From contig JAVBXY010000009.1 of NCBI GenBank assembly GCA_030824275.1, positions 1 to 64,000 on the forward strand: a stretch of 64,000 nt of DNA, given 5' to 3'. Numbering within the stretch: the stretch's first letter is position 1; every line of letters begins with the position of its first letter. Position numbers and translations under genes: made by a program. This DNA comes from Rhodocyclaceae bacterium (GTDB taxonomy: Bacteria > Pseudomonadota > Gammaproteobacteria > Burkholderiales > Rhodocyclaceae). Positions 1-64,000 of the stretch are shown in pieces. The notes beneath the pieces were generated by a model. It made no database searches. It saw only the letters and a program-made list of their open reading frames with translations, and was not told where the DNA came from.

Positions 1-5
1 CTAGA

Positions 6-182
6 ATGACCACCGACTTTCCCACCGCGCCGTCCGCCTACGGTCTAGAGGGACCTTCGGCACCCGTCACCGTGGAAAAGTCTCCGAGCGCCTCACACAC
101 AGAAATTCTGACACTCCCAACCAATCAGCTCCACCCAATGACTTTCATCAACCAAAAATGCACTCAACTATTCCCGTATTGA
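6..182 (+). other. short open frame at window start, unassigned
   Basis: A 58-codon frame opens with ATG at base 6 and ends with TGA at 180-182, overlapping the start of the next gene in another frame. Its composition is GC-richer than the glycan genes that follow. I recognise no domain. It may be chance, a leader, or the remnant of a gene disrupted at the island edge. Nothing else is visible in the first 157 bases. Confidence 0.15.
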
Positions 183-1207
183 TACCTTCCTACAATCCGG
201 ACGATCAATTGATAAAGACCGTCAACGGGATTCTTGCTTTGGGATTCAAGAGGATCGTAATTGTAGATGACGGAAGCGAGGAAGCGTCACGCGACATCTT
301 CACCAAATTGGCCACTCAAAAGGAGGTGGCAATTATTCATCACTATATTAATCTTGGAAAAGGAAGGGCACTAAAAACAGGGCTCAACTTTTGCGCCACA
401 GAGTACCCCAATGCACTTGGAGTAGTGACAGCAGACGGCGACGGCCAGCACGCACCCGACGACGTTGCGAAGGTTGCAAAGGAATTATGTGTCCAACGAA
501 CTTCTCTTATTCTCGGTTCGCGAAAGATGGCAAAGGATGTTCCATTAAAAAGCCGCTTCGGGAATACCTTAACAAGGTACATCTTTCAATATTTGATAGG
601 CCGGAAATTGATCGATACGCAAACCGGCCTTCGCGGGATTCCTCGTAACGTTTTCGGGATATTCATAGCCATCCCCGGGGATAGGTACGAATATGAAACG
701 AATATGCTAATTGCGTGCAGTGTAAATCGTATAGCGATATCAGAAGTTATTATCAATACCATCTATTTAGACGGAAACCGACGGTCGCACTTCAATCCGA
801 TCCTCGACTCAATGAGAATATATTTTCTCATCCTGAGATTCGCATTCTCGTCGTTGGTCGCAGCACTTATAGATCTAATCACCTTCTACTTGGTTTACAA
901 GATCACTTCTTTAGCGCTGAGTGTTGCGCTAGCGCGCTTATTGGCATCGATCGCAAACTTCGGTCTAAACAGAAGTTTAGTCTTCCACGATAAATCAAAG
1001 TTCGCTAAAACAGTGAGTAAATACTACTTTTTGTTGGTTGGATTCGGAACTATTTCATGGGCGTCTATTTCGTTACTGCAGAGCAGGTTCAACGTGGATG
1101 CGATGACTGCAAAAGTGCTGACAGAAACGCTATTGTTCTTTGTTAATTTCAAAATTCAGCGAGACTATATCTTTCGGCACCCTTCAAGAAGATATGAGAC
1201 ATTATGA
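158..1207 (+). CDS. GT2 family glycosyltransferase fused to GtrA-like membrane domain
   Basis: Residues about 5-170 form a family-2 glycosyltransferase of the dolichyl-phosphate-mannose-synthase type. It has an N-terminal IPSYN segment, VDDGS near residue 37 and the metal/nucleotide-binding DGDGQH motif near residue 92. Residues about 225-345 are hydrophobic with four predicted membrane helices and resemble GtrA (ANFGLNRSLVF near residue 268). GT2-GtrA fusions are known to load a sugar onto a polyprenyl phosphate and help present it across the inner membrane, which is the likely role here. The stop overlaps the next gene by 4 bases (ATGA), so the two are probably translationally coupled. Base composition is clearly AT-rich relative to genes after 6.3 kb. 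The sugar is unknown. Confidence 0.85.
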   Translation: MHSTIPVLIPSYNPDDQLIKTVNGILALGFKRIVIVDDGSEEASRDIFTKLATQKEVAIIHHYINLGKGRALKTGLNFCATEYPNALGVVTADGDGQHAPDDVAKVAKELCVQRTSLILGSRKMAKDVPLKSRFGNTLTRYIFQYLIGRKLIDTQTGLRGIPRNVFGIFIAIPGDRYEYETNMLIACSVNRIAISEVIINTIYLDGNRRSHFNPILDSMRIYFLILRFAFSSLVAALIDLITFYLVYKITSLALSVALARLLASIANFGLNRSLVFHDKSKFAKTVSKYYFLLVGFGTISWASISLLQSRFNVDAMTAKVLTETLLFFVNFKIQRDYIFRHPSRRYETL

Positions 1208-1875
1208 ATAAGACGAACTGGGATCAGTATTATCAAAAGCCGTATCAGGCGGCACAGTTTACTCGCTCAATAACTTCGCGAAATCTATTGGAATACATGC
1301 AAAATGGATTGCGTCGTTCAACAGTCAAGTTTCCTACCATCACTGAAATCGGGGGTGCCAACAGCTGTTTTTTCGAGGATATCTATGACAGTCTTGCGCC
1401 GGAGCTATATCGAATTATTGACAATAACGAGAGCGGACTCGATAGGTTTCGCCAGCGGATCAGCGCCGATAGATTGTCAAAAACAACACTGATTAATTGC
1501 GATGTGCTGAAAATTAGGGACGCGTTCAACTTGGGCGGCAAAGACGGCCTCCAACTTTCAGATATCGTCTTTAGTGTCGGCCTTGTTGAACACTTCTCCC
1601 CTGAGGAAACTCTTCTTGCTATCCAATCGCACTTCCATCTCGCAAAGCCTGGAGGTCTTGTAATAGTAAGCGCCCCGACGCCAACGTTCTTATACAAAGT
1701 GGCTCGGTACCTCGCCGAGAAAGCGGGCGTTTGGATCTTCCATGATGAGCGCCCTTTGGAAATTCCGGAATTACTCAGTGGAATGAAGGAATTGGGTGAG
1801 GTCGCGGAATATAAGACAATTTGGCCGATAGTTTTCACGCAGGCAATGATTGCTGCGAGAAAGAGAAGTCAGTAG
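1204..1875 (+). CDS. class I SAM-dependent methyltransferase
   Basis: A 223-residue protein with a Rossmann methyltransferase core. TEIGGANS (about residue 47) corresponds to the SAM-binding glycine motif I, and SVGLVEHF (about 122) is the typical post-IV 'evEH' motif of small-molecule methyltransferases. HLAKPGGLVIVSAP follows as the motif VI strand. The ATG overlaps the preceding glycosyltransferase stop. The context suggests methylation of a sugar or glycan intermediate, but the substrate cannot be read from sequence. AT-rich like its neighbours. Confidence 0.75.
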   Translation: MNKTNWDQYYQKPYQAAQFTRSITSRNLLEYMQNGLRRSTVKFPTITEIGGANSCFFEDIYDSLAPELYRIIDNNESGLDRFRQRISADRLSKTTLINCDVLKIRDAFNLGGKDGLQLSDIVFSVGLVEHFSPEETLLAIQSHFHLAKPGGLVIVSAPTPTFLYKVARYLAEKAGVWIFHDERPLEIPELLSGMKELGEVAEYKTIWPIVFTQAMIAARKRSQ

Positions 1876-1885
1876 TTCTGGGCTT

Positions 1886-2584
1886 CTACTTTCGGACCTC
1901 GTAGAGCACCTGCGAGGAATATTGCAACCACGCAGGAAGCTTGATAATTCCAGGGAACGAGCCCGCGAGAGGGTCGATCGGCTGAGTAAGCTTAATCTCA
2001 ATCGTTTCTATATGTATGTCAGGTCTACGAGAAGCCATCCGAAACGCCTGCTTTACTGAGTCGTCGGCGTGAAAGAAAATCATGTCCTTTTTCATCAACC
2101 GCATAAAACCAAAAATTGGGCCATAGAGCAACCGTTCGAGGAAATGTAGAAAAGGGTTCAGGATAGGTTCAATGACAATTAAGCGTCCTCCGGCTTTCAG
2201 CTTGCAGAAAGCCCTCGCAACGATTGTGTTCAGGGCATCTAAAGCAGAGTCAAATGTGCTTCCGTTTACATGGTGAATGCAGTAGCAAATCATGACTAAA
2301 TCATAGGTTTCATCATAAATATCCGATAGCTGGCGAGCATCGCCGACTATTTTTATTACATTTTCATTGGTGATATTTCGTAGCATTGGCTCGGATCTGT
2401 CAATCACTGTAATGGAGTTTGGGAGGGTAGCGTCAAATCGAAAATATCCGCCATTTCCTATATCCAGGATCGTCTTTCCAGCAACTCTTGGGTTCAGTAG
2501 ATCTGCAACCTTGACCAACAACTCCCGATTATATTGATCGCTGTTGCTTGCATAGACGTCAGATATGCGGTCGAAATGACTCAT
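1886..2584 (-). CDS. class I SAM-dependent methyltransferase
   Basis: A 232-residue methyltransferase transcribed toward the previous one; the gap between their 3' ends is 10 bases. Motif I is TILDIGNGGYFRF (about residue 38), followed by an acidic residue at strand 2 (TVIDRSEP). The body carries MICYCIHHV, then KAGGRLIVIEP. The double histidine after the tyrosine-cysteine strand resembles the UbiE/Coq5-type fold. It probably acts on a glycan or lipid intermediate, by context only. Base composition is AT-rich. Confidence 0.7.
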   Translation of the reverse strand: MSHFDRISDVYASNSDQYNRELLVKVADLLNPRVAGKTILDIGNGGYFRFDATLPNSITVIDRSEPMLRNITNENVIKIVGDARQLSDIYDETYDLVMICYCIHHVNGSTFDSALDALNTIVARAFCKLKAGGRLIVIEPILNPFLHFLERLLYGPIFGFMRLMKKDMIFFHADDSVKQAFRMASRRPDIHIETIEIKLTQPIDPLAGSFPGIIKLPAWLQYSSQVLYEVRK

Positions 2585-2765
2585 GGGAGGTGCGTTTCTT
2601 TCAGAGTTGTGGCGCGGACTGGAAGGCGGCGATGATCCGCTTTACTATCCAGTTGAAGAACGAATGACGCAGCACTAATTCAAGGCCCGTTTACACAAGA
2701 TTCCAGACACCCTCGGTTGCAAGGGCGATATCGGAACCAGAAGTAGCTCAATCGCGAGGCTGATC

Positions 2766-4628
2766 TTGCACTCACTACTAATTGCCTTACTAATAATTGT
2801 CGTTTCCCAGTTGGTCCAACTGCCAACGATAGTGATCATCTCGCTGATCACTATTATTCTTTATGCTTCTGCACTAATGGGCCTGCTGGCCCAGGCTAAA
2901 TGGCCCATCCTCATTGCACTGGCAATCGTACCGTCATATATGATGCTATCGGGCAGAATCAGGTGGCCTCGATGGACCATTACCGACGTGCGCGAAAAGC
3001 TTGCGCTCTATGTGATCTCTGGTATCACTATTGCCTTATTCGTCTGCTATTCGAATTTTACGCTCGCAATCTGGGACGAATTTTCCCACTGGGGAACGAT
3101 CGTCAAATATCTCCATTTCAATGCGAGGCTCCCGTCCCCGGGCGGTCCAATTCGATTCTTAGACTACATTCCGGGCATTTCTCTATTTCATTACTGGATT
3201 CAGTCATTCGCGACTTTTGACGAGGATGCGCTAGTCTTTACACAATCATTCGTAATTTTCTCAACCTTAAGTGTAACGATTCAGGGATCAAGCAATACTC
3301 AACTTCCTCGCAGGCTATTTGGCCTTTCTTTAGCTGTTGGACTTATATATTCCCTCAATGGATCCTTTACCTCATTGTTTGTCGACACAATGCTTGGGCT
3401 CTCATGGGCATCTGCAATCATCTACTACTTCAGCAAAACCTGCGGTACCCATTCTTCCGATAAAGAGAAGCTAATCGCCTTTGGAGCAATAGTCCCTCTG
3501 TCAGCCTTTGTTGTCTTGATTAAAGCGAGCGGCATATTCTTTTCATATTCAGCCGCGGGCTTAATTGCTTTGCACTTTTTGATATTTGTCGTTCCCTCCC
3601 TAAAGAAAGCACCCACAAAAGCGCTTGCGACATGTTTGTGTGGCTTGTTATTGGTAACCCCAATGATTGTAGCCAAGAGTTGGGTGCATTATCTGTCTTC
3701 GATCGATATATCAACCACTGTGTATTCGGCAGACCCGGCTATATTCTGGAAGGCCCTGCTTGCTGATAATGCCACGCCGGAAAGTAAGACCGTTCGCCTG
3801 TTCATTGAAGCTCTATTCACTTCGAGCAGGGCGATATTGCACCCGGTATTACGCTCGATTCCGTTGAGTGTGGCTGGTCTTGTGATGGGCTACATTTTGC
3901 TGATCATTTTTGTCTCGCGGAAAATCAGCAACTCACAAGTACGGTATGGGTACCTACTCTTAAATGGCTATCTTTTTCTAGTAGGTATGATTTATTGTGC
4001 AGGCTTGCTCAACCTATACCTAACCAAGTTCCCCATGGACGGCACGCTTGGCCAAGGGAGCTATGCCAGATATGTGACAACCTATTTTTATGGTTGGGGC
4101 GCTGTGCTTTTTTACTTCAGCTCTGATATTTTTCTAAAAAAGTTGACAATCAAACTTAGTGGCGCCCTATATGCATTCTCTTTTGTTTTACTTGGCCTGG
4201 CACTAATTCTCCCTTTAAAATACAGGGACTTCCATCGAGAAGTCAGGGACCCTATAAGAACGCTTGCCGAAAATACAAAGACCTTAGTCCCGCCAAATAG
4301 TAAAGTTTGGTTTCTACAGCAGGAAAGCGATGGCTTTGAGTTCTGGGTTTTTCGATATGAAATGATCCCTCATCTAGCAGTTCCTGAGATTAGTTGGTCA
4401 ATTGGCGAGCCCTACTCCAAGGGTGATCTTTGGACCAGAAATGTGACTGCTAGCCAGTGGCGAGATGAGTTGCGCTCGTTTGATTATGTCGTAATTGGAA
4501 GGGCAGACCCGAAGTTCTGGGAGCAGTTCGGGTTCCTATTCCGAAACGTGCAGCATAGGGATGGACAAGCTATTTACAAAATCAACCAGACCTTGGGAGG
4601 GGAGACATACCTAGACGAGGTTAACTGA
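2766..4628 (+). CDS. polytopic membrane protein, GT-C glycosyltransferase-like
   Basis: A 620-residue integral membrane protein with roughly 11-13 hydrophobic helices and a soluble C-terminal tail of about 120 residues. The first large periplasmic loop carries WDEFSHWG near residue 102. An acidic residue in this loop is typical of GT-C fold lipid-phosphosugar-dependent glycosyltransferases and oligosaccharyl ligases. The track start is a TTG; the first downstream ATG is at codon 38, so the start is uncertain. It stands alone between convergent and divergent neighbours in the AT-rich block. I infer addition or transfer of a sugar from a polyprenyl donor at the periplasmic face. A Wzy-like polymerase or unrelated DUF is possible. 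Confidence 0.6.
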   Translation: MHSLLIALLIIVVSQLVQLPTIVIISLITIILYASALMGLLAQAKWPILIALAIVPSYMMLSGRIRWPRWTITDVREKLALYVISGITIALFVCYSNFTLAIWDEFSHWGTIVKYLHFNARLPSPGGPIRFLDYIPGISLFHYWIQSFATFDEDALVFTQSFVIFSTLSVTIQGSSNTQLPRRLFGLSLAVGLIYSLNGSFTSLFVDTMLGLSWASAIIYYFSKTCGTHSSDKEKLIAFGAIVPLSAFVVLIKASGIFFSYSAAGLIALHFLIFVVPSLKKAPTKALATCLCGLLLVTPMIVAKSWVHYLSSIDISTTVYSADPAIFWKALLADNATPESKTVRLFIEALFTSSRAILHPVLRSIPLSVAGLVMGYILLIIFVSRKISNSQVRYGYLLLNGYLFLVGMIYCAGLLNLYLTKFPMDGTLGQGSYARYVTTYFYGWGAVLFYFSSDIFLKKLTIKLSGALYAFSFVLLGLALILPLKYRDFHREVRDPIRTLAENTKTLVPPNSKVWFLQQESDGFEFWVFRYEMIPHLAVPEISWSIGEPYSKGDLWTRNVTASQWRDELRSFDYVVIGRADPKFWEQFGFLFRNVQHRDGQAIYKINQTLGGETYLDEVN

Positions 4629-4645
4629 AGCGCTTGGCGCTATAC

Positions 4646-4655
4646 GGGGGGGGGG
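4646..4655 (+). repeat. G10 homopolymer tract
   Basis: Ten consecutive G lie between the 3' ends of the convergent membrane-protein and pilin-like genes, 5 bases beyond the pilin-like stop codon. It lies outside both coding frames, so length change would not alter either protein. Confidence 0.8.
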
Positions 4656-4660
4656 CACAT

Positions 4661-5167
4661 TCATCGGCATCTGGCTGGAGCGAATCTGGCGGGAAGTGAC
4701 CCGAAACCGTCTGCCGGTAGCACGAAAGGGTTGCCGCTTTCGTGCGAAGTGCACAGCCAGTCCATGTTAACCAGATCGGGGTCTCTAGCAATCGGGATAT
4801 CGGAAAACATGATGACCCGTCTATTGCTAATTGGTACAAGTTTTAGATTCCTTGGCACGCCTTCTATATTTCCGGCAAACGCAACGGTAATAATTCCTGT
4901 CTCGTTCGAGATTGTTATTTGTTCTCCAGCGATCGAGTGATCCGCAGGTACCCAGCCGTAATCTAATGGCCGCCCTTGTATCGCGTTGCTCCGTACCGCA
5001 ACCGTAGCGAATCCGGCTTGCGCCATTCCCTTGTCAACACGAACGCGTAACTGGTGGTTCAGCCACGCCGTCTCAACGTTTAACCCCACAATCCCGAGCA
5101 ACCCCATGAGCCAAAAGATCCCGATGAGACTGATTCCGCGGCAGCGTGAAGAACTTCTGGCACTCAT
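4661..5167 (-). CDS. type IV pilin-like protein
   Basis: A 168-residue protein beginning with a short basic leader and RGISLIGIFWLM, a hydrophobic helix placed like the G|F-[TS]-L-I-E segment of type IV prepilins. The usual Glu at mature position 5 is replaced by Gly. The C-terminal third has the pilin layout: ETGIITVAF, then LKLVPI, then WLCTS followed by a terminal Cys (PARFAPARC), giving the expected disulfide loop. It overlaps the end of the EpsG-like gene by 4 bases and is read with it, so they form one transcript. Loss of Glu5 suggests it may not assemble as a canonical major pilin. Identification is by pattern only. Confidence 0.6.
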   Translation of the reverse strand: MSARSSSRCRGISLIGIFWLMGLLGIVGLNVETAWLNHQLRVRVDKGMAQAGFATVAVRSNAIQGRPLDYGWVPADHSIAGEQITISNETGIITVAFAGNIEGVPRNLKLVPISNRRVIMFSDIPIARDPDLVNMDWLCTSHESGNPFVLPADGFGSLPARFAPARCR

Positions 5168-6153
5168 GGGAACCCGTGCCCGTATTCAATTACATTGGAT
5201 ACAAACCCAATTGATTTGTAGCAACAATAGATTGATGTCGCAACCACGCCGATGTTAAATCCTTTGCGAACTCGCAAGCAGTGATATAGAAACATAAAAT
5301 ACGCCAGCATATTCAAACGACTTCCGCCCAAAAATGCAATCCCGAGAATAGTGGGCAGGTAAAGCAAGACCGGCTCGGCAATTTTCTTCGAATATATACA
5401 AGAAACGACAACCAATATTAATGCTGGTCCCAACGCCCAGACGTTACTCACGTTATGGACGGCAAGGTAAGTCGGTAACTTGGCTTCTATATGGATGCGG
5501 CCTAACAGCAATACAAGTACGATCATGGCGCCGCTTCCACCGAGCAGAGCTAGCCGATTTCTCAAGGAAATCTCGGAATTTCTGAAATAGCTCGCTGCCA
5601 TCATCAGCCAAATTCCGCCGTATAAAAATATCAAGGAATGATGAGCGAGTAGAGCCAGCGCCGAAAAGCCTGCAAATGCGAGCCTCTTGCTGATACTTAG
5701 AAGCGAAAGCACCATGAACAAAATGCCAATCTTCAAGCGCTCAGCTGGAAAATAAAGTATGTACCAATAATAATTAAATAGAACGACAAATAGGGCAATA
5801 TACAAGCTGGCGCCCCAGCGTCGTAGCAACGCAATCGAGTAGGCTGCCAGCATTGAATTGGCAAGCGCCATTACGACGTATTTTTCCGTTGCCAGAGTAC
5901 TTGCAATCCATATTACAAAAAAATGCGAGTATTCACCGCCCGTAATCGTCCGCGCATATAAGTAATAGGCATTGGCCCAGTCGAGCCCTTCGACCACTTG
6001 GTAGGCGCGCTGATAGATGCGTTGGTCGCCATCCGTGTAGAACGGCGCAAAAAAAATACTACCCACGAATATGCAAAGGCCAGCGGCAATCGCAGGAAGT
6101 TGATCTCGTTCGCGATTGATTTTTCCCGCGATCGTGGTGGTCAAGTTGAACAC
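5164..6153 (-). CDS. EpsG-like polysaccharide polymerase
   Basis: A 329-residue, roughly 9-10 helix membrane protein. It has the features of the EpsG/Wzy family: a TDGDQRIY segment in the first periplasmic loop (about residue 42) and the aromatic-rich YYWYILYFPAERLKIG stretch (about 130). EpsG family members polymerise repeat units of exopolysaccharide or O-antigen at the inner membrane. Its stop overlaps the downstream pilin-like start. The divergent dehydratase gene starts 159 bases away, so the shared intergenic region probably carries both promoters. Confidence 0.65.
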   Translation of the reverse strand: MFNLTTTIAGKINRERDQLPAIAAGLCIFVGSIFFAPFYTDGDQRIYQRAYQVVEGLDWANAYYLYARTITGGEYSHFFVIWIASTLATEKYVVMALANSMLAAYSIALLRRWGASLYIALFVVLFNYYWYILYFPAERLKIGILFMVLSLLSISKRLAFAGFSALALLAHHSLIFLYGGIWLMMAASYFRNSEISLRNRLALLGGSGAMIVLVLLLGRIHIEAKLPTYLAVHNVSNVWALGPALILVVVSCIYSKKIAEPVLLYLPTILGIAFLGGSRLNMLAYFMFLYHCLRVRKGFNIGVVATSIYCCYKSIGFVSNVIEYGHGFP

Positions 6154-6312
6154 GGCATTTCTAGGTATCTTGCCATTGGCTTAAGTTATCTCTGGGATAC
6201 CCCAGTAATAGGGCCAAGGATGTTCTTGCAAATCCGTGGATGTGATTCTAAATCCATTACTAGATAGTCAGTGCTTCGGAATTGCGATTCATGAAGGTAA
6301 AATTCGGCACAG
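6154..6312. other. divergent intergenic region
   Basis: 159 bases separate the divergent EpsG-like and dehydratase genes and must hold their upstream signals. I see no confident promoter, operator or terminator. A GAAGGTAA stretch about 20 bases before the dehydratase ATG is a weak ribosome-binding candidate. Confidence 0.3.
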
Positions 6313-8136
6313 ATGAATCCCCGCTCCCTCATTGCCTCGATACATGATCTTTGCGCTGCTGCTGTCGCGTGGATGGCGGCTTATTCATTACGATTCAACC
6401 TCGATGTTCCCCTAAATTTCGTCGACGGCATGTGGCGCAACTTATTGTGGATCATTCCGCTTCAAGCGCTGATATTTCACAGTTTCGGACTCTATAGAGG
6501 TATCTGGCGCTTTGCGAGCATTCCCGATTTGCGCCGAATCACCCTGGCAGCAGGAACGACCGCGCTGGCGATACCCGCATTGCTGCTCATGCTGCAGCGA
6601 CTCAATGATGTGCCACGCTCCGTACTGGTTCTGCATCCCTTGCTGTTGGTATTGATCATGGGTGGGAGCCGGTTCATGTATCGGGCGTGGAGGGATGGGC
6701 ACCTTATGTCCCCGAGCCAGATCGATGCCGAGCCCGTGATTGTTATGGGCGCCGGGGCCGCAGGATCAGCGCTGCTGCGGGATATGGCGACCAGCAGGCG
6801 CTGGCGGGTTGTGGGTTTGCTCGACGATGACCCAGCAAAACTTCATTTGCAGCTTCAGGGCGTTTCTGTGCTCGCGTGCTTGGAGGATGTCGCTCGCATT
6901 GCAGCTGTATACCAAGTGCAGACAGTGATCATTGCCATGCCCTCTGCGTCGCTATCCGTACGCCGACATGCAGTCGAATTGGTGGTTGGGGCGGGCCTCA
7001 AGGCGTTGACCGTACCCGCGCTGTCGGATGTGCTATCCGGCCGCGTGACGGCTGCCGAGGTGCGGCAGGTGGAGCTTGAGGACTTGCTCGGACGTGAGCA
7101 GGTTCTGCTCGACGACGCCGGTCTAAGGGAGCAACTTGCCGGGAAAACCATTCTTGTTACGGGAGCCGGGGGCTCGATCGGCTCAGAGTTGTGTCGGCAG
7201 ATCATTCGCTTTACTCCCGGCAAGCTGGTGTTTCTGGAGCAGTCCGAATTTGCGCTGTACAGCATCGAGCAAGAGTTTGCCGGGAGACCCGTGTGCTGTG
7301 TGGTGGGTGACGTGAAGGATTCCGCACGACTCGAAACCGTGTTTGCCGAATACATGCCGGATATCGTATTCCATGCGGCCGCCTACAAGCATGTGCCGCT
7401 GATGGAGTCAGCCAACGCGTGGGAAGCGGTAAGGAACAATGTTCGGGGCACGCTGAACGTGGCGCGCGCCGCGCTTGCCACTGGCACTCGCGAGTTCGTG
7501 CTGATCTCCACCGATAAGGCAGTCAACCCGACCAATGTCATGGGGGCCAGCAAGCGCCTCGCCGAGATGGTTTGTCAGGCAATGCAGGCGAAGTGCTCCG
7601 CGACGCGATTTGTCATGGTGCGTTTCGGCAATGTACTCGGTTCGTCGGGCAGCGTGATTCCGAGGTTCCGGCAGCAGATCGCGGCGGGGGGGCCGGTGAC
7701 GGTGACCCATCCCGATATCATTCGGTACTTCATGCTGATCCCTGAAGCCGCACAACTGGTGCTGCAGGCAGGCCTGATTGCCAGCCGGCAGCAGGGGGGG
7801 GGGCAGGTGTTCGTGCTGGACATGGGCGAGCCGGTGAAGATTGTTGATCTGGCACGCGACCTGATTCGTTTTTCTGGCTTCACCGAGGACGAGATCAAGA
7901 TTGAGTTCACCGGCTTGCGTCCCGGCGAAAAGCTCTACGAGGAGTTGCTGGCCGACGGCGAGTCGACTTTGCCAACGCCACATCCAAAATTGCGCATAGC
8001 CAAGCCTTCGGTAACGCCCGATGCGCAGTGGCTTGTCGAGCTTGAGCAATGGTTGGCGGTTCCGTCGCGTACCGCAGTCGACGTGAAAGCAGGGCTCAAG
8101 GTGCGCGTGCCGGAATATCAGCCAGCAGTTCATTGA
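6313..8136 (+). CDS. WbpM/PglF-type membrane NDP-sugar dehydratase
   Basis: A 607-residue protein with about four N-terminal membrane helices (1-120). It then has a CoA-binding-like Rossmann unit (GAGAAGSA near 147) and a C-terminal extended SDR domain (TGAGGSIGSE near 281, AAAYKHVPLME near 356, STDKAVNPTNVMGASKR near 397). This is the architecture of UDP-HexNAc 4,6-dehydratases (WbpM, PglF, CapD), which start synthesis of diamino-trideoxy or deoxyamino sugars for O-antigen or protein glycans. A G10 run lies in frame near codon 495. The 3' end overlaps the convergent GT9 gene by 41 bases. Composition here returns to the GC-rich level of the rest of the window. Confidence 0.92.
   Translation: MNPRSLIASIHDLCAAAVAWMAAYSLRFNLDVPLNFVDGMWRNLLWIIPLQALIFHSFGLYRGIWRFASIPDLRRITLAAGTTALAIPALLLMLQRLNDVPRSVLVLHPLLLVLIMGGSRFMYRAWRDGHLMSPSQIDAEPVIVMGAGAAGSALLRDMATSRRWRVVGLLDDDPAKLHLQLQGVSVLACLEDVARIAAVYQVQTVIIAMPSASLSVRRHAVELVVGAGLKALTVPALSDVLSGRVTAAEVRQVELEDLLGREQVLLDDAGLREQLAGKTILVTGAGGSIGSELCRQIIRFTPGKLVFLEQSEFALYSIEQEFAGRPVCCVVGDVKDSARLETVFAEYMPDIVFHAAAYKHVPLMESANAWEAVRNNVRGTLNVARAALATGTREFVLISTDKAVNPTNVMGASKRLAEMVCQAMQAKCSATRFVMVRFGNVLGSSGSVIPRFRQQIAAGGPVTVTHPDIIRYFMLIPEAAQLVLQAGLIASRQQGGGQVFVLDMGEPVKIVDLARDLIRFSGFTEDEIKIEFTGLRPGEKLYEELLADGESTLPTPHPKLRIAKPSVTPDAQWLVELEQWLAVPSRTAVDVKAGLKVRVPEYQPAVH
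7794..7803 (+). repeat. G10 homopolymer inside the dehydratase gene
   Basis: Ten G in a row encode GGG between two glutamines (QQGGGQ). In the intact frame the gene reads through. A one-base change would truncate the last about 110 residues, so the tract could be a contingency site. Confidence 0.8.
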
Positions 8137-9124
8137 ATGCGTTGACAACTTCTTCGACGCCGATATCCGAAACATCGAAGGATTGTTTTTGCAGCAGGCG
8201 ATAGGGAACCCCCCATGGCCGCCATTGAGTAGCGCTAGAGTTTCCAAACAAACAAATGATCGGCAGGCCCAGGCCCGCCGCCACGTGCATAGCGCCGCCA
8301 TCGGCGCAGACAAGTGCATCGCATTCGGCGAGAGCCGCAATCAGTTCTGGCAGGGTTTGCGTCGGTCGCGCGATCACCGTAGTACCAGTGCCGACTCCGG
8401 CGATTACGTCCTGTGCTTTTGCGTCGTCGCCCGGATGCAAGGGGTTATCTTCTGTGCCGGGCGACCAGAGCAGCAGAAACCGAGCCGGGCCCCGCGCGGC
8501 AATCGTCCGTATGGTTTCGGCAAAGCGCTCGGCCGGCCAGCGTTGCGAAGCCTTGCGGGCGCTGATATGGATGCCGATAGTGAAAGTTCCCACAAGGACG
8601 CCCCGCGCTGGTGGCGTAGCGGCAGCCGCGAATACGCGACAGGCCGGTGGTGGACCGCCGATGCCATAGCTTGCGGCGATACGAAACACGTTTTCGACTT
8701 CGTGGCGATCACCACTGCCTGTGGATAGCGAAATATCCAGTCCTTCCGATTCGCCAAAGCCAACAATTCGCTTGGGCCTTAGCCAGTGCGCGAGCTTGAT
8801 GTCTTGCGGCCGTGCTGCTGGCGTCGCGACGATCACGTCGTCGAAATGCATCTTGCGTAACCGGAACATCATTGCCAGGCGCTGCCACAAGATACTCGGA
8901 AGAGATTCGCCGTGGCCTCGGTGCTTTCCCTTGGTATAGATGAACACCTCGTCGAGATCCGGGTTTCGATCAAGCACCGGGGCGTTGTAGCTATTGACCA
9001 GTGCACCGAGCCAGCCATTCGGGTAGTGCTGGCGCAAAGCGGTGATTAGCGGCGTGGTGCAGACCAGATCGCCGATGTTGTCGCGACGAATGATCAGTAT
9101 TTTGGGATTCGGATGAGGGCTCAA
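8096..9124 (-). CDS. GT9 family heptosyltransferase-like glycosyltransferase
   Basis: A 342-residue family-9 glycosyltransferase. The N-terminus has ILIIRRDNIGDLVCTTPLI, the typical GT9 opening with the catalytic acidic residue region. The C-terminus has DGGAMHVAAGLGLP and LFGNSSATQWRPWG, matching the ADP-heptose-binding half of WaaC/WaaF/WaaQ-type enzymes. It should add heptose or a related sugar to lipopolysaccharide core on the cytoplasmic face. Its promoter side faces apaH, 16 bases away. The 3' end overlaps the dehydratase gene. Confidence 0.85.
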   Translation of the reverse strand: MSPHPNPKILIIRRDNIGDLVCTTPLITALRQHYPNGWLGALVNSYNAPVLDRNPDLDEVFIYTKGKHRGHGESLPSILWQRLAMMFRLRKMHFDDVIVATPAARPQDIKLAHWLRPKRIVGFGESEGLDISLSTGSGDRHEVENVFRIAASYGIGGPPPACRVFAAAATPPARGVLVGTFTIGIHISARKASQRWPAERFAETIRTIAARGPARFLLLWSPGTEDNPLHPGDDAKAQDVIAGVGTGTTVIARPTQTLPELIAALAECDALVCADGGAMHVAAGLGLPIICLFGNSSATQWRPWGVPYRLLQKQSFDVSDIGVEEVVNAFNELLADIPARAP

Positions 9125-9140
9125 GGTAAACTGAAGGGCT

Positions 9141-9977
9141 ATGGCTACATATGCAATTGGCGATCTGCAGGGCTGCTACGATCCACTGCGTCGTCTGCTC
9201 GACTATATCAGCTTCGATCCGGCTGCTGACCGTCTCTGGTTCGTCGGGGACCTGGTCAACCGCGGACCCGCTTCGCTCGAGGTGCTGCGCTTTGTCAAGT
9301 CGTTGGGTGATGCTGCGACGGTGGTCCTTGGCAACCATGACCTGCATCTGGTGATGCAGGCCGAGGGCTACGGCAAGGCTAATAGGGAAGATACGCTCGA
9401 GGACGTACTGAGTGCTACCGACCGGGACGAGTTGTTAGCCTGGTTGCGGGCGCAGCCCTTGTTTCATGTCGAGGGCGACTGGGCGATGGTGCATGCAGGC
9501 CTGCTGCCGACCTGGACGACTGTCCAGGCGAAGGCGCTTTCCGACGAAGCGTCCGCAGCGCTGGTGGCAGACGATTACCGCGAGTTTCTGGCGAACATGT
9601 GGGGTTCGGAGCCGATAGCGTGGCGCGACGATCTGGCGGACTGGGATCGCCTGCGGGTGGTGGTGAATGCGATGACGCGGATGCGCTACGTGACGACCGC
9701 CGGCGCCATGGAATTCCGTGCTGCAGGCGCCAAAGCGCCGCCAGACAAAGGGCCGCCAGGATGCACCCCTTGGTTTGCCGTACCCATGAGGGCGAGTGCT
9801 GATCATCAAATTGTGTGCGGTCATTGGTCGGCCCTAGGTTTTCACGAAGAGGTGAATCTTCTGGCTCTCGATACGGGGTGCCTCTGGGGCGGCTGCCTCA
9901 CTGCGGTGCGGCTGGAAGACCGCCGCGTAATGCGGCAGCCCTGTCCTCAGCAGGCCAAGCCTTCGGGTTGGGATTGA
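9141..9977 (+). CDS. apaH: symmetrical bis(5'-nucleosyl)-tetraphosphatase ApaH
   Basis: A 278-residue metallophosphoesterase that hydrolyses Ap4A to two ADP and limits alarmone and Np4-cap levels. The diagnostic motifs are at the N-terminus: [10 protein letters not shown] (GDxxG, residue 7), [11 protein letters not shown] (GDxxDRG-like with Val-Asn, residue 33) and VLGNHDLHL (GNHD, residue 61). A metal-ligand HAGLLP is near residue 119 and the C-terminal CGHWSALG near 226. Length matches the family. The start ATG directly precedes [10 protein letters not shown] and needs no revision. Confidence 0.95.
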
Positions 9978-10044
9978 AACAGGCGGCTATTGAGGAAAAT
10001 TGCATGCACGTAATTTCAGCGTTCATTCTTTGGAAGGCTATGCC

Positions 10045-11052
10045 ATGATTCTGATCACCGGAGGTATGGGCTACATCGGTTCACACACCTGTGTGGCCCT
10101 GGCTGGCGCCGCCCACGAGTTGTTGATACTCGATAACCTTTCCAACAGTCGCATCGATGTGGTCAACCGGCTCGAAACGCTATGTGGCAAGCGCCCGGGG
10201 TTTGTCGAGGGCGATGTCCGCGACCCCGTCGTCCTCGGCGAAATTTTTGAACGTCATCCAATCACTACGGTCATGCACTTCGCTGGATTCAAGGCGGTAG
10301 GTGAGTCCGTCGAGCGCCCGCTTGAGTATTACGACAACAATGTGAATGGTACCCTCCAACTGTTGGCCGCCATGCGCCGGGCGAGCGTTAGGACTTTTGT
10401 CTTTTCGTCGTCCGCTACCGTCTATGGAGACCCAGCTAGCGTACCGATCAGAGAGAACTCTCCGCGCTCGGCTACCAATCCCTACGGGCGCAGCAAACTC
10501 ATCATCGAGGATATTCTTGCCGATCTCCACTGTGCCGAACCTGAGTGGAACATCCCTCGGCTGCGATATTTCAATCCAGTCGGTGCTCATGAGTCGGGGC
10601 TTATTGGCGAGGAACCACGTGGTCTGCCAAATAACTTAATGCCATTTATCGGGGAAGTGGCAATCGGGAAGCGGGAGTTTTTGAATATATGGGGAGCAGA
10701 TTATCCGACCCATGATGGAACTGGAGTGCGTGACTACATTCATGTAACCGATCTGGCAGAGGGGCATGTTGCTGCACTTAACTATTTAAACCAGAACGGT
10801 GGGTTGATCACTATCAATCTAGGTACCGGAAAGGGGTATTCCGTCCTTGACATGGTTCAGGCTTTCGAGCGGACTATTCATTGCCCGATTCCTTATGAGT
10901 TTGGCCCACGGAGGGCGGGCGATATTGCCCAATGTTGGGCAGATCCGAGTTTGGCTTACGAACTACTTGGGTGGAAAGCACAGAAAGGGTTAGAGCAAAT
11001 GTGCTCTGATACATGGCGCTGGCAACAGCAATGCCGTCAACTCAATATTTAG
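10045..11052 (+). CDS. galE: UDP-glucose 4-epimerase GalE
   Basis: A 335-residue extended SDR enzyme interconverting UDP-glucose and UDP-galactose. It has MILITGGMGYIGSH (NAD-binding), SSSATVYGDP (catalytic Ser) and NPYGRSK (catalytic Tyr-Lys). It also has the GalE-specific RYFNPVGAHESGLIGE. The ORF track starts at 10000, but the Rossmann strand begins right after ATG 10045, which has GGAAGG upstream, so I use that start. The second half of the gene is noticeably less GC-rich than the first. It probably supplies galactose for the glycans encoded upstream. Confidence 0.95.
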   Translation: MILITGGMGYIGSHTCVALAGAAHELLILDNLSNSRIDVVNRLETLCGKRPGFVEGDVRDPVVLGEIFERHPITTVMHFAGFKAVGESVERPLEYYDNNVNGTLQLLAAMRRASVRTFVFSSSATVYGDPASVPIRENSPRSATNPYGRSKLIIEDILADLHCAEPEWNIPRLRYFNPVGAHESGLIGEEPRGLPNNLMPFIGEVAIGKREFLNIWGADYPTHDGTGVRDYIHVTDLAEGHVAALNYLNQNGGLITINLGTGKGYSVLDMVQAFERTIHCPIPYEFGPRRAGDIAQCWADPSLAYELLGWKAQKGLEQMCSDTWRWQQQCRQLNI

Positions 11053-11063
11053 CTAATTATCGT

Positions 11064-11819
11064 TCACGATATTGTATGAAGGTTTTGTGCCACAACTTGG
11101 TGGACATGGGCAGCTAGATGGCGACGATCTCTACCATCGCTAGCAATAGGCGCCAATATTTCAAGTTGAATTACTAAGCTACTGGCGCAAGCGATGGACC
11201 AGAAGCACTCCAACAGGCTGGTATCGCCGATATAGTCGGCGGCGGCGCTATGGCATCCCGAGCCGTTGGTGTAACGCAGGACGACGGGCGTGATGGTCGT
11301 TCCGGCGTCAATGGCGCTTTGAAAGAGGGCGCCATGGAAGGGCAGGACGTCATGGCCGTCGCTGGTCGTTCCCTCGGGGAACACGGAAACCAGGCGTCCT
11401 TCCTTCAGATGAGCAACCAGATTTTCTCTGGTCGACTGGGCGGCGCGGCGGGAACCGCGTTCGATGAAAATCGTATCCGTGTTCGCACACAGCCAGCCGA
11501 TCAGCGGCCAGGCGCGCACGTCGTCTTTGGAGACGAAGGCGGCCGGGGCCAGGGCATTGATGGCGAAGATGTCGAGGAAGGAGATGTGGTTGGCGACAAT
11601 CATGCCTTGCACCGTCGGGGTCGCCGGCGCCACCGTGTCGCCAGCGCCGACTTTTAGCGTGACGCCCAAGGCTTCGAGCAATTGCCGTGACCAGCGCTGT
11701 TTGAGCCGCAACCGCCGAGACGACGAGATGAAGGGAAAAACCAGGGCAACGGTAAGTGTGCCGCCAAGCAGATGCAGAGTGGTTCGAGCGAGGCGAAAGA
11801 GTGCGCGCAGCGTTGTCAT
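11064..11819 (-). CDS. plsC: 1-acyl-sn-glycerol-3-phosphate acyltransferase
   Basis: A membrane-associated acyltransferase of about 251 residues making phosphatidic acid. NHISFLD is the HX4D catalytic box and FPEGTTSDG the acceptor-binding motif; an N-terminal hydrophobic helix anchors it. The ORF track start at 12092 reads low-complexity shadow of the lipoprotein gene; MTTLRALFRLAR at 11819 is the credible start. The 24-bp repeat is present antisense and encodes KVGAGDTVAP in the loop just before the catalytic domain. Confidence 0.88.
   Translation of the reverse strand: MTTLRALFRLARTTLHLLGGTLTVALVFPFISSSRRLRLKQRWSRQLLEALGVTLKVGAGDTVAPATPTVQGMIVANHISFLDIFAINALAPAAFVSKDDVRAWPLIGWLCANTDTIFIERGSRRAAQSTRENLVAHLKEGRLVSVFPEGTTSDGHDVLPFHGALFQSAIDAGTTITPVVLRYTNGSGCHSAAADYIGDTSLLECFWSIACASSLVIQLEILAPIASDGRDRRHLAAHVHQVVAQNLHTIS
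11632..11655 (+). repeat. 24-bp dispersed repeat, copy 1
   Basis: The core CCAGCGCCGACTTTT is perfect; the upstream box is ACCGT instead of GCCGT. It is antisense within plsC and encodes KVGAGDT. Confidence 0.9.
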
Positions 11820-11847
11820 CGAAACATCATCTGACAACGCCGTGACA

Positions 11848-12303
11848 TCAATGTGACACGCGGGTGGTGCCGCCGCCGGAGAGCACGCGCACGCGCTCGC
11901 CGGCGTGGAAGGCTTCGTCGGCCTCCTGGGTGACGGCGATGATCTGGCCACTCTCGAGCTTGATGGTGATTTCCAGTCCGGCCTTCTTGGTGGTCTGTTG
12001 CTCGATGGCCTGGCCGGCGATGCCGCCGGCCACGGCGCCGAGGATGGAGCCGACGGTGGAACCCCTGCCATGGCCGATTTCGCTGCCGGCAACGCCGCCT
12101 ACCGCCGCACCGGCAGCTGCGCCGATACCGCTGCGTGTGCCTTCGATCATGACTTGGCGCACGCTATCCACGACGCCGAGGCGGACGTTCATTTCCTGGC
12201 GGGTTTGACCCTTGCTGTAGGCGCCGCCAGAGTCGCTGGTGGCGGCGCAGCCGGCAAGCAGCAGTGCGGTGACCGTGGCGCAGAGCAATCGGGATGCATG
12301 CAT
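11848..12303 (-). CDS. SlyB/Pcp-like glycine-zipper outer-membrane lipoprotein
   Basis: 151 residues with a lipoprotein signal ending ALLLAGC|AA. A glycine-zipper segment follows (GIGAAAGAAVGGVAGSE, residues about 60-100), then a small C-terminal beta domain. This is the SlyB/Pcp family layout; such proteins sit in the outer membrane and help maintain envelope integrity. The track start is a GTG at 12318. The ATG at 12303 has AAAGGA six bases upstream and gives a standard signal peptide, so it is preferred. The upstream kinase ends nine bases before it. Confidence 0.85.
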   Translation of the reverse strand: MHASRLLCATVTALLLAGCAATSDSGGAYSKGQTRQEMNVRLGVVDSVRQVMIEGTRSGIGAAAGAAVGGVAGSEIGHGRGSTVGSILGAVAGGIAGQAIEQQTTKKAGLEITIKLESGQIIAVTQEADEAFHAGERVRVLSGGGTTRVSH

Positions 12304-12314
12304 GGCGATTCCTT

Positions 12315-13250
12315 TCACCAGAGCGTTTCACCAAAGGCGGCGCGGTAGCGCTCGCCGATTTCCTCGCGGCTGAGCTTGTGGTTCTGGCCGCCCCGATGGG
12401 CGATCTTCAGCGAGCCCATCAGTGAGGCCAGTCGCCCCGTCTTCTCCCAGGCCCAATCGTGGGCGATGCCGTAGAGCAGGCCGGCACGGTAGGCATCGCC
12501 GCAACCGGTGGGATCGACCACCGCATCTGGCGTCGCCGTCGGGATATCCACGACGCGGCCTTCTGCGTAGATCTGCGAGCCCTTGCCGCCCAGCGTGACG
12601 ATCAGCGCATCCACTTCCTTGGCCAGTTGTTCCAGCGACTGACCGGTACGTTCGGTCAGCAGCTTGGCTTCGTAGTCATTGACCGTGCAGTAGTCGGCGA
12701 GTTTCAGGAAGGCCATCAACTCCTCGCCATTGAACATCGGCAGGCCCTGGCCTGGATCGAAGATGAAGGGCACGCCGGCTTCGCGGAATTCGCGGGCGTG
12801 GCGCAGCATGCCATCGCGTCCATCGGGCGAGACGATGCCGAGCACTACACCGTCGGCGTCGCCGACCTGGTTCTGGTGCGAGTGGGTCATCGCGCCGGGG
12901 TGGAAGGCGGTGATCTGGTTGTCGTCGAGATCGGTGGTGATGAAGGCCTGGGCGGTGAATGTGCCGGGGACTTCCTTGACGTGACGAGTTTCCAGTCCGA
13001 GCTGCTTCAGGCGATGCATGTAGGGCGCACTGTCGTCGCCGACGGTGGCCATGATCAGCGGGTCGCCGCCGAGTAGTTTGAGGTTGTAGGCGATGTTGCC
13101 GGCGCAGCCGCCGAATTCGCGCCGCATGTCGGGGACGAGGAAGGCGACGTTGAGGATGTGGATCTGCTCGGGCAGGATGTGATTCTTGAACTGGTCGTTG
13201 AACACCATGATGGTGTCGTAGGCCATGGAACCGCAGATGAGAGTTTTCAT
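12315..13250 (-). CDS. PfkB-family carbohydrate/adenosine kinase
   Basis: A 311-residue ribokinase-fold protein. It has GCAGNIAYNL (substrate-lid GG region, residue about 44), TVNDYEA, VTLGGKGS and the C-terminal signature DPTGCGDAYRAG with the catalytic Asp (about 250). The opening MKTLICGSMAYDTIM is typical of betaproteobacterial adenosine-kinase-like proteins. The track start 31 codons earlier reads into the DUF3426 gene; ATG 13250 is preferred. It phosphorylates a sugar or nucleoside; which one cannot be told. Confidence 0.85.
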   Translation of the reverse strand: MKTLICGSMAYDTIMVFNDQFKNHILPEQIHILNVAFLVPDMRREFGGCAGNIAYNLKLLGGDPLIMATVGDDSAPYMHRLKQLGLETRHVKEVPGTFTAQAFITTDLDDNQITAFHPGAMTHSHQNQVGDADGVVLGIVSPDGRDGMLRHAREFREAGVPFIFDPGQGLPMFNGEELMAFLKLADYCTVNDYEAKLLTERTGQSLEQLAKEVDALIVTLGGKGSQIYAEGRVVDIPTATPDAVVDPTGCGDAYRAGLLYGIAHDWAWEKTGRLASLMGSLKIAHRGGQNHKLSREEIGERYRAAFGETLW

Positions 13251-13260
13251 GGGGTGTCCG

Positions 13261-14142
13261 TTACGGATAGAAAAGATAGAGACGGTAGCCGCTGGCCGGC
13301 AGATCCTTGGGGTCAATGCCGACGGTGATCGCCAGGTCGGCATTGGCCGGCATGCCTTTGGCCAGTTTGGTCTTCACTGGCAGGTAGTCGATAGGGGCCA
13401 GTACTTTGCGGGCAATGGCTTTGTCGGCGGTGTCGGTCAGCGTGAGTTCGAGCAGCGGGAATTCCTGGGCAAAGGGTGCGCGATTCTTCAACGTTGCGGT
13501 CAGGGCGAGCTGGCCTTTTTTCTCCGTGTCGGGATGCAGGTCGGAGGTTTCGATACCGACCAGTTCCACCTTCTTCGGCAGACCGACATCGCAGCCGGCG
13601 ATATCGCAGAGGGCGACCAAGATCGGCCTGGTGTCGGGCATCAGCACGGCCAGTTCAACGCGAAAGGCGAGGACGAGCTGTATCGCCATTACGGCCAGCG
13701 CGAGTACACCGCCCAGTAGCCAGGGCCAGCGGCGCGAGGGCGGCGAGGCTTCTGCATCGAGGAAATCCGAAAGGGGTTCCGGTTCTTCGATGATGGGGAC
13801 TGGCTCGGGTTCGACGGGTGGTTGGGGTTCTGGTTCGGGTTCCGACGCCACATCTTCAACGGGGGCGGCCTCTTGTTCCGGCGGCGGAGGTGCTGCTACA
13901 TCGCCTTCCGGCTCTGCTAGCACTTCAACAAAAGTCGGCGCTGGCGGGACGGCGATTTCTTCCGGTTCAGGCTGCGCAATGACGGGTGCGGGCGCATGAA
14001 CCAGAATCGGCTCCTCGATCAGCGTGTCGAGGGCGTTGAATACATGCTGGCATTCGCCGCAGCGGACCTTGCCGGCGCGAACCTTGAGTTGCTCGGGCGT
14101 GACCCGGAAGGTAGTCGCGCATTCCGGGCAGCGGGTCAGCAT
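13261..14142 (-). CDS. zinc-ribbon, DUF3426 membrane protein
   Basis: 293 residues from MLTRCPECATTFRV, an MJ0042-type zinc ribbon with two CxxC pairs (residues about 5-35). An acidic, proline-rich linker follows (about 50-145), then one membrane helix (WPWLLGGVLALAVMAIQLVLA) and the periplasmic DUF3426 domain. The family is common in betaproteobacteria next to prmA and has no established function. A repeat copy encodes VPPAPTF in the linker. The start overlaps the prmA stop by 7 bases. The track ORF start is inside prmA and is rejected. Confidence 0.85.
   Translation of the reverse strand: MLTRCPECATTFRVTPEQLKVRAGKVRCGECQHVFNALDTLIEEPILVHAPAPVIAQPEPEEIAVPPAPTFVEVLAEPEGDVAAPPPPEQEAAPVEDVASEPEPEPQPPVEPEPVPIIEEPEPLSDFLDAEASPPSRRWPWLLGGVLALAVMAIQLVLAFRVELAVLMPDTRPILVALCDIAGCDVGLPKKVELVGIETSDLHPDTEKKGQLALTATLKNRAPFAQEFPLLELTLTDTADKAIARKVLAPIDYLPVKTKLAKGMPANADLAITVGIDPKDLPASGYRLYLFYP
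13930..13953 (-). repeat. 24-bp dispersed repeat, copy 2
   Basis: Perfect core and box, sense in the DUF3426 gene, encoding VPPAPTF in its proline-rich linker. Confidence 0.92.
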
Positions 14143-15047
14143 TGCGAGTCTGTCCTCCGGCCTTCGAGCCGAACCCAGCCGTCGCGTATGGCGCCGATGT
14201 GCAAGGCGATGTGTGGCGCATAGACATCGATTACCTGTTGCGCCTGGGCTTCGAGCACGCCGGACAGCGCCAGCCTCCCGCCGGGCGCAACGCGACCGGT
14301 CAGCAGCGGGGCCAGCACGCACAGCGGATTGGTCAGGATGTTGGCGACGACGATGTCGAACTGCTCGTCGAGTTTCTCTTTGGAGTGACGCAAGTTCAGC
14401 GTGACGCGGTTGGCAGCGGCGTTGTCGCGGGCGGCAATCAGGGCGTTGTCGTCGATATCCACGCCCAGCACGCTGCCGGCGCCGAGGCGGGCGGCAGCGA
14501 TGGCGAGGATGCCGGAGCCGCAGCCGTAGTCGAGCAAGGTTTCTCCGCCGCGCACCGTGTCTGTCAGCCATTGCAGGCAGAGGAAGGTGGTCGGGTGGGA
14601 ACCGGTGCCGAACGCGAGGCCAGGGTCGAGTACCAGATTGATGGCATCCGGGCTGGGGGCAACGTGCCAGGACGGTACTATCCACAGGCGCTCGGTGACC
14701 TGGATCGGGTCGAACTGGGATTGGGTCAGGCGCACCCAGTCCTGCTCGGCCACGTCTTCCAGTTCGATCTCGGGCAAATCGTCGATGCCGGCTTCCGCCG
14801 CTGCGGCGGCAATGCGGCCGATCAGGTCGTCGGCCGGCTCGAACAGGGCGACGACGCGGCTTTCGGTCCAGAGTGGTGTGGTGGGCGCATTTCCGTCACT
14901 GGCAGGCTCGCCGAACTGGGGCGTTTCCAGTTCGGTGCCGGCGAGGGCATCCTCGACGCTGACCGAGATTGCGCCAGCCGCCATCAGTGCATCGGACAGC
15001 GCCTCGGCGTGGGCCGCGTCGGTTTCAAGGCTGACGTTGACCCACAT
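14136..15047 (-). CDS. prmA: ribosomal protein L11 methyltransferase PrmA
   Basis: 303 residues, about the usual length. The N-terminal domain recognises L11. The C-terminal SAM-binding domain has GLAFGTGSHPTT (about 160), LDYGCGSGILAIAAARLG (motif I, about 183) and VANILTNPL (NxxP-like, about 243). PrmA trimethylates L11 lysines and the N-terminus. It follows accC by 10 bases, the conserved betaproteobacterial order, and overlaps the DUF3426 start. Confidence 0.95.
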   Translation of the reverse strand: MWVNVSLETDAAHAEALSDALMAAGAISVSVEDALAGTELETPQFGEPASDGNAPTTPLWTESRVVALFEPADDLIGRIAAAAAEAGIDDLPEIELEDVAEQDWVRLTQSQFDPIQVTERLWIVPSWHVAPSPDAINLVLDPGLAFGTGSHPTTFLCLQWLTDTVRGGETLLDYGCGSGILAIAAARLGAGSVLGVDIDDNALIAARDNAAANRVTLNLRHSKEKLDEQFDIVVANILTNPLCVLAPLLTGRVAPGGRLALSGVLEAQAQQVIDVYAPHIALHIGAIRDGWVRLEGRRTDSQC

Positions 15048-15057
15048 TGCCTGCTCC

Positions 15058-16422
15058 TTATTTGCCCTTGGTCGCTTCGCTCTTGGCGGCGAGCTTTTCT
15101 TCCAGATAATGAATGCTGGTGCCGCCCTGGATGAAGCGTTCGTCCAGCATCAGTTCCTGATGCAAGGGAATGTTGGTCTTGATGCCGGTGACCATCATTT
15201 CCGACAGAGCGATGCGCATGCGGCGAATAGCTTGTTCGCGAGTGTCACCAGTGGTGATGACCTTGCCGATCATCGAATCGTAGTTCGGTGGCACGGTGTA
15301 TCCCGAGTAGGCATGCGAATCGACGCGGACGCCAGGACCACCGGGCGGGTGCCAGTTGGTGATCTTGCCTGGTGAGGGTGTGAACTTGAAGGGGTCTTCG
15401 GCGTTAATGCGGCACTCGATGGCATGGCCACGCAGGGCGATGTCGCGCTGCTTGAACCAGAGCTTCTCGCCAGCAGCAACGCGGATCTGCGCCTGGACCA
15501 GGTCAATGCCGGTGACCTGCTCGGTGACTGGGTGTTCGACCTGGATACGGGTGTTCATTTCAATGAAATAGAACTCGCCGTTCTCGTACAGGAACTCGAA
15601 GGTGCCCGCGCCCCGATAGTTGATGCGACGGCAGGCCTCGGCACAACGGTCGCCGACGCGTTCGATGAAACGACGGGTAATGCCGGGCGCCGGCGCTTCT
15701 TCGATTACCTTCTGGTGGCGACGCTGCATCGAGCAGTCGCGCTCGCCCAGATACACCGAGTTGCGATGGGCGTCGGAGAGCACCTGGATTTCGATGTGAC
15801 GCGGATTCTCGAGGAACTTCTCCATGTACACCGTGGAGTTGTTGAACGCGGCACCGGCCTCGGCACGGGTCATGTTCACCGCGTTGATCAGGGCGGCCTC
15901 GGTGTGCACTACGCGCATGCCACGGCCGCCACCGCCGCCTGCGGCCTTGATGATCACCGGATAGCCGACAGCGCGGCCGATCTTGGTGATCTCCTTGGGG
16001 TCTTCGGGCAGCGCGCCGTCGGAGCCTGGGACGCAGGGCACGCCGGCTTCCTTCATGGCGTTCTTGGCGGACACCTTGTCGCCCATCAGGCGGATGGTCT
16101 CCGGGCGGGGGCCGATGAAGGCGAAGCCCGATGACTCGACCCGCTCGGCGAAGTCGGCGTTTTCCGAAAGGAAGCCGTAGCCGGGGTGGATGGCCTCGGC
16201 GTCGGTGACTTCGGCGGCCGAGATGATGGCGGGGACGTTGAGGTAGCTCTGGCCGGAGGGCGCCGGGCCGATGCAGACGGATTCGTCGGCCAGTTTGACG
16301 TACTTGGCCTCGGTGTCAGCCTCGGAGTGCACGGCCACGGTCTTGATGCCGAGCTCACGACAGGCGCGCAACACGCGCAGGGCGATCTCCCCGCGATTGG
16401 CGATAAGGACTTTGCCGAACAT
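15058..16422 (-). CDS. accC: biotin carboxylase, acetyl-CoA carboxylase subunit
   Basis: 454 residues, matching the AccC family length. The ATP-grasp fold shows [13 protein letters not shown] at the N-terminus, the glycine-rich ATP lid GGGGRGMR (about 164), and the catalytic [14 protein letters not shown] (about 287). It carboxylates biotin on AccB in the first committed step of fatty acid synthesis. It lies 4 bases after accB; the two form an operon with aroQ upstream. Confidence 0.97.
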
Positions 16423-16426
16423 GGGC

Positions 16427-16882
16427 TTAGCCGATGATGAACATGGTCTGGCCGTACTCGACTGCCTGACCGTTTTCCACCAGGACGGCCTTGACGGTGC
16501 CGGAGACGTCCGCTTCGATCTCGTTCATCAGCTTCATGGCTTCAATGATGCACAGGGTGTCACCGGCCTTGACCGACTGGCCAACCTCGACGAAGGGCGC
16601 GCCACCAGGGGTGCCGGAGCGGTAGAAGGTACCGACCATCGGTGCTTTCATGGCGTGGCCGTCCGGCTCTGCGGGGACGGCGGCTTCCGCGACAAAAGTC
16701 GGCGCTGGCGCCACGGCACCGGCCATGGCCGGTGCAGCGATGGGCATGTTGACCGTGGTCGTTGCCGGCTGTGCAAAGTGCTTGGCGATGCGGATCTTTT
16801 CCTCGCCCTCACTGATTTCGAGTTCCGAAATGCCGGAATTCTGTACGAGGTCGATCAGGGTCTTGAGTTTTCTCAGGTCCAT
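16427..16882 (-). CDS. accB: biotin carboxyl carrier protein
   Basis: 151 residues: an N-terminal helix ([11 protein letters not shown]), a long Ala/Pro linker and a C-terminal biotinyl domain with EAMKLMNEI, whose lysine (about 117) takes biotin. It carries CO2 between AccC and the carboxyltransferase. The repeat copy encodes VAPAPTF in the flexible linker. The stop is 4 bases before accC. Confidence 0.97.
16694..16717 (-). repeat. 24-bp dispersed repeat, copy 3
   Basis: Perfect core and box, sense in accB, encoding VAPAPTF in the flexible linker. Confidence 0.92.
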
Positions 16883-16944
16883 GGATGGCTCCTATAAACA
16901 GGGCGTGCTGCGGAGCGGCGCGCCGAAGCTGGGTTGAATCGGGT

Positions 16945-17433
16945 TTAGATGGCGCGCAGGCGGGACAGCGCGGCTTCGAGGGCCAGTTCGTAGCCCTGTG
17001 CGCCGAGGCCGGCAATCACGCCGACGGCGATGTCCGAAAAATACGAATGCCGACGGAAGGCTTCCCGCGCATGCACGTTGGACAGATGTACTTCGATAAA
17101 GGGAATCTCCACGGCGGCGAAGGCGTCGCGCAGGGCAACGCTGGTGTGGGTATAGCCGCCCGGATTGATGATGATGAAGCCAACTCCCTGCTCGCGGGCC
17201 GACTGAACCCGGTCGATCAGTTCGCCTTCGTGGTTGCTCTGGAAACTTTCCAGTCGCACGCCACAGGCCTTGGCCCGGTCCGCCATGCCGGCATGGATGT
17301 CGGCCAGGGTGGTGCGGCCGTAAATATCTGGTTCGCGGTTGCCCAGCAGGTTCAGATTGGGGCCGTGCAGCACCAGCACACTGGCATCAAGCTGATTTCC
17401 GCTGGCTGTTTTGCTGTTGGTTCGCTTCGTCAT
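16945..17433 (-). CDS. aroQ: type II 3-dehydroquinate dehydratase
   Basis: 162 residues with [21 protein letters not shown] (nucleophilic Tyr), [24 protein letters not shown] and [14 protein letters not shown], all conserved in dodecameric AroQ of the shikimate pathway. The N-terminal about 17 residues form a short extension before the conserved strand. It heads the aroQ-accB-accC-prmA series; the gap to accB is 62 bases. Confidence 0.95.
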
Positions 17434-17471
17434 GACTGCAAGTTTGCCGCAAATCCCCGCAGTTTGTCCAG

Positions 17472-18011
17472 TTACTGTTCCAGTAGACGATTCAGCGCCT
17501 TCTCCAGGTCGGCCTCGGCAAAGCGACCCAGTTTGAAGGAGTGCAGGGTTCCGTTGCGGTCGAAAATTGCCGTGAAAGGCATGGCCTGCCGGTCATTGCC
17601 CAGATCGATACTGGTCTGCATGGCGCCGAATTCACCGATCAGCAAGGGATAGCTGACGGGGGTTTCTTTCTGGAAATCCATAACCTTGTCCGCTTGATCG
17701 ATGCTGATACCGACAAATTGGACGCCTTTGGCACCAAGTTTGTCTTGCAGGCGTGAGAAGCCAGGCATTTCGTCCCGGCAGGGAGGGCACCAGGTGGCCC
17801 AGTAGTTCAAGACCAATATTTTGCCCTTCCATTGGGCGAGTGCCTGTTGCTGGCCCTTGAGGTCGGGGAGTATCAGGTTTGGAATGGTATTGGTGGCTGG
17901 AACGGCGGATGTGGCGTCGGCATTTCGGCTGATGGTACCGAGTAGATAGCCGGTGGCCGCTGCCAGCAGGGTAGCGATGCCAATGGTCAGCCAGAGGGAG
18001 GGTTTATTCAT
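17472..18011 (-). CDS. TlpA/ResA-like membrane-anchored thioredoxin
   Basis: 179 residues with one N-terminal membrane anchor (about 7-27) and a periplasmic thioredoxin fold. The active site is [15 protein letters not shown] (WCPPC, about 75), typical of TlpA/ResA reductases for cytochrome c maturation or thiol-disulfide repair. The N-terminus overlaps the preceding gene by 4 bases, so they are cotranscribed. The specific client is unknown. Confidence 0.88.
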
Positions 18012-18613
18012 GGTGCGGATTCACGGAGAAGTTCTTTCACGGCGTCTGCGCGCATGCGCAAGCGCCCGCGCCCACTGTGGGGGTTCTTGGGCTGCTGGCG
18101 CTCGGAAAGTATGTGGTAGATCGACAGCAGGACGGGTGTGTCATCCCAATCGATGCGCAATTGAGAGTCGAGTCCGGGGCGGCGGCTGTCGGTGACTTCG
18201 TAGGAAATGCCGCGAGATAGCAGTGATATCTCTACATCTTTGCTGCTATCGGCGAAGAGTTCGATTTCCACCGACGAATAGCGGCCCGCCGTGCCGTCAA
18301 CGACGGCACCGGTCAGGTAGGGATGGAACTCAGCCAGAAACTGCATTACGTCTATGGCGGTAACGCGCAGGTCGTGTAGGCGCTCCTGCTGCTCATCGTC
18401 CTGATAGATCGTTTGATACTCCCGCAACTCGACCGCGATTTCCTCGTTGGTCGGCAGGGCAACGCCGTCGCCGGCGCCAAGACTTTTTGCCGCCTTGCGC
18501 TTGGCGGCACCGTAATCGCCGATGCCATCCTCGGCCATCAGGCGTGCGGCGGCGCTGGCAATGGCGCGGCGCAGGTGGCTGGAGGAAGCAGGGGCAGGTT
18601 TGCGGCGCGGCAT
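18008..18613 (-). CDS. conserved hypothetical protein next to mpl
   Basis: 201 residues, soluble, rich in charged helices at the N-terminus and ending in a basic region (GRGRLRMRADAVKELL). I do not recognise a named domain. It is divergent from mpl (61 bases apart) and overlaps the TlpA-like gene downstream. A degenerate repeat copy lies antisense near codon 45 (KSLGAGDGVA). Confidence 0.6.
   Translation of the reverse strand: MPRRKPAPASSSHLRRAIASAAARLMAEDGIGDYGAAKRKAAKSLGAGDGVALPTNEEIAVELREYQTIYQDDEQQERLHDLRVTAIDVMQFLAEFHPYLTGAVVDGTAGRYSSVEIELFADSSKDVEISLLSRGISYEVTDSRRPGLDSQLRIDWDDTPVLLSIYHILSERQQPKNPHSGRGRLRMRADAVKELLRESAP
18464..18487 (+). repeat. degenerate copy of the 24-bp repeat
   Basis: GCCGT is followed by CG and CCGGCGCC-AA-GACTTTT: the repeat with one substitution and small indels. 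On the coding strand it reads KSLGAGDGVA, parallel to KVGAGDTVA in plsC. Confidence 0.5.
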
Positions 18614-18674
18614 GATCGGGCGAGGCGGTTAGAATCCCGGCCCATTATTCCATGGAAGCTCGCTTGTAAATACT

Positions 18675-20024
18675 ATGCACATTCATATCCTCGGCATCTG
18701 TGGCACCTTCATGGGCGGCATCGCGCTGCTGGCACGGGCGGCAGGTCATCGGGTCACCGGCTGCGACGCCAATGTCTATCCGCCCATGAGTGCGCAACTC
18801 ATGGAGCAGGGTATCGATCTGGTCGAAGGTTACGGCGCCGAACAGATCGGGCTGAATCCTGATCTGTTCGTGATTGGCAACACGGTCGGGCGCGGCAAGC
18901 CCTTGCTGGAGGCCATTCTTGATCGCAATCTGCCCTACGTTTCCGGGCCGCAGTGGCTGGCCGAAAACATTCTGCGCGGCCGCTGGGTGCTGGGGGTCGC
19001 CGGTACGCACGGCAAAACCACGACCACGTCGCTGCTGGCCTGGATACTCCAGGAGGCCAATCTCAGTCCCTCCTTCTTGGTAGGCGGTGTGCCGCAGGGT
19101 TTTGGCGTGTCTGCGCGGCTCACCGATTCGCCCTTTTTCGTGATCGAGGCCGACGAGTACGACACGGCCTTCTGCGACAAGCGGTCCAAGTTCGTGCACT
19201 ACCATCCGCGCACGGTGATTCTGAATAATCTCGAATTCGATCATGCGGACATCTTTGCCGATCTTGCTGCTATCGAGACGCAATTCCACCATCTGGTGCG
19301 GACATTGCCGAGTAATGGCCTGGTTGTCGCCAATGGCGGCGAAGTGGCGCTGGAGCGGGTGCTGACCCGCGGCTGCTGGACGCCGGTGGAGCGGTTCAAT
19401 GTTGCAAGCGGTTGGCAGGCGGGTCCGGTCGGTGCGGATGGCGGCTTTGATGTCAGTCTTGCTGGTCGCGGCCTGGGGCGGGTTGCGTCATTTGCCCTGG
19501 CCGGCGATCACAACCGGGCCAATGCTTTGGCGGCCCTGGCGGCGGCCCGCCATGCAGGTGTTCCGGTCGAGGTTGGTCTGCGGGCGCTGGAGACCTTCCA
19601 TGGCGTGAAGCGGCGGCTGGAAGTGCGCGGCACCGTGCGCGGCGTCACCGTCATTGATGACTTTGCCCATCACCCGACGGCGATTCGCGTTACCGTCGAT
19701 GGGCTGCGGCAACGGGTCGGTCCGGCACGCATTCTGGCGGTACTCGAGCCGCGTTCGAACACCATGAAGCTGGGCACCATGAAGGCGGCGTTGCCCGAAG
19801 CCCTGATGGACGCGGATGCGGTGTTCTGTTATGCCGCGAACCTGGGTTGGGACGCTGCGGAAGCCTTGGCGTTGCTGGGTGCCAAGGCGGGCGTATTTGA
19901 CGACCTCGATGCGTTGGTGGCCGCAGTCGTTGCCATGGCTCGCGAGGGGGATCAGGTGCTCGTCATGAGCAACGGCGGGTTTGGCGGCATCCACGACAAA
20001 CTGCTTGCCGCCTTGGCGCACTGA
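18675..20024 (+). CDS. mpl: UDP-MurNAc:L-Ala-gamma-D-Glu-meso-DAP ligase
   Basis: 449 residues, a Mur ligase that reattaches recycled tripeptide to UDP-MurNAc. It has HILGICGTFMGGIALLA at the N-terminus, the ATP loop GTHGKTTTTSLL (about 113), EADEYDTAFCDKRSKF (about 157) and DDFAHHPTAIR (about 326). The EADEYD and HHPTA features separate Mpl from MurC. It is followed by a hairpin shared with the convergent cytochrome c4 gene. Confidence 0.95.
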   Translation: MHIHILGICGTFMGGIALLARAAGHRVTGCDANVYPPMSAQLMEQGIDLVEGYGAEQIGLNPDLFVIGNTVGRGKPLLEAILDRNLPYVSGPQWLAENILRGRWVLGVAGTHGKTTTTSLLAWILQEANLSPSFLVGGVPQGFGVSARLTDSPFFVIEADEYDTAFCDKRSKFVHYHPRTVILNNLEFDHADIFADLAAIETQFHHLVRTLPSNGLVVANGGEVALERVLTRGCWTPVERFNVASGWQAGPVGADGGFDVSLAGRGLGRVASFALAGDHNRANALAALAAARHAGVPVEVGLRALETFHGVKRRLEVRGTVRGVTVIDDFAHHPTAIRVTVDGLRQRVGPARILAVLEPRSNTMKLGTMKAALPEALMDADAVFCYAANLGWDAAEALALLGAKAGVFDDLDALVAAVVAMAREGDQVLVMSNGGFGGIHDKLLAALAH

Positions 20025-20054
20025 TACAGCAAAAGCGGATCCCACAAAAACAAT

Positions 20055-20078
20055 CGGCCTGCGGTTTCCCGCAGGCCG
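20055..20078 (-). terminator. hairpin terminator between mpl and cytochrome c4
   Basis: A perfect 10-bp stem CGGCCTGCGG/CCGCAGGCCG with a TTTC loop. On the minus strand it is followed by a T-rich run (ATTGTTTTTG), so it fits best as the cytochrome c4 terminator. It may also slow plus-strand readthrough from mpl. Confidence 0.8.
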
Positions 20079-20105
20079 TTGCCTCTCCTCCTCCTTATTG
20101 TTCGT

Positions 20106-20777
20106 TTATCGCTGGAGAGTCGCGATGTATTCGGCGACGGCGGCAATGTCCTTTTCGTCGAGGCGACCGGCGATGTCGCGCATGATTTTACCCGCATCGG
20201 TGGAGCGCTTGCCGGCCTTGTATGCCTTGAGCTGGTCGGCGATGTAGCCGGAGTGTTGGCCGCCGATGGCGGGAGCGAGAGTGACCGGTGCCTTGGACAT
20301 CACCTTGGACCAGTCGCGATTGCCGATGCCACCGAGGCCGTGGCAACCGACACAGGCCGCTACCGTATCGGGACGCCCTTTGCCCTTGAAGAAGATTTTT
20401 TCACCCTGAGCCAACGCGTCCTTGCTCGCTGCAACGCCCGGCTTGGCCTTCTGGCTGGCGAAGTAGGCGGCGATGTCCGCCATGTCGGCTTCTGCTACAG
20501 CTTGCGCCTGGGGTGACATGGTTTCGTTGGTGCGCCGGCCGGCCTTGAAATCATGCAGGGACTTGACGATGTACTCGGGTACCTGGCCGGCGAGTTTCGG
20601 TGCCTTCAACGCGGCGTAAATTTCCGGCGCACTGTTGCCATCGACGCCGTGACATCCGCCGCAAGCAGCCGCTTTTTGTTGCCCGGCTTCGGCGTTTCCC
20701 GCAGATTTGCCAGCGGCGCCAGCGGTTGTAGTCAATGCGGCGCAAGCCAAGGCTGCAAGCAGATGCTTGATGATCAT
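20106..20777 (-). CDS. diheme cytochrome c4
   Basis: 223 residues with a cleavable signal peptide (ALACAALTTTAGAAG) and two heme-c motifs, CGGCH (about 40) and CVGCH (about 142), in a duplicated domain. This is the layout of cytochrome c4, a periplasmic electron donor to terminal oxidases. It is divergent from the oxidase operon and shares its upstream region, including an FNR-type box. That implies coordinated expression and a donor role, an inference from position. Confidence 0.9.
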   Translation of the reverse strand: MIIKHLLAALACAALTTTAGAAGKSAGNAEAGQQKAAACGGCHGVDGNSAPEIYAALKAPKLAGQVPEYIVKSLHDFKAGRRTNETMSPQAQAVAEADMADIAAYFASQKAKPGVAASKDALAQGEKIFFKGKGRPDTVAACVGCHGLGGIGNRDWSKVMSKAPVTLAPAIGGQHSGYIADQLKAYKAGKRSTDAGKIMRDIAGRLDEKDIAAVAEYIATLQR

Positions 20778-20841
20778 TTATTGTCTCCCCTTCCCTGATC
20801 GGGTTGCGAAATTCGCCGAAGCTTGAAATAATCCGGCTGAG

Positions 20842-20855
20842 TTGATTTACATCAA
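20842..20855. promoter_or_regulatory. FNR/ANR-type box
   Basis: TTGATTTACATCAA matches the perfect FNR palindrome TTGAT-N4-ATCAA. It sits 64 bases before the cytochrome c4 start codon and 89 bases before the oxidase subunit III start, so oxygen-sensing Crp/Fnr regulators could control either or both divergent units. Confidence 0.75.
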
Positions 20856-20944
20856 TTATGTTTTAATATCGAACAGCTGGCAACCCGGCCGATGAGTTCG
20901 GGCGCCAGTATAACGATAAGCCGACAAGCACAAAGGGAGACGAT

Positions 20945-21703
20945 ATGGCGCATGACGCCCATCACGCGGAAGGACACGCTCACGCCCACTGGGACACCAG
21001 TGTCTGGCCTTTCGTCATCAGCTTCGGCATCTTGTTTCTCGCCGTCGCGTTTTCATTCAAGTTCGTCTATCACAACAGCTTTGCCGCGATTCTTTCGATG
21101 GGATTGGCGCTGCCGATGATCATTGCCGGCGTCGCTGGCTGGACCAGCGAGGCCATGGGCAAGGGCGATGGCTTTTCCTACTCGGCGATGGGCTGGTTCA
21201 TCCTGGCCGAGGCGATGATCTTCGCTTCCTTCTTCGTCAGTTACTGGTACACGCGGCTACACGCCGATGTCTGGCCCCCGGCAGGCAATATCACTTTGCC
21301 GAAACTGATGCCGCTGGTGATGACCTTCGTTCTGGTCGCATCGTCCCTGACGATTCACTACGCCGAGCATTTGCTGCACCTTGGCAACAAGGCAGGTTTC
21401 CGCACCTGGTACTTGCTGACCATTGTGCTTGGCGCCGTTTTCCTTGGCATGTCCATCTACGAATGGTCGCACCTGATCCACGACGGTTTTACCATCGGGA
21501 CCAATGCATTCAGCACCGTATTCTTCTCCGTCACTGGCCTGCATGGTTCGCACGTGGTGGTGGGTCTCGGCATCTTCCTGGCCGGCTTGCCCACCGTAAT
21601 GCGGGGCGATGTCGATGAGGGTTTCATGCGTACCGCAGGTCTGTACTGGCACTTCGTGGACATCATTTGGTTCTTCGTCGTTTCGCAAATCTATTACTGG
21701 TAG
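20945..21703 (+). CDS. ctaE: cytochrome c oxidase subunit III
   Basis: 252 residues with a His-rich N-terminus (HDAHHAEGHAHAH) and about seven membrane helices. MGWFILAEAMIFASFFVSYWYTR and GLYWHFVDIIWFFVV are subunit III signatures. It is the first gene of the oxidase operon, unlike the common II-I-III order. The next gene begins inside its last 37 bases. Confidence 0.92.
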   Translation: MAHDAHHAEGHAHAHWDTSVWPFVISFGILFLAVAFSFKFVYHNSFAAILSMGLALPMIIAGVAGWTSEAMGKGDGFSYSAMGWFILAEAMIFASFFVSYWYTRLHADVWPPAGNITLPKLMPLVMTFVLVASSLTIHYAEHLLHLGNKAGFRTWYLLTIVLGAVFLGMSIYEWSHLIHDGFTIGTNAFSTVFFSVTGLHGSHVVVGLGIFLAGLPTVMRGDVDEGFMRTAGLYWHFVDIIWFFVVSQIYYW

Positions 21704-22536
21704 TGGTCGCCGGCCTGGCCGGCGTACCTGCTTGGGCAGTCAGCGAACCGACGCGCAACAGCGCGCCGGATTCGTCGGTGATGCAGATCGACGAGCCGCG
21801 CTTCCTGGGTAACCGCTTGCAGGCCGAGACGTGGTTGACGGACGCGGAGGGCATGGATTTCCGCGTCGGGGAGTTGATGGGCAAGCCGCTGATCCTGTTG
21901 CTGTCGTACTACGGCTGCGACGGGACTTGCCCGACGATGAATGCGGAGTTGGCGAAGGTGCTGGAGAAGGTCAAGCGCTTTCAGCTGGGCAAGGATTACC
22001 GGGTGTTGACGGTGTCCTTCGACAAGCGGGATACGACGGGTACGGCGAAGGAGTTTCTCGCCAAGTCGGCTGGTGTACCGGACGGCATGCGAAATGGCTG
22101 GCGTCATGCGATCCTGAAGGCGGGAGGCGCGGACGGCGGAGTGGAGAAATTTGCCGGAGAAGTAGGGTTTCGCTTCTTCTGGTCGGATGCGGCAGGGGCG
22201 TTCCTGCATCCGAATGTGCTGGTGTTTTTGACGCCTGAAGGACGTGTGGCCCGCTACATCTACGGCACGCGGATGGATGCGCAGACGATTGAACTGGCGA
22301 TCACCGATGCTGACTGGGAGCGGATTTCCAGTTCAACGGCGGTGTTCGACATGCTGACGGGAGCCTGCTTCAGCTACAACTATGCGGAAGGCAGGTACCA
22401 GTGGAATTATTCGCTGCTGGCCGGTATCGGGTCCCTGGTGTTGGGGCTGACCTTGATGCTGCTGGGGGCGTGGGCATATCGCAGGAAAATGATTAAGAAA
22501 ATGGCAGCACTAAAAAGGGGGGAAGGGCATGCATGA
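21667..22536 (+). CDS. SCO1/SenC family copper-assembly protein, long form
   Basis: 289 residues: signal peptide VLRRFANLLLVVVAGLAGVPAWA, a thioredoxin-like SCO domain with SYYGCDGTCPTM (CxxxC, about 80), then a C-terminal membrane helix (about 250-272). SCO proteins deliver copper to the CuA site of subunit II, encoded next. The TTG start overlaps subunit III by 37 bases. It gives a convincing signal peptide, so I keep it; a GTG near 21703 is the alternative. A tail anchor distinguishes it from the two other SCO genes here. The usual downstream SCO histidine may correspond to FLHPNVLVF. Confidence 0.85.
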   Translation: MVLRRFANLLLVVVAGLAGVPAWAVSEPTRNSAPDSSVMQIDEPRFLGNRLQAETWLTDAEGMDFRVGELMGKPLILLLSYYGCDGTCPTMNAELAKVLEKVKRFQLGKDYRVLTVSFDKRDTTGTAKEFLAKSAGVPDGMRNGWRHAILKAGGADGGVEKFAGEVGFRFFWSDAAGAFLHPNVLVFLTPEGRVARYIYGTRMDAQTIELAITDADWERISSSTAVFDMLTGACFSYNYAEGRYQWNYSLLAGIGSLVLGLTLMLLGAWAYRRKMIKKMAALKRGEGHA

Positions 22537-23314
22537 CACACTGAAACGCGTTCTTCGCGGGGCTGCGGCCATGGCGTCGGGTACGGCGCTTGCCGCATCC
22601 GCCCAGGCTGCCGATGCGACGAAGATCGCCAACCCGGCTGCCAGCTGGGACCATCTCTGGCACGAGGTGATTGTCGATATCACGATCATCGGCATCATCT
22701 TCGCCTTGATGACGGCCTACTTTGTCTGGAAGTACCGCCGCCGTCCCGGCAATGAAGTGGGTACCTCCGACAAGCTCAGCCCCGCTTCCGCAGTGGGCTG
22801 GGTGGTGATTCCGGTGTTCGTTTTCCTCTCCATCGACTTCTACACCGCCGCCAACGGCTGGGTGCTGTGGAACGAATACCGTGATGTGCCTGCCGACCGC
22901 CTTGAGGTCAAGCTTGAGTCCGGTATGTATAGCTGGGATTACACCTATCCCAATGGCGTGCGCACCCAGAACGAACTGATCGTGCCCGCCGGCAAGCCGG
23001 TGATGCTGCGCATGACCAGTCGCGATACCCTTCACAGCCACTACATCCCCGACTTCCGCGTCAAGGAAGATTCGATGCCGGGCCGCGTGACTTACCTGTG
23101 GTTCAACCCGACCAAGCCGGGTGAGCACATTGTCACCTGCGCCGAATACTGCGGCGTGATGCATGGCTACATGGCCGGCCGCATCATCGTCAAGGCGCCG
23201 GAGGAATACGCCGCCTGGATGAAGCAGGAAGAAACCCGCCTTGCCGCCGCGACGGCTCCTGCCGAAGCAACGCCGGCTGCCAAGCCCGCCGCAAAGCCGG
23301 TCAAAAAGACTTAA
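22529..23314 (+). CDS. ctaC: cytochrome c oxidase subunit II (CuA)
   Basis: 261 residues with a signal peptide, two membrane helices (about 45-68 and 85-105) and a cupredoxin domain. The CuA site is visible as SHYIPDFRV plus CAEYCGVMHGYM. The C-terminus is an Ala/Pro/Lys tail without a fused heme-c motif, so electrons must come from a separate cytochrome such as the c4 nearby. The start overlaps the SCO gene by 8 bases. Confidence 0.95.
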   Translation: MHDTLKRVLRGAAAMASGTALAASAQAADATKIANPAASWDHLWHEVIVDITIIGIIFALMTAYFVWKYRRRPGNEVGTSDKLSPASAVGWVVIPVFVFLSIDFYTAANGWVLWNEYRDVPADRLEVKLESGMYSWDYTYPNGVRTQNELIVPAGKPVMLRMTSRDTLHSHYIPDFRVKEDSMPGRVTYLWFNPTKPGEHIVTCAEYCGVMHGYMAGRIIVKAPEEYAAWMKQEETRLAAATAPAEATPAAKPAAKPVKKT

Positions 23315-23327
23315 AAGGAAGCACACG

Positions 23328-24899
23328 ATGAATCTCAAGGAATGGATCTTCACCACCGACCACAAGCGTGTCGGGGTGCTTTACCTGATCGGCTCCATCG
23401 TCGCCTTTGCCGTCGCCGGCATCATGGCGCTACTGATGCGGGCCGAGTTGTCCACCATCGGCCCCACCATCACCGGCAACCCGACGCAGTACAACGTCTG
23501 GCTGTACGCCCACGGCGCGGTGATGATTCTCGGCTTCCAGATTCCGGCGCTGACCGGCTTCTTTGCCAACTACTGCATCCCGCTGATGATCGGTGCCAAG
23601 GACGTGGCTTTCCCCCGCGTCAATGCGCTGTCGGTGTGGTTGTTCTACGTCGGCATTATCCTCGCCGTCCTGACCTTCTTCATTCCGGATCCTCCGGATG
23701 TGATGTGGACCGGTTACCCGCCCTACTCGACGATGACTACCGGCAACACGGCGATGTATTCCTTCACCGTGCTGATTCTGGGTTTCGCATCAATCATCGG
23801 CGGCGTTAACTTCCTCACCACCGTTGCCTACATGCGCGCCCCGGGCCTGACGCTGAACAAGCTCAACATCTTCGTCTGGTGCACTCTCGGCGCCTTCGTC
23901 CTACAACTGATCTTCGTGCCGGTGCTGGGCACGGCCGTGACCCTGATCAGCCTGGACAAGTACCTGGGCACCAACTTCTTCGATCCTTCGAAGGGGGGCG
24001 ACGTGCTGACCTACCAGAACCTGTTCTGGTTCTACTCGCACCCGGCCGTGTATGTGATCTTCCTGCCCTTCATCGGGGTGGTGTATGAAATCATCGCGTC
24101 GCACGCCAAGAACATGGTGTTCAACTACAAGATGGTGGTGTACGGCGGCATCGGCGGTATCGTGCTGCTGTCGGGAGAGGTATGGGTTCACCACCTCTAC
24201 GTGTCCGGCATGGCCGACTGGCTGCGCATCGGCCAGATGGTGACCACGCTGATGATCTCCGTGCCCGTGGGCCTGATGATGATCGGCTTGATCGGCACCC
24301 TGCACAAGGGATCTATCGCCTTCACCACGCCGATGATGTATGCGCTGGGCGTCGTTTTCCTGTTCCTCATCGGCGGCCTCACCGGTGTGCCGCTGGCGGT
24401 GCCTTCGCTGACCCTGGCCGTGTCCGACACCTACTACGTCGTCGGCCACTTCCACTATGTGATGGCCGTGGCGGGAACCTTCGCCATCTTCGGCGGCATC
24501 TATCACTGGTTCCCGAAAGTGACCGGCAAGATGTACAACGAGTTCTGGGGCAAGGTCGGTTTCTGGATCACCTTCGTCGGCGTGAACATCGTGTTCTGGA
24601 TCATGATGGACATTGGCGTCAAGGGCATGCCCCGTCGTTACTACGACTATGCGCACTTCCCGCAGTTCGAGGATGCGCATCAGTGGATGACGCTGGGCGC
24701 CGGCATTCTGGCCGTCGGTTTTGCCATTGCCATCCTGAACTGGATACTGGGCGCCATCAACGGCAAACCGGCTGGCGACAATCCCTGGGGTTCGCCATCG
24801 CTGGAGTGGTCCACCGTATCGCCGCCGCCGCACGGCAACTGGCCGACGCCGCCGTCAGTGTCGGAAGATTGGCATCCCTACGGCTTCAAGAAAGCCTGA
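23328..24899 (+). CDS. ctaD: cytochrome c oxidase subunit I, A2-type
   Basis: 523 residues, 12 helices. Heme a and heme a3/CuB ligands are recognisable: YAHGAVMI, FYSHPAVY (CuB His and cross-linked Tyr), WVHHLYVSG and GHFHYVMAVAG. YSHPAVY in place of GHPEVY marks the A2 subfamily, which lacks the D-channel Glu of A1 enzymes and uses a Tyr-Ser pair. The ORF track begins 29 codons early; ATG 23328 has AAGGAA upstream. It pumps protons while reducing oxygen. Confidence 0.95.
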   Translation: MNLKEWIFTTDHKRVGVLYLIGSIVAFAVAGIMALLMRAELSTIGPTITGNPTQYNVWLYAHGAVMILGFQIPALTGFFANYCIPLMIGAKDVAFPRVNALSVWLFYVGIILAVLTFFIPDPPDVMWTGYPPYSTMTTGNTAMYSFTVLILGFASIIGGVNFLTTVAYMRAPGLTLNKLNIFVWCTLGAFVLQLIFVPVLGTAVTLISLDKYLGTNFFDPSKGGDVLTYQNLFWFYSHPAVYVIFLPFIGVVYEIIASHAKNMVFNYKMVVYGGIGGIVLLSGEVWVHHLYVSGMADWLRIGQMVTTLMISVPVGLMMIGLIGTLHKGSIAFTTPMMYALGVVFLFLIGGLTGVPLAVPSLTLAVSDTYYVVGHFHYVMAVAGTFAIFGGIYHWFPKVTGKMYNEFWGKVGFWITFVGVNIVFWIMMDIGVKGMPRRYYDYAHFPQFEDAHQWMTLGAGILAVGFAIAILNWILGAINGKPAGDNPWGSPSLEWSTVSPPPHGNWPTPPSVSEDWHPYGFKKA

Positions 24900-24917
24900 A
24901 GGGTTCCACGCTGAACG

Positions 24918-24943
24918 ACAAGGCACCCTGCGGGGTGCCTTGT
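24918..24943 (+). terminator. hairpin after oxidase subunit I
   Basis: A 10-bp stem CAAGGCACCC/GGGTGCCTTG with a TGCG loop, followed by TTCATT. It has only a weak T-run, so it may attenuate rather than fully end transcription before the next SCO gene. Confidence 0.6.
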
Positions 24944-24959
24944 TCATTCTGGAGTTGAA

Positions 24960-25598
24960 ATGAAAGCTGCCTGGATTCCCCGCCTGCTACTGCTTGGTCT
25001 GGCCTTGATGTTGATCGGCGCCTACGTGACCTGGCGCAACCTGAAGGCGGGCCCATTGCCGGCAGGTGAGCTACCCAGCGTCACCGAAGTACGGGACGAC
25101 AAGCCGCTGCCTAACTTTTCGCTGAAGGGGCCCGGTGGTGCATTTGGCAATGCGAACCTTACCGGGCGCTGGAGTTTCGTCTTCTTCGGTTACACGCAAT
25201 GTCCCGACATTTGCCCGACGGCATTGGGGCTGATGAAAGAATTGAAGGCGAGGTTGAGTGACCCGGTCGCCGTATCACCAGCGCCGACTTTTCAGGTCGT
25301 CTTCGTATCGGTGGACCCGCGCCGCGATACGCCCGAGCTGTTGGGCCAATACATGGGCGCCTTCGATTCGGCCTTCATCGGCGTGACTGGGGACGATTCG
25401 GCGCTGGCACCGCTGGTGAAGGATCTCGGTGTCTTCTTCCAGCGTAACGACGCCAAAGACACGAAGCACTACACCGTCGATCACTCCGCAGCGATCTATC
25501 TCATCGACCCCAAGGGCCGGCTCGCCGCCGTATTCTCTCCACCGCAGGATGCGGCGAAGATGGCGGAGAACTTCAAACGGATCAGCGCCAGAAATTAA
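24960..25598 (+). CDS. SCO1/SenC family copper chaperone
   Basis: 212 residues with an N-terminal membrane anchor (about 9-27) and SCO domain: FFGYTQCPDICPTALG (CxxxC, about 80), VSVDPRRDTPE and DHSAAIYLIDP (the conserved copper-ligand His, about 180). It follows subunit I by 61 bases. A repeat copy adds VSPAPTF just before the FVSVDP strand, in a surface loop where family members vary. Confidence 0.92.
   Translation: MKAAWIPRLLLLGLALMLIGAYVTWRNLKAGPLPAGELPSVTEVRDDKPLPNFSLKGPGGAFGNANLTGRWSFVFFGYTQCPDICPTALGLMKELKARLSDPVAVSPAPTFQVVFVSVDPRRDTPELLGQYMGAFDSAFIGVTGDDSALAPLVKDLGVFFQRNDAKDTKHYTVDHSAAIYLIDPKGRLAAVFSPPQDAAKMAENFKRISARN
25269..25292 (+). repeat. 24-bp dispersed repeat, copy 4
   Basis: Perfect core and box, sense in the second SCO gene, encoding VSPAPTF. 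Confidence 0.92.
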
Positions 25599-26947
25599 AT
25601 CCGCTTCCTGAGCATCGCTCGCAGGCAGACCAGCACGAACATCACACCGCCGATGATGGCGATGAGGCCACCAGCGCCCATCATGCCCATGCCGATTTTC
25701 TGCGGCAATGTCGTGAGCACCTGTTCTGCGCCCGCTACTTTGCGCTGCACGCCATAGCCGCCCGACCAGGCCAGACCCAGCACATGGATCAGTTGGCCGC
25801 CCCCATAGGCGTAGGGCTGCCAGCGAGCCATTTTGCCCTCCGCCGAACCGAAGCCCAGGCGCGGCAACAGCACGTAACTCAGGCCCATGAACGCCAGCGT
25901 CACACCGACGATGGAGCCGTGGTAATGCGCAGGAATAACGACATTGACACCCTTGATCATAAAGGCCAGTACGCCGCCGACCGCGAATAGCAGGAAGGAG
26001 GCGGCGAAGGCCGATTTGGCCGGCGCTACTACCCCGCGTACACGCCACAGCGAAACCCCGGCAACCAGGATCAGCGGCGTCATCAGCGGATGTCCCGCTT
26101 CCATGAGTCGGGCAAAATACGCCCTGTGCCAGGGCGAGCCCACGTCCCAGAGCGTGTAGATCACCGGTACGGCGAGCACCGGCAGCGCCGCCACGCCGAA
26201 CAGCAGGGCCGTCGTGCGCGGACTGATGCGCGGTGTCTCGCCCAGTTCGCTGGCTAGCCAGAACCAGGCCACCGCCAGCAGCAGCGCATGCTGGAATTGC
26301 AATGCGTGACCCCCGCCCCAGAACACCTCCTCGAAATAGGCTTGCCCTTCGTGAGGTGGAGCGTTGAGCCAGGAAAAGCCGAAACCGAGAAACGCGAAAC
26401 TGCCCGCCAGCGCGGCCAGCAGAATGCCGAACTGCAATGCCGCCGTGCCACCAGCGCCGACTTTTAATTGGATGGAGACCAGTGCCCGCGACAAAGTCAG
26501 CATGAAGCCGATGCCGGCAAGAATCAGCCCGGCGAAGAACACCGGCTGTTGCAACACGGGGATGTAGTTGTTGAGCAGCGGCTGGGCATCGGGGAAGAAG
26601 GGCGACATCGTCAGCACAGCCGTGCCGATTGCCGCCAGCCAATATCCGGCCCAGCCCAGTGCCGCAAAACGGGCATTGCCGGCAAGGCTGAACAGCATGC
26701 AGGCGGCGGCCATGAACCAGATCAATACCGACAGATCCACATGCACGACCAGGGCCGAACGGAAAAAGTCGCGCAGCGGAAATACATGCTGTATGCCCGG
26801 CGTGCGCGAGAGCACCAGCAGCACCGCAAGCAGACCCGAGCCGATCAGCGCGGCGATGCCTAATGCAAGCCAGGCCCGGGCCAGTTTGATCGGAAGCGGA
26901 CGAGGCAAACCATCGGTGACATCAAGGACATAGGGCTGCATGAACAA
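25595..26947 (-). CDS. divergent heme-copper oxidase subunit I, NO-reductase-like
   Basis: 450 residues, about 12 helices. Candidate heme/metal ligands are HVDLSVLIWF (about 68), WGGGHALQFQHA (about 198), WHRAYFARL (about 265), PAHYHGSIVG (about 325) and QLIHVLGLAWSGG (about 375). The helix VI motif is HALQF: the position of the catalytic cross-linked Tyr of true oxidases is Phe. That is characteristic of NorB-like and other non-canonical members. No NorC or oxidase subunit II accompanies it on this strand. A repeat copy is antisense (KVGAGGTA) in a loop. It may reduce NO, or be an uncharacterised oxidase-family member. Confidence 0.75.
   Translation of the reverse strand: MFMQPYVLDVTDGLPRPLPIKLARAWLALGIAALIGSGLLAVLLVLSRTPGIQHVFPLRDFFRSALVVHVDLSVLIWFMAAACMLFSLAGNARFAALGWAGYWLAAIGTAVLTMSPFFPDAQPLLNNYIPVLQQPVFFAGLILAGIGFMLTLSRALVSIQLKVGAGGTAALQFGILLAALAGSFAFLGFGFSWLNAPPHEGQAYFEEVFWGGGHALQFQHALLLAVAWFWLASELGETPRISPRTTALLFGVAALPVLAVPVIYTLWDVGSPWHRAYFARLMEAGHPLMTPLILVAGVSLWRVRGVVAPAKSAFAASFLLFAVGGVLAFMIKGVNVVIPAHYHGSIVGVTLAFMGLSYVLLPRLGFGSAEGKMARWQPYAYGGGQLIHVLGLAWSGGYGVQRKVAGAEQVLTTLPQKIGMGMMGAGGLIAIIGGVMFVLVCLRAMLRKRI
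26442..26465 (+). repeat. 24-bp dispersed repeat, copy 5
   Basis: Perfect core and box, antisense in the NorB-like gene, encoding KVGAGGTA between two membrane helices. Confidence 0.92.
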
Positions 26948-27054
26948 GGACTTTCCGTGCGGGGGAGGGCGAAGTATACGTGCCGACCGCGTGATAAACT
27001 CGCCTGCGAACTTTGGGCCTCAATCATTCACGTCTTATAAGAAACGGCCACCCG

Positions 27055-27951
27055 ATGAAAGCCATCGCCCTGAACCTGCAGGAGACATCCAATCGCTTGC
27101 GTCAGTACCTTGAACTGACCAAGCCTCGCGTCATATCGCTGATCGTGTTTTGCGCGGTCATCGGCATGTTCCTCGCCGTGCCCGGCATGGTGCCCTGGCG
27201 CGTGCTGTGCGCAGCTACGCTGGGCATCGCCCTGGTGGCCGGTTCCGCCGCTGCCGTGAATTGCCTGATCGAACAGAAGATCGACGCCCTGATGGCGCGT
27301 ACCCGTGGCCGTCCTCTGCCGCGCGGCGAAGTTAACTCGCTGGAGACGCTGCTGTTTTCCGGTGTCGTCGGTGGTATCGGCCTGTCGCTGCTCTATGCGA
27401 TGGTGAACCCCTTTACCATGTGGCTGACGCTGGCAACTTTCGTTGGCTACGCGGTGATCTACACCGTCTTCCTCAAGCCCAATACCTCGCAGAACATCGT
27501 CATCGGCGGTGCCTCGGGCGCGATGCCGCCGGTGCTCGGTTGGGCCGCCGTCACCGGCGAGGCGCCGGGCGAAGCCTGGCTGCTGTTCCTAATCATCTTC
27601 GTGTGGACGCCGCCGCACTTCTGGTCGCTGGCGCTCTACCGCACCAAGGAATATGCCGCTGCTGGCATCCCCATGCTGCCAGTGACGCACGGCGCCGAAT
27701 ACACCCGTCGGCACGTGTTCCTCTACACCATCGGCCTGACGCTGATCACGCTGGTGCCTTTCGCCATCGGCATGTGCGGCTGGTTCTATCTGATCTCTGC
27801 CGCGATTCTCGATGCCATCTTCCTCGGCTACGCCTGGCTGGTCTGGCGCGAGTACACCGACGATGTAGCGCGCAAGACATTCCGCTGGTCGATCCTCTAT
27901 CTCTCGCTGCTTTTTGCCGCGCTGCTGATTGACCACTATCTGCCGGTGTGA
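27055..27951 (+). CDS. cyoE: protoheme IX farnesyltransferase (heme O synthase)
   Basis: 298 residues from ATG 27055. A UbiA-family enzyme attaching farnesyl to heme b, the precursor of heme a for the oxidase upstream. [12 protein letters not shown] starts the first helix, [21 protein letters not shown] is the first Asp-containing prenyl-binding motif, and [17 protein letters not shown] is CyoE-specific. The track start 14 codons earlier lacks support. The next SCO gene overlaps its stop (TGATG). Confidence 0.95.
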
Positions 27952-28526
27952 TGCGGCGCCTGCTACTGGCCCTGTTGATTGCTCTGCTCGCCGCCTGCGG
28001 CCAGTCGCAAAAGTTCAATGCCACCGAACTGACGGGCATCGACTGGGGCAAAGACTTCGCCCTCACCGATCACCATGGCAAGCTGCGCCGGTTGGCCGAC
28101 TTTAAGGGCAAGGCGGTGGTGATGTTCTTCGGCTACACCCAGTGCCCTGACGTCTGCCCGACCAACATGGGCAACATGCGCGAAGTGATGGTCAAGCTGG
28201 GGCCGTATGCCGAGCGGGTACAGATGCTGTTCATGACCATCGACCCGGAACGCGATACGCCCCAATTGCTGGCCCAGTACGTACCAACCTTCCATCCATC
28301 CTTCCTTGGGCTTTACGCAGATCCCGTCACCACACTGGCGACGGCTAAGGAGTTCAAGGTTTTCTACCAGAAGCAGCCTGGATCAACACCCGGCACTTAT
28401 ACGGTGGACCACACGGCCGGCAGCTACGTCTTCGACCCGCAGGGGCGCTTGCGGCTTTACCTGAAGCATGGGGAAACGCCGGACCACATTGTCGAGGACC
28501 TGCGAAAGCTTCTCGCCGGGAAATAA
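27951..28526 (+). CDS. SCO1/SenC family copper lipoprotein
   Basis: 191 residues with a lipobox (LLIALLAAC|GQS) and SCO domain: FFGYTQCPDVCPTNMG, TIDPERDTPQL and DHTAGSYVFDP. It is the third SCO in the cluster and is predicted to be lipid-anchored. ATG 27951 overlaps the cyoE stop as TGATG; a GTG one codon earlier is possible. A strong bidirectional terminator follows. Confidence 0.92.
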   Translation: MRRLLLALLIALLAACGQSQKFNATELTGIDWGKDFALTDHHGKLRRLADFKGKAVVMFFGYTQCPDVCPTNMGNMREVMVKLGPYAERVQMLFMTIDPERDTPQLLAQYVPTFHPSFLGLYADPVTTLATAKEFKVFYQKQPGSTPGTYTVDHTAGSYVFDPQGRLRLYLKHGETPDHIVEDLRKLLAGK

Positions 28527-28552
28527 AAAAGGCAGCCTTGGCTGCCTTTTTT
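28525..28552. terminator. bidirectional terminator between sco and rpoH
   Basis: AAAAAA-GGCAGCCTTGGCTGCC-TTTTTT: a self-complementary stem flanked by A6 and T6, serving both the SCO operon and the convergent rpoH. Confidence 0.92.
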
Positions 28553-28569
28553 ATTTGGTGCGGAAGAAC

Positions 28570-29442
28570 TCAGTGCATCGCCGCCAGCGAGCCCTTCATC
28601 TTCTGTAGTGCCTTGACCTCAATCTGGCGAATGCGTTCCGCCGACACGCCGTACTCTGCCGCCAGTTCATGCAGTGTCGCCGCCTCTTCACCGTCGGCCA
28701 CCAGCCAGCGACGCTGAACGATAGTGCGGCTGCGCTCGTCCAGCATGGCCAATGCGCCACGCAGACCCTCATCCTGCAAGCGGTCGTATTCCTTGCGTTC
28801 CAGCATGGCCGAAGGCTCGGCGCTGCTGTCCGTTGCCAGATAGGCAATCGGAGCGAAGCGTTCCTCTTCGTCGTCCGAGGTCGGCTCCAGAGCCACGTCG
28901 CCGCCGGTCATGCGGGTTTCCATCTCGACGACTTCCTCAGGCTTGACGCCGAGCGTCTTCGCCATGGCCTTCACTTCCTCAGGGCCGAGCGTAGTGAGAC
29001 CTTGCTTCATGCTGCGCAGGTTGAAGAACAGCTTGCGCTGTGCCTTGGTCGTGGCGATCTTCACCAGGCGCCAGTTTTTCAGCACGTATTCGTGGATCTC
29101 CGCCTTGATCCAGTGCATGGCGAAAGACACCAGCCGCACACCGCGATCCGGGTCGAAACGCTTTACTGCCTTCATCAGGCCGATGTTACCTTCCTGGATC
29201 AGGTCGGCATGCGGCAAGCCATAGCCCAAGTAACCGCGCGCAATGGCGATCACCAGACGCAGATGGGACATCACCAACTGCCGGGCCGCGTCCAAGTCTT
29301 CCTCGTCGCGGAAACGACGGGCCAAGGCCATTTCTTCGGCTTCGGAAAGCATGGGCACACGATTCGCCGCCGAGATATAGGCTTCAATGCTGCCGCTCGC
29401 CGACGGAACCGGGAACTGACTAAGAGACAGGGTTTGACTCAT
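28570..29442 (-). CDS. rpoH: heat-shock sigma factor RpoH (sigma-32)
   Basis: 290 residues from MSQTLSLSQFPVP. Region 2 includes DLIQEGNIGLMKAVKRFDP and VSFAMHWIKAEIHEYVL; the RpoH box region reads NWRLVKIATTKAQRKLFFNLR. Region 4 ends with SAERIRQIEVKALQKMKG. It directs RNA polymerase to heat-shock promoters. ATG 29442 has AAGGAGG upstream, which decides the start against the longer track ORF. A CIRCE element lies 29 bases before this ATG. Confidence 0.97.
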   Translation of the reverse strand: MSQTLSLSQFPVPSASGSIEAYISAANRVPMLSEAEEMALARRFRDEEDLDAARQLVMSHLRLVIAIARGYLGYGLPHADLIQEGNIGLMKAVKRFDPDRGVRLVSFAMHWIKAEIHEYVLKNWRLVKIATTKAQRKLFFNLRSMKQGLTTLGPEEVKAMAKTLGVKPEEVVEMETRMTGGDVALEPTSDDEEERFAPIAYLATDSSAEPSAMLERKEYDRLQDEGLRGALAMLDERSRTIVQRRWLVADGEEAATLHELAAEYGVSAERIRQIEVKALQKMKGSLAAMH

Positions 29443-29470
29443 GGTGGTTGTGACCTCCTTTAATCGAATA

Positions 29471-29497
29471 TTAGCACTCAGCAACATAGAGTGCTAA
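29471..29497. promoter_or_regulatory. CIRCE element (HrcA operator) before rpoH
   Basis: TTAGCACTC-N9-GAGTGCTAA is a perfect match to the CIRCE consensus, the DNA target of the HrcA repressor. It lies between ftsX and the rpoH start, so HrcA should repress rpoH transcription until heat stress. Confidence 0.93.
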
Positions 29498-29533
29498 TGA
29501 CCGGGGAAGTTCCCGACAAATTTAATCGGGAAT

Positions 29534-30433
29534 TCAGGCTTGCCGTAGATGCTGGCGCAGCGACAGCAGGCCGCCGAGCCAGCCCAGGCCCGCCGCAGCG
29601 GCCAGCAGGAGCAGCGAGTCCGGTAGCCCTAGCGGTTGCAGGACGAGGTTTATTTCGTAGAGGCGGACCAGATCCCCAAGTGGTCCGCGCAGCCAAAGCG
29701 CTGCGGCACCGGCCAGCAGCCAGGCGACCAGGCCGCCGCCCAGGCCCAACAGGGCGCCGTAGTAGAGGAAGGGGCGCTGGATGTAACCGTCGGTGGCACC
29801 AAGCAGGCGGCTGACCTCGATCTCGGCGCGGCTGGTCAGCATCTGCATGCGGATGGTATTGAAGGTAATGGCAACGAGGCCGGTACCGAGCAGCAGGCCC
29901 AGCAGGAGCACGGCGGTACGGCCCAGCCGCAGCAAGGCATCCAGACGGCGGACCCAGGCCGAGTCAAGCTGGACATGCTCGACCTTCGGCCATTGGCGGA
30001 ATTCCGCCGCCAGCTTTTCCATGTTCTCCGGCCGGTCGTCGGTGGCGGTAATGATGAAAGCGTCGGGGAACGGGTTGGCCGGCAGGGCTTCGATGACGTC
30101 CTTCAGGCCCTGGCTAGCCTTCATGCGAGTGAGTGTTTGCTCTCGTGCAATGAACTCTGTCTTGGCAATGCCGCCGAATTTCTTGAGCCGGGCGGCGATC
30201 TCCGTGGCGGCTTTGGCATCGGCGTTCTGGGCCATGAAAATGGAGATCTGCGGGGTGCTCGATGTGGTGCCGGCGACTTGCAGGGCGTTGGCCAGCAGCA
30301 TCTGGCCGCCGGCCGGTAGCGCAAGGGCGATGCCGATGGCCAGTATCGAGAGCAGGGTATTCACCGGCGCGCCCAGCAGACGGCCTACGGCCAGGCCCGC
30401 CGCTTCGCGATGATGGGTCAGCCAGGTCTTCAT
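29534..30433 (-). CDS. ftsX: cell division ABC permease-like protein FtsX
   Basis: 299 residues with four membrane helices (one near 25, three in the C-terminal half) and a periplasmic domain (about 60-170). FtsX with FtsE activates cell-wall hydrolases at the septum. Visible family features are NTLLSILAIGIALALP and VSRLLGATDGYIQRPF. ATG 30433 overlaps ftsE by 4 bases; the track start lies 61 codons too early inside ftsE. Confidence 0.92.
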   Translation of the reverse strand: MKTWLTHHREAAGLAVGRLLGAPVNTLLSILAIGIALALPAGGQMLLANALQVAGTTSSTPQISIFMAQNADAKAATEIAARLKKFGGIAKTEFIAREQTLTRMKASQGLKDVIEALPANPFPDAFIITATDDRPENMEKLAAEFRQWPKVEHVQLDSAWVRRLDALLRLGRTAVLLLGLLLGTGLVAITFNTIRMQMLTSRAEIEVSRLLGATDGYIQRPFLYYGALLGLGGGLVAWLLAGAAALWLRGPLGDLVRLYEINLVLQPLGLPDSLLLLAAAAGLGWLGGLLSLRQHLRQA

Positions 30434-31074
30434 CGCAGCGTCCCGTGGTCCAGCTGGATGCGTCGGGCGCCAGGGAAGAGGCCGGCATCGTAGGTCGCGA
30501 TCAGCACGGTGACGCCGACCTGATGGAATTCGTGGAAGATGCGCGCCACGTCGGCGGCGGTTTCGGTATCGAGGTGGGCGGTGGGCTCGTCGGCCAGCAG
30601 CAGGCTGGGGCGGCAAACCACGGCACGGGCGATCGCCAGTCGTTGCTGTTCGCCGCCGGAGAGGGCGATGGGCAAGGCCTTTTCCCGCGTGCCGAGGCCC
30701 ACCTTGTCGAGGGCCGCGCGCACCCGCTGGGCGGCCTCCCGGGGCGGAAAGCCGGCGATGGACAAGGGCAACATCACATTGTCGAAGGCATTGCGGTCGA
30801 ACAGCAGCTTCTGGTCCTGGAAGACCATGCCGATGCGCCGGCGCAGGAAGGGCAGGGCCGAACGGCTCAGGCCGCCGACGTTCTGTCCGCCCACGAGCAC
30901 GGCACCGCCGGTGGGCTTCTCAATCGCTGCGATGAGTTTGAGCAGTGTCGATTTGCCGGCGCCGGAGTGGCCGCAGACCACGGCCAGCTCGCCTTCGGCG
31001 ACCTCGAAGCTGAGATGGGACAGGGCGTCGATGCCGGGCGGGTAGCGTTTGCTGACGCGGTCGAAGCGGATCAT
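30430..31074 (-). CDS. ftsE: cell division ATP-binding protein FtsE
   Basis: 214 residues: Walker A GHSGAGKSTLL (about 36), signature LSGGEQQRLAIARA (about 138), Walker B LLLADEPTAHLD. It is the ABC ATPase that powers FtsX. It overlaps ftsX and, at its start, the DUF4143 ATPase gene, so all three are probably translated from one message. Confidence 0.95.
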   Translation of the reverse strand: MIRFDRVSKRYPPGIDALSHLSFEVAEGELAVVCGHSGAGKSTLLKLIAAIEKPTGGAVLVGGQNVGGLSRSALPFLRRRIGMVFQDQKLLFDRNAFDNVMLPLSIAGFPPREAAQRVRAALDKVGLGTREKALPIALSGGEQQRLAIARAVVCRPSLLLADEPTAHLDTETAADVARIFHEFHQVGVTVLIATYDAGLFPGARRIQLDHGTLR

Positions 31075-32255
31075 TGGGCAAGTCTATCCCGGTTCATCAA
31101 CTCGGCCATCAATGCTGGCAGTGATACGACGTCGGTGTCGCGGTCCAGTGGATAGCTTTCGTTGCCCGGATACACAACCCGGCGCCGTGTCGCGCCAGTG
31201 TCCGTGCAGCCAAGGTGGAAGCCTTTGCTCAAGGTGGGGGCTAGGGATCGTTTGATTTCAATGGCCCAGAGCTCGGTGGATGAGAACTCCAGGACCAGGT
31301 CAATTTCTGCACCAGCGCTGGTGCGATAGAAGCTGGCTTGAGCCCCGCTGGGAAGCAGGGCCAGCAGATTTTCCACCACCATTCCCTCCCAGGAACCGCC
31401 CTGTACTGGGTGACCGAGTAGCTCATCGCGACTGGTAATGCCCAACAGCGCGTGGGCGAGACCGCTATCCCGCACGAAGACCTTGGGCGATTTGACCAGG
31501 CGCTTGCCGATGTTTCCCGTCCATGGCGGTAGGCGACGAACCAGCAATAGATCCACCATCAAGTCGAGATAGCGAGCGACAGTCTGTCCCGAGACGCCGA
31601 GGCTGGCCGCAAGGCGTGCGGCATTGAGCATGGCCCCCTGTTCGTGAGCCAGCATGGTCCAAAAGCGACGCAGAGTCTCGGCAGGAATGCGCGGCCCGAG
31701 TTGTGGAATATCTCGTTCAAGATAGCTGCGAATGAAGGCTTGCCGCCATTCGAAGCTGGTGTGCTCATCTGCGGCAAGCTGACTGGAGGGAAAGCCGCCT
31801 CTTAGCCACAGTGTTTCAATATCCCCGGGGGGCAATTCATTGGCCAGAAATGGAGTGAGTTCAAGGTGTGCAATGCGGCCAGCAAGGGACTCGCCGCTTT
31901 GTTGCAAAAGATCAAGAGACGCCGAACCCAACAGCAGAAACTGATTGCCCGATTCCCCTGTGCGACGACGGCGGTCAATGATGCCGCGCAGGATAGGGAA
32001 CAGCCCTGGCAGTCGCTGGACTTCATCGAGTATGACCAGGCGCCCATCCTGCGCCGACAGGTAGTGCTCCGGGTCGGTTAAACGCGCGAGGTCGGCGGGA
32101 CGTTCGAGATCGAGGTAGACCGCTTTGTCGCCGAGCGCGTCTCTATGCTCCAGCGCCAGTGTGGTCTTGCCGCATTGGCGAGGGCCCAGCAGTATCACTG
32201 CGGGGAAGCGAGGGAGCAGCCAGGTCAGTCGTTGCTTAGCTATACGGCTTTTCAT
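31071..32255 (-). CDS. AAA ATPase with C-terminal DUF4143
   Basis: 394 residues: Walker A LLGPRQCGKTTLA (about 23), Walker B RLVILDEVQRLP (about 72), sensor FLLLGSAS, then the DUF4143 nuclease-like C-terminal domain with RTSAGAEIDLVLE and WAIEIKRS. This D..ExK layout is that of a PD-(D/E)XK-like fold. Such genes are widespread, often mobile, and of unsettled function. It overlaps ftsE by 4 bases and follows ftsY by 63 bases, separating genes that are normally adjacent. Confidence 0.88.
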   Translation of the reverse strand: MKSRIAKQRLTWLLPRFPAVILLGPRQCGKTTLALEHRDALGDKAVYLDLERPADLARLTDPEHYLSAQDGRLVILDEVQRLPGLFPILRGIIDRRRRTGESGNQFLLLGSASLDLLQQSGESLAGRIAHLELTPFLANELPPGDIETLWLRGGFPSSQLAADEHTSFEWRQAFIRSYLERDIPQLGPRIPAETLRRFWTMLAHEQGAMLNAARLAASLGVSGQTVARYLDLMVDLLLVRRLPPWTGNIGKRLVKSPKVFVRDSGLAHALLGITSRDELLGHPVQGGSWEGMVVENLLALLPSGAQASFYRTSAGAEIDLVLEFSSTELWAIEIKRSLAPTLSKGFHLGCTDTGATRRRVVYPGNESYPLDRDTDVVSLPALMAELMNRDRLAQ

Positions 32256-32318
32256 CCTTGCAATTATTCCATTGAATGGAAAATTTGCAAGGTTGGATTG
32301 TGCGTTGCTTGTGCGCTA

Positions 32319-33281
<963 letters not shown>

Positions 33282-33326
33282 GGGCGATGTGGTCGGAGGC
33301 AGGAGCCGCGCTAAGATGCGCGACCC

Positions 33327-34721
33327 ATGAATTTTACCAGTCCCGTCATGAAACCGCCGATCCACGCCACCTTGCTGTTTGCCTTTGCGTTTGTCGCCGT
33401 GTCGCCAGCGCCGACTTTTGCCAATCCCTTTGAGAAGACCCTGGCCAATGGCCTGCGCGTCATCGTCAAGGAGGACCGGCGTGCGCCCAGCGCGGTGCAC
33501 ATGGTCTGGTACCGGGCTGGGGCCATGGACGAGAAGGATGGCACCTCGGGCGTCGCCCACGCCCTTGAGCACCTGATGTTCAAGGGCACGAAACATCTGG
33601 CCTCGGGCGAATTCAACAAGCGTGTGGCCGAGGCGGGCGGTCGCGACAATGCCTTCACCAGCCTCGATTACACGGCCTATTTCCAGATCGTGCCGAAGGC
33701 CGCGTTGCCGGAAATGATGAAGCTGGAAGCCGACCGCATGGCCAACCTCACGCTGACGGCCAAGGAGTTCGCTTCCGAGATCAAGGTGGTGATGGAAGAG
33801 CGCCGCCTGCGCACCGACGACAACCCGCAGGCGCAGGTCTATGAAGCCCTGCGCTCGGCTACGTTCCAGGCCCACCCCTATCGCCGGCCGATCATCGGCT
33901 GGATGGATGATCTCGAACACATGACCTGGCAGGACGCCCGTGATTGGTACCAGACCTGGTATGCGCCGAACAATGCCTATGTGGTCGTCGTCGGCGACGT
34001 CGATCACCGCGAGGTCTTCGCCCTGGCCGAGAAGACCTACGGCCGCAACAAGGCCCGTGCGCTGCCCACCCGCAAGCCGCAGAACGAGCCGGAGCAAAAA
34101 GGCATTCGCCGGGTGAGCGTAAAGGCACCGGCAAAATTGCCGTATCTCGCCATGGCCTGGAAGGTGCCGAAGCTCAAGGACGCGGAAAAGGACCGTGAGC
34201 CTTATGCCCTCGATGTACTCGCCGCGATCCTCGATGGCCACGATGCCTCGCGCTTCTCGAAGAATCTCGTGCGCGGCTCGAAGATCGCCCAGTCAGCGGG
34301 AGCCGGTTACGACGGTAGCCTGCGCGGCGAGGCCACCTTTACGCTCGACGGCCAGCCCGCCGAAGGCAAGACCATCGCCGAACTGGAAGCCGCGTTGCGC
34401 GCTGAACTCAAGCGTGTGCAGGACGAGGGCATTTCCGCCGAGGAGCTGGCGCGGGTGAAAGTTCAACTGGTCGCATCGCAGGTGTACAAGCGCGATTCGC
34501 TGATGGCCCAGGCCATGGAAATCGGTGGCGTCGAAGCCACTGGCATGCATTGGCGCCACATCGATCTGATGCTGGAGAAAGTGAAAAGCATCACCGCCGA
34601 GGACGTCCAGGCCGTGGCGAAAAAGTATTTCTCCGACGACACCTTGACCGTCGCCGTGCTCGACCCGCAACCCATCGACCTGAGCAAACCGAAGAAGCCC
34701 GCCGGGGCTGTGAGGCACTGA
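33327..34721 (+). CDS. M16 family zinc metallopeptidase (catalytic subunit)
   Basis: 464 residues with a signal peptide and two M16 domains. The catalytic inverted zinc motif HALEH is near residue 78, with the distal Glu in [15 protein letters not shown] repeat copy encodes VSPAPTF exactly at the end of the signal peptide, before ANPFEKT. ATG 33348 ([11 protein letters not shown]) gives a more standard signal peptide and is a real alternative start. It is coupled to the following M16 partner by TGATG. Confidence 0.92.
33396..33419 (+). repeat. 24-bp dispersed repeat, copy 6
   Basis: Perfect core and box, sense, encoding VSPAPTF at the signal-peptide end of the M16 peptidase. Confidence 0.92.
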
Positions 34722-36004
34722 TGCGAAAACTGATTCCGCTATTCCTGCTGGTCCCCGCCCTGGCCTGGGCCGGCGTCAAGATCGAACACTGGACCGCGCC
34801 CTCCGGCGCCCGTGTGTATTTCGTCGAAACCCGCGTCCTGCCCATTCTCGACGTGCAGATCGATTTCGCCGCCGGCGGCATCGCCGTGCCGGCGACCAAG
34901 GCAGGCCTCGCCGGCCTGACGCGTGGCCTGCTCGATGCGGGCGCTGGTGATCTCGACGAAGAGAAAATTGCCGGCAAGCTCGTCGACATCGGTGCCCGTC
35001 TTGGCGGTGGTGCCGACAGCGATCGCGCCAGCATCAGCCTGCGTACCCTGGTGTCGAAGCCGGAGCGCGATGCGGCGCTGGATCTGGTACGCGCCGTGCT
35101 GTCAGCGCCGACTTTTCCGCAGGCCGTGCTGGAGCGGGAAAAGGCCCGCAGCATCGCCAGCATCCGCGAGGCGGAAACCCGGCCCGACGCCATTGCCGCC
35201 AAGCGTTTCGCCGCTGCCATCTATCCGGGTCATCCCTATGGCGTGATGCCGACGGTGGAAAGCGTCTCCGCCATCACCCGCGACGATCTGGTGGCCTTCC
35301 ATCGCGCCCGCTATGGCGCGAAGACGGCGGTGGTGTCGATCATTGGCGACGTCTCGCGGGCCGAAGCTGAAGCCATCGCCCAGCGCCTGACCGAAGCATT
35401 GCCCGTGGGCGATGCGGCAGTCGTGCCGCCCGTTGTGCAAAAGCCAAAGAGGGAGACGATCAAGCTCGCCCATCCCGCCGCGCAGAGCCATGTGCATATC
35501 GGCCTGCCGGCGATCCGCCGTAGCGATCCCGACTACTTCCCGCTGCTGGTCGGCAACTACAGCCTGGGCGGCGGCGGCTTCGTCTCGCGCCTGATGCAGG
35601 AGGTACGCGAAAAGCGCGGCTATGCCTACAGCGTCTATTCCTACTTCGCCCCGCGCAAGCTCGAAGGCCCCTTCGAGATCGGCCTGCAAACCAAGCGCGA
35701 ACAGGTCGGCGATGCCCTCAAGGTGGTTGATCAGGTGCTGACCGAGTTCATCGCCAAGGGGCCGACGGCGAAAGAACTCGCCGCTGCCAAGAAGAACATG
35801 ATCGACGGTCAGGCCCTGCGCATGGACAGCAATGCCAAGCTGCTGGGCTATCTTTCCGCCATTGGTTTCTACGACTTGCCGCTGACCTATCTCGACGACT
35901 TCCCGGCGAAGATCAGGGCAGTGACGGTGGAGCAAGTGCGGGCTGCCTTCGCCCGCCACGTCAAGTCGGAAAACCTTATCACCGTGGTGGTCGCGGCGGA
36001 TTGA
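34721..36004 (+). CDS. M16 family non-catalytic partner
   Basis: 427 residues with a signal peptide (LIPLFLLVPALAWA). The place of HxxEH reads AGLAGLTRGLL, so zinc ligands are missing, as in the inactive subunits of paired M16 proteases. The C-terminal half keeps YSLGGGGFVSRLMQEVREKRGYAYS. The track start is 57 codons too early; ATG 34721 overlaps the upstream stop. A repeat copy gives LSAPTFP near residue 128. Confidence 0.9.
   Translation: MRKLIPLFLLVPALAWAGVKIEHWTAPSGARVYFVETRVLPILDVQIDFAAGGIAVPATKAGLAGLTRGLLDAGAGDLDEEKIAGKLVDIGARLGGGADSDRASISLRTLVSKPERDAALDLVRAVLSAPTFPQAVLEREKARSIASIREAETRPDAIAAKRFAAAIYPGHPYGVMPTVESVSAITRDDLVAFHRARYGAKTAVVSIIGDVSRAEAEAIAQRLTEALPVGDAAVVPPVVQKPKRETIKLAHPAAQSHVHIGLPAIRRSDPDYFPLLVGNYSLGGGGFVSRLMQEVREKRGYAYSVYSYFAPRKLEGPFEIGLQTKREQVGDALKVVDQVLTEFIAKGPTAKELAAAKKNMIDGQALRMDSNAKLLGYLSAIGFYDLPLTYLDDFPAKIRAVTVEQVRAAFARHVKSENLITVVVAAD
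35093..35116 (+). repeat. 24-bp dispersed repeat, copy 7
   Basis: The core has one mismatch (TCAG for CCAG); the box is perfect. Sense in the non-catalytic M16 gene, encoding LSAPTF. Confidence 0.8.
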
Positions 36005-36066
36005 GACCGTCATCCCATTGACTCGGCCCAGCATGAACTTAGGCGCGAGCGCCGTCCAGAATTTCA

Positions 36067-36100
36067 ACTGCTATCAAAGTGATGCTATATTGATAGCAGT
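36067..36100. promoter_or_regulatory. palindromic operator before the vapBC-type module
   Basis: ACTGCTATCAA and TTGATAGCAGT form a perfect 11-bp inverted repeat with a 12-base spacer that itself contains GCTAT. It ends 21 bases before the antitoxin ATG. This fits autoregulation by the antitoxin-toxin complex. Confidence 0.75.
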
Positions 36101-36121
36101 CGTGACTTTTGGAGAGAGCAC

Positions 36122-36382
36122 ATGGCTGATCTGACCATACGCGGGCTTCCCGATGAGATCCATCGTTACCTGAAGCGACAGGCGGAGTTGAATCATCGTT
36201 CGATCAACCGCGAAACGATAGTGCTCATCGAGCGTGCCATGAAAGGCGACGCGACGGCCAGGCCGCGCCTGACCGCTGCGGAAGTGCTCGCCAAGGCCCG
36301 GCGCTTTGCTGATCTACCGGTCGCCGACGGGCGTCATCCCGACGAGTTGATTGGCTATGACGCAGATGGCCTGCCGGAATAG
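36122..36382 (+). CDS. FitA/VapB-like ribbon-helix-helix antitoxin
   Basis: 86 residues. The N-terminal ADLTIRGLPDEIHRYLKRQA with LNHRSINRETIVLIERA is an Arc-type ribbon-helix-helix DNA-binding domain. The C-terminal tail should wrap the toxin. GGAGAG precedes the ATG. It is followed 3 bases later by a PIN-domain toxin. Confidence 0.85.
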   Translation: MADLTIRGLPDEIHRYLKRQAELNHRSINRETIVLIERAMKGDATARPRLTAAEVLAKARRFADLPVADGRHPDELIGYDADGLPE

Positions 36383-36385
36383 GCG

Positions 36386-36790
36386 ATGACCGCGTTGGTA
36401 GTTGATACATCTGCGCTGATCGCGGTGCTTCGGCTGGAGAATGATGCGGCCCAATATGCCGAAGTGCTGGGCGGCGCGCTGGAGTTGCGAATCGCAGCCC
36501 CTGTCTGGCTGGAAACGGCCATGGTTGCAACCGCGCGTAGCGGCGATATGGGTTACCGCGAATTGACGCGTTTCATCGACGAACTTGGGATCGAGGTCGT
36601 GCCGGTGGATCACGCGATTGCTCAAGCGGCGCTGGCTGGCTGGCGGCAATATGGCAAGGGCCGCCACCCCGCCGGGCTCAATTTTTGCGGTTGCTTTTCC
36701 TATGCCTTGGCCAAGCTGCGCAACGAGCCCCTGCTGTTCAAGGGGGAAGATTTTTCGCGGACCGACGTGATTTCGGCCCTGTCGGACTAA
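36386..36790 (+). CDS. VapC-like PIN-domain toxin
   Basis: 134 residues. PIN-domain acidic residues are visible: VVDTSALIAVL (Asp6), WLETAMV (Glu about 42), and near the C-terminus a region read as HPAGLNFCGCFSYALAKL where Asp is usual (typically L-N-F-G-D). Here the GD pair reads GC, so the third catalytic Asp appears replaced by Cys. The toxin may therefore be weakened. The partner antitoxin lies directly upstream. Confidence 0.82.
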   Translation: MTALVVDTSALIAVLRLENDAAQYAEVLGGALELRIAAPVWLETAMVATARSGDMGYRELTRFIDELGIEVVPVDHAIAQAALAGWRQYGKGRHPAGLNFCGCFSYALAKLRNEPLLFKGEDFSRTDVISALSD

Positions 36791-36798
36791 GTGCGCCC

Positions 36799-38090
<1,292 letters not shown>

Positions 38091-38903
38091 TCAGCGCTGG
38101 CAATGCGGGCAATGAAATGTTGCCCGCTGCCCCTGCCGCAACTCCCGGATGGGCCGCCCGCAGACGCGGCATGGCTTTCCCGTGCGGCCATAGACGAAAT
38201 ACTGCTGCTGAAAATAGCCTGAGCTGCCATCCGACTGGATGAAGTCGCGCAGGCTGCTGCCGCCCGCCTCGATGGCGGCGGTCAGCGTTGCCTTGATCAC
38301 CGGCACCAGCCGTTCCAGTCGCTGCAATGAAATCTTGCCCGCCGGCGTACGTGGGTCGATGCGGGCGCGGAACAGGCTTTCCGACGCATAGATATTGCCG
38401 ACCCCGACCAGGCGATGGCCGTCCATCAGGGTCGGCTTGATCGGCGCTTTCAGGCCTTGTAATTGCGCCTTCAGCCAGGCGGCGGTGAAATCCGCTGTCA
38501 GCGGTTCCATGCCGAGCACCGCCATCAGCGGATGCTGCATCGGGTCGCCTTCGATCCAGCGCATGGCACCGAAGCGGCGCGGATCGCGCAAACGCAGGGC
38601 GGTGCGGCCAAACACAAGGTCAACGTGATCGTGCTTGTCTGGTGGCGTCAAGGCCGGCACCAGCCGCAGGCTGCCGGACATGCCCAAGTGGATCAGCAGG
38701 TGTCCGCTGCCGAAATCCAGCAACAGGTACTTGCCCCTGCGCGTGATCGATACCAGCCTGCGGCCGACGAATTGGCTACGTTCCTCATGGGGTAATGGAT
38801 AGCGCAGGGCCGGCACGCGAAAGTCGGCGCTGGCGAGACGGCGACCGACCAGATCGGGCGCGATGCCGCGCCGTGTGACCTCAACCTCCGGGAGTTCGGG
38901 CAT
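38091..38903 (-). CDS. mutM: formamidopyrimidine-DNA glycosylase
   Basis: 270 residues beginning with MPELPEVE (catalytic Pro1). It has KYLLLDFG, the helix-two-turn-helix region GVGNIYASESLFRARI, and a C-terminal zinc finger CRVCGRPI...CPHC. It removes 8-oxoguanine. A repeat copy lies in the N-terminal loop and reads SADFRVP, a different frame from the usual PAPTF. Confidence 0.96.
   Translation of the reverse strand: MPELPEVEVTRRGIAPDLVGRRLASADFRVPALRYPLPHEERSQFVGRRLVSITRRGKYLLLDFGSGHLLIHLGMSGSLRLVPALTPPDKHDHVDLVFGRTALRLRDPRRFGAMRWIEGDPMQHPLMAVLGMEPLTADFTAAWLKAQLQGLKAPIKPTLMDGHRLVGVGNIYASESLFRARIDPRTPAGKISLQRLERLVPVIKATLTAAIEAGGSSLRDFIQSDGSSGYFQQQYFVYGRTGKPCRVCGRPIRELRQGQRATFHCPHCQR
38819..38842 (-). 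repeat. 24-bp dispersed repeat, copy 8
   Basis: Core with a final mismatch (CTTTC for CTTTT), perfect box. Sense in mutM in frame 2, encoding RRLASADF. Confidence 0.85.
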
Positions 38904-38960
38904 GCTGGATATTCCGTGAAACTGCTAACATCGTGGCATTGTATGCCCGGTGCAGCGCCC

Positions 38961-40679
38961 ATGAATTCCCGATTCCGTTCCCTCGCCCTTGCCCTGATGC
39001 TGGCCGGTGGCGGCGTGTGGGCGCAGGCTCCGCAGAGCCCTCCGGCGACTCCTCAGGATTCACCTGTGAAGCCCGTCGAACCGGAAAGCAGCCTGCCGAA
39101 ACAGGAACTGACCGGGCAGGTGCTCTACCAATTCCTGCTGGCGGAGATCGCGGCCCAGCGTGGCCAGTTTCCCCTCGCCGCCGGTGCCTATCTGGATCTC
39201 GCCAACACCACCCGCGATCCCCGTATCGCCAAGCGTGCGGCCGAGATTGCCTTCCACGCCCGCCAGTATGGCCCGGCTCTTGAAGCTGCCCGCCTGTGGC
39301 AGTCGCTGGAGCCGGATGCTGTTCAGGCGCGGCAGCTGATTTCCACGCTCTTGCTTGCATCCGGTCGCGTCGAGGAGCTTGCCGACAGCCTGTCCCGCGA
39401 CCTCGCTGCCAGTGGTCCGCAGGTCGGCGAAGCGCTGATCCGACTCATCCGTGCTTTCTCCCGTTACCCGGACAAGGCTGCCGTGCAGCGGCTTTTCGAC
39501 CGGATCACCGAGCCCTATCTGACGCTGCCGGAAGCCCATCTGGTCCGTGCCCAGGCAGCGATTGGCGTTCGTGACATGGATCGCGCCCGCAGCGAAATAG
39601 ACGAGACCCTGCGTCTCAAGCCCAGTTGGGAATTGGCGGCGCTGGTCAAGGCCGATCTGATCCCGCGCGGCGCGGCCCAGCTCGATTACCTGGCTGGCTT
39701 CCTCGCCGCTAACCCGGATGCCCGCGATGTGCGCCTGGGCTATGCTCGCAGCCTTGTCGCCGAAAAACGCTACGAAGCCTCGCGGATCGAGTTTCGTCAC
39801 CTGCTGGCGAGCAGCCCCGACAACCCCGATGTGCTCTACGCCGTCGGCATCCTGTCGCTGCAACTCAACGACGTCGCCGAAGCCGAGCAGCATCTGAAGA
39901 AGTTCGTCGCCATCGGCCGTGGCGAACTCGATGGCGCGCGTTTCTATCTCGGCCAGATCGCCGACCAGGCCGGGCGTGCGGACGAGGCCCTAGGCTGGTA
40001 TGACAAGGTCGCTGCTGGCGAACATGTCCAGCCGGCGCGGATACGCGCCGCCCAGGTGTTGATGCGTTTGGGCCGTAGCGACGAGGCTCGCGAACGGATC
40101 AGCGCCGCGCGCCAAGGCGATCCCGACGATATTCGCCTACTGCTGGTCGAAGCCCAACTGCTGCGCGATTTTGGTCGCCACGCCGACGCCTACGCCCTGC
40201 TGACGGGCGAGCTGGACAAGCAGCCGGAGCAGACCGACCTGCTCTATGAAACCGCGCTCGCCGCCGAGAAGCTTGGCTACTACGACGTACTCGAACGCCA
40301 CCTGCGCCGCCTGATGCAGCTCAAGCCCGATTCTGCTCAGGCCTACAACGCCCTGGGTTATTCCTTCGCCGACCGCAACCAGCGGCTCGACGAGGCCGCG
40401 CAATTGATCGACAAGGCTTTGTCACTGGGGCCAGATGATTTTTACATCCTCGACAGCAAGGGCTGGCTGCTGTTCCGCCAAGGCAAACTGGCCGAGGCCC
40501 TTGAGATGCTGCAAAAAGCCTTTGCGAAGAAGCCGGACCCGGAGATTGCCGCCCACGTCGGCGAAGTGCTCTGGGCTCTGGGCCGTCGCGATGACGCGCT
40601 CAAGGTCTGGCGCGAGGCGCAGAAGGGCAGCCCGACCAACGACGTGCTGGCGACGACGATCAAACGCTTCGTACCTTGA
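38961..40679 (+). CDS. periplasmic/outer-membrane tetratricopeptide-repeat protein
   Basis: 572 residues: signal peptide (LALALMLAGGGVWAQ), a short proline-rich segment, then many TPR-like helix pairs across about 45-560, ending AAHVGEVLWALGRRDDALKVWRE. It probably acts as a scaffold in the periplasm or outer membrane. It is coupled to lolB by TGATG. The track GTG start 15 codons earlier is less likely because it would bury the signal peptide. Confidence 0.88.
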   Translation: MNSRFRSLALALMLAGGGVWAQAPQSPPATPQDSPVKPVEPESSLPKQELTGQVLYQFLLAEIAAQRGQFPLAAGAYLDLANTTRDPRIAKRAAEIAFHARQYGPALEAARLWQSLEPDAVQARQLISTLLLASGRVEELADSLSRDLAASGPQVGEALIRLIRAFSRYPDKAAVQRLFDRITEPYLTLPEAHLVRAQAAIGVRDMDRARSEIDETLRLKPSWELAALVKADLIPRGAAQLDYLAGFLAANPDARDVRLGYARSLVAEKRYEASRIEFRHLLASSPDNPDVLYAVGILSLQLNDVAEAEQHLKKFVAIGRGELDGARFYLGQIADQAGRADEALGWYDKVAAGEHVQPARIRAAQVLMRLGRSDEARERISAARQGDPDDIRLLLVEAQLLRDFGRHADAYALLTGELDKQPEQTDLLYETALAAEKLGYYDVLERHLRRLMQLKPDSAQAYNALGYSFADRNQRLDEAAQLIDKALSLGPDDFYILDSKGWLLFRQGKLAEALEMLQKAFAKKPDPEIAAHVGEVLWALGRRDDALKVWREAQKGSPTNDVLATTIKRFVP

Positions 40680-41212
40680 TGCGCCTGCTACTGGTCTGTA
40701 TTGCCGCGCTGTGCCTGGCGGGCTGTGCCGGGTTGTCGTCCAATGTGCCCATCGATTCCTCCGTCCAGCTCGGGCCGCCGCTGGAGCGCTTCAGCGCCGA
40801 AGGGCGCATCTCGCTGCGCCAGGGCGAGCGCCGCGATCACCTGCGCTTCCGCTGGGAACACGCGCCAGGGCGGGACAGCGTACTGCTGATGTCGCCCCTC
40901 GGCCAGGGCATGGCCGAATTGAGCCGCGATGCCGAGGGTGCCCGCCTGATCCAGCCGGGCAAACAGACGCTCGCCGCCAGCGATCTGCGCCAGTTGGCCC
41001 AGGATGTTTTCGGCACGCCGCTGCCACTGGAAGCGCTGGCCGACTGGCTGCGCGGCGCGCAACCGGCCCTGCACGGAGAGGTCGATGGCTGGCGTGTGAC
41101 CGTGAGTGACACCTCGCCGTACCGCCAGCGCCGACTTTTGCGGGTACTGGATGCGACGCGGGATGACGTGGAACTGAAACTCATCGTCGACGACTGGGAA
41201 TCCGATGACTGA
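40679..41212 (+). CDS. lolB: outer-membrane lipoprotein insertion protein LolB
   Basis: 177 residues with lipobox ALCLAGC|AG and a LolB beta-barrel half: RFSAEGRISLRQGERRDHLRFRWEH, then LMSPLGQGMAEL. It accepts lipoproteins from LolA. It sits before ispE and overlaps it by 8 bases, the common order. A repeat copy encodes YRQRRLL in the last third. Confidence 0.9.
   Translation: MRLLLVCIAALCLAGCAGLSSNVPIDSSVQLGPPLERFSAEGRISLRQGERRDHLRFRWEHAPGRDSVLLMSPLGQGMAELSRDAEGARLIQPGKQTLAASDLRQLAQDVFGTPLPLEALADWLRGAQPALHGEVDGWRVTVSDTSPYRQRRLLRVLDATRDDVELKLIVDDWESDD
41116..41139 (+). repeat. 24-bp dispersed repeat, copy 9
   Basis: Perfect core and box, sense in lolB in frame 3, encoding RQRRLL. Confidence 0.92.
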
Positions 41213-42041
41213 TTGGCAAAGAGAATGGCCGGCACCGGCCAAGATCAATCTCTTCCTCCATGTCGTCGGTCGTCGTGACGACGGCTATCACCTGCTGCAA
41301 ACCGTGTTCCGATTTCTCGATCATGGTGACGTGCTGCGCTTCGAGCCGCGCAGCGATGGCCGCATCGTACTGGCCAATCCCCTGCCCGGCGTGCCGCCAG
41401 AAACCGATCTCACCGTGCGTGCTGCCGAGGCCTTGCGGGCAGCCTCCGGTGTCACTGCGGGCGCCACCTTGCATCTCGACAAGCGCCTGCCCATGGGCGG
41501 TGGATTGGGCGGCGGCAGCTCCGACGCCGCGACCGTGCTGATCGCCCTCAATCGACTGTGGGGCTGCGGCCTCGACTCCGTGCGCTTGCAACAGATTGGC
41601 TTGAGCCTCGGCGCCGACGTGCCGATTTTCATTCACGGCCATGCCGCCTTCGCTGAAGGCGTCGGTGAATGCTTCACCGATGTGGCGCCGCCGCCGGCCT
41701 GGTATCTGGTGCTGGTGCCGCCCGTCGCCGTGCCCACTGCCGACATTTTTCGTTCCCCGGCCCTGCGTCGCGATACGCCGGCCATGGCGGCCCCAGACTG
41801 GAAACCCGGTGTCGGCCACAACGATCTGGAGCCGGTGGCGTGTGCCCTGTTCCCGTCAGTGGCCGAACACCTGGCCTGGCTGAAATCCTTTGGTGATGCA
41901 CGCATGAGTGGCTCCGGCGCCTGCTGTTTTGTCGATTTCCGCGAGGAGTCCGCCGCCCGTGCCGCCCTGGCGGCATTGCCCGCCGGCATGCGTGGTTTCG
42001 TCGCTCGCGGCCTCGATCAGCACCCGCTGTTGATGCCGTGA
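41205..42041 (+). CDS. ispE: 4-diphosphocytidyl-2-C-methyl-D-erythritol kinase
   Basis: 278 residues of GHMP kinase fold: PAPAKINLFLHVVGRRDDGYH and the ATP loop LPMGGGLGGGSSDAA (about 97), plus MSGSGACCFVDF at the C-terminus. It is the fourth MEP isoprenoid step. Followed by a tRNA gene. Confidence 0.96.
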   Translation: MTDWQREWPAPAKINLFLHVVGRRDDGYHLLQTVFRFLDHGDVLRFEPRSDGRIVLANPLPGVPPETDLTVRAAEALRAASGVTAGATLHLDKRLPMGGGLGGGSSDAATVLIALNRLWGCGLDSVRLQQIGLSLGADVPIFIHGHAAFAEGVGECFTDVAPPPAWYLVLVPPVAVPTADIFRSPALRRDTPAMAAPDWKPGVGHNDLEPVACALFPSVAEHLAWLKSFGDARMSGSGACCFVDFREESAARAALAALPAGMRGFVARGLDQHPLLMP

Positions 42042-42135
42042 CAAAAGGGTTTGTCGCGGGGATTTGACAGCGGGACCGAAAACCCCGAAAATGCGCGTCC
42101 TTTCAACGGTAGCCCATCCAGGTTGTCGTTGAAGT

Positions 42136-42212
42136 TGGGGAGTCGCCAAGTTGGTTAAGGCACCGGATTTTGATTCCGGCATTCGAAGGTTCGACTCCTT
42201 CCTCCCCAGCCA
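42136..42212 (+). tRNA. tRNA-Gln (anticodon TTG), CCA encoded
   Basis: A complete cloverleaf. The acceptor is TGGGGAG/CTCCCCA, the anticodon loop ATTTTGATT has TTG, and the T-arm is GAAGGTTCGACTCCTTC. The discriminator is G, followed by genomic CCA. It sits between ispE and prs, a common betaproteobacterial location. Confidence 0.97.
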
Positions 42213-42274
42213 CCCACATTTCTCGGGCAGGTCCGGACTTTCCAGCCTGCCCGTTTCGTTTGAGCGAACGGAAA

Positions 42275-43225
42275 ATGGCCTACGACAGCCTGATGGTCTT
42301 CACCGGTAACGCCAACCCAAAGTTGGCGTCGGATGTCGTCAAACGCCTCAACATCTCCCTGGGGCGCGCCACGGTCGGACGCTTCTCCGACGGCGAGGTC
42401 AACGTCGAGCTGTTGGAACATGTGCGCGGTCACGACGTCTTCGTGCTGCAACCCACCTGTGCGCCGACCAACGACAACCTGATGGAAGTCATGGTCATGG
42501 TCGATGCGCTCAAGCGCGCCTCCGCCAAACGCATTACCGCCGCCATCCCCTATTTCGGCTATGCCCGTCAGGATCGCCGGCCCCGCTCGGCCCGTGTCGC
42601 CATCACCGCCAAGGTGGTCGCCAACATGCTCCAGGCCGCCGGCGTGGATCGTCTGCTGACGGTGGATCTTCACGCCGACCAGATCCAAGGCTTCTTCGAT
42701 ATTCCCGTCGACAACATCTACGCCGCCCCGATTCTGCTCGGCGACATCTGGCGTCAGCGTCACGAAGACCTGCTGGTGGTCTCGCCCGACGTCGGCGGCG
42801 TGGTGCGCGCACGGGCCCTGGCCAAGCGCCTCGAATCGGACCTGGCCATCATCGACAAGCGCAGGCCCAAGGCCAACGTGTCGGAAGTGATGAACATCAT
42901 CGGCGAAGTCGAAGGCCGTACCTGCGTCATCATGGACGACATGGTGGATACCGCCGGCACGCTGTGCAAGGCCGCCGACGCCCTCAAGGAACACGGCGCC
43001 AAGCGCGTACTGGCCTACTGTACCCATCCGGTGCTGTCCGGCAGCGCCGTCGCCCGCATTTCCGAGTCGGCCCTGGACGAGCTGGTCGTCACCGACACCA
43101 TTCCGCTGTCCGAGGCGGCCCGCGCCTGTTCGCGCATCCGCCAGATTTCCATCGCCGAACTGCTGGCCGAGACCATGTTGCGCATCAGCAATGATTCCTC
43201 CGTCTCGTCCCTGTTCATGGATTGA
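42275..43225 (+). CDS. prs: ribose-phosphate pyrophosphokinase
   Basis: 316 residues. It has [16 protein letters not shown], the [13 protein letters not shown] loop, and [18 protein letters not shown]. The PRPP-binding signature is [23 protein letters not shown]. It makes PRPP for nucleotides, His and Trp. The track start inside the tRNA is rejected. Confidence 0.96.
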
Positions 43226-43242
43226 CCCTTTTTGTCTTTACC

Positions 43243-43268
43243 CCCTGCCTGGTCGCGGGCAGGGATTT
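43243..43268 (+). terminator. hairpin between prs and rplY
   Basis: CCCTGCC and GGCAGGG pair around TGGTCGCG, followed by ATTTTC. It is moderately terminator-like and could also serve as an attenuating structure ahead of rplY. Confidence 0.55.
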
Positions 43269-43301
43269 TCGTAGTACCGCAGTAATTTAACTGGAGTCAT
43301 C

Positions 43302-43961
43302 ATGCAAATCGAATTCAACGCCAAGAAGCGTGACACACAGGGCACCGGAGCGAGCCGCCGCCTGCGTCACACCGGCCGTGTTCCCGGCATCATCTACGGT
43401 GGCGAGGGCAAGCCCCAGTCCATCGACCTGGACCACAACGAGCTGTACCAGCACCTGCGCAAGGAAGCTTTCTATTCCTCCGTGCTCCAGGCCAACATCG
43501 ATGGCGTCAAGGAAATGTGCCTGCTGCGTGACGTGCAGCGCCATGCCTACCGCATGCAGATCCTGCACGTGGATTTCCAGCGCATCGACGCCACCCATGC
43601 GATCCACCAGAAGGTGCCGCTGCACTTCGTGAACGCCGACATCGCTCCGGGCGTGAAGACCCAGGGTGGTATCGTTTCCCACGTCACCACCGAAGTGGAC
43701 GTCAAGTGCCTGCCCGCTGACCTGCCGGCCTTCATCGAAGTGGACCTCAAGGACATGTCCGCCGGTCACTCGATCCACGTTTCCCAGCTCAATCTGCCGA
43801 AGGGCGTCGAAGTCGTGCATCACGGCGAAGGCGACCCGGTCGTGGCCACCATCCTGGTCAAGGGCGGCGGCAAGGCCGAGGAAGAGGAGGCTCCCGTGGT
43901 TGCCGCTCCGGTTGCCCCGGCTGCTCCCGTCAAGAAGTCCGAGAAGACCGACAAGCGGTAA
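43302..43961 (+). CDS. rplY: 50S ribosomal protein L25/Ctc (TL5 form)
   Basis: 219 residues, the long CTC form. The N-terminal 5S-RNA-binding domain (FNAKKRDTQGTGASRRLR) is followed by the C-terminal TL5 domain (residues about 95-190) and a Glu/Ala/Pro/Lys tail. It binds 5S rRNA. It is next to pth, as usual. Confidence 0.95.
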   Translation: MQIEFNAKKRDTQGTGASRRLRHTGRVPGIIYGGEGKPQSIDLDHNELYQHLRKEAFYSSVLQANIDGVKEMCLLRDVQRHAYRMQILHVDFQRIDATHAIHQKVPLHFVNADIAPGVKTQGGIVSHVTTEVDVKCLPADLPAFIEVDLKDMSAGHSIHVSQLNLPKGVEVVHHGEGDPVVATILVKGGGKAEEEEAPVVAAPVAPAAPVKKSEKTDKR

Positions 43962-43967
43962 TTTCGC

Positions 43968-44588
43968 TTGTCGTCTTCGCAGCACCCGCAGTTACGTTTG
44001 GTGGTCGGTCTCGGGAATCCCGGGGCCGACTACGCTGAAACCCGGCACAACGCCGGGTTTTGGCTTTGTGAGCGCCTCGCGCGCGAGCTGGGCGTCGGCC
44101 TCGGCCGCGAGTCCCGCTTCAATGCCTTTGCCGGCCAGGCGCGTGCCCCCGGTAACAATGGCGTATGGCTGCTGTTGCCGCAGACATTCATGAACCGCTC
44201 CGGCCAGTCGGTGCAGGCGCTGACCCAGTTCTACCGCATCCAGCCGGCCGAAATGCTGGTGGTGCATGACGAACTGGATCTGCCGCCGGGTCAGATGCGG
44301 CTCAAGTTCGGCGGCGGGCTTGGTGGTCACAATGGCCTCAAGGACATCACCGCCCATCTCGGCACTCAGGATTACTGGCGTTTGCGGGTCGGCATCGGTC
44401 ACCCGGGCGACCGTAACGAGGTCGCCAACTACGTATTGAAACCTCCGCGCCGCGAGGAGCGGGAGGAGATCGACGCCGCGCTGGACCGTGCTCTTCTGTC
44501 CTGGCCGCTGCTGGCCAAGGCGGAATTCAACGCCGCCACGCAAAAGATCAACACCACGCCGGCTCCGGCGAAAAAGGAAACACCATGA
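43968..44588 (+). CDS. pth: peptidyl-tRNA hydrolase
   Basis: 206 residues: [25 protein letters not shown] with catalytic His, [12 protein letters not shown] and [26 protein letters not shown]. The start is TTG 43968 without a strong ribosome-binding site; a TTG or GTG about 10 codons later is possible but would trim the first strand. It overlaps ychF by 4 bases. Confidence 0.93.
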
Positions 44589-45679
44589 GTCTCAAATGCG
44601 GCATCGTCGGTCTGCCCAACGTCGGCAAATCCACTCTCTTCAATGCCCTCACCAAGTCGGGCATCGCGGCGGAAAACTATCCCTTCTGCACCATCGAGCC
44701 CAATATCGGCATCGTCGAAGTGCCGGACGCGCGTCTGGATGCCCTGTCGGCCATCGTCAAGCCGCAGAAGGTTCAGCACGCCATCGTCGAGTTCGTGGAT
44801 ATCGCGGGTCTCGTCGCCGGTGCCTCCAAGGGCGAAGGCCTGGGCAACCAGTTCCTCGCCAACATCCGCGAGACCGATGCCATCGTGCACGTCGTGCGCT
44901 GCTTCGCTGATGACAACGTGGTGCATGTGGCAGGCAAGGTGGACCCGCTGCACGACATCGAGGTGATCGACACAGAACTGGCCCTGGCCGACATGTCCAC
45001 TGTCGAGAAGGCCCTGAATCGCTACAGCAAGCAGGCCAAGTCCGGCGGCGACAAGGAAGCCAAGCTGATCGTCACCGTGCTTGAAAAATGCCTCGCCCAG
45101 CTCAACGAAGGCCTGCCGGTGCGCGCCCTCGATCTGGCCAAGGAAGAGACCGCACTGTTGCGTCAGTTCTTCCTCATTACCGCCAAGCCGGTGCTCTACG
45201 TCGCCAACGTCAAGGAAGGCGGCTTCGAGAACAATCCGCATCTGGATGCCGTACGTGCTCACGCGAGCAAGGAAGGCGCCGACGTGGTGGCCCTGTGCGC
45301 TGCCATCGAGGCAGAGATCGCCGACCTCGCCGACGAGGACAAACAGATGTTCCTCGAGGAAATGGGTCTGGACGAGCCGGGCCTGAATCGCCTGATCCGC
45401 TCCGGTTATACCCTGCTCGGGCTACAGACCTACTTCACCGCCGGCGTCAAGGAAGTCCGCGCCTGGACCATCCACAAGGGCGACACCGCCCCGCAGGCCG
45501 CCGGCGTCATTCACACCGATTTCGAAAAAGGCTTTATCCGCGCGCAGACGATTGCCTTCGACGACTTCATCGCCTGCAAGGGCGAGGCGGGCGCCAAGGA
45601 AGCCGGCAAGATGCGCGCGGAAGGCAAGGAGTACGTGGTCAAGGATGGCGACGTGTTGAACTTCCTGTTCAACGTCTGA
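44585..45679 (+). CDS. ychF: redox-regulated ATPase YchF (Obg family)
   Basis: 364 residues: [18 protein letters not shown] (G1), [20 protein letters not shown] (G3), NVKEGG (in place of NKxD, consistent with ATP preference) and the C-terminal TGS domain [15 protein letters not shown]. It interacts with ribosomes. A repeat lies 6 bases past its stop. Confidence 0.97.
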
Positions 45680-45919
45680 TCACGAAAAGTCGGCGCTGGT
45701 GGGACGGCGGATATCATTCAGCGATGCCGTCGCGTGACGTACATCGCGCTTGAAATTCCGCTGCGCCCGATAGTCGCTTGGGGAGCCGGGAACGATTAGC
45801 ATCTTCCTGCCGGATGGCTCTCGCAGTTTTCCGTGCTTTCCTCCACGGTGGAACGACCACCCCTCGCCAATCAGGACTTTGACCAATGTGTCGATTTCCT
45901 TGCATGTACAGTATTTCAT
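45680..45919 (-). CDS. HicA-like mRNA interferase (solitary)
   Basis: 79 residues on the opposite strand from ychF. EIDTLVKVLIGEGWSFHRGGKHGKLREP with the expected GGKH active-site His in a double-stranded RNA-binding-like fold, then LIVPGSPSDYRAQRNFKRDV, match HicA toxins. No HicB partner is visible on either side. The last eight residues RRPTSADF(S) come from a repeat copy, so the natural C-terminus may have been altered. Its stop codon abuts ychF. Confidence 0.72.
   Translation of the reverse strand: MKYCTCKEIDTLVKVLIGEGWSFHRGGKHGKLREPSGRKMLIVPGSPSDYRAQRNFKRDVRHATASLNDIRRPTSADFS
45685..45708 (-). repeat. 24-bp dispersed repeat, copy 10
   Basis: Perfect core and box, in the extreme 3' end of the solitary HicA-like ORF (RRPTSADF) and 6 bases past ychF. 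Confidence 0.92.
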
Positions 45920-46074
45920 CGTGCACCGGAAAAACCGGCGTATCGGGTCAAAAAGCGATTTCGAAGAGATCGCCAGATATCTCCATGCGGATTTCTAGCC
46001 AGGGTTCTGTTTGGCAAAGCGGAGTCGGAAGCCTTCGGCTTGATCGTGATACCACTATTTGCTACCGTTAACCA

Positions 46075-46328
46075 ATGAAGGGAAAGCACCAGCGCACCCC
46101 GAACTGATCTTCGCGCGGCCTGTCTCTGCGAATGTCCGCTGGGCCGATATTGAGGCTCTGTTCATCGAGTTGGGCGGGCAGGTCGCCGAGCGGGAAGGTT
46201 CGCGCGTGCTGGTGCGCTTGTTTGGCGACAGGCGGGTGTTTCATCGACCGCACCCGGAGCCGACGACGGACAAGGGGGCGGTCGAGGCGATCCGCAAGTG
46301 GCTTGAGGAAAACGGAGTGAAACCATGA
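46075..46328 (+). pseudogene. HicA-like toxin gene with an early frameshift
   Basis: From codon 10 the frame reads LIFARPVSANVRWADIEALF..GSRVLVRL..FHRPHPEPTTDKGAVEAIRKWLEENG, a clear HicA. The family-typical start (M-x-x-KH-x-x-T) is present at ATG 46075 as MKGKHQRTP, but in another frame that stops at once. A one-base loss around ACCCCGAAC would join them. The track instead uses a TTG at 46059. The toxin is probably inactive unless that TTG works. Confidence 0.65.
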
Positions 46329-46660
46329 ACACCATGACGATCAACGACTATCAGGCGGTCATTTCCTTCGACCCGGACATCCAGATGTTCCGGGGAGAAT
46401 TTGTGGGGCTGAACGGCGGTGCCGATTTCTATGCCAAGGATGTTGATGGCTTGCGTCGTGAAGGGGAGGTTTCCCTTCAGATATTCCTCGACGCATGTGC
46501 CGAGGATGGCGTTGAGCCGCGCAAGCACTTCTCCGGCAAGTTCTCTTTGCGGGTCGATCCTGCTACCCATGAGGCCGCTGCCATTGCTGCTGCCGCACAT
46601 GGACAGAGCCTCAATCAGTGGGCAACCGAAGCCATTCGACAGGCGGCATTGTCCGGCTAG
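46325..46660 (+). CDS. HicB-like antitoxin
   Basis: 111 residues. The N-terminal partial RNase-H-like fold is YQAVISFDPDIQMFRGEFVGLNGGADFYAKDV, and the C-terminal RHH segment FSLRVDPATHEAAAIAAAAHGQSLNQWATEAIRQAA binds DNA. The start overlaps the hicA stop (ATGA). The antitoxin is intact while its toxin is frameshifted. Confidence 0.85.
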   Translation: MNTMTINDYQAVISFDPDIQMFRGEFVGLNGGADFYAKDVDGLRREGEVSLQIFLDACAEDGVEPRKHFSGKFSLRVDPATHEAAAIAAAAHGQSLNQWATEAIRQAALSG

Positions 46661-46769
46661 CGGACAGGTACGACGACGGAGCCAAGAGCGACACTGCCGG
46701 ATGCTTGCCAACCATGCGGTTCATCGGCCGCATACCGCTTCCTCCGCGTGACAACCCTGGCCTGACGGC

Positions 46770-47756
46770 TTATTGCACCGGTCGGCGGGCTTCGCGCAGG
46801 GTGACGTCGGCAATCATCCAGACGCTTTGCGGCGTGTCGCCGGCCATCGGGCGTCCCGAGAATTCGGCCCAGAGTTCGCTGTGATCCGCCCGGCGCAGGC
46901 GGTACATGCCCTGCATGGAGTTGCCCTTCTCGAAGGCATGATGGGCATCACTCAGAAACTGCTGGGCCTCGTCGATGCTGACGAAGTGCTGGTGAATGGT
47001 GAGCGTGTTGATATCCTGGATACGCCGTCCGAGCAGTTCGCCCAGGCGCGCATTGCACTTCACTATGCGGTCGCCGTGCATGACGGCGATTCCCAGTGGC
47101 GACGACTGGAAAATCGCCTGCTGTTCGGCGAGAAGGGATTCGGCGTCGGTATTGCGCTGAAAGTTGTCCCAGGCGAAGCGGTACAGCGTGCGTTGCACGA
47201 TGACGAAGACTGCGACGCAGCCGACCCCAACCGCTACCGGGAATATCACGTTGTGGCCCATGGCGAGGAAGTAGCGGCCGATGATGGGAAACAGTGTCGG
47301 TACCAGGAATAGCCAGAAGGTGACGTTGCTGGTGGCGACCATGACCGAGCCGGTGAAGGCGATGGCGACTGTCAGCAGAAGGACGAAGGTCTGGGCACCG
47401 CCGGCTGCTGTCGGGTACAAGGGCCCGGAGAGCGCGGCCCAGCCCAGGCTGGTGAGGAAGGCGCCACCGGCAAAGGCCCACTCCCAGCGCTTGACGGTGT
47501 CAATGTGCTTCTGGCTGCTGCGGAACATGTACCAGAGCCAGGTACGCAGCGCAAAAGTGGATAGCATGAACGCCGCCCACGCCTTCAGCATATCGACGCC
47601 GATGACGTCGAACAGAATGAAGAACACCAGCAGAATTCCGATCAGTGCTGCGACGATGCTCGACGGCAGGCGCTGAAACAGGGTCTCGACGCGGCGGATT
47701 TCGGCGTTGTCGCTGAGTTTGTTCGGTTCGCTGGGGAGGGCGGGAATGGAGGTCAT
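46770..47756 (-). CDS. membrane sensor protein with PAS domain
   Basis: 328 residues: about six membrane helices (residues 35-190) followed by one PAS domain (AIFQSSPLGIAVMHGDRIVKCNARLGELLG). It ends soon after the PAS core (WMIADVTLREARRPVQ). There is no GGDEF, EAL or histidine-kinase domain, so the output is unknown; it may be a truncated diguanylate-cyclase-type receptor or signal to a partner. Confidence 0.75.
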   Translation of the reverse strand: MTSIPALPSEPNKLSDNAEIRRVETLFQRLPSSIVAALIGILLVFFILFDVIGVDMLKAWAAFMLSTFALRTWLWYMFRSSQKHIDTVKRWEWAFAGGAFLTSLGWAALSGPLYPTAAGGAQTFVLLLTVAIAFTGSVMVATSNVTFWLFLVPTLFPIIGRYFLAMGHNVIFPVAVGVGCVAVFVIVQRTLYRFAWDNFQRNTDAESLLAEQQAIFQSSPLGIAVMHGDRIVKCNARLGELLGRRIQDINTLTIHQHFVSIDEAQQFLSDAHHAFEKGNSMQGMYRLRRADHSELWAEFSGRPMAGDTPQSVWMIADVTLREARRPVQ

Positions 47757-47802
47757 CTTTGTTCTTTTTTGACCCTAGTATCATAACCTCTTGTCGTGGC
47801 GA

Positions 47803-48171
<369 letters not shown>

Positions 48172-48240
48172 GGCTGGCTCCAGAGTTGAAGTGCTACGGA
48201 TGCTACCGTTTTGGCGTGCATCGTGCTATCACTCTCGCCG

Positions 48241-49176
48241 ATGACATCTCCCGTCACTTTTTATCGCGGCCGCTTCGCGCCTTCGCCCACTGGCCCCCTG
48301 CATTTTGGGTCGCTGGTGGCGGCCGTCGGCTCTTTTCTCGAGGCGCGGACACAGGGCGGGGAGTGGCTGTTGCGCATGGAGGACGTGGATGCGCCGCGCT
48401 GTTCGACGATGGCAGCGGATTCGATTCTGCGCACCCTGGAGGCCTTCGGTTTTGCCTGGGATGGTGCGGTGGTCTGGCAGGGCCGGCGTAGCGCCGCGTA
48501 TGTGGCGGCCTTGGAACGAATCAAGGCGGCGGGGTATATCTTCCCTTGTGCCTGCACGCGCAAGGAACTTGCCGATTCACAACTGGCACCGGATGGTGCC
48601 GCGATCTATCCGGGCACCTGCCGCCATGGCTTGTCGCCGGGCCGCGTGGCGCGTGCCTGGCGGCTGCGTGTGAATGCGGTGCAGATCGGCTTCGAGGATG
48701 CGATCCAGGGACCCATCGTCAGCGATCTCGCCAGCGAAGTCGGCGACTTCGTGTTGCTGCGCGCCGATGGCCTATTCGCCTATCAGCTCGCCGTCGTGGT
48801 CGACGACGCGGAGGCCGGTATCACCCACGTCGTGCGTGGCGCCGACCTGCTGGCCTCGACGCCGCGGCAGATATTTCTGCAACAAGTAATGGGTTTGCCC
48901 GCACCGGCCTATGCGCACCTGCCGGTGGCGGTGAATGCGGCGGGCGAGAAGCTGTCGAAGCAGACGCTGGCGCCGGCGCTCGACGATGCCCATCCGGCAC
49001 CTGCGCTGGTGGCGGCGCTGGCGTTCCTCGGCCAGTCACCGCCGCCGGAACTGGCTTGGGCCGATGCCGCCACCGTCTGGCAATGGGCGCTGGCGAACTG
49101 GCGCCTGGGGCGGGTTCCACGCCTGCGGGCGCTGCCCTACAATCCACCGGATCGAACAAGGGATACCGCATCATGA
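48241..49176 (+). CDS. gluQ: glutamyl-Q tRNA(Asp) synthetase
   Basis: 311 residues: RGRFAPSPTGPLHFGSLVAA (HxGS-type signature), a zinc cluster CAC..CRHG and KLSKQT (KMSK-like). It attaches glutamate to queuosine in tRNA-Asp and lacks the anticodon domain. The track start is a TTG 10 codons earlier; ATG 48241 is preferred. It is near queE, fitting the queuosine context. Confidence 0.93.
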   Translation: MTSPVTFYRGRFAPSPTGPLHFGSLVAAVGSFLEARTQGGEWLLRMEDVDAPRCSTMAADSILRTLEAFGFAWDGAVVWQGRRSAAYVAALERIKAAGYIFPCACTRKELADSQLAPDGAAIYPGTCRHGLSPGRVARAWRLRVNAVQIGFEDAIQGPIVSDLASEVGDFVLLRADGLFAYQLAVVVDDAEAGITHVVRGADLLASTPRQIFLQQVMGLPAPAYAHLPVAVNAAGEKLSKQTLAPALDDAHPAPALVAALAFLGQSPPPELAWADAATVWQWALANWRLGRVPRLRALPYNPPDRTRDTAS

Positions 49177-49658
49177 TCGTCGAAGACGTCGCCGGCCTGC
49201 GCCGGGTTCTGCTGGCCAATCGGGTGATCGCCGTGGTCGGCCTGTCGCCGAGCTGGAACCGCCCCAGCTATTTTGCCGCCAAGTACATGCAGGAGCGCGG
49301 CTACACCATCATTCCGGTCAATCCGACGGCGAAGGAAATCCTCGGCCAGCCCTGCTATCCGGATCTGGCGTCGATTCCCGTGCCGGTGGATATGGTGGAT
49401 GTGTTCCGCAAGCCGGAGGATGTGTTGCCGATCGCGCAGGAGGCCGTGCGCATCGGTGCCAAGTCCGTCTGGTTTCAGCTCGGCGTGATCAACCCCGAGG
49501 CAGCGAAGCTGGCGGCCGACGCCGGCCTGGATGTGGTCGTGGATCGTTGCGTGAAAATCGAATACGCACGCCTCTTCGGCGGGCTTAATTACGCCGGCGT
49601 GAATACGAAAGTGATCTCGGCGAAGCGGCCGCCCTGCCCGCCCTTGGCCGCTAGTTGA
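49173..49658 (+). CDS. CoA-binding domain protein, YccU-like
   Basis: 161 residues of a Rossmann CoA-binding domain (VIAVVGLSPSWNRPSYFAAKYM, VDMVDVFRKPEDV, VWFQLGVINPEAAKLAADAGLDVVVDRCVKIEYARL). Small proteins of this kind are widely conserved without a settled function. The ATG overlaps the gluQ stop. The long track frame is shadow. Confidence 0.88.
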   Translation: MIVEDVAGLRRVLLANRVIAVVGLSPSWNRPSYFAAKYMQERGYTIIPVNPTAKEILGQPCYPDLASIPVPVDMVDVFRKPEDVLPIAQEAVRIGAKSVWFQLGVINPEAAKLAADAGLDVVVDRCVKIEYARLFGGLNYAGVNTKVISAKRPPCPPLAAS

Positions 49659-49671
49659 TCAGCGGGACTTC

Positions 49672-50352
49672 TTAACGGGACTTCGCGTTGCCCCAGAGCA
49701 CCTTGTGCAACTGGAGCTGGAAGCGCACGGGCAGCTTGTCGTCGATGATCCATTGCGCGAGCAGCGCCGGATCGAGCTGGCCCTGGACGGGAGAGAACAG
49801 TACCGGGCAGCGCTCGGAAAGTCGGCGCTGGCGACACGCCGACACGGCCCAGTCGTAATCCTCGCGGGACGCCAGAACCAGCTTCAGCTCGTCATGGGCG
49901 GTCAGCAGGTCGAGGTTTGTCCAAAGATTCTTCGTCTCTTCGCCAGAGTCTGGAGCCTTCAGGTCCATGATGCGCGAAACGCGGGGATCGATACCACCGA
50001 TGTCCAGTGCGCCACTGGTTTCCAGGGAGACCGAATAGCCGGCATTGCAGAGGGCGGCCAGCAGCGTCAGGCAATGCTTCTGCGCCAGCGGCTCGCCGCC
50101 GGTGACGCAGACTGTTTTGCAGCCGAAGCCAGCGACGGTTTGCAGAATCTCATCGAGGCTGCGCGTCTCGCCGCCGGTGAAGGCGTACTCGGTATCGCAC
50201 CAGGTACAGCGCAAGGGACAGCCGGTAAGGCGGACGAATACCGTGGGCAGGCCGACGCGGGTGGATTCCCCCTGGATGGAAAAGAAGACCTCGGTGACGC
50301 GCAGCTTCGCGTCGGCCAGCTCGACCAGCTTGGCCACGGCAGCAGCGACCAC
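49672..50352 (-). CDS. queE: 7-carboxy-7-deazaguanine synthase QueE
   Basis: 226 residues of radical SAM: FFSIQGESTRVG, CPLRCTWCDTEYAF (CxxxCxxC cluster site) and VTGGEPLAQ. It catalyses the ring contraction to CDG in queuosine biosynthesis. A repeat copy encodes CRQRRLSE in a loop before RCPVLFSPV. It follows cpoB with a one-base overlap. Confidence 0.95.
   Translation of the reverse strand: MVAAAVAKLVELADAKLRVTEVFFSIQGESTRVGLPTVFVRLTGCPLRCTWCDTEYAFTGGETRSLDEILQTVAGFGCKTVCVTGGEPLAQKHCLTLLAALCNAGYSVSLETSGALDIGGIDPRVSRIMDLKAPDSGEETKNLWTNLDLLTAHDELKLVLASREDYDWAVSACRQRRLSERCPVLFSPVQGQLDPALLAQWIIDDKLPVRFQLQLHKVLWGNAKSR
49817..49840 (-). repeat. 24-bp dispersed repeat, copy 11
   Basis: Core with a final mismatch (CTTTC); box GGCGT. 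Sense in queE in frame 3, encoding RQRRL. Confidence 0.85.
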
Positions 50353-51080
50353 TACTTCTTCTTCAGCCGCAGCTTGGCGCGCTTGCCGGCGTCGCTGGCC
50401 GCGTATTTTTCGGCCAGCAGTTCGAGGGCGGCACGGGCGGCCTTGAAGTCCTTCAGCATTTCCAGGCTGGTGACCTGGCTTTCCAGAGCGCCGGGAACGC
50501 GATCATCGGCAGGCCATTTGGCGGCGAAGCTGCCGAAGAGTTCGGCGGCCTTTGCGTGGTCCTTGGCCTGGGCGTGGGCATAGCCGCCCCAGTAGTGGGC
50601 CGAGGCTTGCAGGCTGCTGGCCGGATAGGTCTTGATGAAGGCGAGGAAGGAGGCGCCGGCTTCGCGGAATTTCGAGCCCTTGAGACCGGCGAGGGCGGCT
50701 TCGTAGTCGCGGGTTTCGGCGGCAGGATCAATCTTTGCGGTCTCGGTCTTTGCGTCCACTGGTTGTGGCTCCAGCTTGCGCAGGCGGCTGTCGAGGTCGA
50801 CGTAGAAGTCCTTCTGGCGTTTCTGTGCGGCGTCCAGTTCGTAGGTCAGCACCTCGATCTGACCGCGCAGCTTGGCGAGGTCGGATTTAATGGTTTCGAG
50901 CTGATTGGCAAAGTCGAGCTGATTGCGGCTGGCGATCTCGGCGCGCTTGCTCAGCTCGACGGTTTCCGTCCGTAGCTGTTCGACGCGGTTGCGCGCTTCC
51001 TCGTCGTCAAACAGGCCGGCGCTGGCCGGCAGGGCGAGGCAGAGCAGCGCCAGCGCGGGCAGATGCCGCGTCAGGCGCAT
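50352..51080 (-). CDS. cpoB: Tol-Pal system protein CpoB/YbgF
   Basis: 242 residues: signal peptide (LALLCLALPASA), an N-terminal coiled coil (about 25-95) and C-terminal TPR pairs (ASFLAFIKTYPASSLQASAHYWGGYAHAQ). It coordinates septal wall synthesis with outer-membrane constriction. It lies after pal with a one-base overlap. Confidence 0.93.
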   Translation of the reverse strand: MRLTRHLPALALLCLALPASAGLFDDEEARNRVEQLRTETVELSKRAEIASRNQLDFANQLETIKSDLAKLRGQIEVLTYELDAAQKRQKDFYVDLDSRLRKLEPQPVDAKTETAKIDPAAETRDYEAALAGLKGSKFREAGASFLAFIKTYPASSLQASAHYWGGYAHAQAKDHAKAAELFGSFAAKWPADDRVPGALESQVTSLEMLKDFKAARAALELLAEKYAASDAGKRAKLRLKKK

Positions 51081-51616
51081 CAGAACTCACCCGAATAGAG
51101 GATGTCGCCCCGACGATTCTTGCCCCAGCAGTCCTCGCTGGCGTCGGTGCAGGCCGGCTTTTCCTCGCCGAGGCTGACGGCTTCGATCTGTTCGTCGCGG
51201 GCACCGAGCAGGGCCAGGGCCTTGCGCACGGCATCGGCACGCTTCTGGCCGAGGGCCAGGTTGTATTCGCGGCTGCCACGCTCATCGGCGTTGCCCTGAA
51301 TCAGCATCTTGAATTTCGGGTTGGCGGCGAGGAACTTGCCGTGGGCGGCCAGCAGGGACTGGAACTCATCCTTGACGACATAGCTGTCGTAGTCGAAATA
51401 GACGCTGCGCTTGGACAGCGGGCTGCGCGGATCCTTCAGCGCAGCAGCGCTGGTCGGATCGAAGGCATCGGGCTGGCCCTGGCCGATCGGTGCGGTGCTG
51501 ACGCCGCTGGGGGAGCGCGATTCGACGCCAGCCGGATTCTGTTCCGGTGCGGGAGGCTGGGAGCCGCAAGCGGCCAGCAGGAGGGTGGTGAGGGCGAGGG
51601 GGAGCAGTGCGCGCAT
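51080..51616 (-). CDS. pal: peptidoglycan-associated lipoprotein
   Basis: 178 residues: lipobox LTTLLLAAC|GS, a Pro/Ser-rich linker (about 20-60) and an OmpA-like domain with SVYFDYDSYVVKD, IQGNADERGSREYNLALGQKRADAVR. It anchors the outer membrane to peptidoglycan. Gap to tolB 24 bases. Confidence 0.97.
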   Translation of the reverse strand: MRALLPLALTTLLLAACGSQPPAPEQNPAGVESRSPSGVSTAPIGQGQPDAFDPTSAAALKDPRSPLSKRSVYFDYDSYVVKDEFQSLLAAHGKFLAANPKFKMLIQGNADERGSREYNLALGQKRADAVRKALALLGARDEQIEAVSLGEEKPACTDASEDCWGKNRRGDILYSGEF

Positions 51617-51640
51617 GATGAATTCCTTTGTGAAGACGGC

Positions 51641-52906
51641 TTATCTGACCAGCGGGCCCCAGGCGGGTTCCCGTACGTCAGCGGCCTGGACGGAAAGTTT
51701 TTGTTTGACCCGACCGTCGCTGGAGACGGCGGCCAGGACGCCGCGACCACCGATCTCGGTGGCATAGAGAATCATGCGGCCATTGGGGGCGAAGCTGGGG
51801 GATTCGTCCTTGGCCGAATCGGTCAGGACCTGGGTCTGCTTGGTCGCCAGATCCATCAGGGCGAGCTGGAAGCGGCCACTGCTGCGGGCGATGAAGGCCA
51901 GGCTCTTGCCGTCCGGCGACGGACGCGGGGTGACGTTGTAACTGCCCTCGAAGGTGATGCGTTCCGCAGCGCCACCGGTGACGGGAATGCGATAGATCTG
52001 CGGGCTGCCGCCCCGGTCCGAGGTGAAGTAGATGAACTGGCCATCGGGGGACCAGCGCGGCTCGGTGTCGATGCCGGACGACGAGGCCACGCGGCTGACG
52101 CCGCTGCCGTCGGCATTCACCATGTAAAGCTGCGAACCGCCGTCCTTGGTCAGCACTACGGCGAGCTTCTTGCCGTCCGGCGACCAGGTTGGCGCCGAGT
52201 TGGAGCCCTTGAAGTTGGCGGCGACATGGCGGCGGCCGCTGGCCAGGTCATGGACATAGACAACCGGCTTCTTGGCCTCGAAGGAGACATAGGCCAGCTT
52301 GCCACCGTCCGGCGACCAGGCCGGCGAGATGATCGGCTCGCGGGAAGCCAGCGCTGCCTGGGCATTGCCGCCGTCGGCGTCGGCGATCTGCAATTCGTAG
52401 CGACCGGTGCTCTTCACCACGTAGGCGATGCGCGTGGAGAACACGCCCGGTTCGCCGGTGAGTTTTTCGTATACGAAGTCGGCGATGCGGTGCCCGGTGG
52501 CACGTAGCTGCGAACCCGTGTGGGCATAGGCCTGGTTGCCGATCACCGCCTGCTTGAGCACATCGGACAAGCGGACGCGGACTTCATAGCGACCATCGGC
52601 CGCCATGCCCACGGTGCCGCCGGTGATGGCATCGGCACCCTTGGCCTTGAGGTCGGCGAAGGGGGGCGTGGCGCTGTCAGCCAGTGGCACGCCGGCATCG
52701 ATCATGCGGAACAGGCCGCTACGCTCGAGGTCGGCGCGGACTACGGAGGTCAAGGCCTGGGCGACGATGCGCTCGCCGGTGAAATCGGCAATGGCCACCG
52801 GCAGGCGGTTCGCTCCGGCGCCGGTGATCTCCACCGTGAGCTGGGCCTGGGCGCTGCCCAGCGCCAAGGTGGCGAGGCAGGCAAGTACAAGACGTTGGAA
52901 TTTCAT
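51641..52906 (-). CDS. tolB: Tol-Pal translocation protein TolB
   Basis: 421 residues: signal peptide (LACLATLALGSAQAQ), an N-terminal alpha/beta domain, then WD-like propeller repeats with recurring PAWSPDGGKLAYVS, PTWSPDGKKLAV and PRWSPDGQFIYF. It is the periplasmic component that binds Pal. Confidence 0.97.
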   Translation of the reverse strand: MKFQRLVLACLATLALGSAQAQLTVEITGAGANRLPVAIADFTGERIVAQALTSVVRADLERSGLFRMIDAGVPLADSATPPFADLKAKGADAITGGTVGMAADGRYEVRVRLSDVLKQAVIGNQAYAHTGSQLRATGHRIADFVYEKLTGEPGVFSTRIAYVVKSTGRYELQIADADGGNAQAALASREPIISPAWSPDGGKLAYVSFEAKKPVVYVHDLASGRRHVAANFKGSNSAPTWSPDGKKLAVVLTKDGGSQLYMVNADGSGVSRVASSSGIDTEPRWSPDGQFIYFTSDRGGSPQIYRIPVTGGAAERITFEGSYNVTPRPSPDGKSLAFIARSSGRFQLALMDLATKQTQVLTDSAKDESPSFAPNGRMILYATEIGGRGVLAAVSSDGRVKQKLSVQAADVREPAWGPLVR

Positions 52907-52924
52907 GGACTTGATTATAAACGC

Positions 52925-53665
52925 TCAGTCTTCGAGGGGCCGGAACCTGAGTTCCAGAGTACGGCTGAACAGGTCGCCCTGTTCGGGCTTTGGCAAGGGG
53001 CTGGATTTGAGAATCGCGCGTTCGATGGCGGCATCCAGCGCAGGTATACCGGAAGAGCGTTTCAGTTTTACGGTGACGATTTCGCCGCTGGGCAATTGCA
53101 CCACGTCGAAGACCGCTTCCGGGTTGCCCTTCACTTCCGGCGGCAGCACGATGTTGCCGCGAATCTTGCCGCGAATGCGGTTGATGTAGGCTTCCTTCGC
53201 CTTGCTATTCGCGGAAGCTGCTTGCGCGGCTAGTTTGTCCTTTAGCTCCTTTTCAGCGGCTGCTAGTTTCTGCTGTTTTTCTTTCTGTTCCGTGTCTCGA
53301 CGTAATTCCTCCTGAAAAGGATCAAGCTTCGGCTTGGGCGCCTCCTTCGGCTTTTCCTTTTCCTTGATGGCGATGTCGGGCTTGGGCGGTGGTGGCGCGG
53401 GCTTGGGGTCCGGCTTCGGCTCCGGTTTGGGTTCGGGCTTAGGTTCTGGCTTGGGTTCCGGCACAGAAGTCGGCGCTGGCGGGACGGCGGCCTGGACCGG
53501 CACGCTGCGCACCAACTCGACTTCCACCGCTTCGGGCGTCGAGGTCTGCCAGCGGACGCCATAGATCAGGAAGCCCGCCAGCACCAGATGCACGACGATG
53601 GCGAGCACCATCGAGACGCGCTTGCCGGCGTCATTGACCGGCCGTTGCAGGGGGGCGCCGTTCAT
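52925..53665 (-). CDS. tolA: TolA-like energy-transducing protein
   Basis: 246 residues, shorter than classical TolA. One membrane helix (about 17-37), then a Pro-Lys-Glu linker with [11 protein letters not shown] repeats and a charged region. It ends in a TonB-like domain ([39 protein letters not shown]). A repeat copy encodes VPPAPTS just after the helix. It links TolQR to Pal-TolB across the periplasm. Confidence 0.93.
53465..53488 (-). repeat. 24-bp dispersed repeat, copy 12
   Basis: Core with one mismatch (CTTCT for CTTTT); box perfect. Sense in tolA, encoding VPPAPTS. Confidence 0.85.
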
Positions 53666-54072
53666 TTGCCCGGCTGTACCAGCAGGCCGATCTTGGCCAC
53701 CTGCTGCCGCTGCAATTCATCCATCACGCCGAGCACGAGCTCGTAGCGGACGCTCTTGTCGCCGGCGATCACCACGGCCTGCTGCGGGTTCTTGGCCTGG
53801 GCTGCCTTGATGCGGGCGGCGAGGTCGGCCTTGTCCAGGCTCTGCTCGCCGCCGCCGGCAGCGCGGTCGCGCAGGGACAGGCTGCCATCGGCCTTGATGA
53901 TCACTTCCATCGGCGCCACTGGTGGTTGCGAGGCCTTGCCGACGCTGGGCAGGTCGACGCTGGCGGGCTGGATCATCGGTGCGGTGACCATGAAGATCAC
54001 CAGCAACACCAACATCACGTCGATGTAGGGGACGACGTTGATTTCACTCTGAAGACGACGGGGACGACGCAT
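53662..54072 (-). CDS. tolR: TolR protein (ExbD family)
   Basis: 136 residues: basic N-terminus, [25 protein letters not shown] with the essential membrane Asp, and a periplasmic domain. The start is ATG 54072; the track extension lies in the tolQ end. It overlaps tolA by 4 bases. Confidence 0.95.
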
Positions 54073-54082
54073 CGCTGTGCTT

Positions 54083-54760
54083 TCAGCGAATCTGACGCTG
54101 GAGGATGTTCGAGAATTCCTCCATGAAGCTCTCAAAGCGCACGGCGACGCGATCCACGTCGTGGGCGAAGCGGTTGTAGGCGATCACTGCCGGAATCGCC
54201 GCGAAGAGGCCGATGGCGGTGGCCACCAGTGCTTCGGCGATGCCGGGGGCGACGGCCGAGAGCGTGGCCGTGGTCATGTTGGCCAGGCCACGGAAGGAAT
54301 GCATGATGCCCCACACGGTGCCGAAGAGGCCGACATAGGGCGAGACCGAGCCGACCGAGGCGAGGAAGGCCAAGTGCGCTTCGAGGTCATCGATCTCGCG
54401 CTGGTAGGTGGCGCGCATGGCGCGCCGGGCGCCATCGACCACCGTGGCCGGGTCGAGGGCCTTCTGTCCGCGCAGCTTGGTGAATTCCCGGTAGCCGGCC
54501 TCGAAGATGCGCTCCAGTGCGCCGGAGTGATGACGGTCGTTGACGGCGCTCTGGAACAGGGCGTTGAGGTCGCCGCCGCTCCAGAAGTCGCGCTCGAACT
54601 TGTCGGTCTTGGCCCGCGTGTCGCGGATGGCGAAGGCCTTGCGGAATATCCAGTACCAGGACATCAGCGAGACGACGGTGAGCAGCAGCATGACCAGCTT
54701 GACGACGAGGCTGGCATTGCTGATGAGTTCAATGATGGAGAGGTCCTGGGTGACGTTCAT
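54083..54760 (-). CDS. tolQ: TolQ protein (ExbB/MotA family)
   Basis: 225 residues with three membrane helices. ExbB signature region [21 protein letters not shown] and [27 protein letters not shown]. It forms the proton-driven motor with TolR. Overlaps ybgC by 4 bases. Confidence 0.96.
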
Positions 54761-55194
54761 ACCGTTTTTTCCGTTATTGCCTTGAATTGTTCGTGAATGT
54801 TCCTGGGCATCGGCTTGGGTCGGCTGCTGACGGGATCGATGCAGGCGACGCGTATTTTCGCATCAAGCAGCAGTTCCTCGCCGCGCATGACGCGCTGCGC
54901 GAAGACGAGCTGCGCACGGCCCAGCGATTCGACCGCGGTTTCGACCGCAAGCAGGTCATCAAGTTTCGCCGGCTTCAAATATTCTGCGTTGACCGAACGC
55001 ACGGCGAAGGCAATGCCCTCCTGCATCAAGACGTGCTGGCTGTGGCCGAGGATGCGCAGGAATTCCGTGCGCCCACGTTCGACGAAGCGCAGATAGCTGG
55101 CGTAATAGACGATGCCGGCAGTATCGGTGTCTTCGTAATAGACGCGAACGGAAATGGAATGCGCGTGTTGTGACGGAGTGGAGGGAACGGTCAT
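54757..55194 (-). CDS. ybgC: Tol-associated acyl-CoA thioesterase YbgC
   Basis: 145 residues of hotdog fold: VRVYYEDTDTAGIVYYASYLRFVERGRTEFLR, with the catalytic Asp. It is the first gene of the Tol-Pal operon, as usual. Its start side faces the divergent glycosyltransferase-like gene. Confidence 0.93.
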   Translation of the reverse strand: MTVPSTPSQHAHSISVRVYYEDTDTAGIVYYASYLRFVERGRTEFLRILGHSQHVLMQEGIAFAVRSVNAEYLKPAKLDDLLAVETAVESLGRAQLVFAQRVMRGEELLLDAKIRVACIDPVSSRPKPMPRNIHEQFKAITEKTV

Positions 55195-55273
55195 TCGGAA
55201 TCGTGATAGTTTTCAGGCGCGGCGATCGGGGCTGGCCGCCATTACGAGAGACGAGAACGAGAGGCGAAGCATC

Positions 55274-55984
55274 GTGAACAGGATAGTCGACCCGGCGGAT
55301 CGCGATATTGCCTGGTGCATTCAACTGTACCAGAGTCATCCGGAAGCCTGCCTGCAACACCTGCGGACGCACTACCCGGAATCACGTGTGGTGCTCCTCA
55401 TGGATGGGGACAAGGAGCATCTCGACCGCTACACGCGGCTGAGCGAGGCATACAAGACCGAACTGGTGCAGGGTGAGCATCTGATGGCGTTTCACTCCAG
55501 CCACTTATATGTGGAGCGCATGCTGCGGCAGGGCTTGCAGGGCGATGAGCGATTCTATTTTCGCATCGACCCGGATGCCAAACTCTGGCGTCGCTTCCGC
55601 TGGTTGCCCGCCATGCCGTGTGCGTTCGGTACGCTGGAAACCGTCACCGAGGCGCTGAAGGACCGGATTCGTCATCCGCCCAATATCCAGGGAGGATGTT
55701 TCGGCCTCACCCGGGAGGTCGTCGAGGGTGTACTGGCGTCGGGCCTGTTGTCGCATCAGCATTGCGTGGCCGAAGCCCGCCAGGGATGGGTTCGCTGTGC
55801 CGATTGTGAGCACATTGCCTCGCGCGGCATGATGCTGGATGACTTTGTGCTGTCCTGGGCGGCCGATGCGGCCGGCTTCCCCATCATTCAGCATCCCGAG
55901 ATCGCATCCTATTGGCGCCATCCGGTGGCGAACGATGCTCTGCGTTTCGCCATTACCCACCCGCACAAGGAAATGGACGCCTGA
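55274..55984 (+). CDS. glycosyltransferase-like conserved protein
   Basis: About 236 residues from GTG 55274. VVLLMDGDKEHLDRYTRL resembles the N-terminal nucleotide-sugar strand and FYFRIDPDAKLWRR carries a DxD-like motif (about residue 100). These suggest a GT-A-type fold with a polypeptide GalNAc-transferase-like look. I cannot name the family. It is flanked by ybgC (divergent) and ruvB (convergent), interrupting the Tol-ruv neighbourhood. The start is uncertain: the track ORF opens at 55154 inside ybgC. Confidence 0.55.
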   Translation: MNRIVDPADRDIAWCIQLYQSHPEACLQHLRTHYPESRVVLLMDGDKEHLDRYTRLSEAYKTELVQGEHLMAFHSSHLYVERMLRQGLQGDERFYFRIDPDAKLWRRFRWLPAMPCAFGTLETVTEALKDRIRHPPNIQGGCFGLTREVVEGVLASGLLSHQHCVAEARQGWVRCADCEHIASRGMMLDDFVLSWAADAAGFPIIQHPEIASYWRHPVANDALRFAITHPHKEMDA

Positions 55985-56000
55985 GCGGGTAGTCGCTTGG

Positions 56001-57068
56001 CTATTCCTGTTTCGGCGGCGCCGACCACAGATCCGGCGCCGTTCTTCCTGGTTGCTCCAGTCCGAAGTGTTGCCAGATGCTGGCCGTCGCAATGCGGCCG
56101 CGCGGCGTGCGTTGCAGGTAGCCCTGCTGGATCAGATAGGGTTCGAGCACGTCCTCGATAGTGTCGCGGGCCTCGCCGATGGCGGCGGCGAGGTTGTCCA
56201 CGCCGACCGGGCCGCCGCCGAATTTTTCCAGCATGGCGCCGAGCAGTTTGCGGTCCATGACGTCGAGGCCGAGATGGTCCACGTCGAGCATGGTCAACGC
56301 GGCGTCGGCGACTTCGCGGGTGATCCTGCCGTCGGCCTTGACCTCGGCGAAGTCGCGCACGCGGCGCAGCAGGCGGTTGGCGATGCGTGGCGTGCCGCGC
56401 GAGCGGCGGGCGATTTCCACCGAGCCGTCCTCGACGATGTCGCAGGCCAGCAGATGGGCCGAGCGACGGACGATGAAGCCGAGTTCTTCCGGCGTGTAGA
56501 ACTCCAGCCGGGCGACGATGCCGAAGCGGTCGCGCAGGGGATTGGTCAGCATCCCGGCGCGGGTGGTGGCGCCGATCAGGGTGAAGGGCGGCAGGTCAAG
56601 CTTGACCGAGCGGGCCGAGGGGCCTTCGCCGATCATGATGTCGATCTGGAAATCCTCCAGCGCCGGGTAAAGGATTTCCTCCACCACCGGCGACAGGCGA
56701 TGGATCTCGTCGATGAACAGCACGTCGTTGGGTTCGAGATTGGTCAGCATCGCCGCCAGGTCGCCGGCCCGCTCCAGCACCGGGCCGGAAGTCTGGCGCA
56801 GGTTGACGCCCATCTCGTGGGCGATGATGTGGGCGAGGGTGGTCTTGCCCAGGCCCGGCGGGCCGAACAGCAGCACGTGGTCGAGGGCTTCGCCGCGCCG
56901 CTTGCTGGCCTCGATGAAGATTTCGAGCTGGTTGCGGATCTTCTGCTGGCCCACGTAGTCGGCGAGTTTCTTTGGCCGCAGGGCGCGTTCCAGCACGTCC
57001 TCCTGGGGCGACTCCTTGGCCGTGGTGATGACGCCGCGATTCTCGAAGTTGTCGGTCTGTATGCTCAT
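56001..57068 (-). CDS. ruvB: Holliday junction ATPase RuvB
   Basis: 355 residues: [21 protein letters not shown] (Walker A), [11 protein letters not shown] (Walker B), [20 protein letters not shown] (sensor) and the C-terminal winged helix ending [17 protein letters not shown]. It drives branch migration with RuvA. Overlaps the DUF4442 gene by 4 bases. Confidence 0.97.
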
Positions 57069-57562
57069 GGGGCCAGTTTAGCCGACGGGGGTTTGCTGCG
57101 GACGTAGAGCGTCTTGTCCACCGTGGCGACGACCTTGCCGGCGGCATCGACGACATCCACCGACCAGGTCGGTTCGTACTTCCGGCCGTCGGCGGTGGCC
57201 GCCAGCACCTCGGCGATCATCGCTTCGTCGAGCTTGAAATTGGCATACACGTAGCCGCGTCCCGGCGTCTTGTAGTGGATTTGCGAGGCCTTGTCCCAGA
57301 CCACATAGCCCTTGGGCAGGTTGTGCAGCAGCATCAAGGCGTAGAAAGGGTCGGTCATCGCAAACAGCGAGCCGCCGAAATGGGTGCCGAAGTAGTTGCG
57401 GTTGAACAGCCCCAGGCGCAGGCGCACGCGGATGGAGCGGTAGTCCTCGGCGATGTGCATGACGTGGATGCCGGCCCCGACGAAGGGCGGCCACAGGTTC
57501 ATGCCCAGGCGCAGGGCGCCGGCGCCGATGCGTAGTTTGGAGAGAAATCCCTGCTTGGCCAT
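57065..57562 (-). CDS. DUF4442 hotdog-fold protein
   Basis: 165 residues resembling the YiiD C-terminal/DUF4442 hotdog family: [27 protein letters not shown] and [22 protein letters not shown]. The role is unknown; a thioesterase is possible. It sits between ruvA (one-base overlap) and ruvB (4-base overlap), an unusual place for it. Confidence 0.75.
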
Positions 57563-58155
57563 CAGTTCTTGGAGAGCAGTTTCAGCGCCTGTCGGATGCC
57601 GTCGGCCACGGGCGTGTCGGGCGACATGGTCTTCATGGCGGAAACCGCTTCGCGTTCGTTGTAGCCCAGGGCCAGCAGGGCATTGAGGATGTCGCTGGCG
57701 GCATCCGGCGCCGTCTCGCCAGGGCCGACTTTTACGCCGCCGACGGCCAGCGACTTGGGCAGCTTGTCGCGCAGTTCCAGCAGCAGGCGTTCGGCGGTCT
57801 TCTTGCCGATGCCGGGCACCTTGGTCAGGCGACCGGCTTCCTGCAGGGTGACGGCCTGGGCCAGTTCGTTCACCGACATGCCGGAAAGCACCGATAGCGC
57901 GGTGCGCGCGCCGATGCCGGAAATCTTCAGCAACTGGCGGAAGGCGGCGCGTTCGCCTTCGCTGGCGAAGCCGTAGAGGAAGTGGCCGTCCTCGCGCACG
58001 ATCAGGTGCGTGTGCAGGGAGACGCGCTCGCCGGTGGCCGGCAGGTTGTAGAAGGTGCTCATGGGCACATCCACTTCGTAGCCGAGACCCTGCACATCGA
58101 CGGTGATGGCGGGCGGGTTCTTTTCCAGCAGGATGCCGGTGATGCGACCGATCAT
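57562..58155 (-). CDS. ruvA: Holliday junction DNA-binding protein RuvA
   Basis: 197 residues: [30 protein letters not shown] (OB fold), two helix-hairpin-helix motifs ([15 protein letters not shown] and [16 protein letters not shown]), a linker and the C-terminal RuvB-binding domain. The antisense repeat KVGPGETA falls in the linker. The start is ATG 58155, not the track start. Confidence 0.96.
57710..57733 (+). repeat. 24-bp dispersed repeat, copy 13
   Basis: Core with one mismatch (GGGCC for GCGCC); box perfect. Antisense in ruvA, encoding KVGPGETA in its flexible linker. Confidence 0.85.
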
Positions 58156-59114
58156 GAATGGACTCCTGAATAGACGAGGGCGGCGATCAGCAGCACGCCA
58201 TACAGATGCACGGCGAGCAGCGTGAGCTTGATCGCCGGCAGCAGTTGTGCGGGCTGCTCTGCGTGAGGCCAAAGGGCGCGGGTGGCGGCCATGGCAGGGA
58301 CCAGGCCGAGCAGTGCAAGAAAAGTCGGCGCTGGCAGGACGGCGAGAGCGATCCCGGCGAGCAGCGAAACTGCCGCCAGCAAGGCGATCAGCGGATAGCC
58401 CCAGCGCGCGGCGCGGCGGCCGATGCGCGCCACTAGCGTGTGCTTGCCGGCGGCCCCGTCGGCGACGGCGTCGGGGAACTGGTTGATGTAGAGCACATTG
58501 GCCACCATCAGCGCGTAGCCGAGGCCAGCCGCCAGCGGTAGCGTGGCGAAGTGGTGGCGTTGCACGTAGTCCGTTCCGATCACCACCAGCAGCCAGCCGG
58601 CGACGATGCCGGTTTCGCCGAGGCCGCGCGCGGCCAGTCGCAAGGGCGGGGCCGAGTAGGCCCAGCCGACGAGCAGGCCGGCGAGGCCGATCAGCAGCAG
58701 GCCGCTGCCACTGGTCGCCGTCAGCCAGAGGCCGGCGGGAATTACGGCGAGCAGCAGGCCATAGCCCAGCCGCGCCGTGGAGGTCGGCGTCAGCACGCCG
58801 TTCTGGATGAAGCGACTGCCGCCAGTGAAGGGAAACAGGCGTTCGATGTTCACAGCATCGGTGGCCATGTCGTGGTAATCGTTGATGACGTTGGCACCGG
58901 CATGGGCGATCAGGGCGAAGAGCAGCGTCGCCACGGCCCGGCTCGCATCAATGCCGGAACCACCAGCCCAGGCGGTAGCGAGACCGATGAACACCGCCAC
59001 CAGCGTGACGCTGAGAAAGGCCGGGCGGGTGGCGAGAAAGAGCCGGCGCGGTCCCGCCGGGATCGCCTGCGGGCTGGGTTCGGCAACGGGTTTGGCAAGT
59101 ACGGTGGTGTTCAT
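58152..59114 (-). CDS. UbiA/MenA-type prenyltransferase
   Basis: 320 residues, eight to nine membrane helices. The first Asp motif reads [15 protein letters not shown] (about 74) and the second [20 protein letters not shown] (about 208), the UbiA-superfamily prenyl-diphosphate sites; it most resembles MenA. The aromatic acceptor is unknown. A repeat copy encodes VLPAPTFL between helices. It overlaps ruvA and the glycosyltransferase gene by 4 bases each. Confidence 0.8.
58320..58343 (-). repeat. 24-bp dispersed repeat, copy 14
   Basis: Perfect core and box, sense in the UbiA-type gene, encoding VLPAPTF. Confidence 0.92.
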
Positions 59115-60310
59115 GCACTCAACTCCTCGATGCGCCGGACCAGGTTGTCGAGCACATTTTGTTGCTCGAAAGCAGCGTACTTGCGGGCGAAGGCCTCGGC
59201 GTTGGCGCGATAGCCGGATTCCTGTATCAGCGCGGTGATCAGTCCTTTCAACTCGGTCTCCGGTTGTTCCGGGTTGACCAGAATGCCGGCGCCCATTTCC
59301 ACCACACGGCGGGCGAGAAGGAATTGTTCCAGATGGCCGGGCAACAGCAGAATGGGTTTTCCGGCGAGCAGGAAGGCGGTGGTGGTGGCGAGGCTGGAGT
59401 AGGTGATGGCGAGGTCGGCTTCCCGTGTCATCTGGCCGATGTCGGCGGGCCGATCAAGGAAGCGTAGATGGGGCCGCGCGTAACGCTCTCGCAGAGCCGG
59501 GTCGATGTCGGGGAAATACAGCAGCGCGGAACACGGCGTGGCGGCGATGGCTTCCAGCATCCGTTCGTGGTGCGGGGTTTCCCGGCGCAGGTAGGCGAAG
59601 ATTTTCGGGCCGCTGTGGGTGGACTGCGCGGCGGGCCAATCCGCGTGGAAACCGGTGCCGGCGCTGGGCAGGCTGCCCCAGTAGCGGGCAGGGCCCCGGT
59701 CGGCGTAATGGTCGAGTTCCGGAAAGGTGATCAGCGTTTCCTCGGCGACATCGAACAGTTGCGCCGTGCAGCTGATCGCTGGCAAGCCGTGACGTGCCAA
59801 CACCTGATTGACGGTGTTCCGCGCTGTGTCGTCGATGGCCTGCAACTGCTGGCCCGGCATCGGCTGCCAAGGCCGCATGTTGGGCAGCGGGTTGACCATG
59901 GGCGGTACGGTGAAGCCGTTGGAGAACATCATTACCGGCAGGCCCAAGGTGCGCGCGGCGAGAACGGCGGTGGGCGCGTGGTCGGTCAGCACCAGCCGGG
60001 CGCCGGTCAGGCGCATCAGCTCGCGCCAGGCGCCGGTGAGACCAAACAGCGCCTTGGGATCGGCATAACCGAAGCGCAACAGGATATCGGCATAGGACAG
60101 TGGCGGGCCCTGGCGGGGCTGCTCTGGCAGGCTCGGCGCGGCCAGCCAGGAGAATCCTTCCGAGGCTAGATAGTCGCCAACAGTGGCGGCCTGGGTGACG
60201 CCCCAATGCACCGTGTGACCGTGATCGCGCAGGGCCTTGGCCAGGGGCATGAAGGCGCCCACATGGCCGAGATTGGCGCCGAATTCCCAGGCGTAGAGGA
60301 TCGAGCTCAC
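59111..60310 (-). CDS. GT1/UGT-type glycosyltransferase
   Basis: 399 residues from GTG 60310 (track extension is shadow). The N-terminus [29 protein letters not shown] and the C-terminal [43 protein letters not shown] match MGT/UGT-type GT-B enzymes. The C-terminal motif resembles glycosyl transfer to small lipophilic acceptors, but the substrate is unknown. Cotranscribed with ruvC and the UbiA gene by 4-base overlaps. Confidence 0.82.
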
Positions 60311-60837
60311 ATCAATCTTCCGCCGCGCACGCGCCGGCCGCTGGTGGCGATGCCGCCCATGCCCTGGCCGCCATGGGCGTGGGCAATGGCGCAAGCGAGG
60401 GCGTCGGCGGCATCGCTGCTGGGTTCGCCGGGCAGCTTGAGCAGGCGCATGACCATTTGCTGTACCTGTTCCTTGGCGGCCTTGCCGTGGCCGACCACCG
60501 CTTGTTTCACTTGTAGGGCGGTGTACTCGGCCACCGGCAGATCGGCCAGCACCAGCGCGGAAATCGCCGCGCCACGGGCCTGGCCGAGCAGCAGCGTGGA
60601 TTGCGGATTGACGTTCACGAAAACGATTTCCACGGCGGCCTGGTGCGGCTGATAGGTGGCGACCACCTCGGCGATGCCGTCGAGCAGGGTGCGTAGGCGT
60701 AGCGGCAACGAGGCCTCGCCGTCGGTCTTGATGCAGCCGCTGGCGACGTAGCTCAGCGTATTGCCGACCTTGTCGATGACACCGAAGCCCGTGGACCGCA
60801 GGCCGGGGTCGATGCCGAGGATGCGCACTGTGTTCAT
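60307..60837 (-). CDS. ruvC: Holliday junction resolvase RuvC
   Basis: 176 residues: [18 protein letters not shown] (first catalytic Asp), [48 protein letters not shown] and [14 protein letters not shown] (final Asp). The start is ATG 60837, not the long track frame. Overlaps the EamA gene and the GT1 gene. Confidence 0.96.
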
Positions 60838-61703
60838 TTGCGTGCCAAATACACGCCCCAGACCGCGAGGCCCATGCCGGCCAGCGCGATGCCGGAGAGC
60901 GTCTCGCCGAACAGGGCCCAGGCGATCAGGGCCGTGCAGGGCGGCACGAGGTAGAAGACGCTGGCGATGTTCACCGCCGTGCCGTGGCGGATCAGCCAGT
61001 TGAGCAGGGAGATGGCGCCGATGGACAGCACCAGCACCAGCCAGGCCAGGGCGAAGATGAAATCCGGTGCCCATTCGACGCGGAAGCTTTCGGTGAACGA
61101 GGCCACGGCAAAAGTGGCGATGGCGGTGGGGACGAACTGGGCGACGGCGCCGGTGCGCCAGTCGAAGCTGGGGCAATAGCGTTTTTGATACAGGGTGCCG
61201 GCAGTGATGCCGACCAGTGCGGCCAGCGCCGGGACCAGCGCGTCGAGGCCGAAGCCGCTGCCGATTTTTCCCGAGACCACCAGGGCGACACCGACGAAGC
61301 CGAGGCCCAGTCCCGCCCATTGCCGCGCCAGCACTGCCTCGCCGAGCAGCCAGCCGGCGCCGACGGCGGTGAGCAGGGGCTGGATGCCGACCACGAGACT
61401 GGTCACGCCGGCCGGCAGGCCCATGGAAATGGCGGTGAACACGCCGCCCAGGTACACCGCATGCACCAGCAGGCCGGAGACGCCAATGTGGAACCACTGC
61501 CGCGCGTCCTTCGGCCAGGGCGCTTGCATGGCCAGTGCCACCGCCGTCATCAGGCTGATGACGAAGAGATAGCGAATGAGCAGGAAGGTCAGCGGCTCGA
61601 CGTGGGGCAGGCCGTACTTGGCGCCGATGAAGCCGGTGGCCCAGAGGACGACGAACAGATAGGGAGCGAGCTGGGGGGCGAGTTTGGGTGCGAGGCGGTT
61701 CAT
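60834..61703 (-). CDS. EamA-family (DMT) transporter
   Basis: About 289 residues, ten membrane helices in two EamA repeats ([54 protein letters not shown]). It is a metabolite exporter of unknown substrate. ATG 61703 is preferred over the track start. It is the first gene of the overlapping ruv operon. Confidence 0.85.
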
Positions 61704-61785
61704 GAAGCGCGCTGTCGAAAATTCAGCCCGCAAGGGTAACCGATTCGGGGGCTATGATGATCCGTCGATCCACGAGGAGACCGCC

Positions 61786-62322
61786 ATGATCCGCAAGCTG
61801 GCCGTGGGCCTGATGGCCCTGATGTCCATCATTACCGGGGCTCGGGCCGAGGTGCCGGCGGTGGGCGCCGCCGCACCCGAGTTCTCCTTGCCCGACCAGC
61901 ATGGCGCCGTGCGGCGTCTGGCCGAGTGGCGCGGGCGCTGGGTGGTACTGTATTTCTATCCCAAGGACGACACGCCGGGCTGCACCACTGAGGCCTGCTC
62001 TTTCCGCGACGACCTGGCCAAGCTCACGGCCCTGGGGGCCCAAGTAGTCGGGATTAGCGTCGATGACAGCGCATCGCACAAGGCTTTTGCCGAGAAATAC
62101 CATTTGCCGTTTCCGCTGCTGGCCGATACCGATGCGGCGGTGGCCAAGCGCTATGGCGCGCTGGCGAACTGGCTGGTGGTGAAGATGGCGAAGCGCTACA
62201 CCTTCCTCATTGATCCTGCCGGGCACATTGCCAAGGTCTATTTGGCCGTGGAGGCTTCGCGGCATTCGGCGGAAATCATCGCCGACCTTACATCGCTCAA
62301 GGCGCGGAAACCCGTGCCTTGA
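61786..62322 (+). CDS. BCP/PrxQ-type peroxiredoxin, exported
   Basis: 178 residues: signal peptide LAVGLMALMSIITGARA, then VGAAAPEFSLPDQHG and YFYPKDDTPGCTTEACSFRDD with peroxidatic and nearby resolving Cys. It reduces peroxides in the periplasm, presumably. ATG 61786 sits after GAGGAG; the track start runs over the divergent transporter. Confidence 0.92.
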   Translation: MIRKLAVGLMALMSIITGARAEVPAVGAAAPEFSLPDQHGAVRRLAEWRGRWVVLYFYPKDDTPGCTTEACSFRDDLAKLTALGAQVVGISVDDSASHKAFAEKYHLPFPLLADTDAAVAKRYGALANWLVVKMAKRYTFLIDPAGHIAKVYLAVEASRHSAEIIADLTSLKARKPVP

Positions 62323-62335
62323 GCGACCCGGCGAC

Positions 62336-63061
62336 TTACTCGTCGATTACCGCCGTGGTGTAGACCTCCTGCACGTCGTCGAGGGATTCCAGGGCGTCGA
62401 GCAGCTTCTGCATTTTTTCCGCATCCTCGCCGGCGAACTCGGTCTCGTTCTGCGGCTTCATGGTCACTTCGCCGAACTCGGGCTTGAAGCCGGCTTTCTC
62501 TAGCGCGTCCTTGACGGTGCTGAAGTCGTGAGGCGGGGTGATCACTTCGATGGAGCCGTCCTCGTTGGTCACTACGTCGTCGGCACCGGCCTCGATGGCG
62601 GCATCCATCAGCTTGGCCTCGTCGGTGCCCGGCGCGAACAGCATCTGGCCGCAGTGGGTGAACAGGAAGGCCACGCTGCCGTCGGTGCCCATGTTGCCGC
62701 CGTGCTTTGCGAAGGCGTGACGCACTTCGGCGACGGTGCGCACCTTGTTGTCGGTGAGGCAATCGACCATCACGGCGGCGCCGTTGATGCCGTAGCCCTC
62801 GTAGCGGATTTCTTCGTAGCTGACGCCTTCAAGCTGGCCGGTGCCGCGCTTGATGGCATTCTCGATGTTGTCCTTGGGCAGCGACTGGGCCTTGGCCTTG
62901 TCGATGGCCAGCCGCAGGCGCGGGTTGGCGGTGATGTCGCCGCCGCCCATCTTGGCTGCGACGGTGATTTCCTTGATCAGCTTGGTGAAGACCTTGCCCC
63001 GCTTGGCGTCCTGACGGCCCTTGCGGTGCTGGATATTGGCCCATTTGGAATGGCCTGCCAT
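62336..63061 (-). CDS. YebC/PmpR family protein
   Basis: 241 residues, typical length: [61 protein letters not shown] and an acidic C-terminus. Family members act as DNA-binding regulators or ribosome-associated polyproline-translation factors; which applies here is not evident. It converges with the peroxiredoxin gene. Confidence 0.95.
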
Positions 63062-63112
63062 GATGATTTCCTTTGTTGCCGCTTAGAATCGAAGAATTTT
63101 ACCACCCGCCAA

Positions 63113-64000
63113 ATGCCCGCCATGACCGCGCCCCTGCCCATTGCCAAGTCCGCCGACCTTGAACTTTCCCTGCTGCCGGCCCTGGCCAACCGCCATGGCC
63201 TGATCACCGGTGCCACCGGCACGGGCAAGACAGTCACACTGCAACGCATGGCCGAGCAACTGTCGCAGGCCGGCGTGCCGGTTTTCCTGGCCGATGCCAA
63301 GGGTGATCTGTCCGGCCTCGGCGCGGTGGGGGTGGCGTCGGAGAAATTCCAGCAGCGCCTCGACCGTCTCGGCATCAAGGATTGGCAGCCAGGCGCCAGC
63401 CCCGTCGTTTTCTGGGATGTCTTTGGCGAACTCGGTCATCCGGTGCGGGCGACGATTTCGGACATGGGGCCGCTGTTGCTGGGCCGTTTGCTCAACCTCA
63501 ACGACACCCAGTCCGGCGTGCTGCAACTGGTGTTCAAGATCGCCGACGATCAGGGCCTGCTGCTGCTCGATCTCAAGGACTTGCGCGCCATGGTGCAGCA
63601 CGTCGGCGAGAACGCGGCGAGTTTCAAGACCGAATATGGCAACGTCTCCGCCGCCTCCGTCGGTGCCATCCAGCGCGGCTTGCTGACCCTTGAAGAACAA
63701 GGCGGCGATGTCTTCTTCGGCGAGCCTATGCTCGACATCGAAGACCTGATGCAGACGCAGGATGGCAAGGGCGTGATCAACGTCCTCGCCGCCGAGAAGC
63801 TGATGAATTCGCCGCGCCTCTATGCCAGCTTCCTGCTCTGGCTGCTGGCGGAACTCTTCGAGCGCCTGCCCGAGGCCGGCGACCTGCCCAAACCGAAGCT
63901 GGCCTTCTTCTTCGACGAAGCTCATCTGTTGTTCAGCGAGGCACCGCCCGCCCTGCTGGAGAAGGTGGAACAGGTGGTACGCCTGATCCGTTCCAAGGGC
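63113..64000 (+). CDS. HerA/DUF853-type ATPase, truncated by window end
   Basis: At least 296 residues, open at the window edge and missing from the track. Walker A is [19 protein letters not shown] (about 32), then [13 protein letters not shown] (about 58) and Walker [13 protein letters not shown] (about 265). This is the YjgR/HerA-C family, FtsK-HerA-like ATPases of unknown function. The start is ATG 63113 or 63122. Confidence 0.88.

Follow-up and report, generated by a model that had tools for sequence, protein, structure and literature searches.

The window analyzed here, a 64,000-nucleotide stretch of DNA from a Rhodocyclaceae bacterium, encodes a divergent homologue of heme-copper oxidase (HCO) subunit I, hereafter FAM, that is predicted to keep both heme sites of the superfamily (H69/H343, H341, and an Arg–Lys propionate clamp) and has lost the CuB site. 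Judged from its sequence and its genomic associations, FAM may well be a heme-binding, CuB-less pseudo-oxidase with a role in the biogenesis of heme A oxidases.

Gene, fold, and position in the superfamily

The FAM open reading frame (ORF) was intact and ran from a TTG codon to a stop codon (25595–26947, minus strand; 450 codons); residue numbers are counted from the TTG at 26947. Because GGAAAG lies just upstream of the ATG at 26941, we take that codon as the likelier start (25595–26941; 448 amino acids). The protein matched the Pfam COX1 model (PF00115) with 49.6 bits (cut-off 34.8), and no match was obtained among the NCBIfam models or the plasmid records; searches of the PDB sequences with the single sequence and with a profile returned antibody noise or nothing. 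The AlphaFold2 model, which contains no cofactors, had a pTM of 0.89, and its best PDB matches in Foldseek were HCO subunits, headed by ba3 (TM 0.72). PF00115, AlphaFold2, and Foldseek thus all point to the 12-helix fold of subunit I.

In the profile comparison, the hhalign probability was 99.9% for the B-family and eNOR-like proteins, 91% for the A family, 30% for cNOR, and 3% for cbb3. A quick tree of 55 sequences recovered FAM as a monophyletic group (support 100), with the eNOR-like clade as its sister (95) and then ba3 (98); the sister relationship is less sure than the monophyly because long branches were flagged. The separate clade and the HCO fold bear out the proposal of the first-pass annotation that this is a new member of the superfamily. 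Grouping with the cbb3 oxidases, set beforehand as the outcome that would speak against it, was not observed, the profile probability being 3% and the tree placing FAM on the B-family/eNOR-like side. Assignment to either cbb3 or cNOR was rejected, as these formed separate clades and had low profile probabilities. No family like FAM was found in the literature searched, which left preprints and most subscription journals outside its range.

Table 1. Features of the window discussed in the text (position 1 is the first nucleotide of the window)
Feature	Coordinates	Strand	Basis
Cytochrome oxidase subunit III (COX3)	20945..21703	+	PF00510
SCOa, SCO-like, C-terminal membrane segment	21667..22536	+	PF02630
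Cytochrome oxidase subunit II (COX2), CuA domain	22529..23314	+	PF00116, TIGR02866
COX1, A-family subunit I, SHPAVY type, CuB ligands and Tyr intact	23328..24899	+	PF00115 425 bits; motifs
SCOb, SCO protein, convergent with FAM, 4-bp overlap	24960..25598	+	PF02630
FAM, HCO-fold, CuB-less	25595..26941	-	ORF; PF00115 49.6 bits; AlphaFold2 pTM 0.89; Foldseek to ba3 TM 0.72
FAM Arg402-Lys403 codons, equivalent of the heme-propionate Arg pair	25739..25744	-	Invariant 100/100; opposite RR of aa3 and eNOR-like enzymes
FAM His341-Tyr-His343 codons, helix X high-spin and low-spin heme ligands	25919..25927	-	Invariant 100/100
FAM residues 262-265 (V-I-Y-T), expected helix VII CuB His-His site	26153..26164	-	Two profile alignments (B/eNOR-like, A family); no conserved His pair
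FAM Phe218 codon, catalytic Tyr position	26294..26296	-	F in 96/100; opposite ba3 Tyr, eNOR-like Gln
FAM His214 codon, helix VI, sole retained CuB-type His	26306..26308	-	Invariant 100/100
FAM His69 codon, helix II low-spin heme ligand	26741..26743	-	100/100 homologues; register from hhalign
CtaB, heme O synthase, divergent from FAM	27013..27951	+	TIGR01473 324.7 bits
SCOc, SCO protein; adjoins FAM in many Rhodocyclales loci	27948..28526	+	PF02630

Residues kept and lost across the family

Residue conservation was assessed in a broad alignment of 100 FAM homologues and in a set of 60 close relatives. The residues H69, Y128, W210, G213, H214, Q217, H341, Y342, H343, R402, and K403 were invariant in the 100 homologues, so that the heme ligands typical of the HCO superfamily (H69 in helix II, H341 and H343 in helix X) were present throughout. 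They are identical to those of the B-family ba3 oxidase, which is also the best structural match; FAM differs from ba3 in lacking the helix VII CuB ligands and the catalytic Tyr.

The ligands of CuB in heme-copper oxidases, and of FeB in the respiratory NO reductases, are one His of helix VI and a His–His pair of helix VII. Only the first of these, H214, is found in FAM, and the helix VII pair is absent family-wide. In profile alignments with the B/eNOR-like and A families, the CuB His–His fell opposite V262–I263 or Y264–T265, and no conserved His column was present between helices VI and X in the 100 sequences. His occurred at H274 in 67%, at H286 in 60%, and at position 264 in 20% of the broad set, and HH was seen in this region in a single sequence (L077, EHHH). 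H274 and H286 were considered as replacement CuB ligands and rejected, since they are kept in the close relatives but are His in only 67% and 60% of the broad set. The loss of the pair had not been noticed in the first-pass annotation, whose suggestion of an enzyme using SCO-loaded copper is not supported, given the absence of both helix VII CuB/FeB ligands from the whole family.

Helix VI of FAM reads FWGGGHALQFQHA and contains the motif FWGGGHALQFQH. The earlier observation of a Phe at the catalytic Tyr position held: it is Phe218 (His214 + 4), shared by 60/60 close relatives and 96/100 sequences of the broad set, in place of the helix VI Tyr of A- and B-family oxygen reductases. That FAM has no His–Tyr cross-link, as had also been stated, follows from the sequence. 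With no His pair in helix VII and Phe at position 218, FAM has lost the catalytic Tyr as well as two of the three CuB ligands, so it is unlikely to reduce O2 or NO.

The eNOR-like proteins, the nearest clade, have some gene clusters in common with FAM and share with it an invariant Gln at helix VI His + 3 (GHSSQQ in the eNOR-like sequences). However, they keep the helix VII His–His and have Gln at His + 4, where FAM has Phe, and helices VII–X are shorter in FAM. A Gln in place of the Tyr is diagnostic of eNOR, a B-like NO reductase (PMC8756737); FAM, with Phe there and no CuB His–His, is a sister clade only. The resemblance to cNOR is that of the superfamily: whereas NorB has a helix VI Glu, an FeB His–His (GTGHHYxWIG), and a NorC partner, FAM lacks all three, having an HALQF motif with no Glu in helix VI and no His–His, and NorBC is encoded elsewhere in the genome. 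The 55-sequence tree held no sNOR, gNOR, nNOR, or qNOR references, and the missing His–His argues against FAM belonging to any of these groups.

The loss of catalytic residues would also be expected of a decaying, functionless former oxidase. We give this reading almost no credence, because the ORF is open in scores of genomes, residues are invariant, and neighborhoods are conserved; this conservation indicates purifying selection on the gene.

Gene neighborhoods and distribution

As described in the first-pass annotation, FAM stands on the opposite strand inside an oxidase cluster, in which the genes for COX3, SCO, COX2, COX1, SCO, CtaB, and SCO are all on the plus strand. The cluster contains no NorC, again as first described, and NorB and its adjoining cytochrome c subunit gene are on another contig of the genome. 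Three different SCO proteins are encoded in this one cluster (21667–28526), without Cox11/CtaG. The SHPAVY motif by which we denote the COX1 of the window (23328–24899) is its helix VI sequence. In six of six aligned examples of this COX1 type, neither the Glu of helix VI nor the Lys of the K channel was present, their places being taken by Leu or Met, and the CuB His–His, the Tyr, and the D-channel Asp were kept; its proton uptake is a separate question. The genome has five HCO genes, namely FAM, canonical aa3, SHPAVY aa3, cbb3, and NorB, none of which is eNOR-like. Its CtaA gene is on a contig other than that of FAM.

In named genomes, 62 FAM-related loci were found, mainly in Rhodocyclales (Accumulibacter, Sulfuritalea, and Propionivibrio), with few beyond this order (e.g., Rhodoferax sp. 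U2-2l). Members in further families came from a sample of 399 genomes of one phylum, many of them incomplete, in which 58 genomes carried FAM; this count leaves out G126 (one weak match of 19 bits) and G161 (matched only by eNOR-like relatives).

FAM occurred in several settings. In the first, that of the window and of L006, L022, L056, and L057, it lies on the opposite strand to COX3–SCOa–COX2–COX1 with CtaB, and the same arrangement was found in a distant genome (L124). In the second, FAM lies within 356 bp of CtaA, as in 25 of the 50 genomes with both genes. The 27 FAM–CtaA pairs were on the same strand in 15 cases and on opposite strands in 12; same-strand pairs in the f39 genomes are 33–86 bp apart, as measured by the matched regions, and the two genes overlap by 4 bp in L106. 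Two separate pairs per genome were present in G136 and G201 (L117, L169, and L170). The third setting is the vicinity of eNOR-like operons, where CtaB, SCO, and two cytochrome b fusions of an unusual kind are also found. One fusion, of about 637 amino acids, joins cytochrome b to 2Fe-2S, FAD, and NAD domains, and the other, of about 523 amino acids, joins it to 4Fe-4S and FlpD domains (both in L063, L028, L023, and other Rhodocyclales); the 637-amino-acid fusion is absent from the genome of the window. In the fourth, FAM lies in clusters of canonical aa3 genes that also include SURF1 and CtaB (L017 and L055). Heme O/A synthesis and copper chaperones are common to these four settings. The fifth comprises a longer branch of FAM adjoining ResB, CcsA-like, and multiheme (paired CXXCH) cytochrome genes (L111, L112, L113, L116, L118, and L121), mostly with a C-terminal TPR tail. 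The function of this TPR-fused branch, which lies beside cytochrome c biogenesis genes, may differ.

Retention of the heme sites in the absence of a catalytic metal, together with the frequent divergent orientation of FAM to CtaA or CtaB, an arrangement possible for regulators, would also suit a heme-based sensor or gas-binding protein that takes up O2, NO, or CO at an open H341 heme and regulates the activity of the oxidase or of CtaA. We consider this improbable, as the 450-amino-acid protein has no output domain, and the TPR tail is confined to the longer branch.

Co-occurrence with heme A genes and a proposed role in oxidase assembly

The SHPAVY oxidase, counted as COX1 relatives at E <= 1e-150, was present in 43 of the 399 genomes, and 40 of these 43 carried FAM; the genomes with the oxidase and no FAM (G149, G161, and G169) are all 69–74% complete. 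The A-family COX1 proteins examined in FAM-containing genomes, canonical aa3 cases aside, were all of the SHPAVY type. CtaA was found in 51 of 54 FAM-containing genomes tested and also in the genome of the window, so the replacement of CtaA by FAM was rejected. Across the whole sample, CtaA was present in 277 genomes and SURF1 in 219, and only 3 of 55 FAM-containing genomes had SURF1. Among CtaA-positive genomes, SURF1 was found in 3/54 with FAM versus 216/223 without FAM (Fisher p about 4e-44), a value that overstates the evidence and is not a fair probability, as the genomes are related and few independent lineages underlie the SURF1 and SHPAVY counts. Cox11/CtaG was detected in 4 of 55 FAM-containing genomes, in a count that leaves out the caa3-type CtaG. 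A canonical aa3 oxidase is encoded in every FAM-containing genome that has SURF1 or Cox11/CtaG, and in both G366 and the genome of the window these genes adjoin the canonical aa3 genes (in the latter outside the FAM cluster, with Cox11/CtaG on contig C23).

These distributions bear on the earlier suggestion of a non-canonical NO reductase. Reduction of NO (or O2) by FAM at an altered or copper-free active site would be in keeping with its eNOR-like nearest clade, its position beside eNOR-like operons in Rhodocyclales, and its occurrence in Ca. Nitricoxidireducens bremensis (L033), an enrichment organism that respires NO. We nevertheless regard it as very improbable: FAM has neither the helix VII His pair, missing family-wide, nor the helix VI Glu, and is left with one CuB-type His; of the five HCO genes in the genome none is eNOR-like, and canonical NorBC is present; and FAM tracks the heme A genes and one aa3 oxidase type. 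Moreover, NO reduction in the enrichment organisms has been attributed to cNOR (PMC10390337). The eNOR-like operon is only one of several gene contexts of FAM, and an eNOR-specific role in this genome was rejected because no eNOR-like gene is present.

FAM retains the heme sites, has lost the copper site, and is linked to CtaA/CtaB and to a single class of oxidase; this combination is more easily reconciled with an assembly factor that would hold or pass on heme O/A than with a catalyst. In such a mechanism, CtaB/CtaA would supply FAM with heme O or heme A, which FAM would then pass to, or hold for, subunit I, the job that SURF1 does in ordinary aa3 oxidases; the client here would be the SHPAVY-type aa3 oxidase encoded alongside. 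We infer the binding of heme by FAM in vivo, its identity as heme O or A, and its transfer.

The main rival to this assembly role is an electron-transfer partner of CtaA, in which FAM would be a diheme cytochrome b that takes electrons from quinol or cytochrome c and delivers them to CtaA, or else an electron-transferring accessory subunit of the oxidase. Both heme sites are kept, direct and close pairing with CtaA is frequent (the 33–86 bp spacing in f39 genomes and the 4-bp overlap in L106), and cytochrome b or multiheme cytochrome genes lie near FAM in several contexts, all of which would suit such a partner. We judge it unlikely, since the neighbor in the window is CtaB, with CtaA on another contig, most CtaA-containing genomes of the phylum have no FAM, and an obvious site for quinol or cytochrome c was not found in the protein.

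In its proposed role as an assembly factor, FAM possibly acts in place of SURF1, a known heme A binding chaperone (PMC9145763). The likeness is one of proposed role only, the handling of heme A for aa3 assembly, with genes beside CtaA, CtaB, and COX genes, and the two proteins seldom occur in one genome. There is no homology: FAM matches PF00115 alone, with no qualifying match to PF02104, and, in contrast to the 12-helix HCO fold of FAM, SURF1 consists of an extracytoplasmic domain with a membrane segment on either side (PMC9145763). The presence of FAM in clusters with SURF1 (L017 and L055) and beside eNOR-like operons indicates that it is not a strict replacement and that general heme O/A handling is more likely. 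Against replacement, the SHPAVY oxidase may need no SURF1 at all; SURF1 is missing from Bacillota (PMC9145763).

A review of bacterial assembly proteins notes that new assembly factors may arise by gene duplication and calls their origins and losses enigmas (PMC9145763). It is possible, though we hold this with less confidence than the assembly role itself, that a duplicated catalytic subunit lost its copper site and became a heme A loader for a separate aa3 class, and that it took over from SURF1, and perhaps also from Cox11/CtaG, in several lineages of Proteobacteria. FAM genes match subunit I models and could be miscounted as NO or O2 reductases in surveys. Heme insertion into heme-copper oxidases is poorly understood, and FAM is a concrete candidate factor for this step in genomes from which SURF1 is mostly missing.
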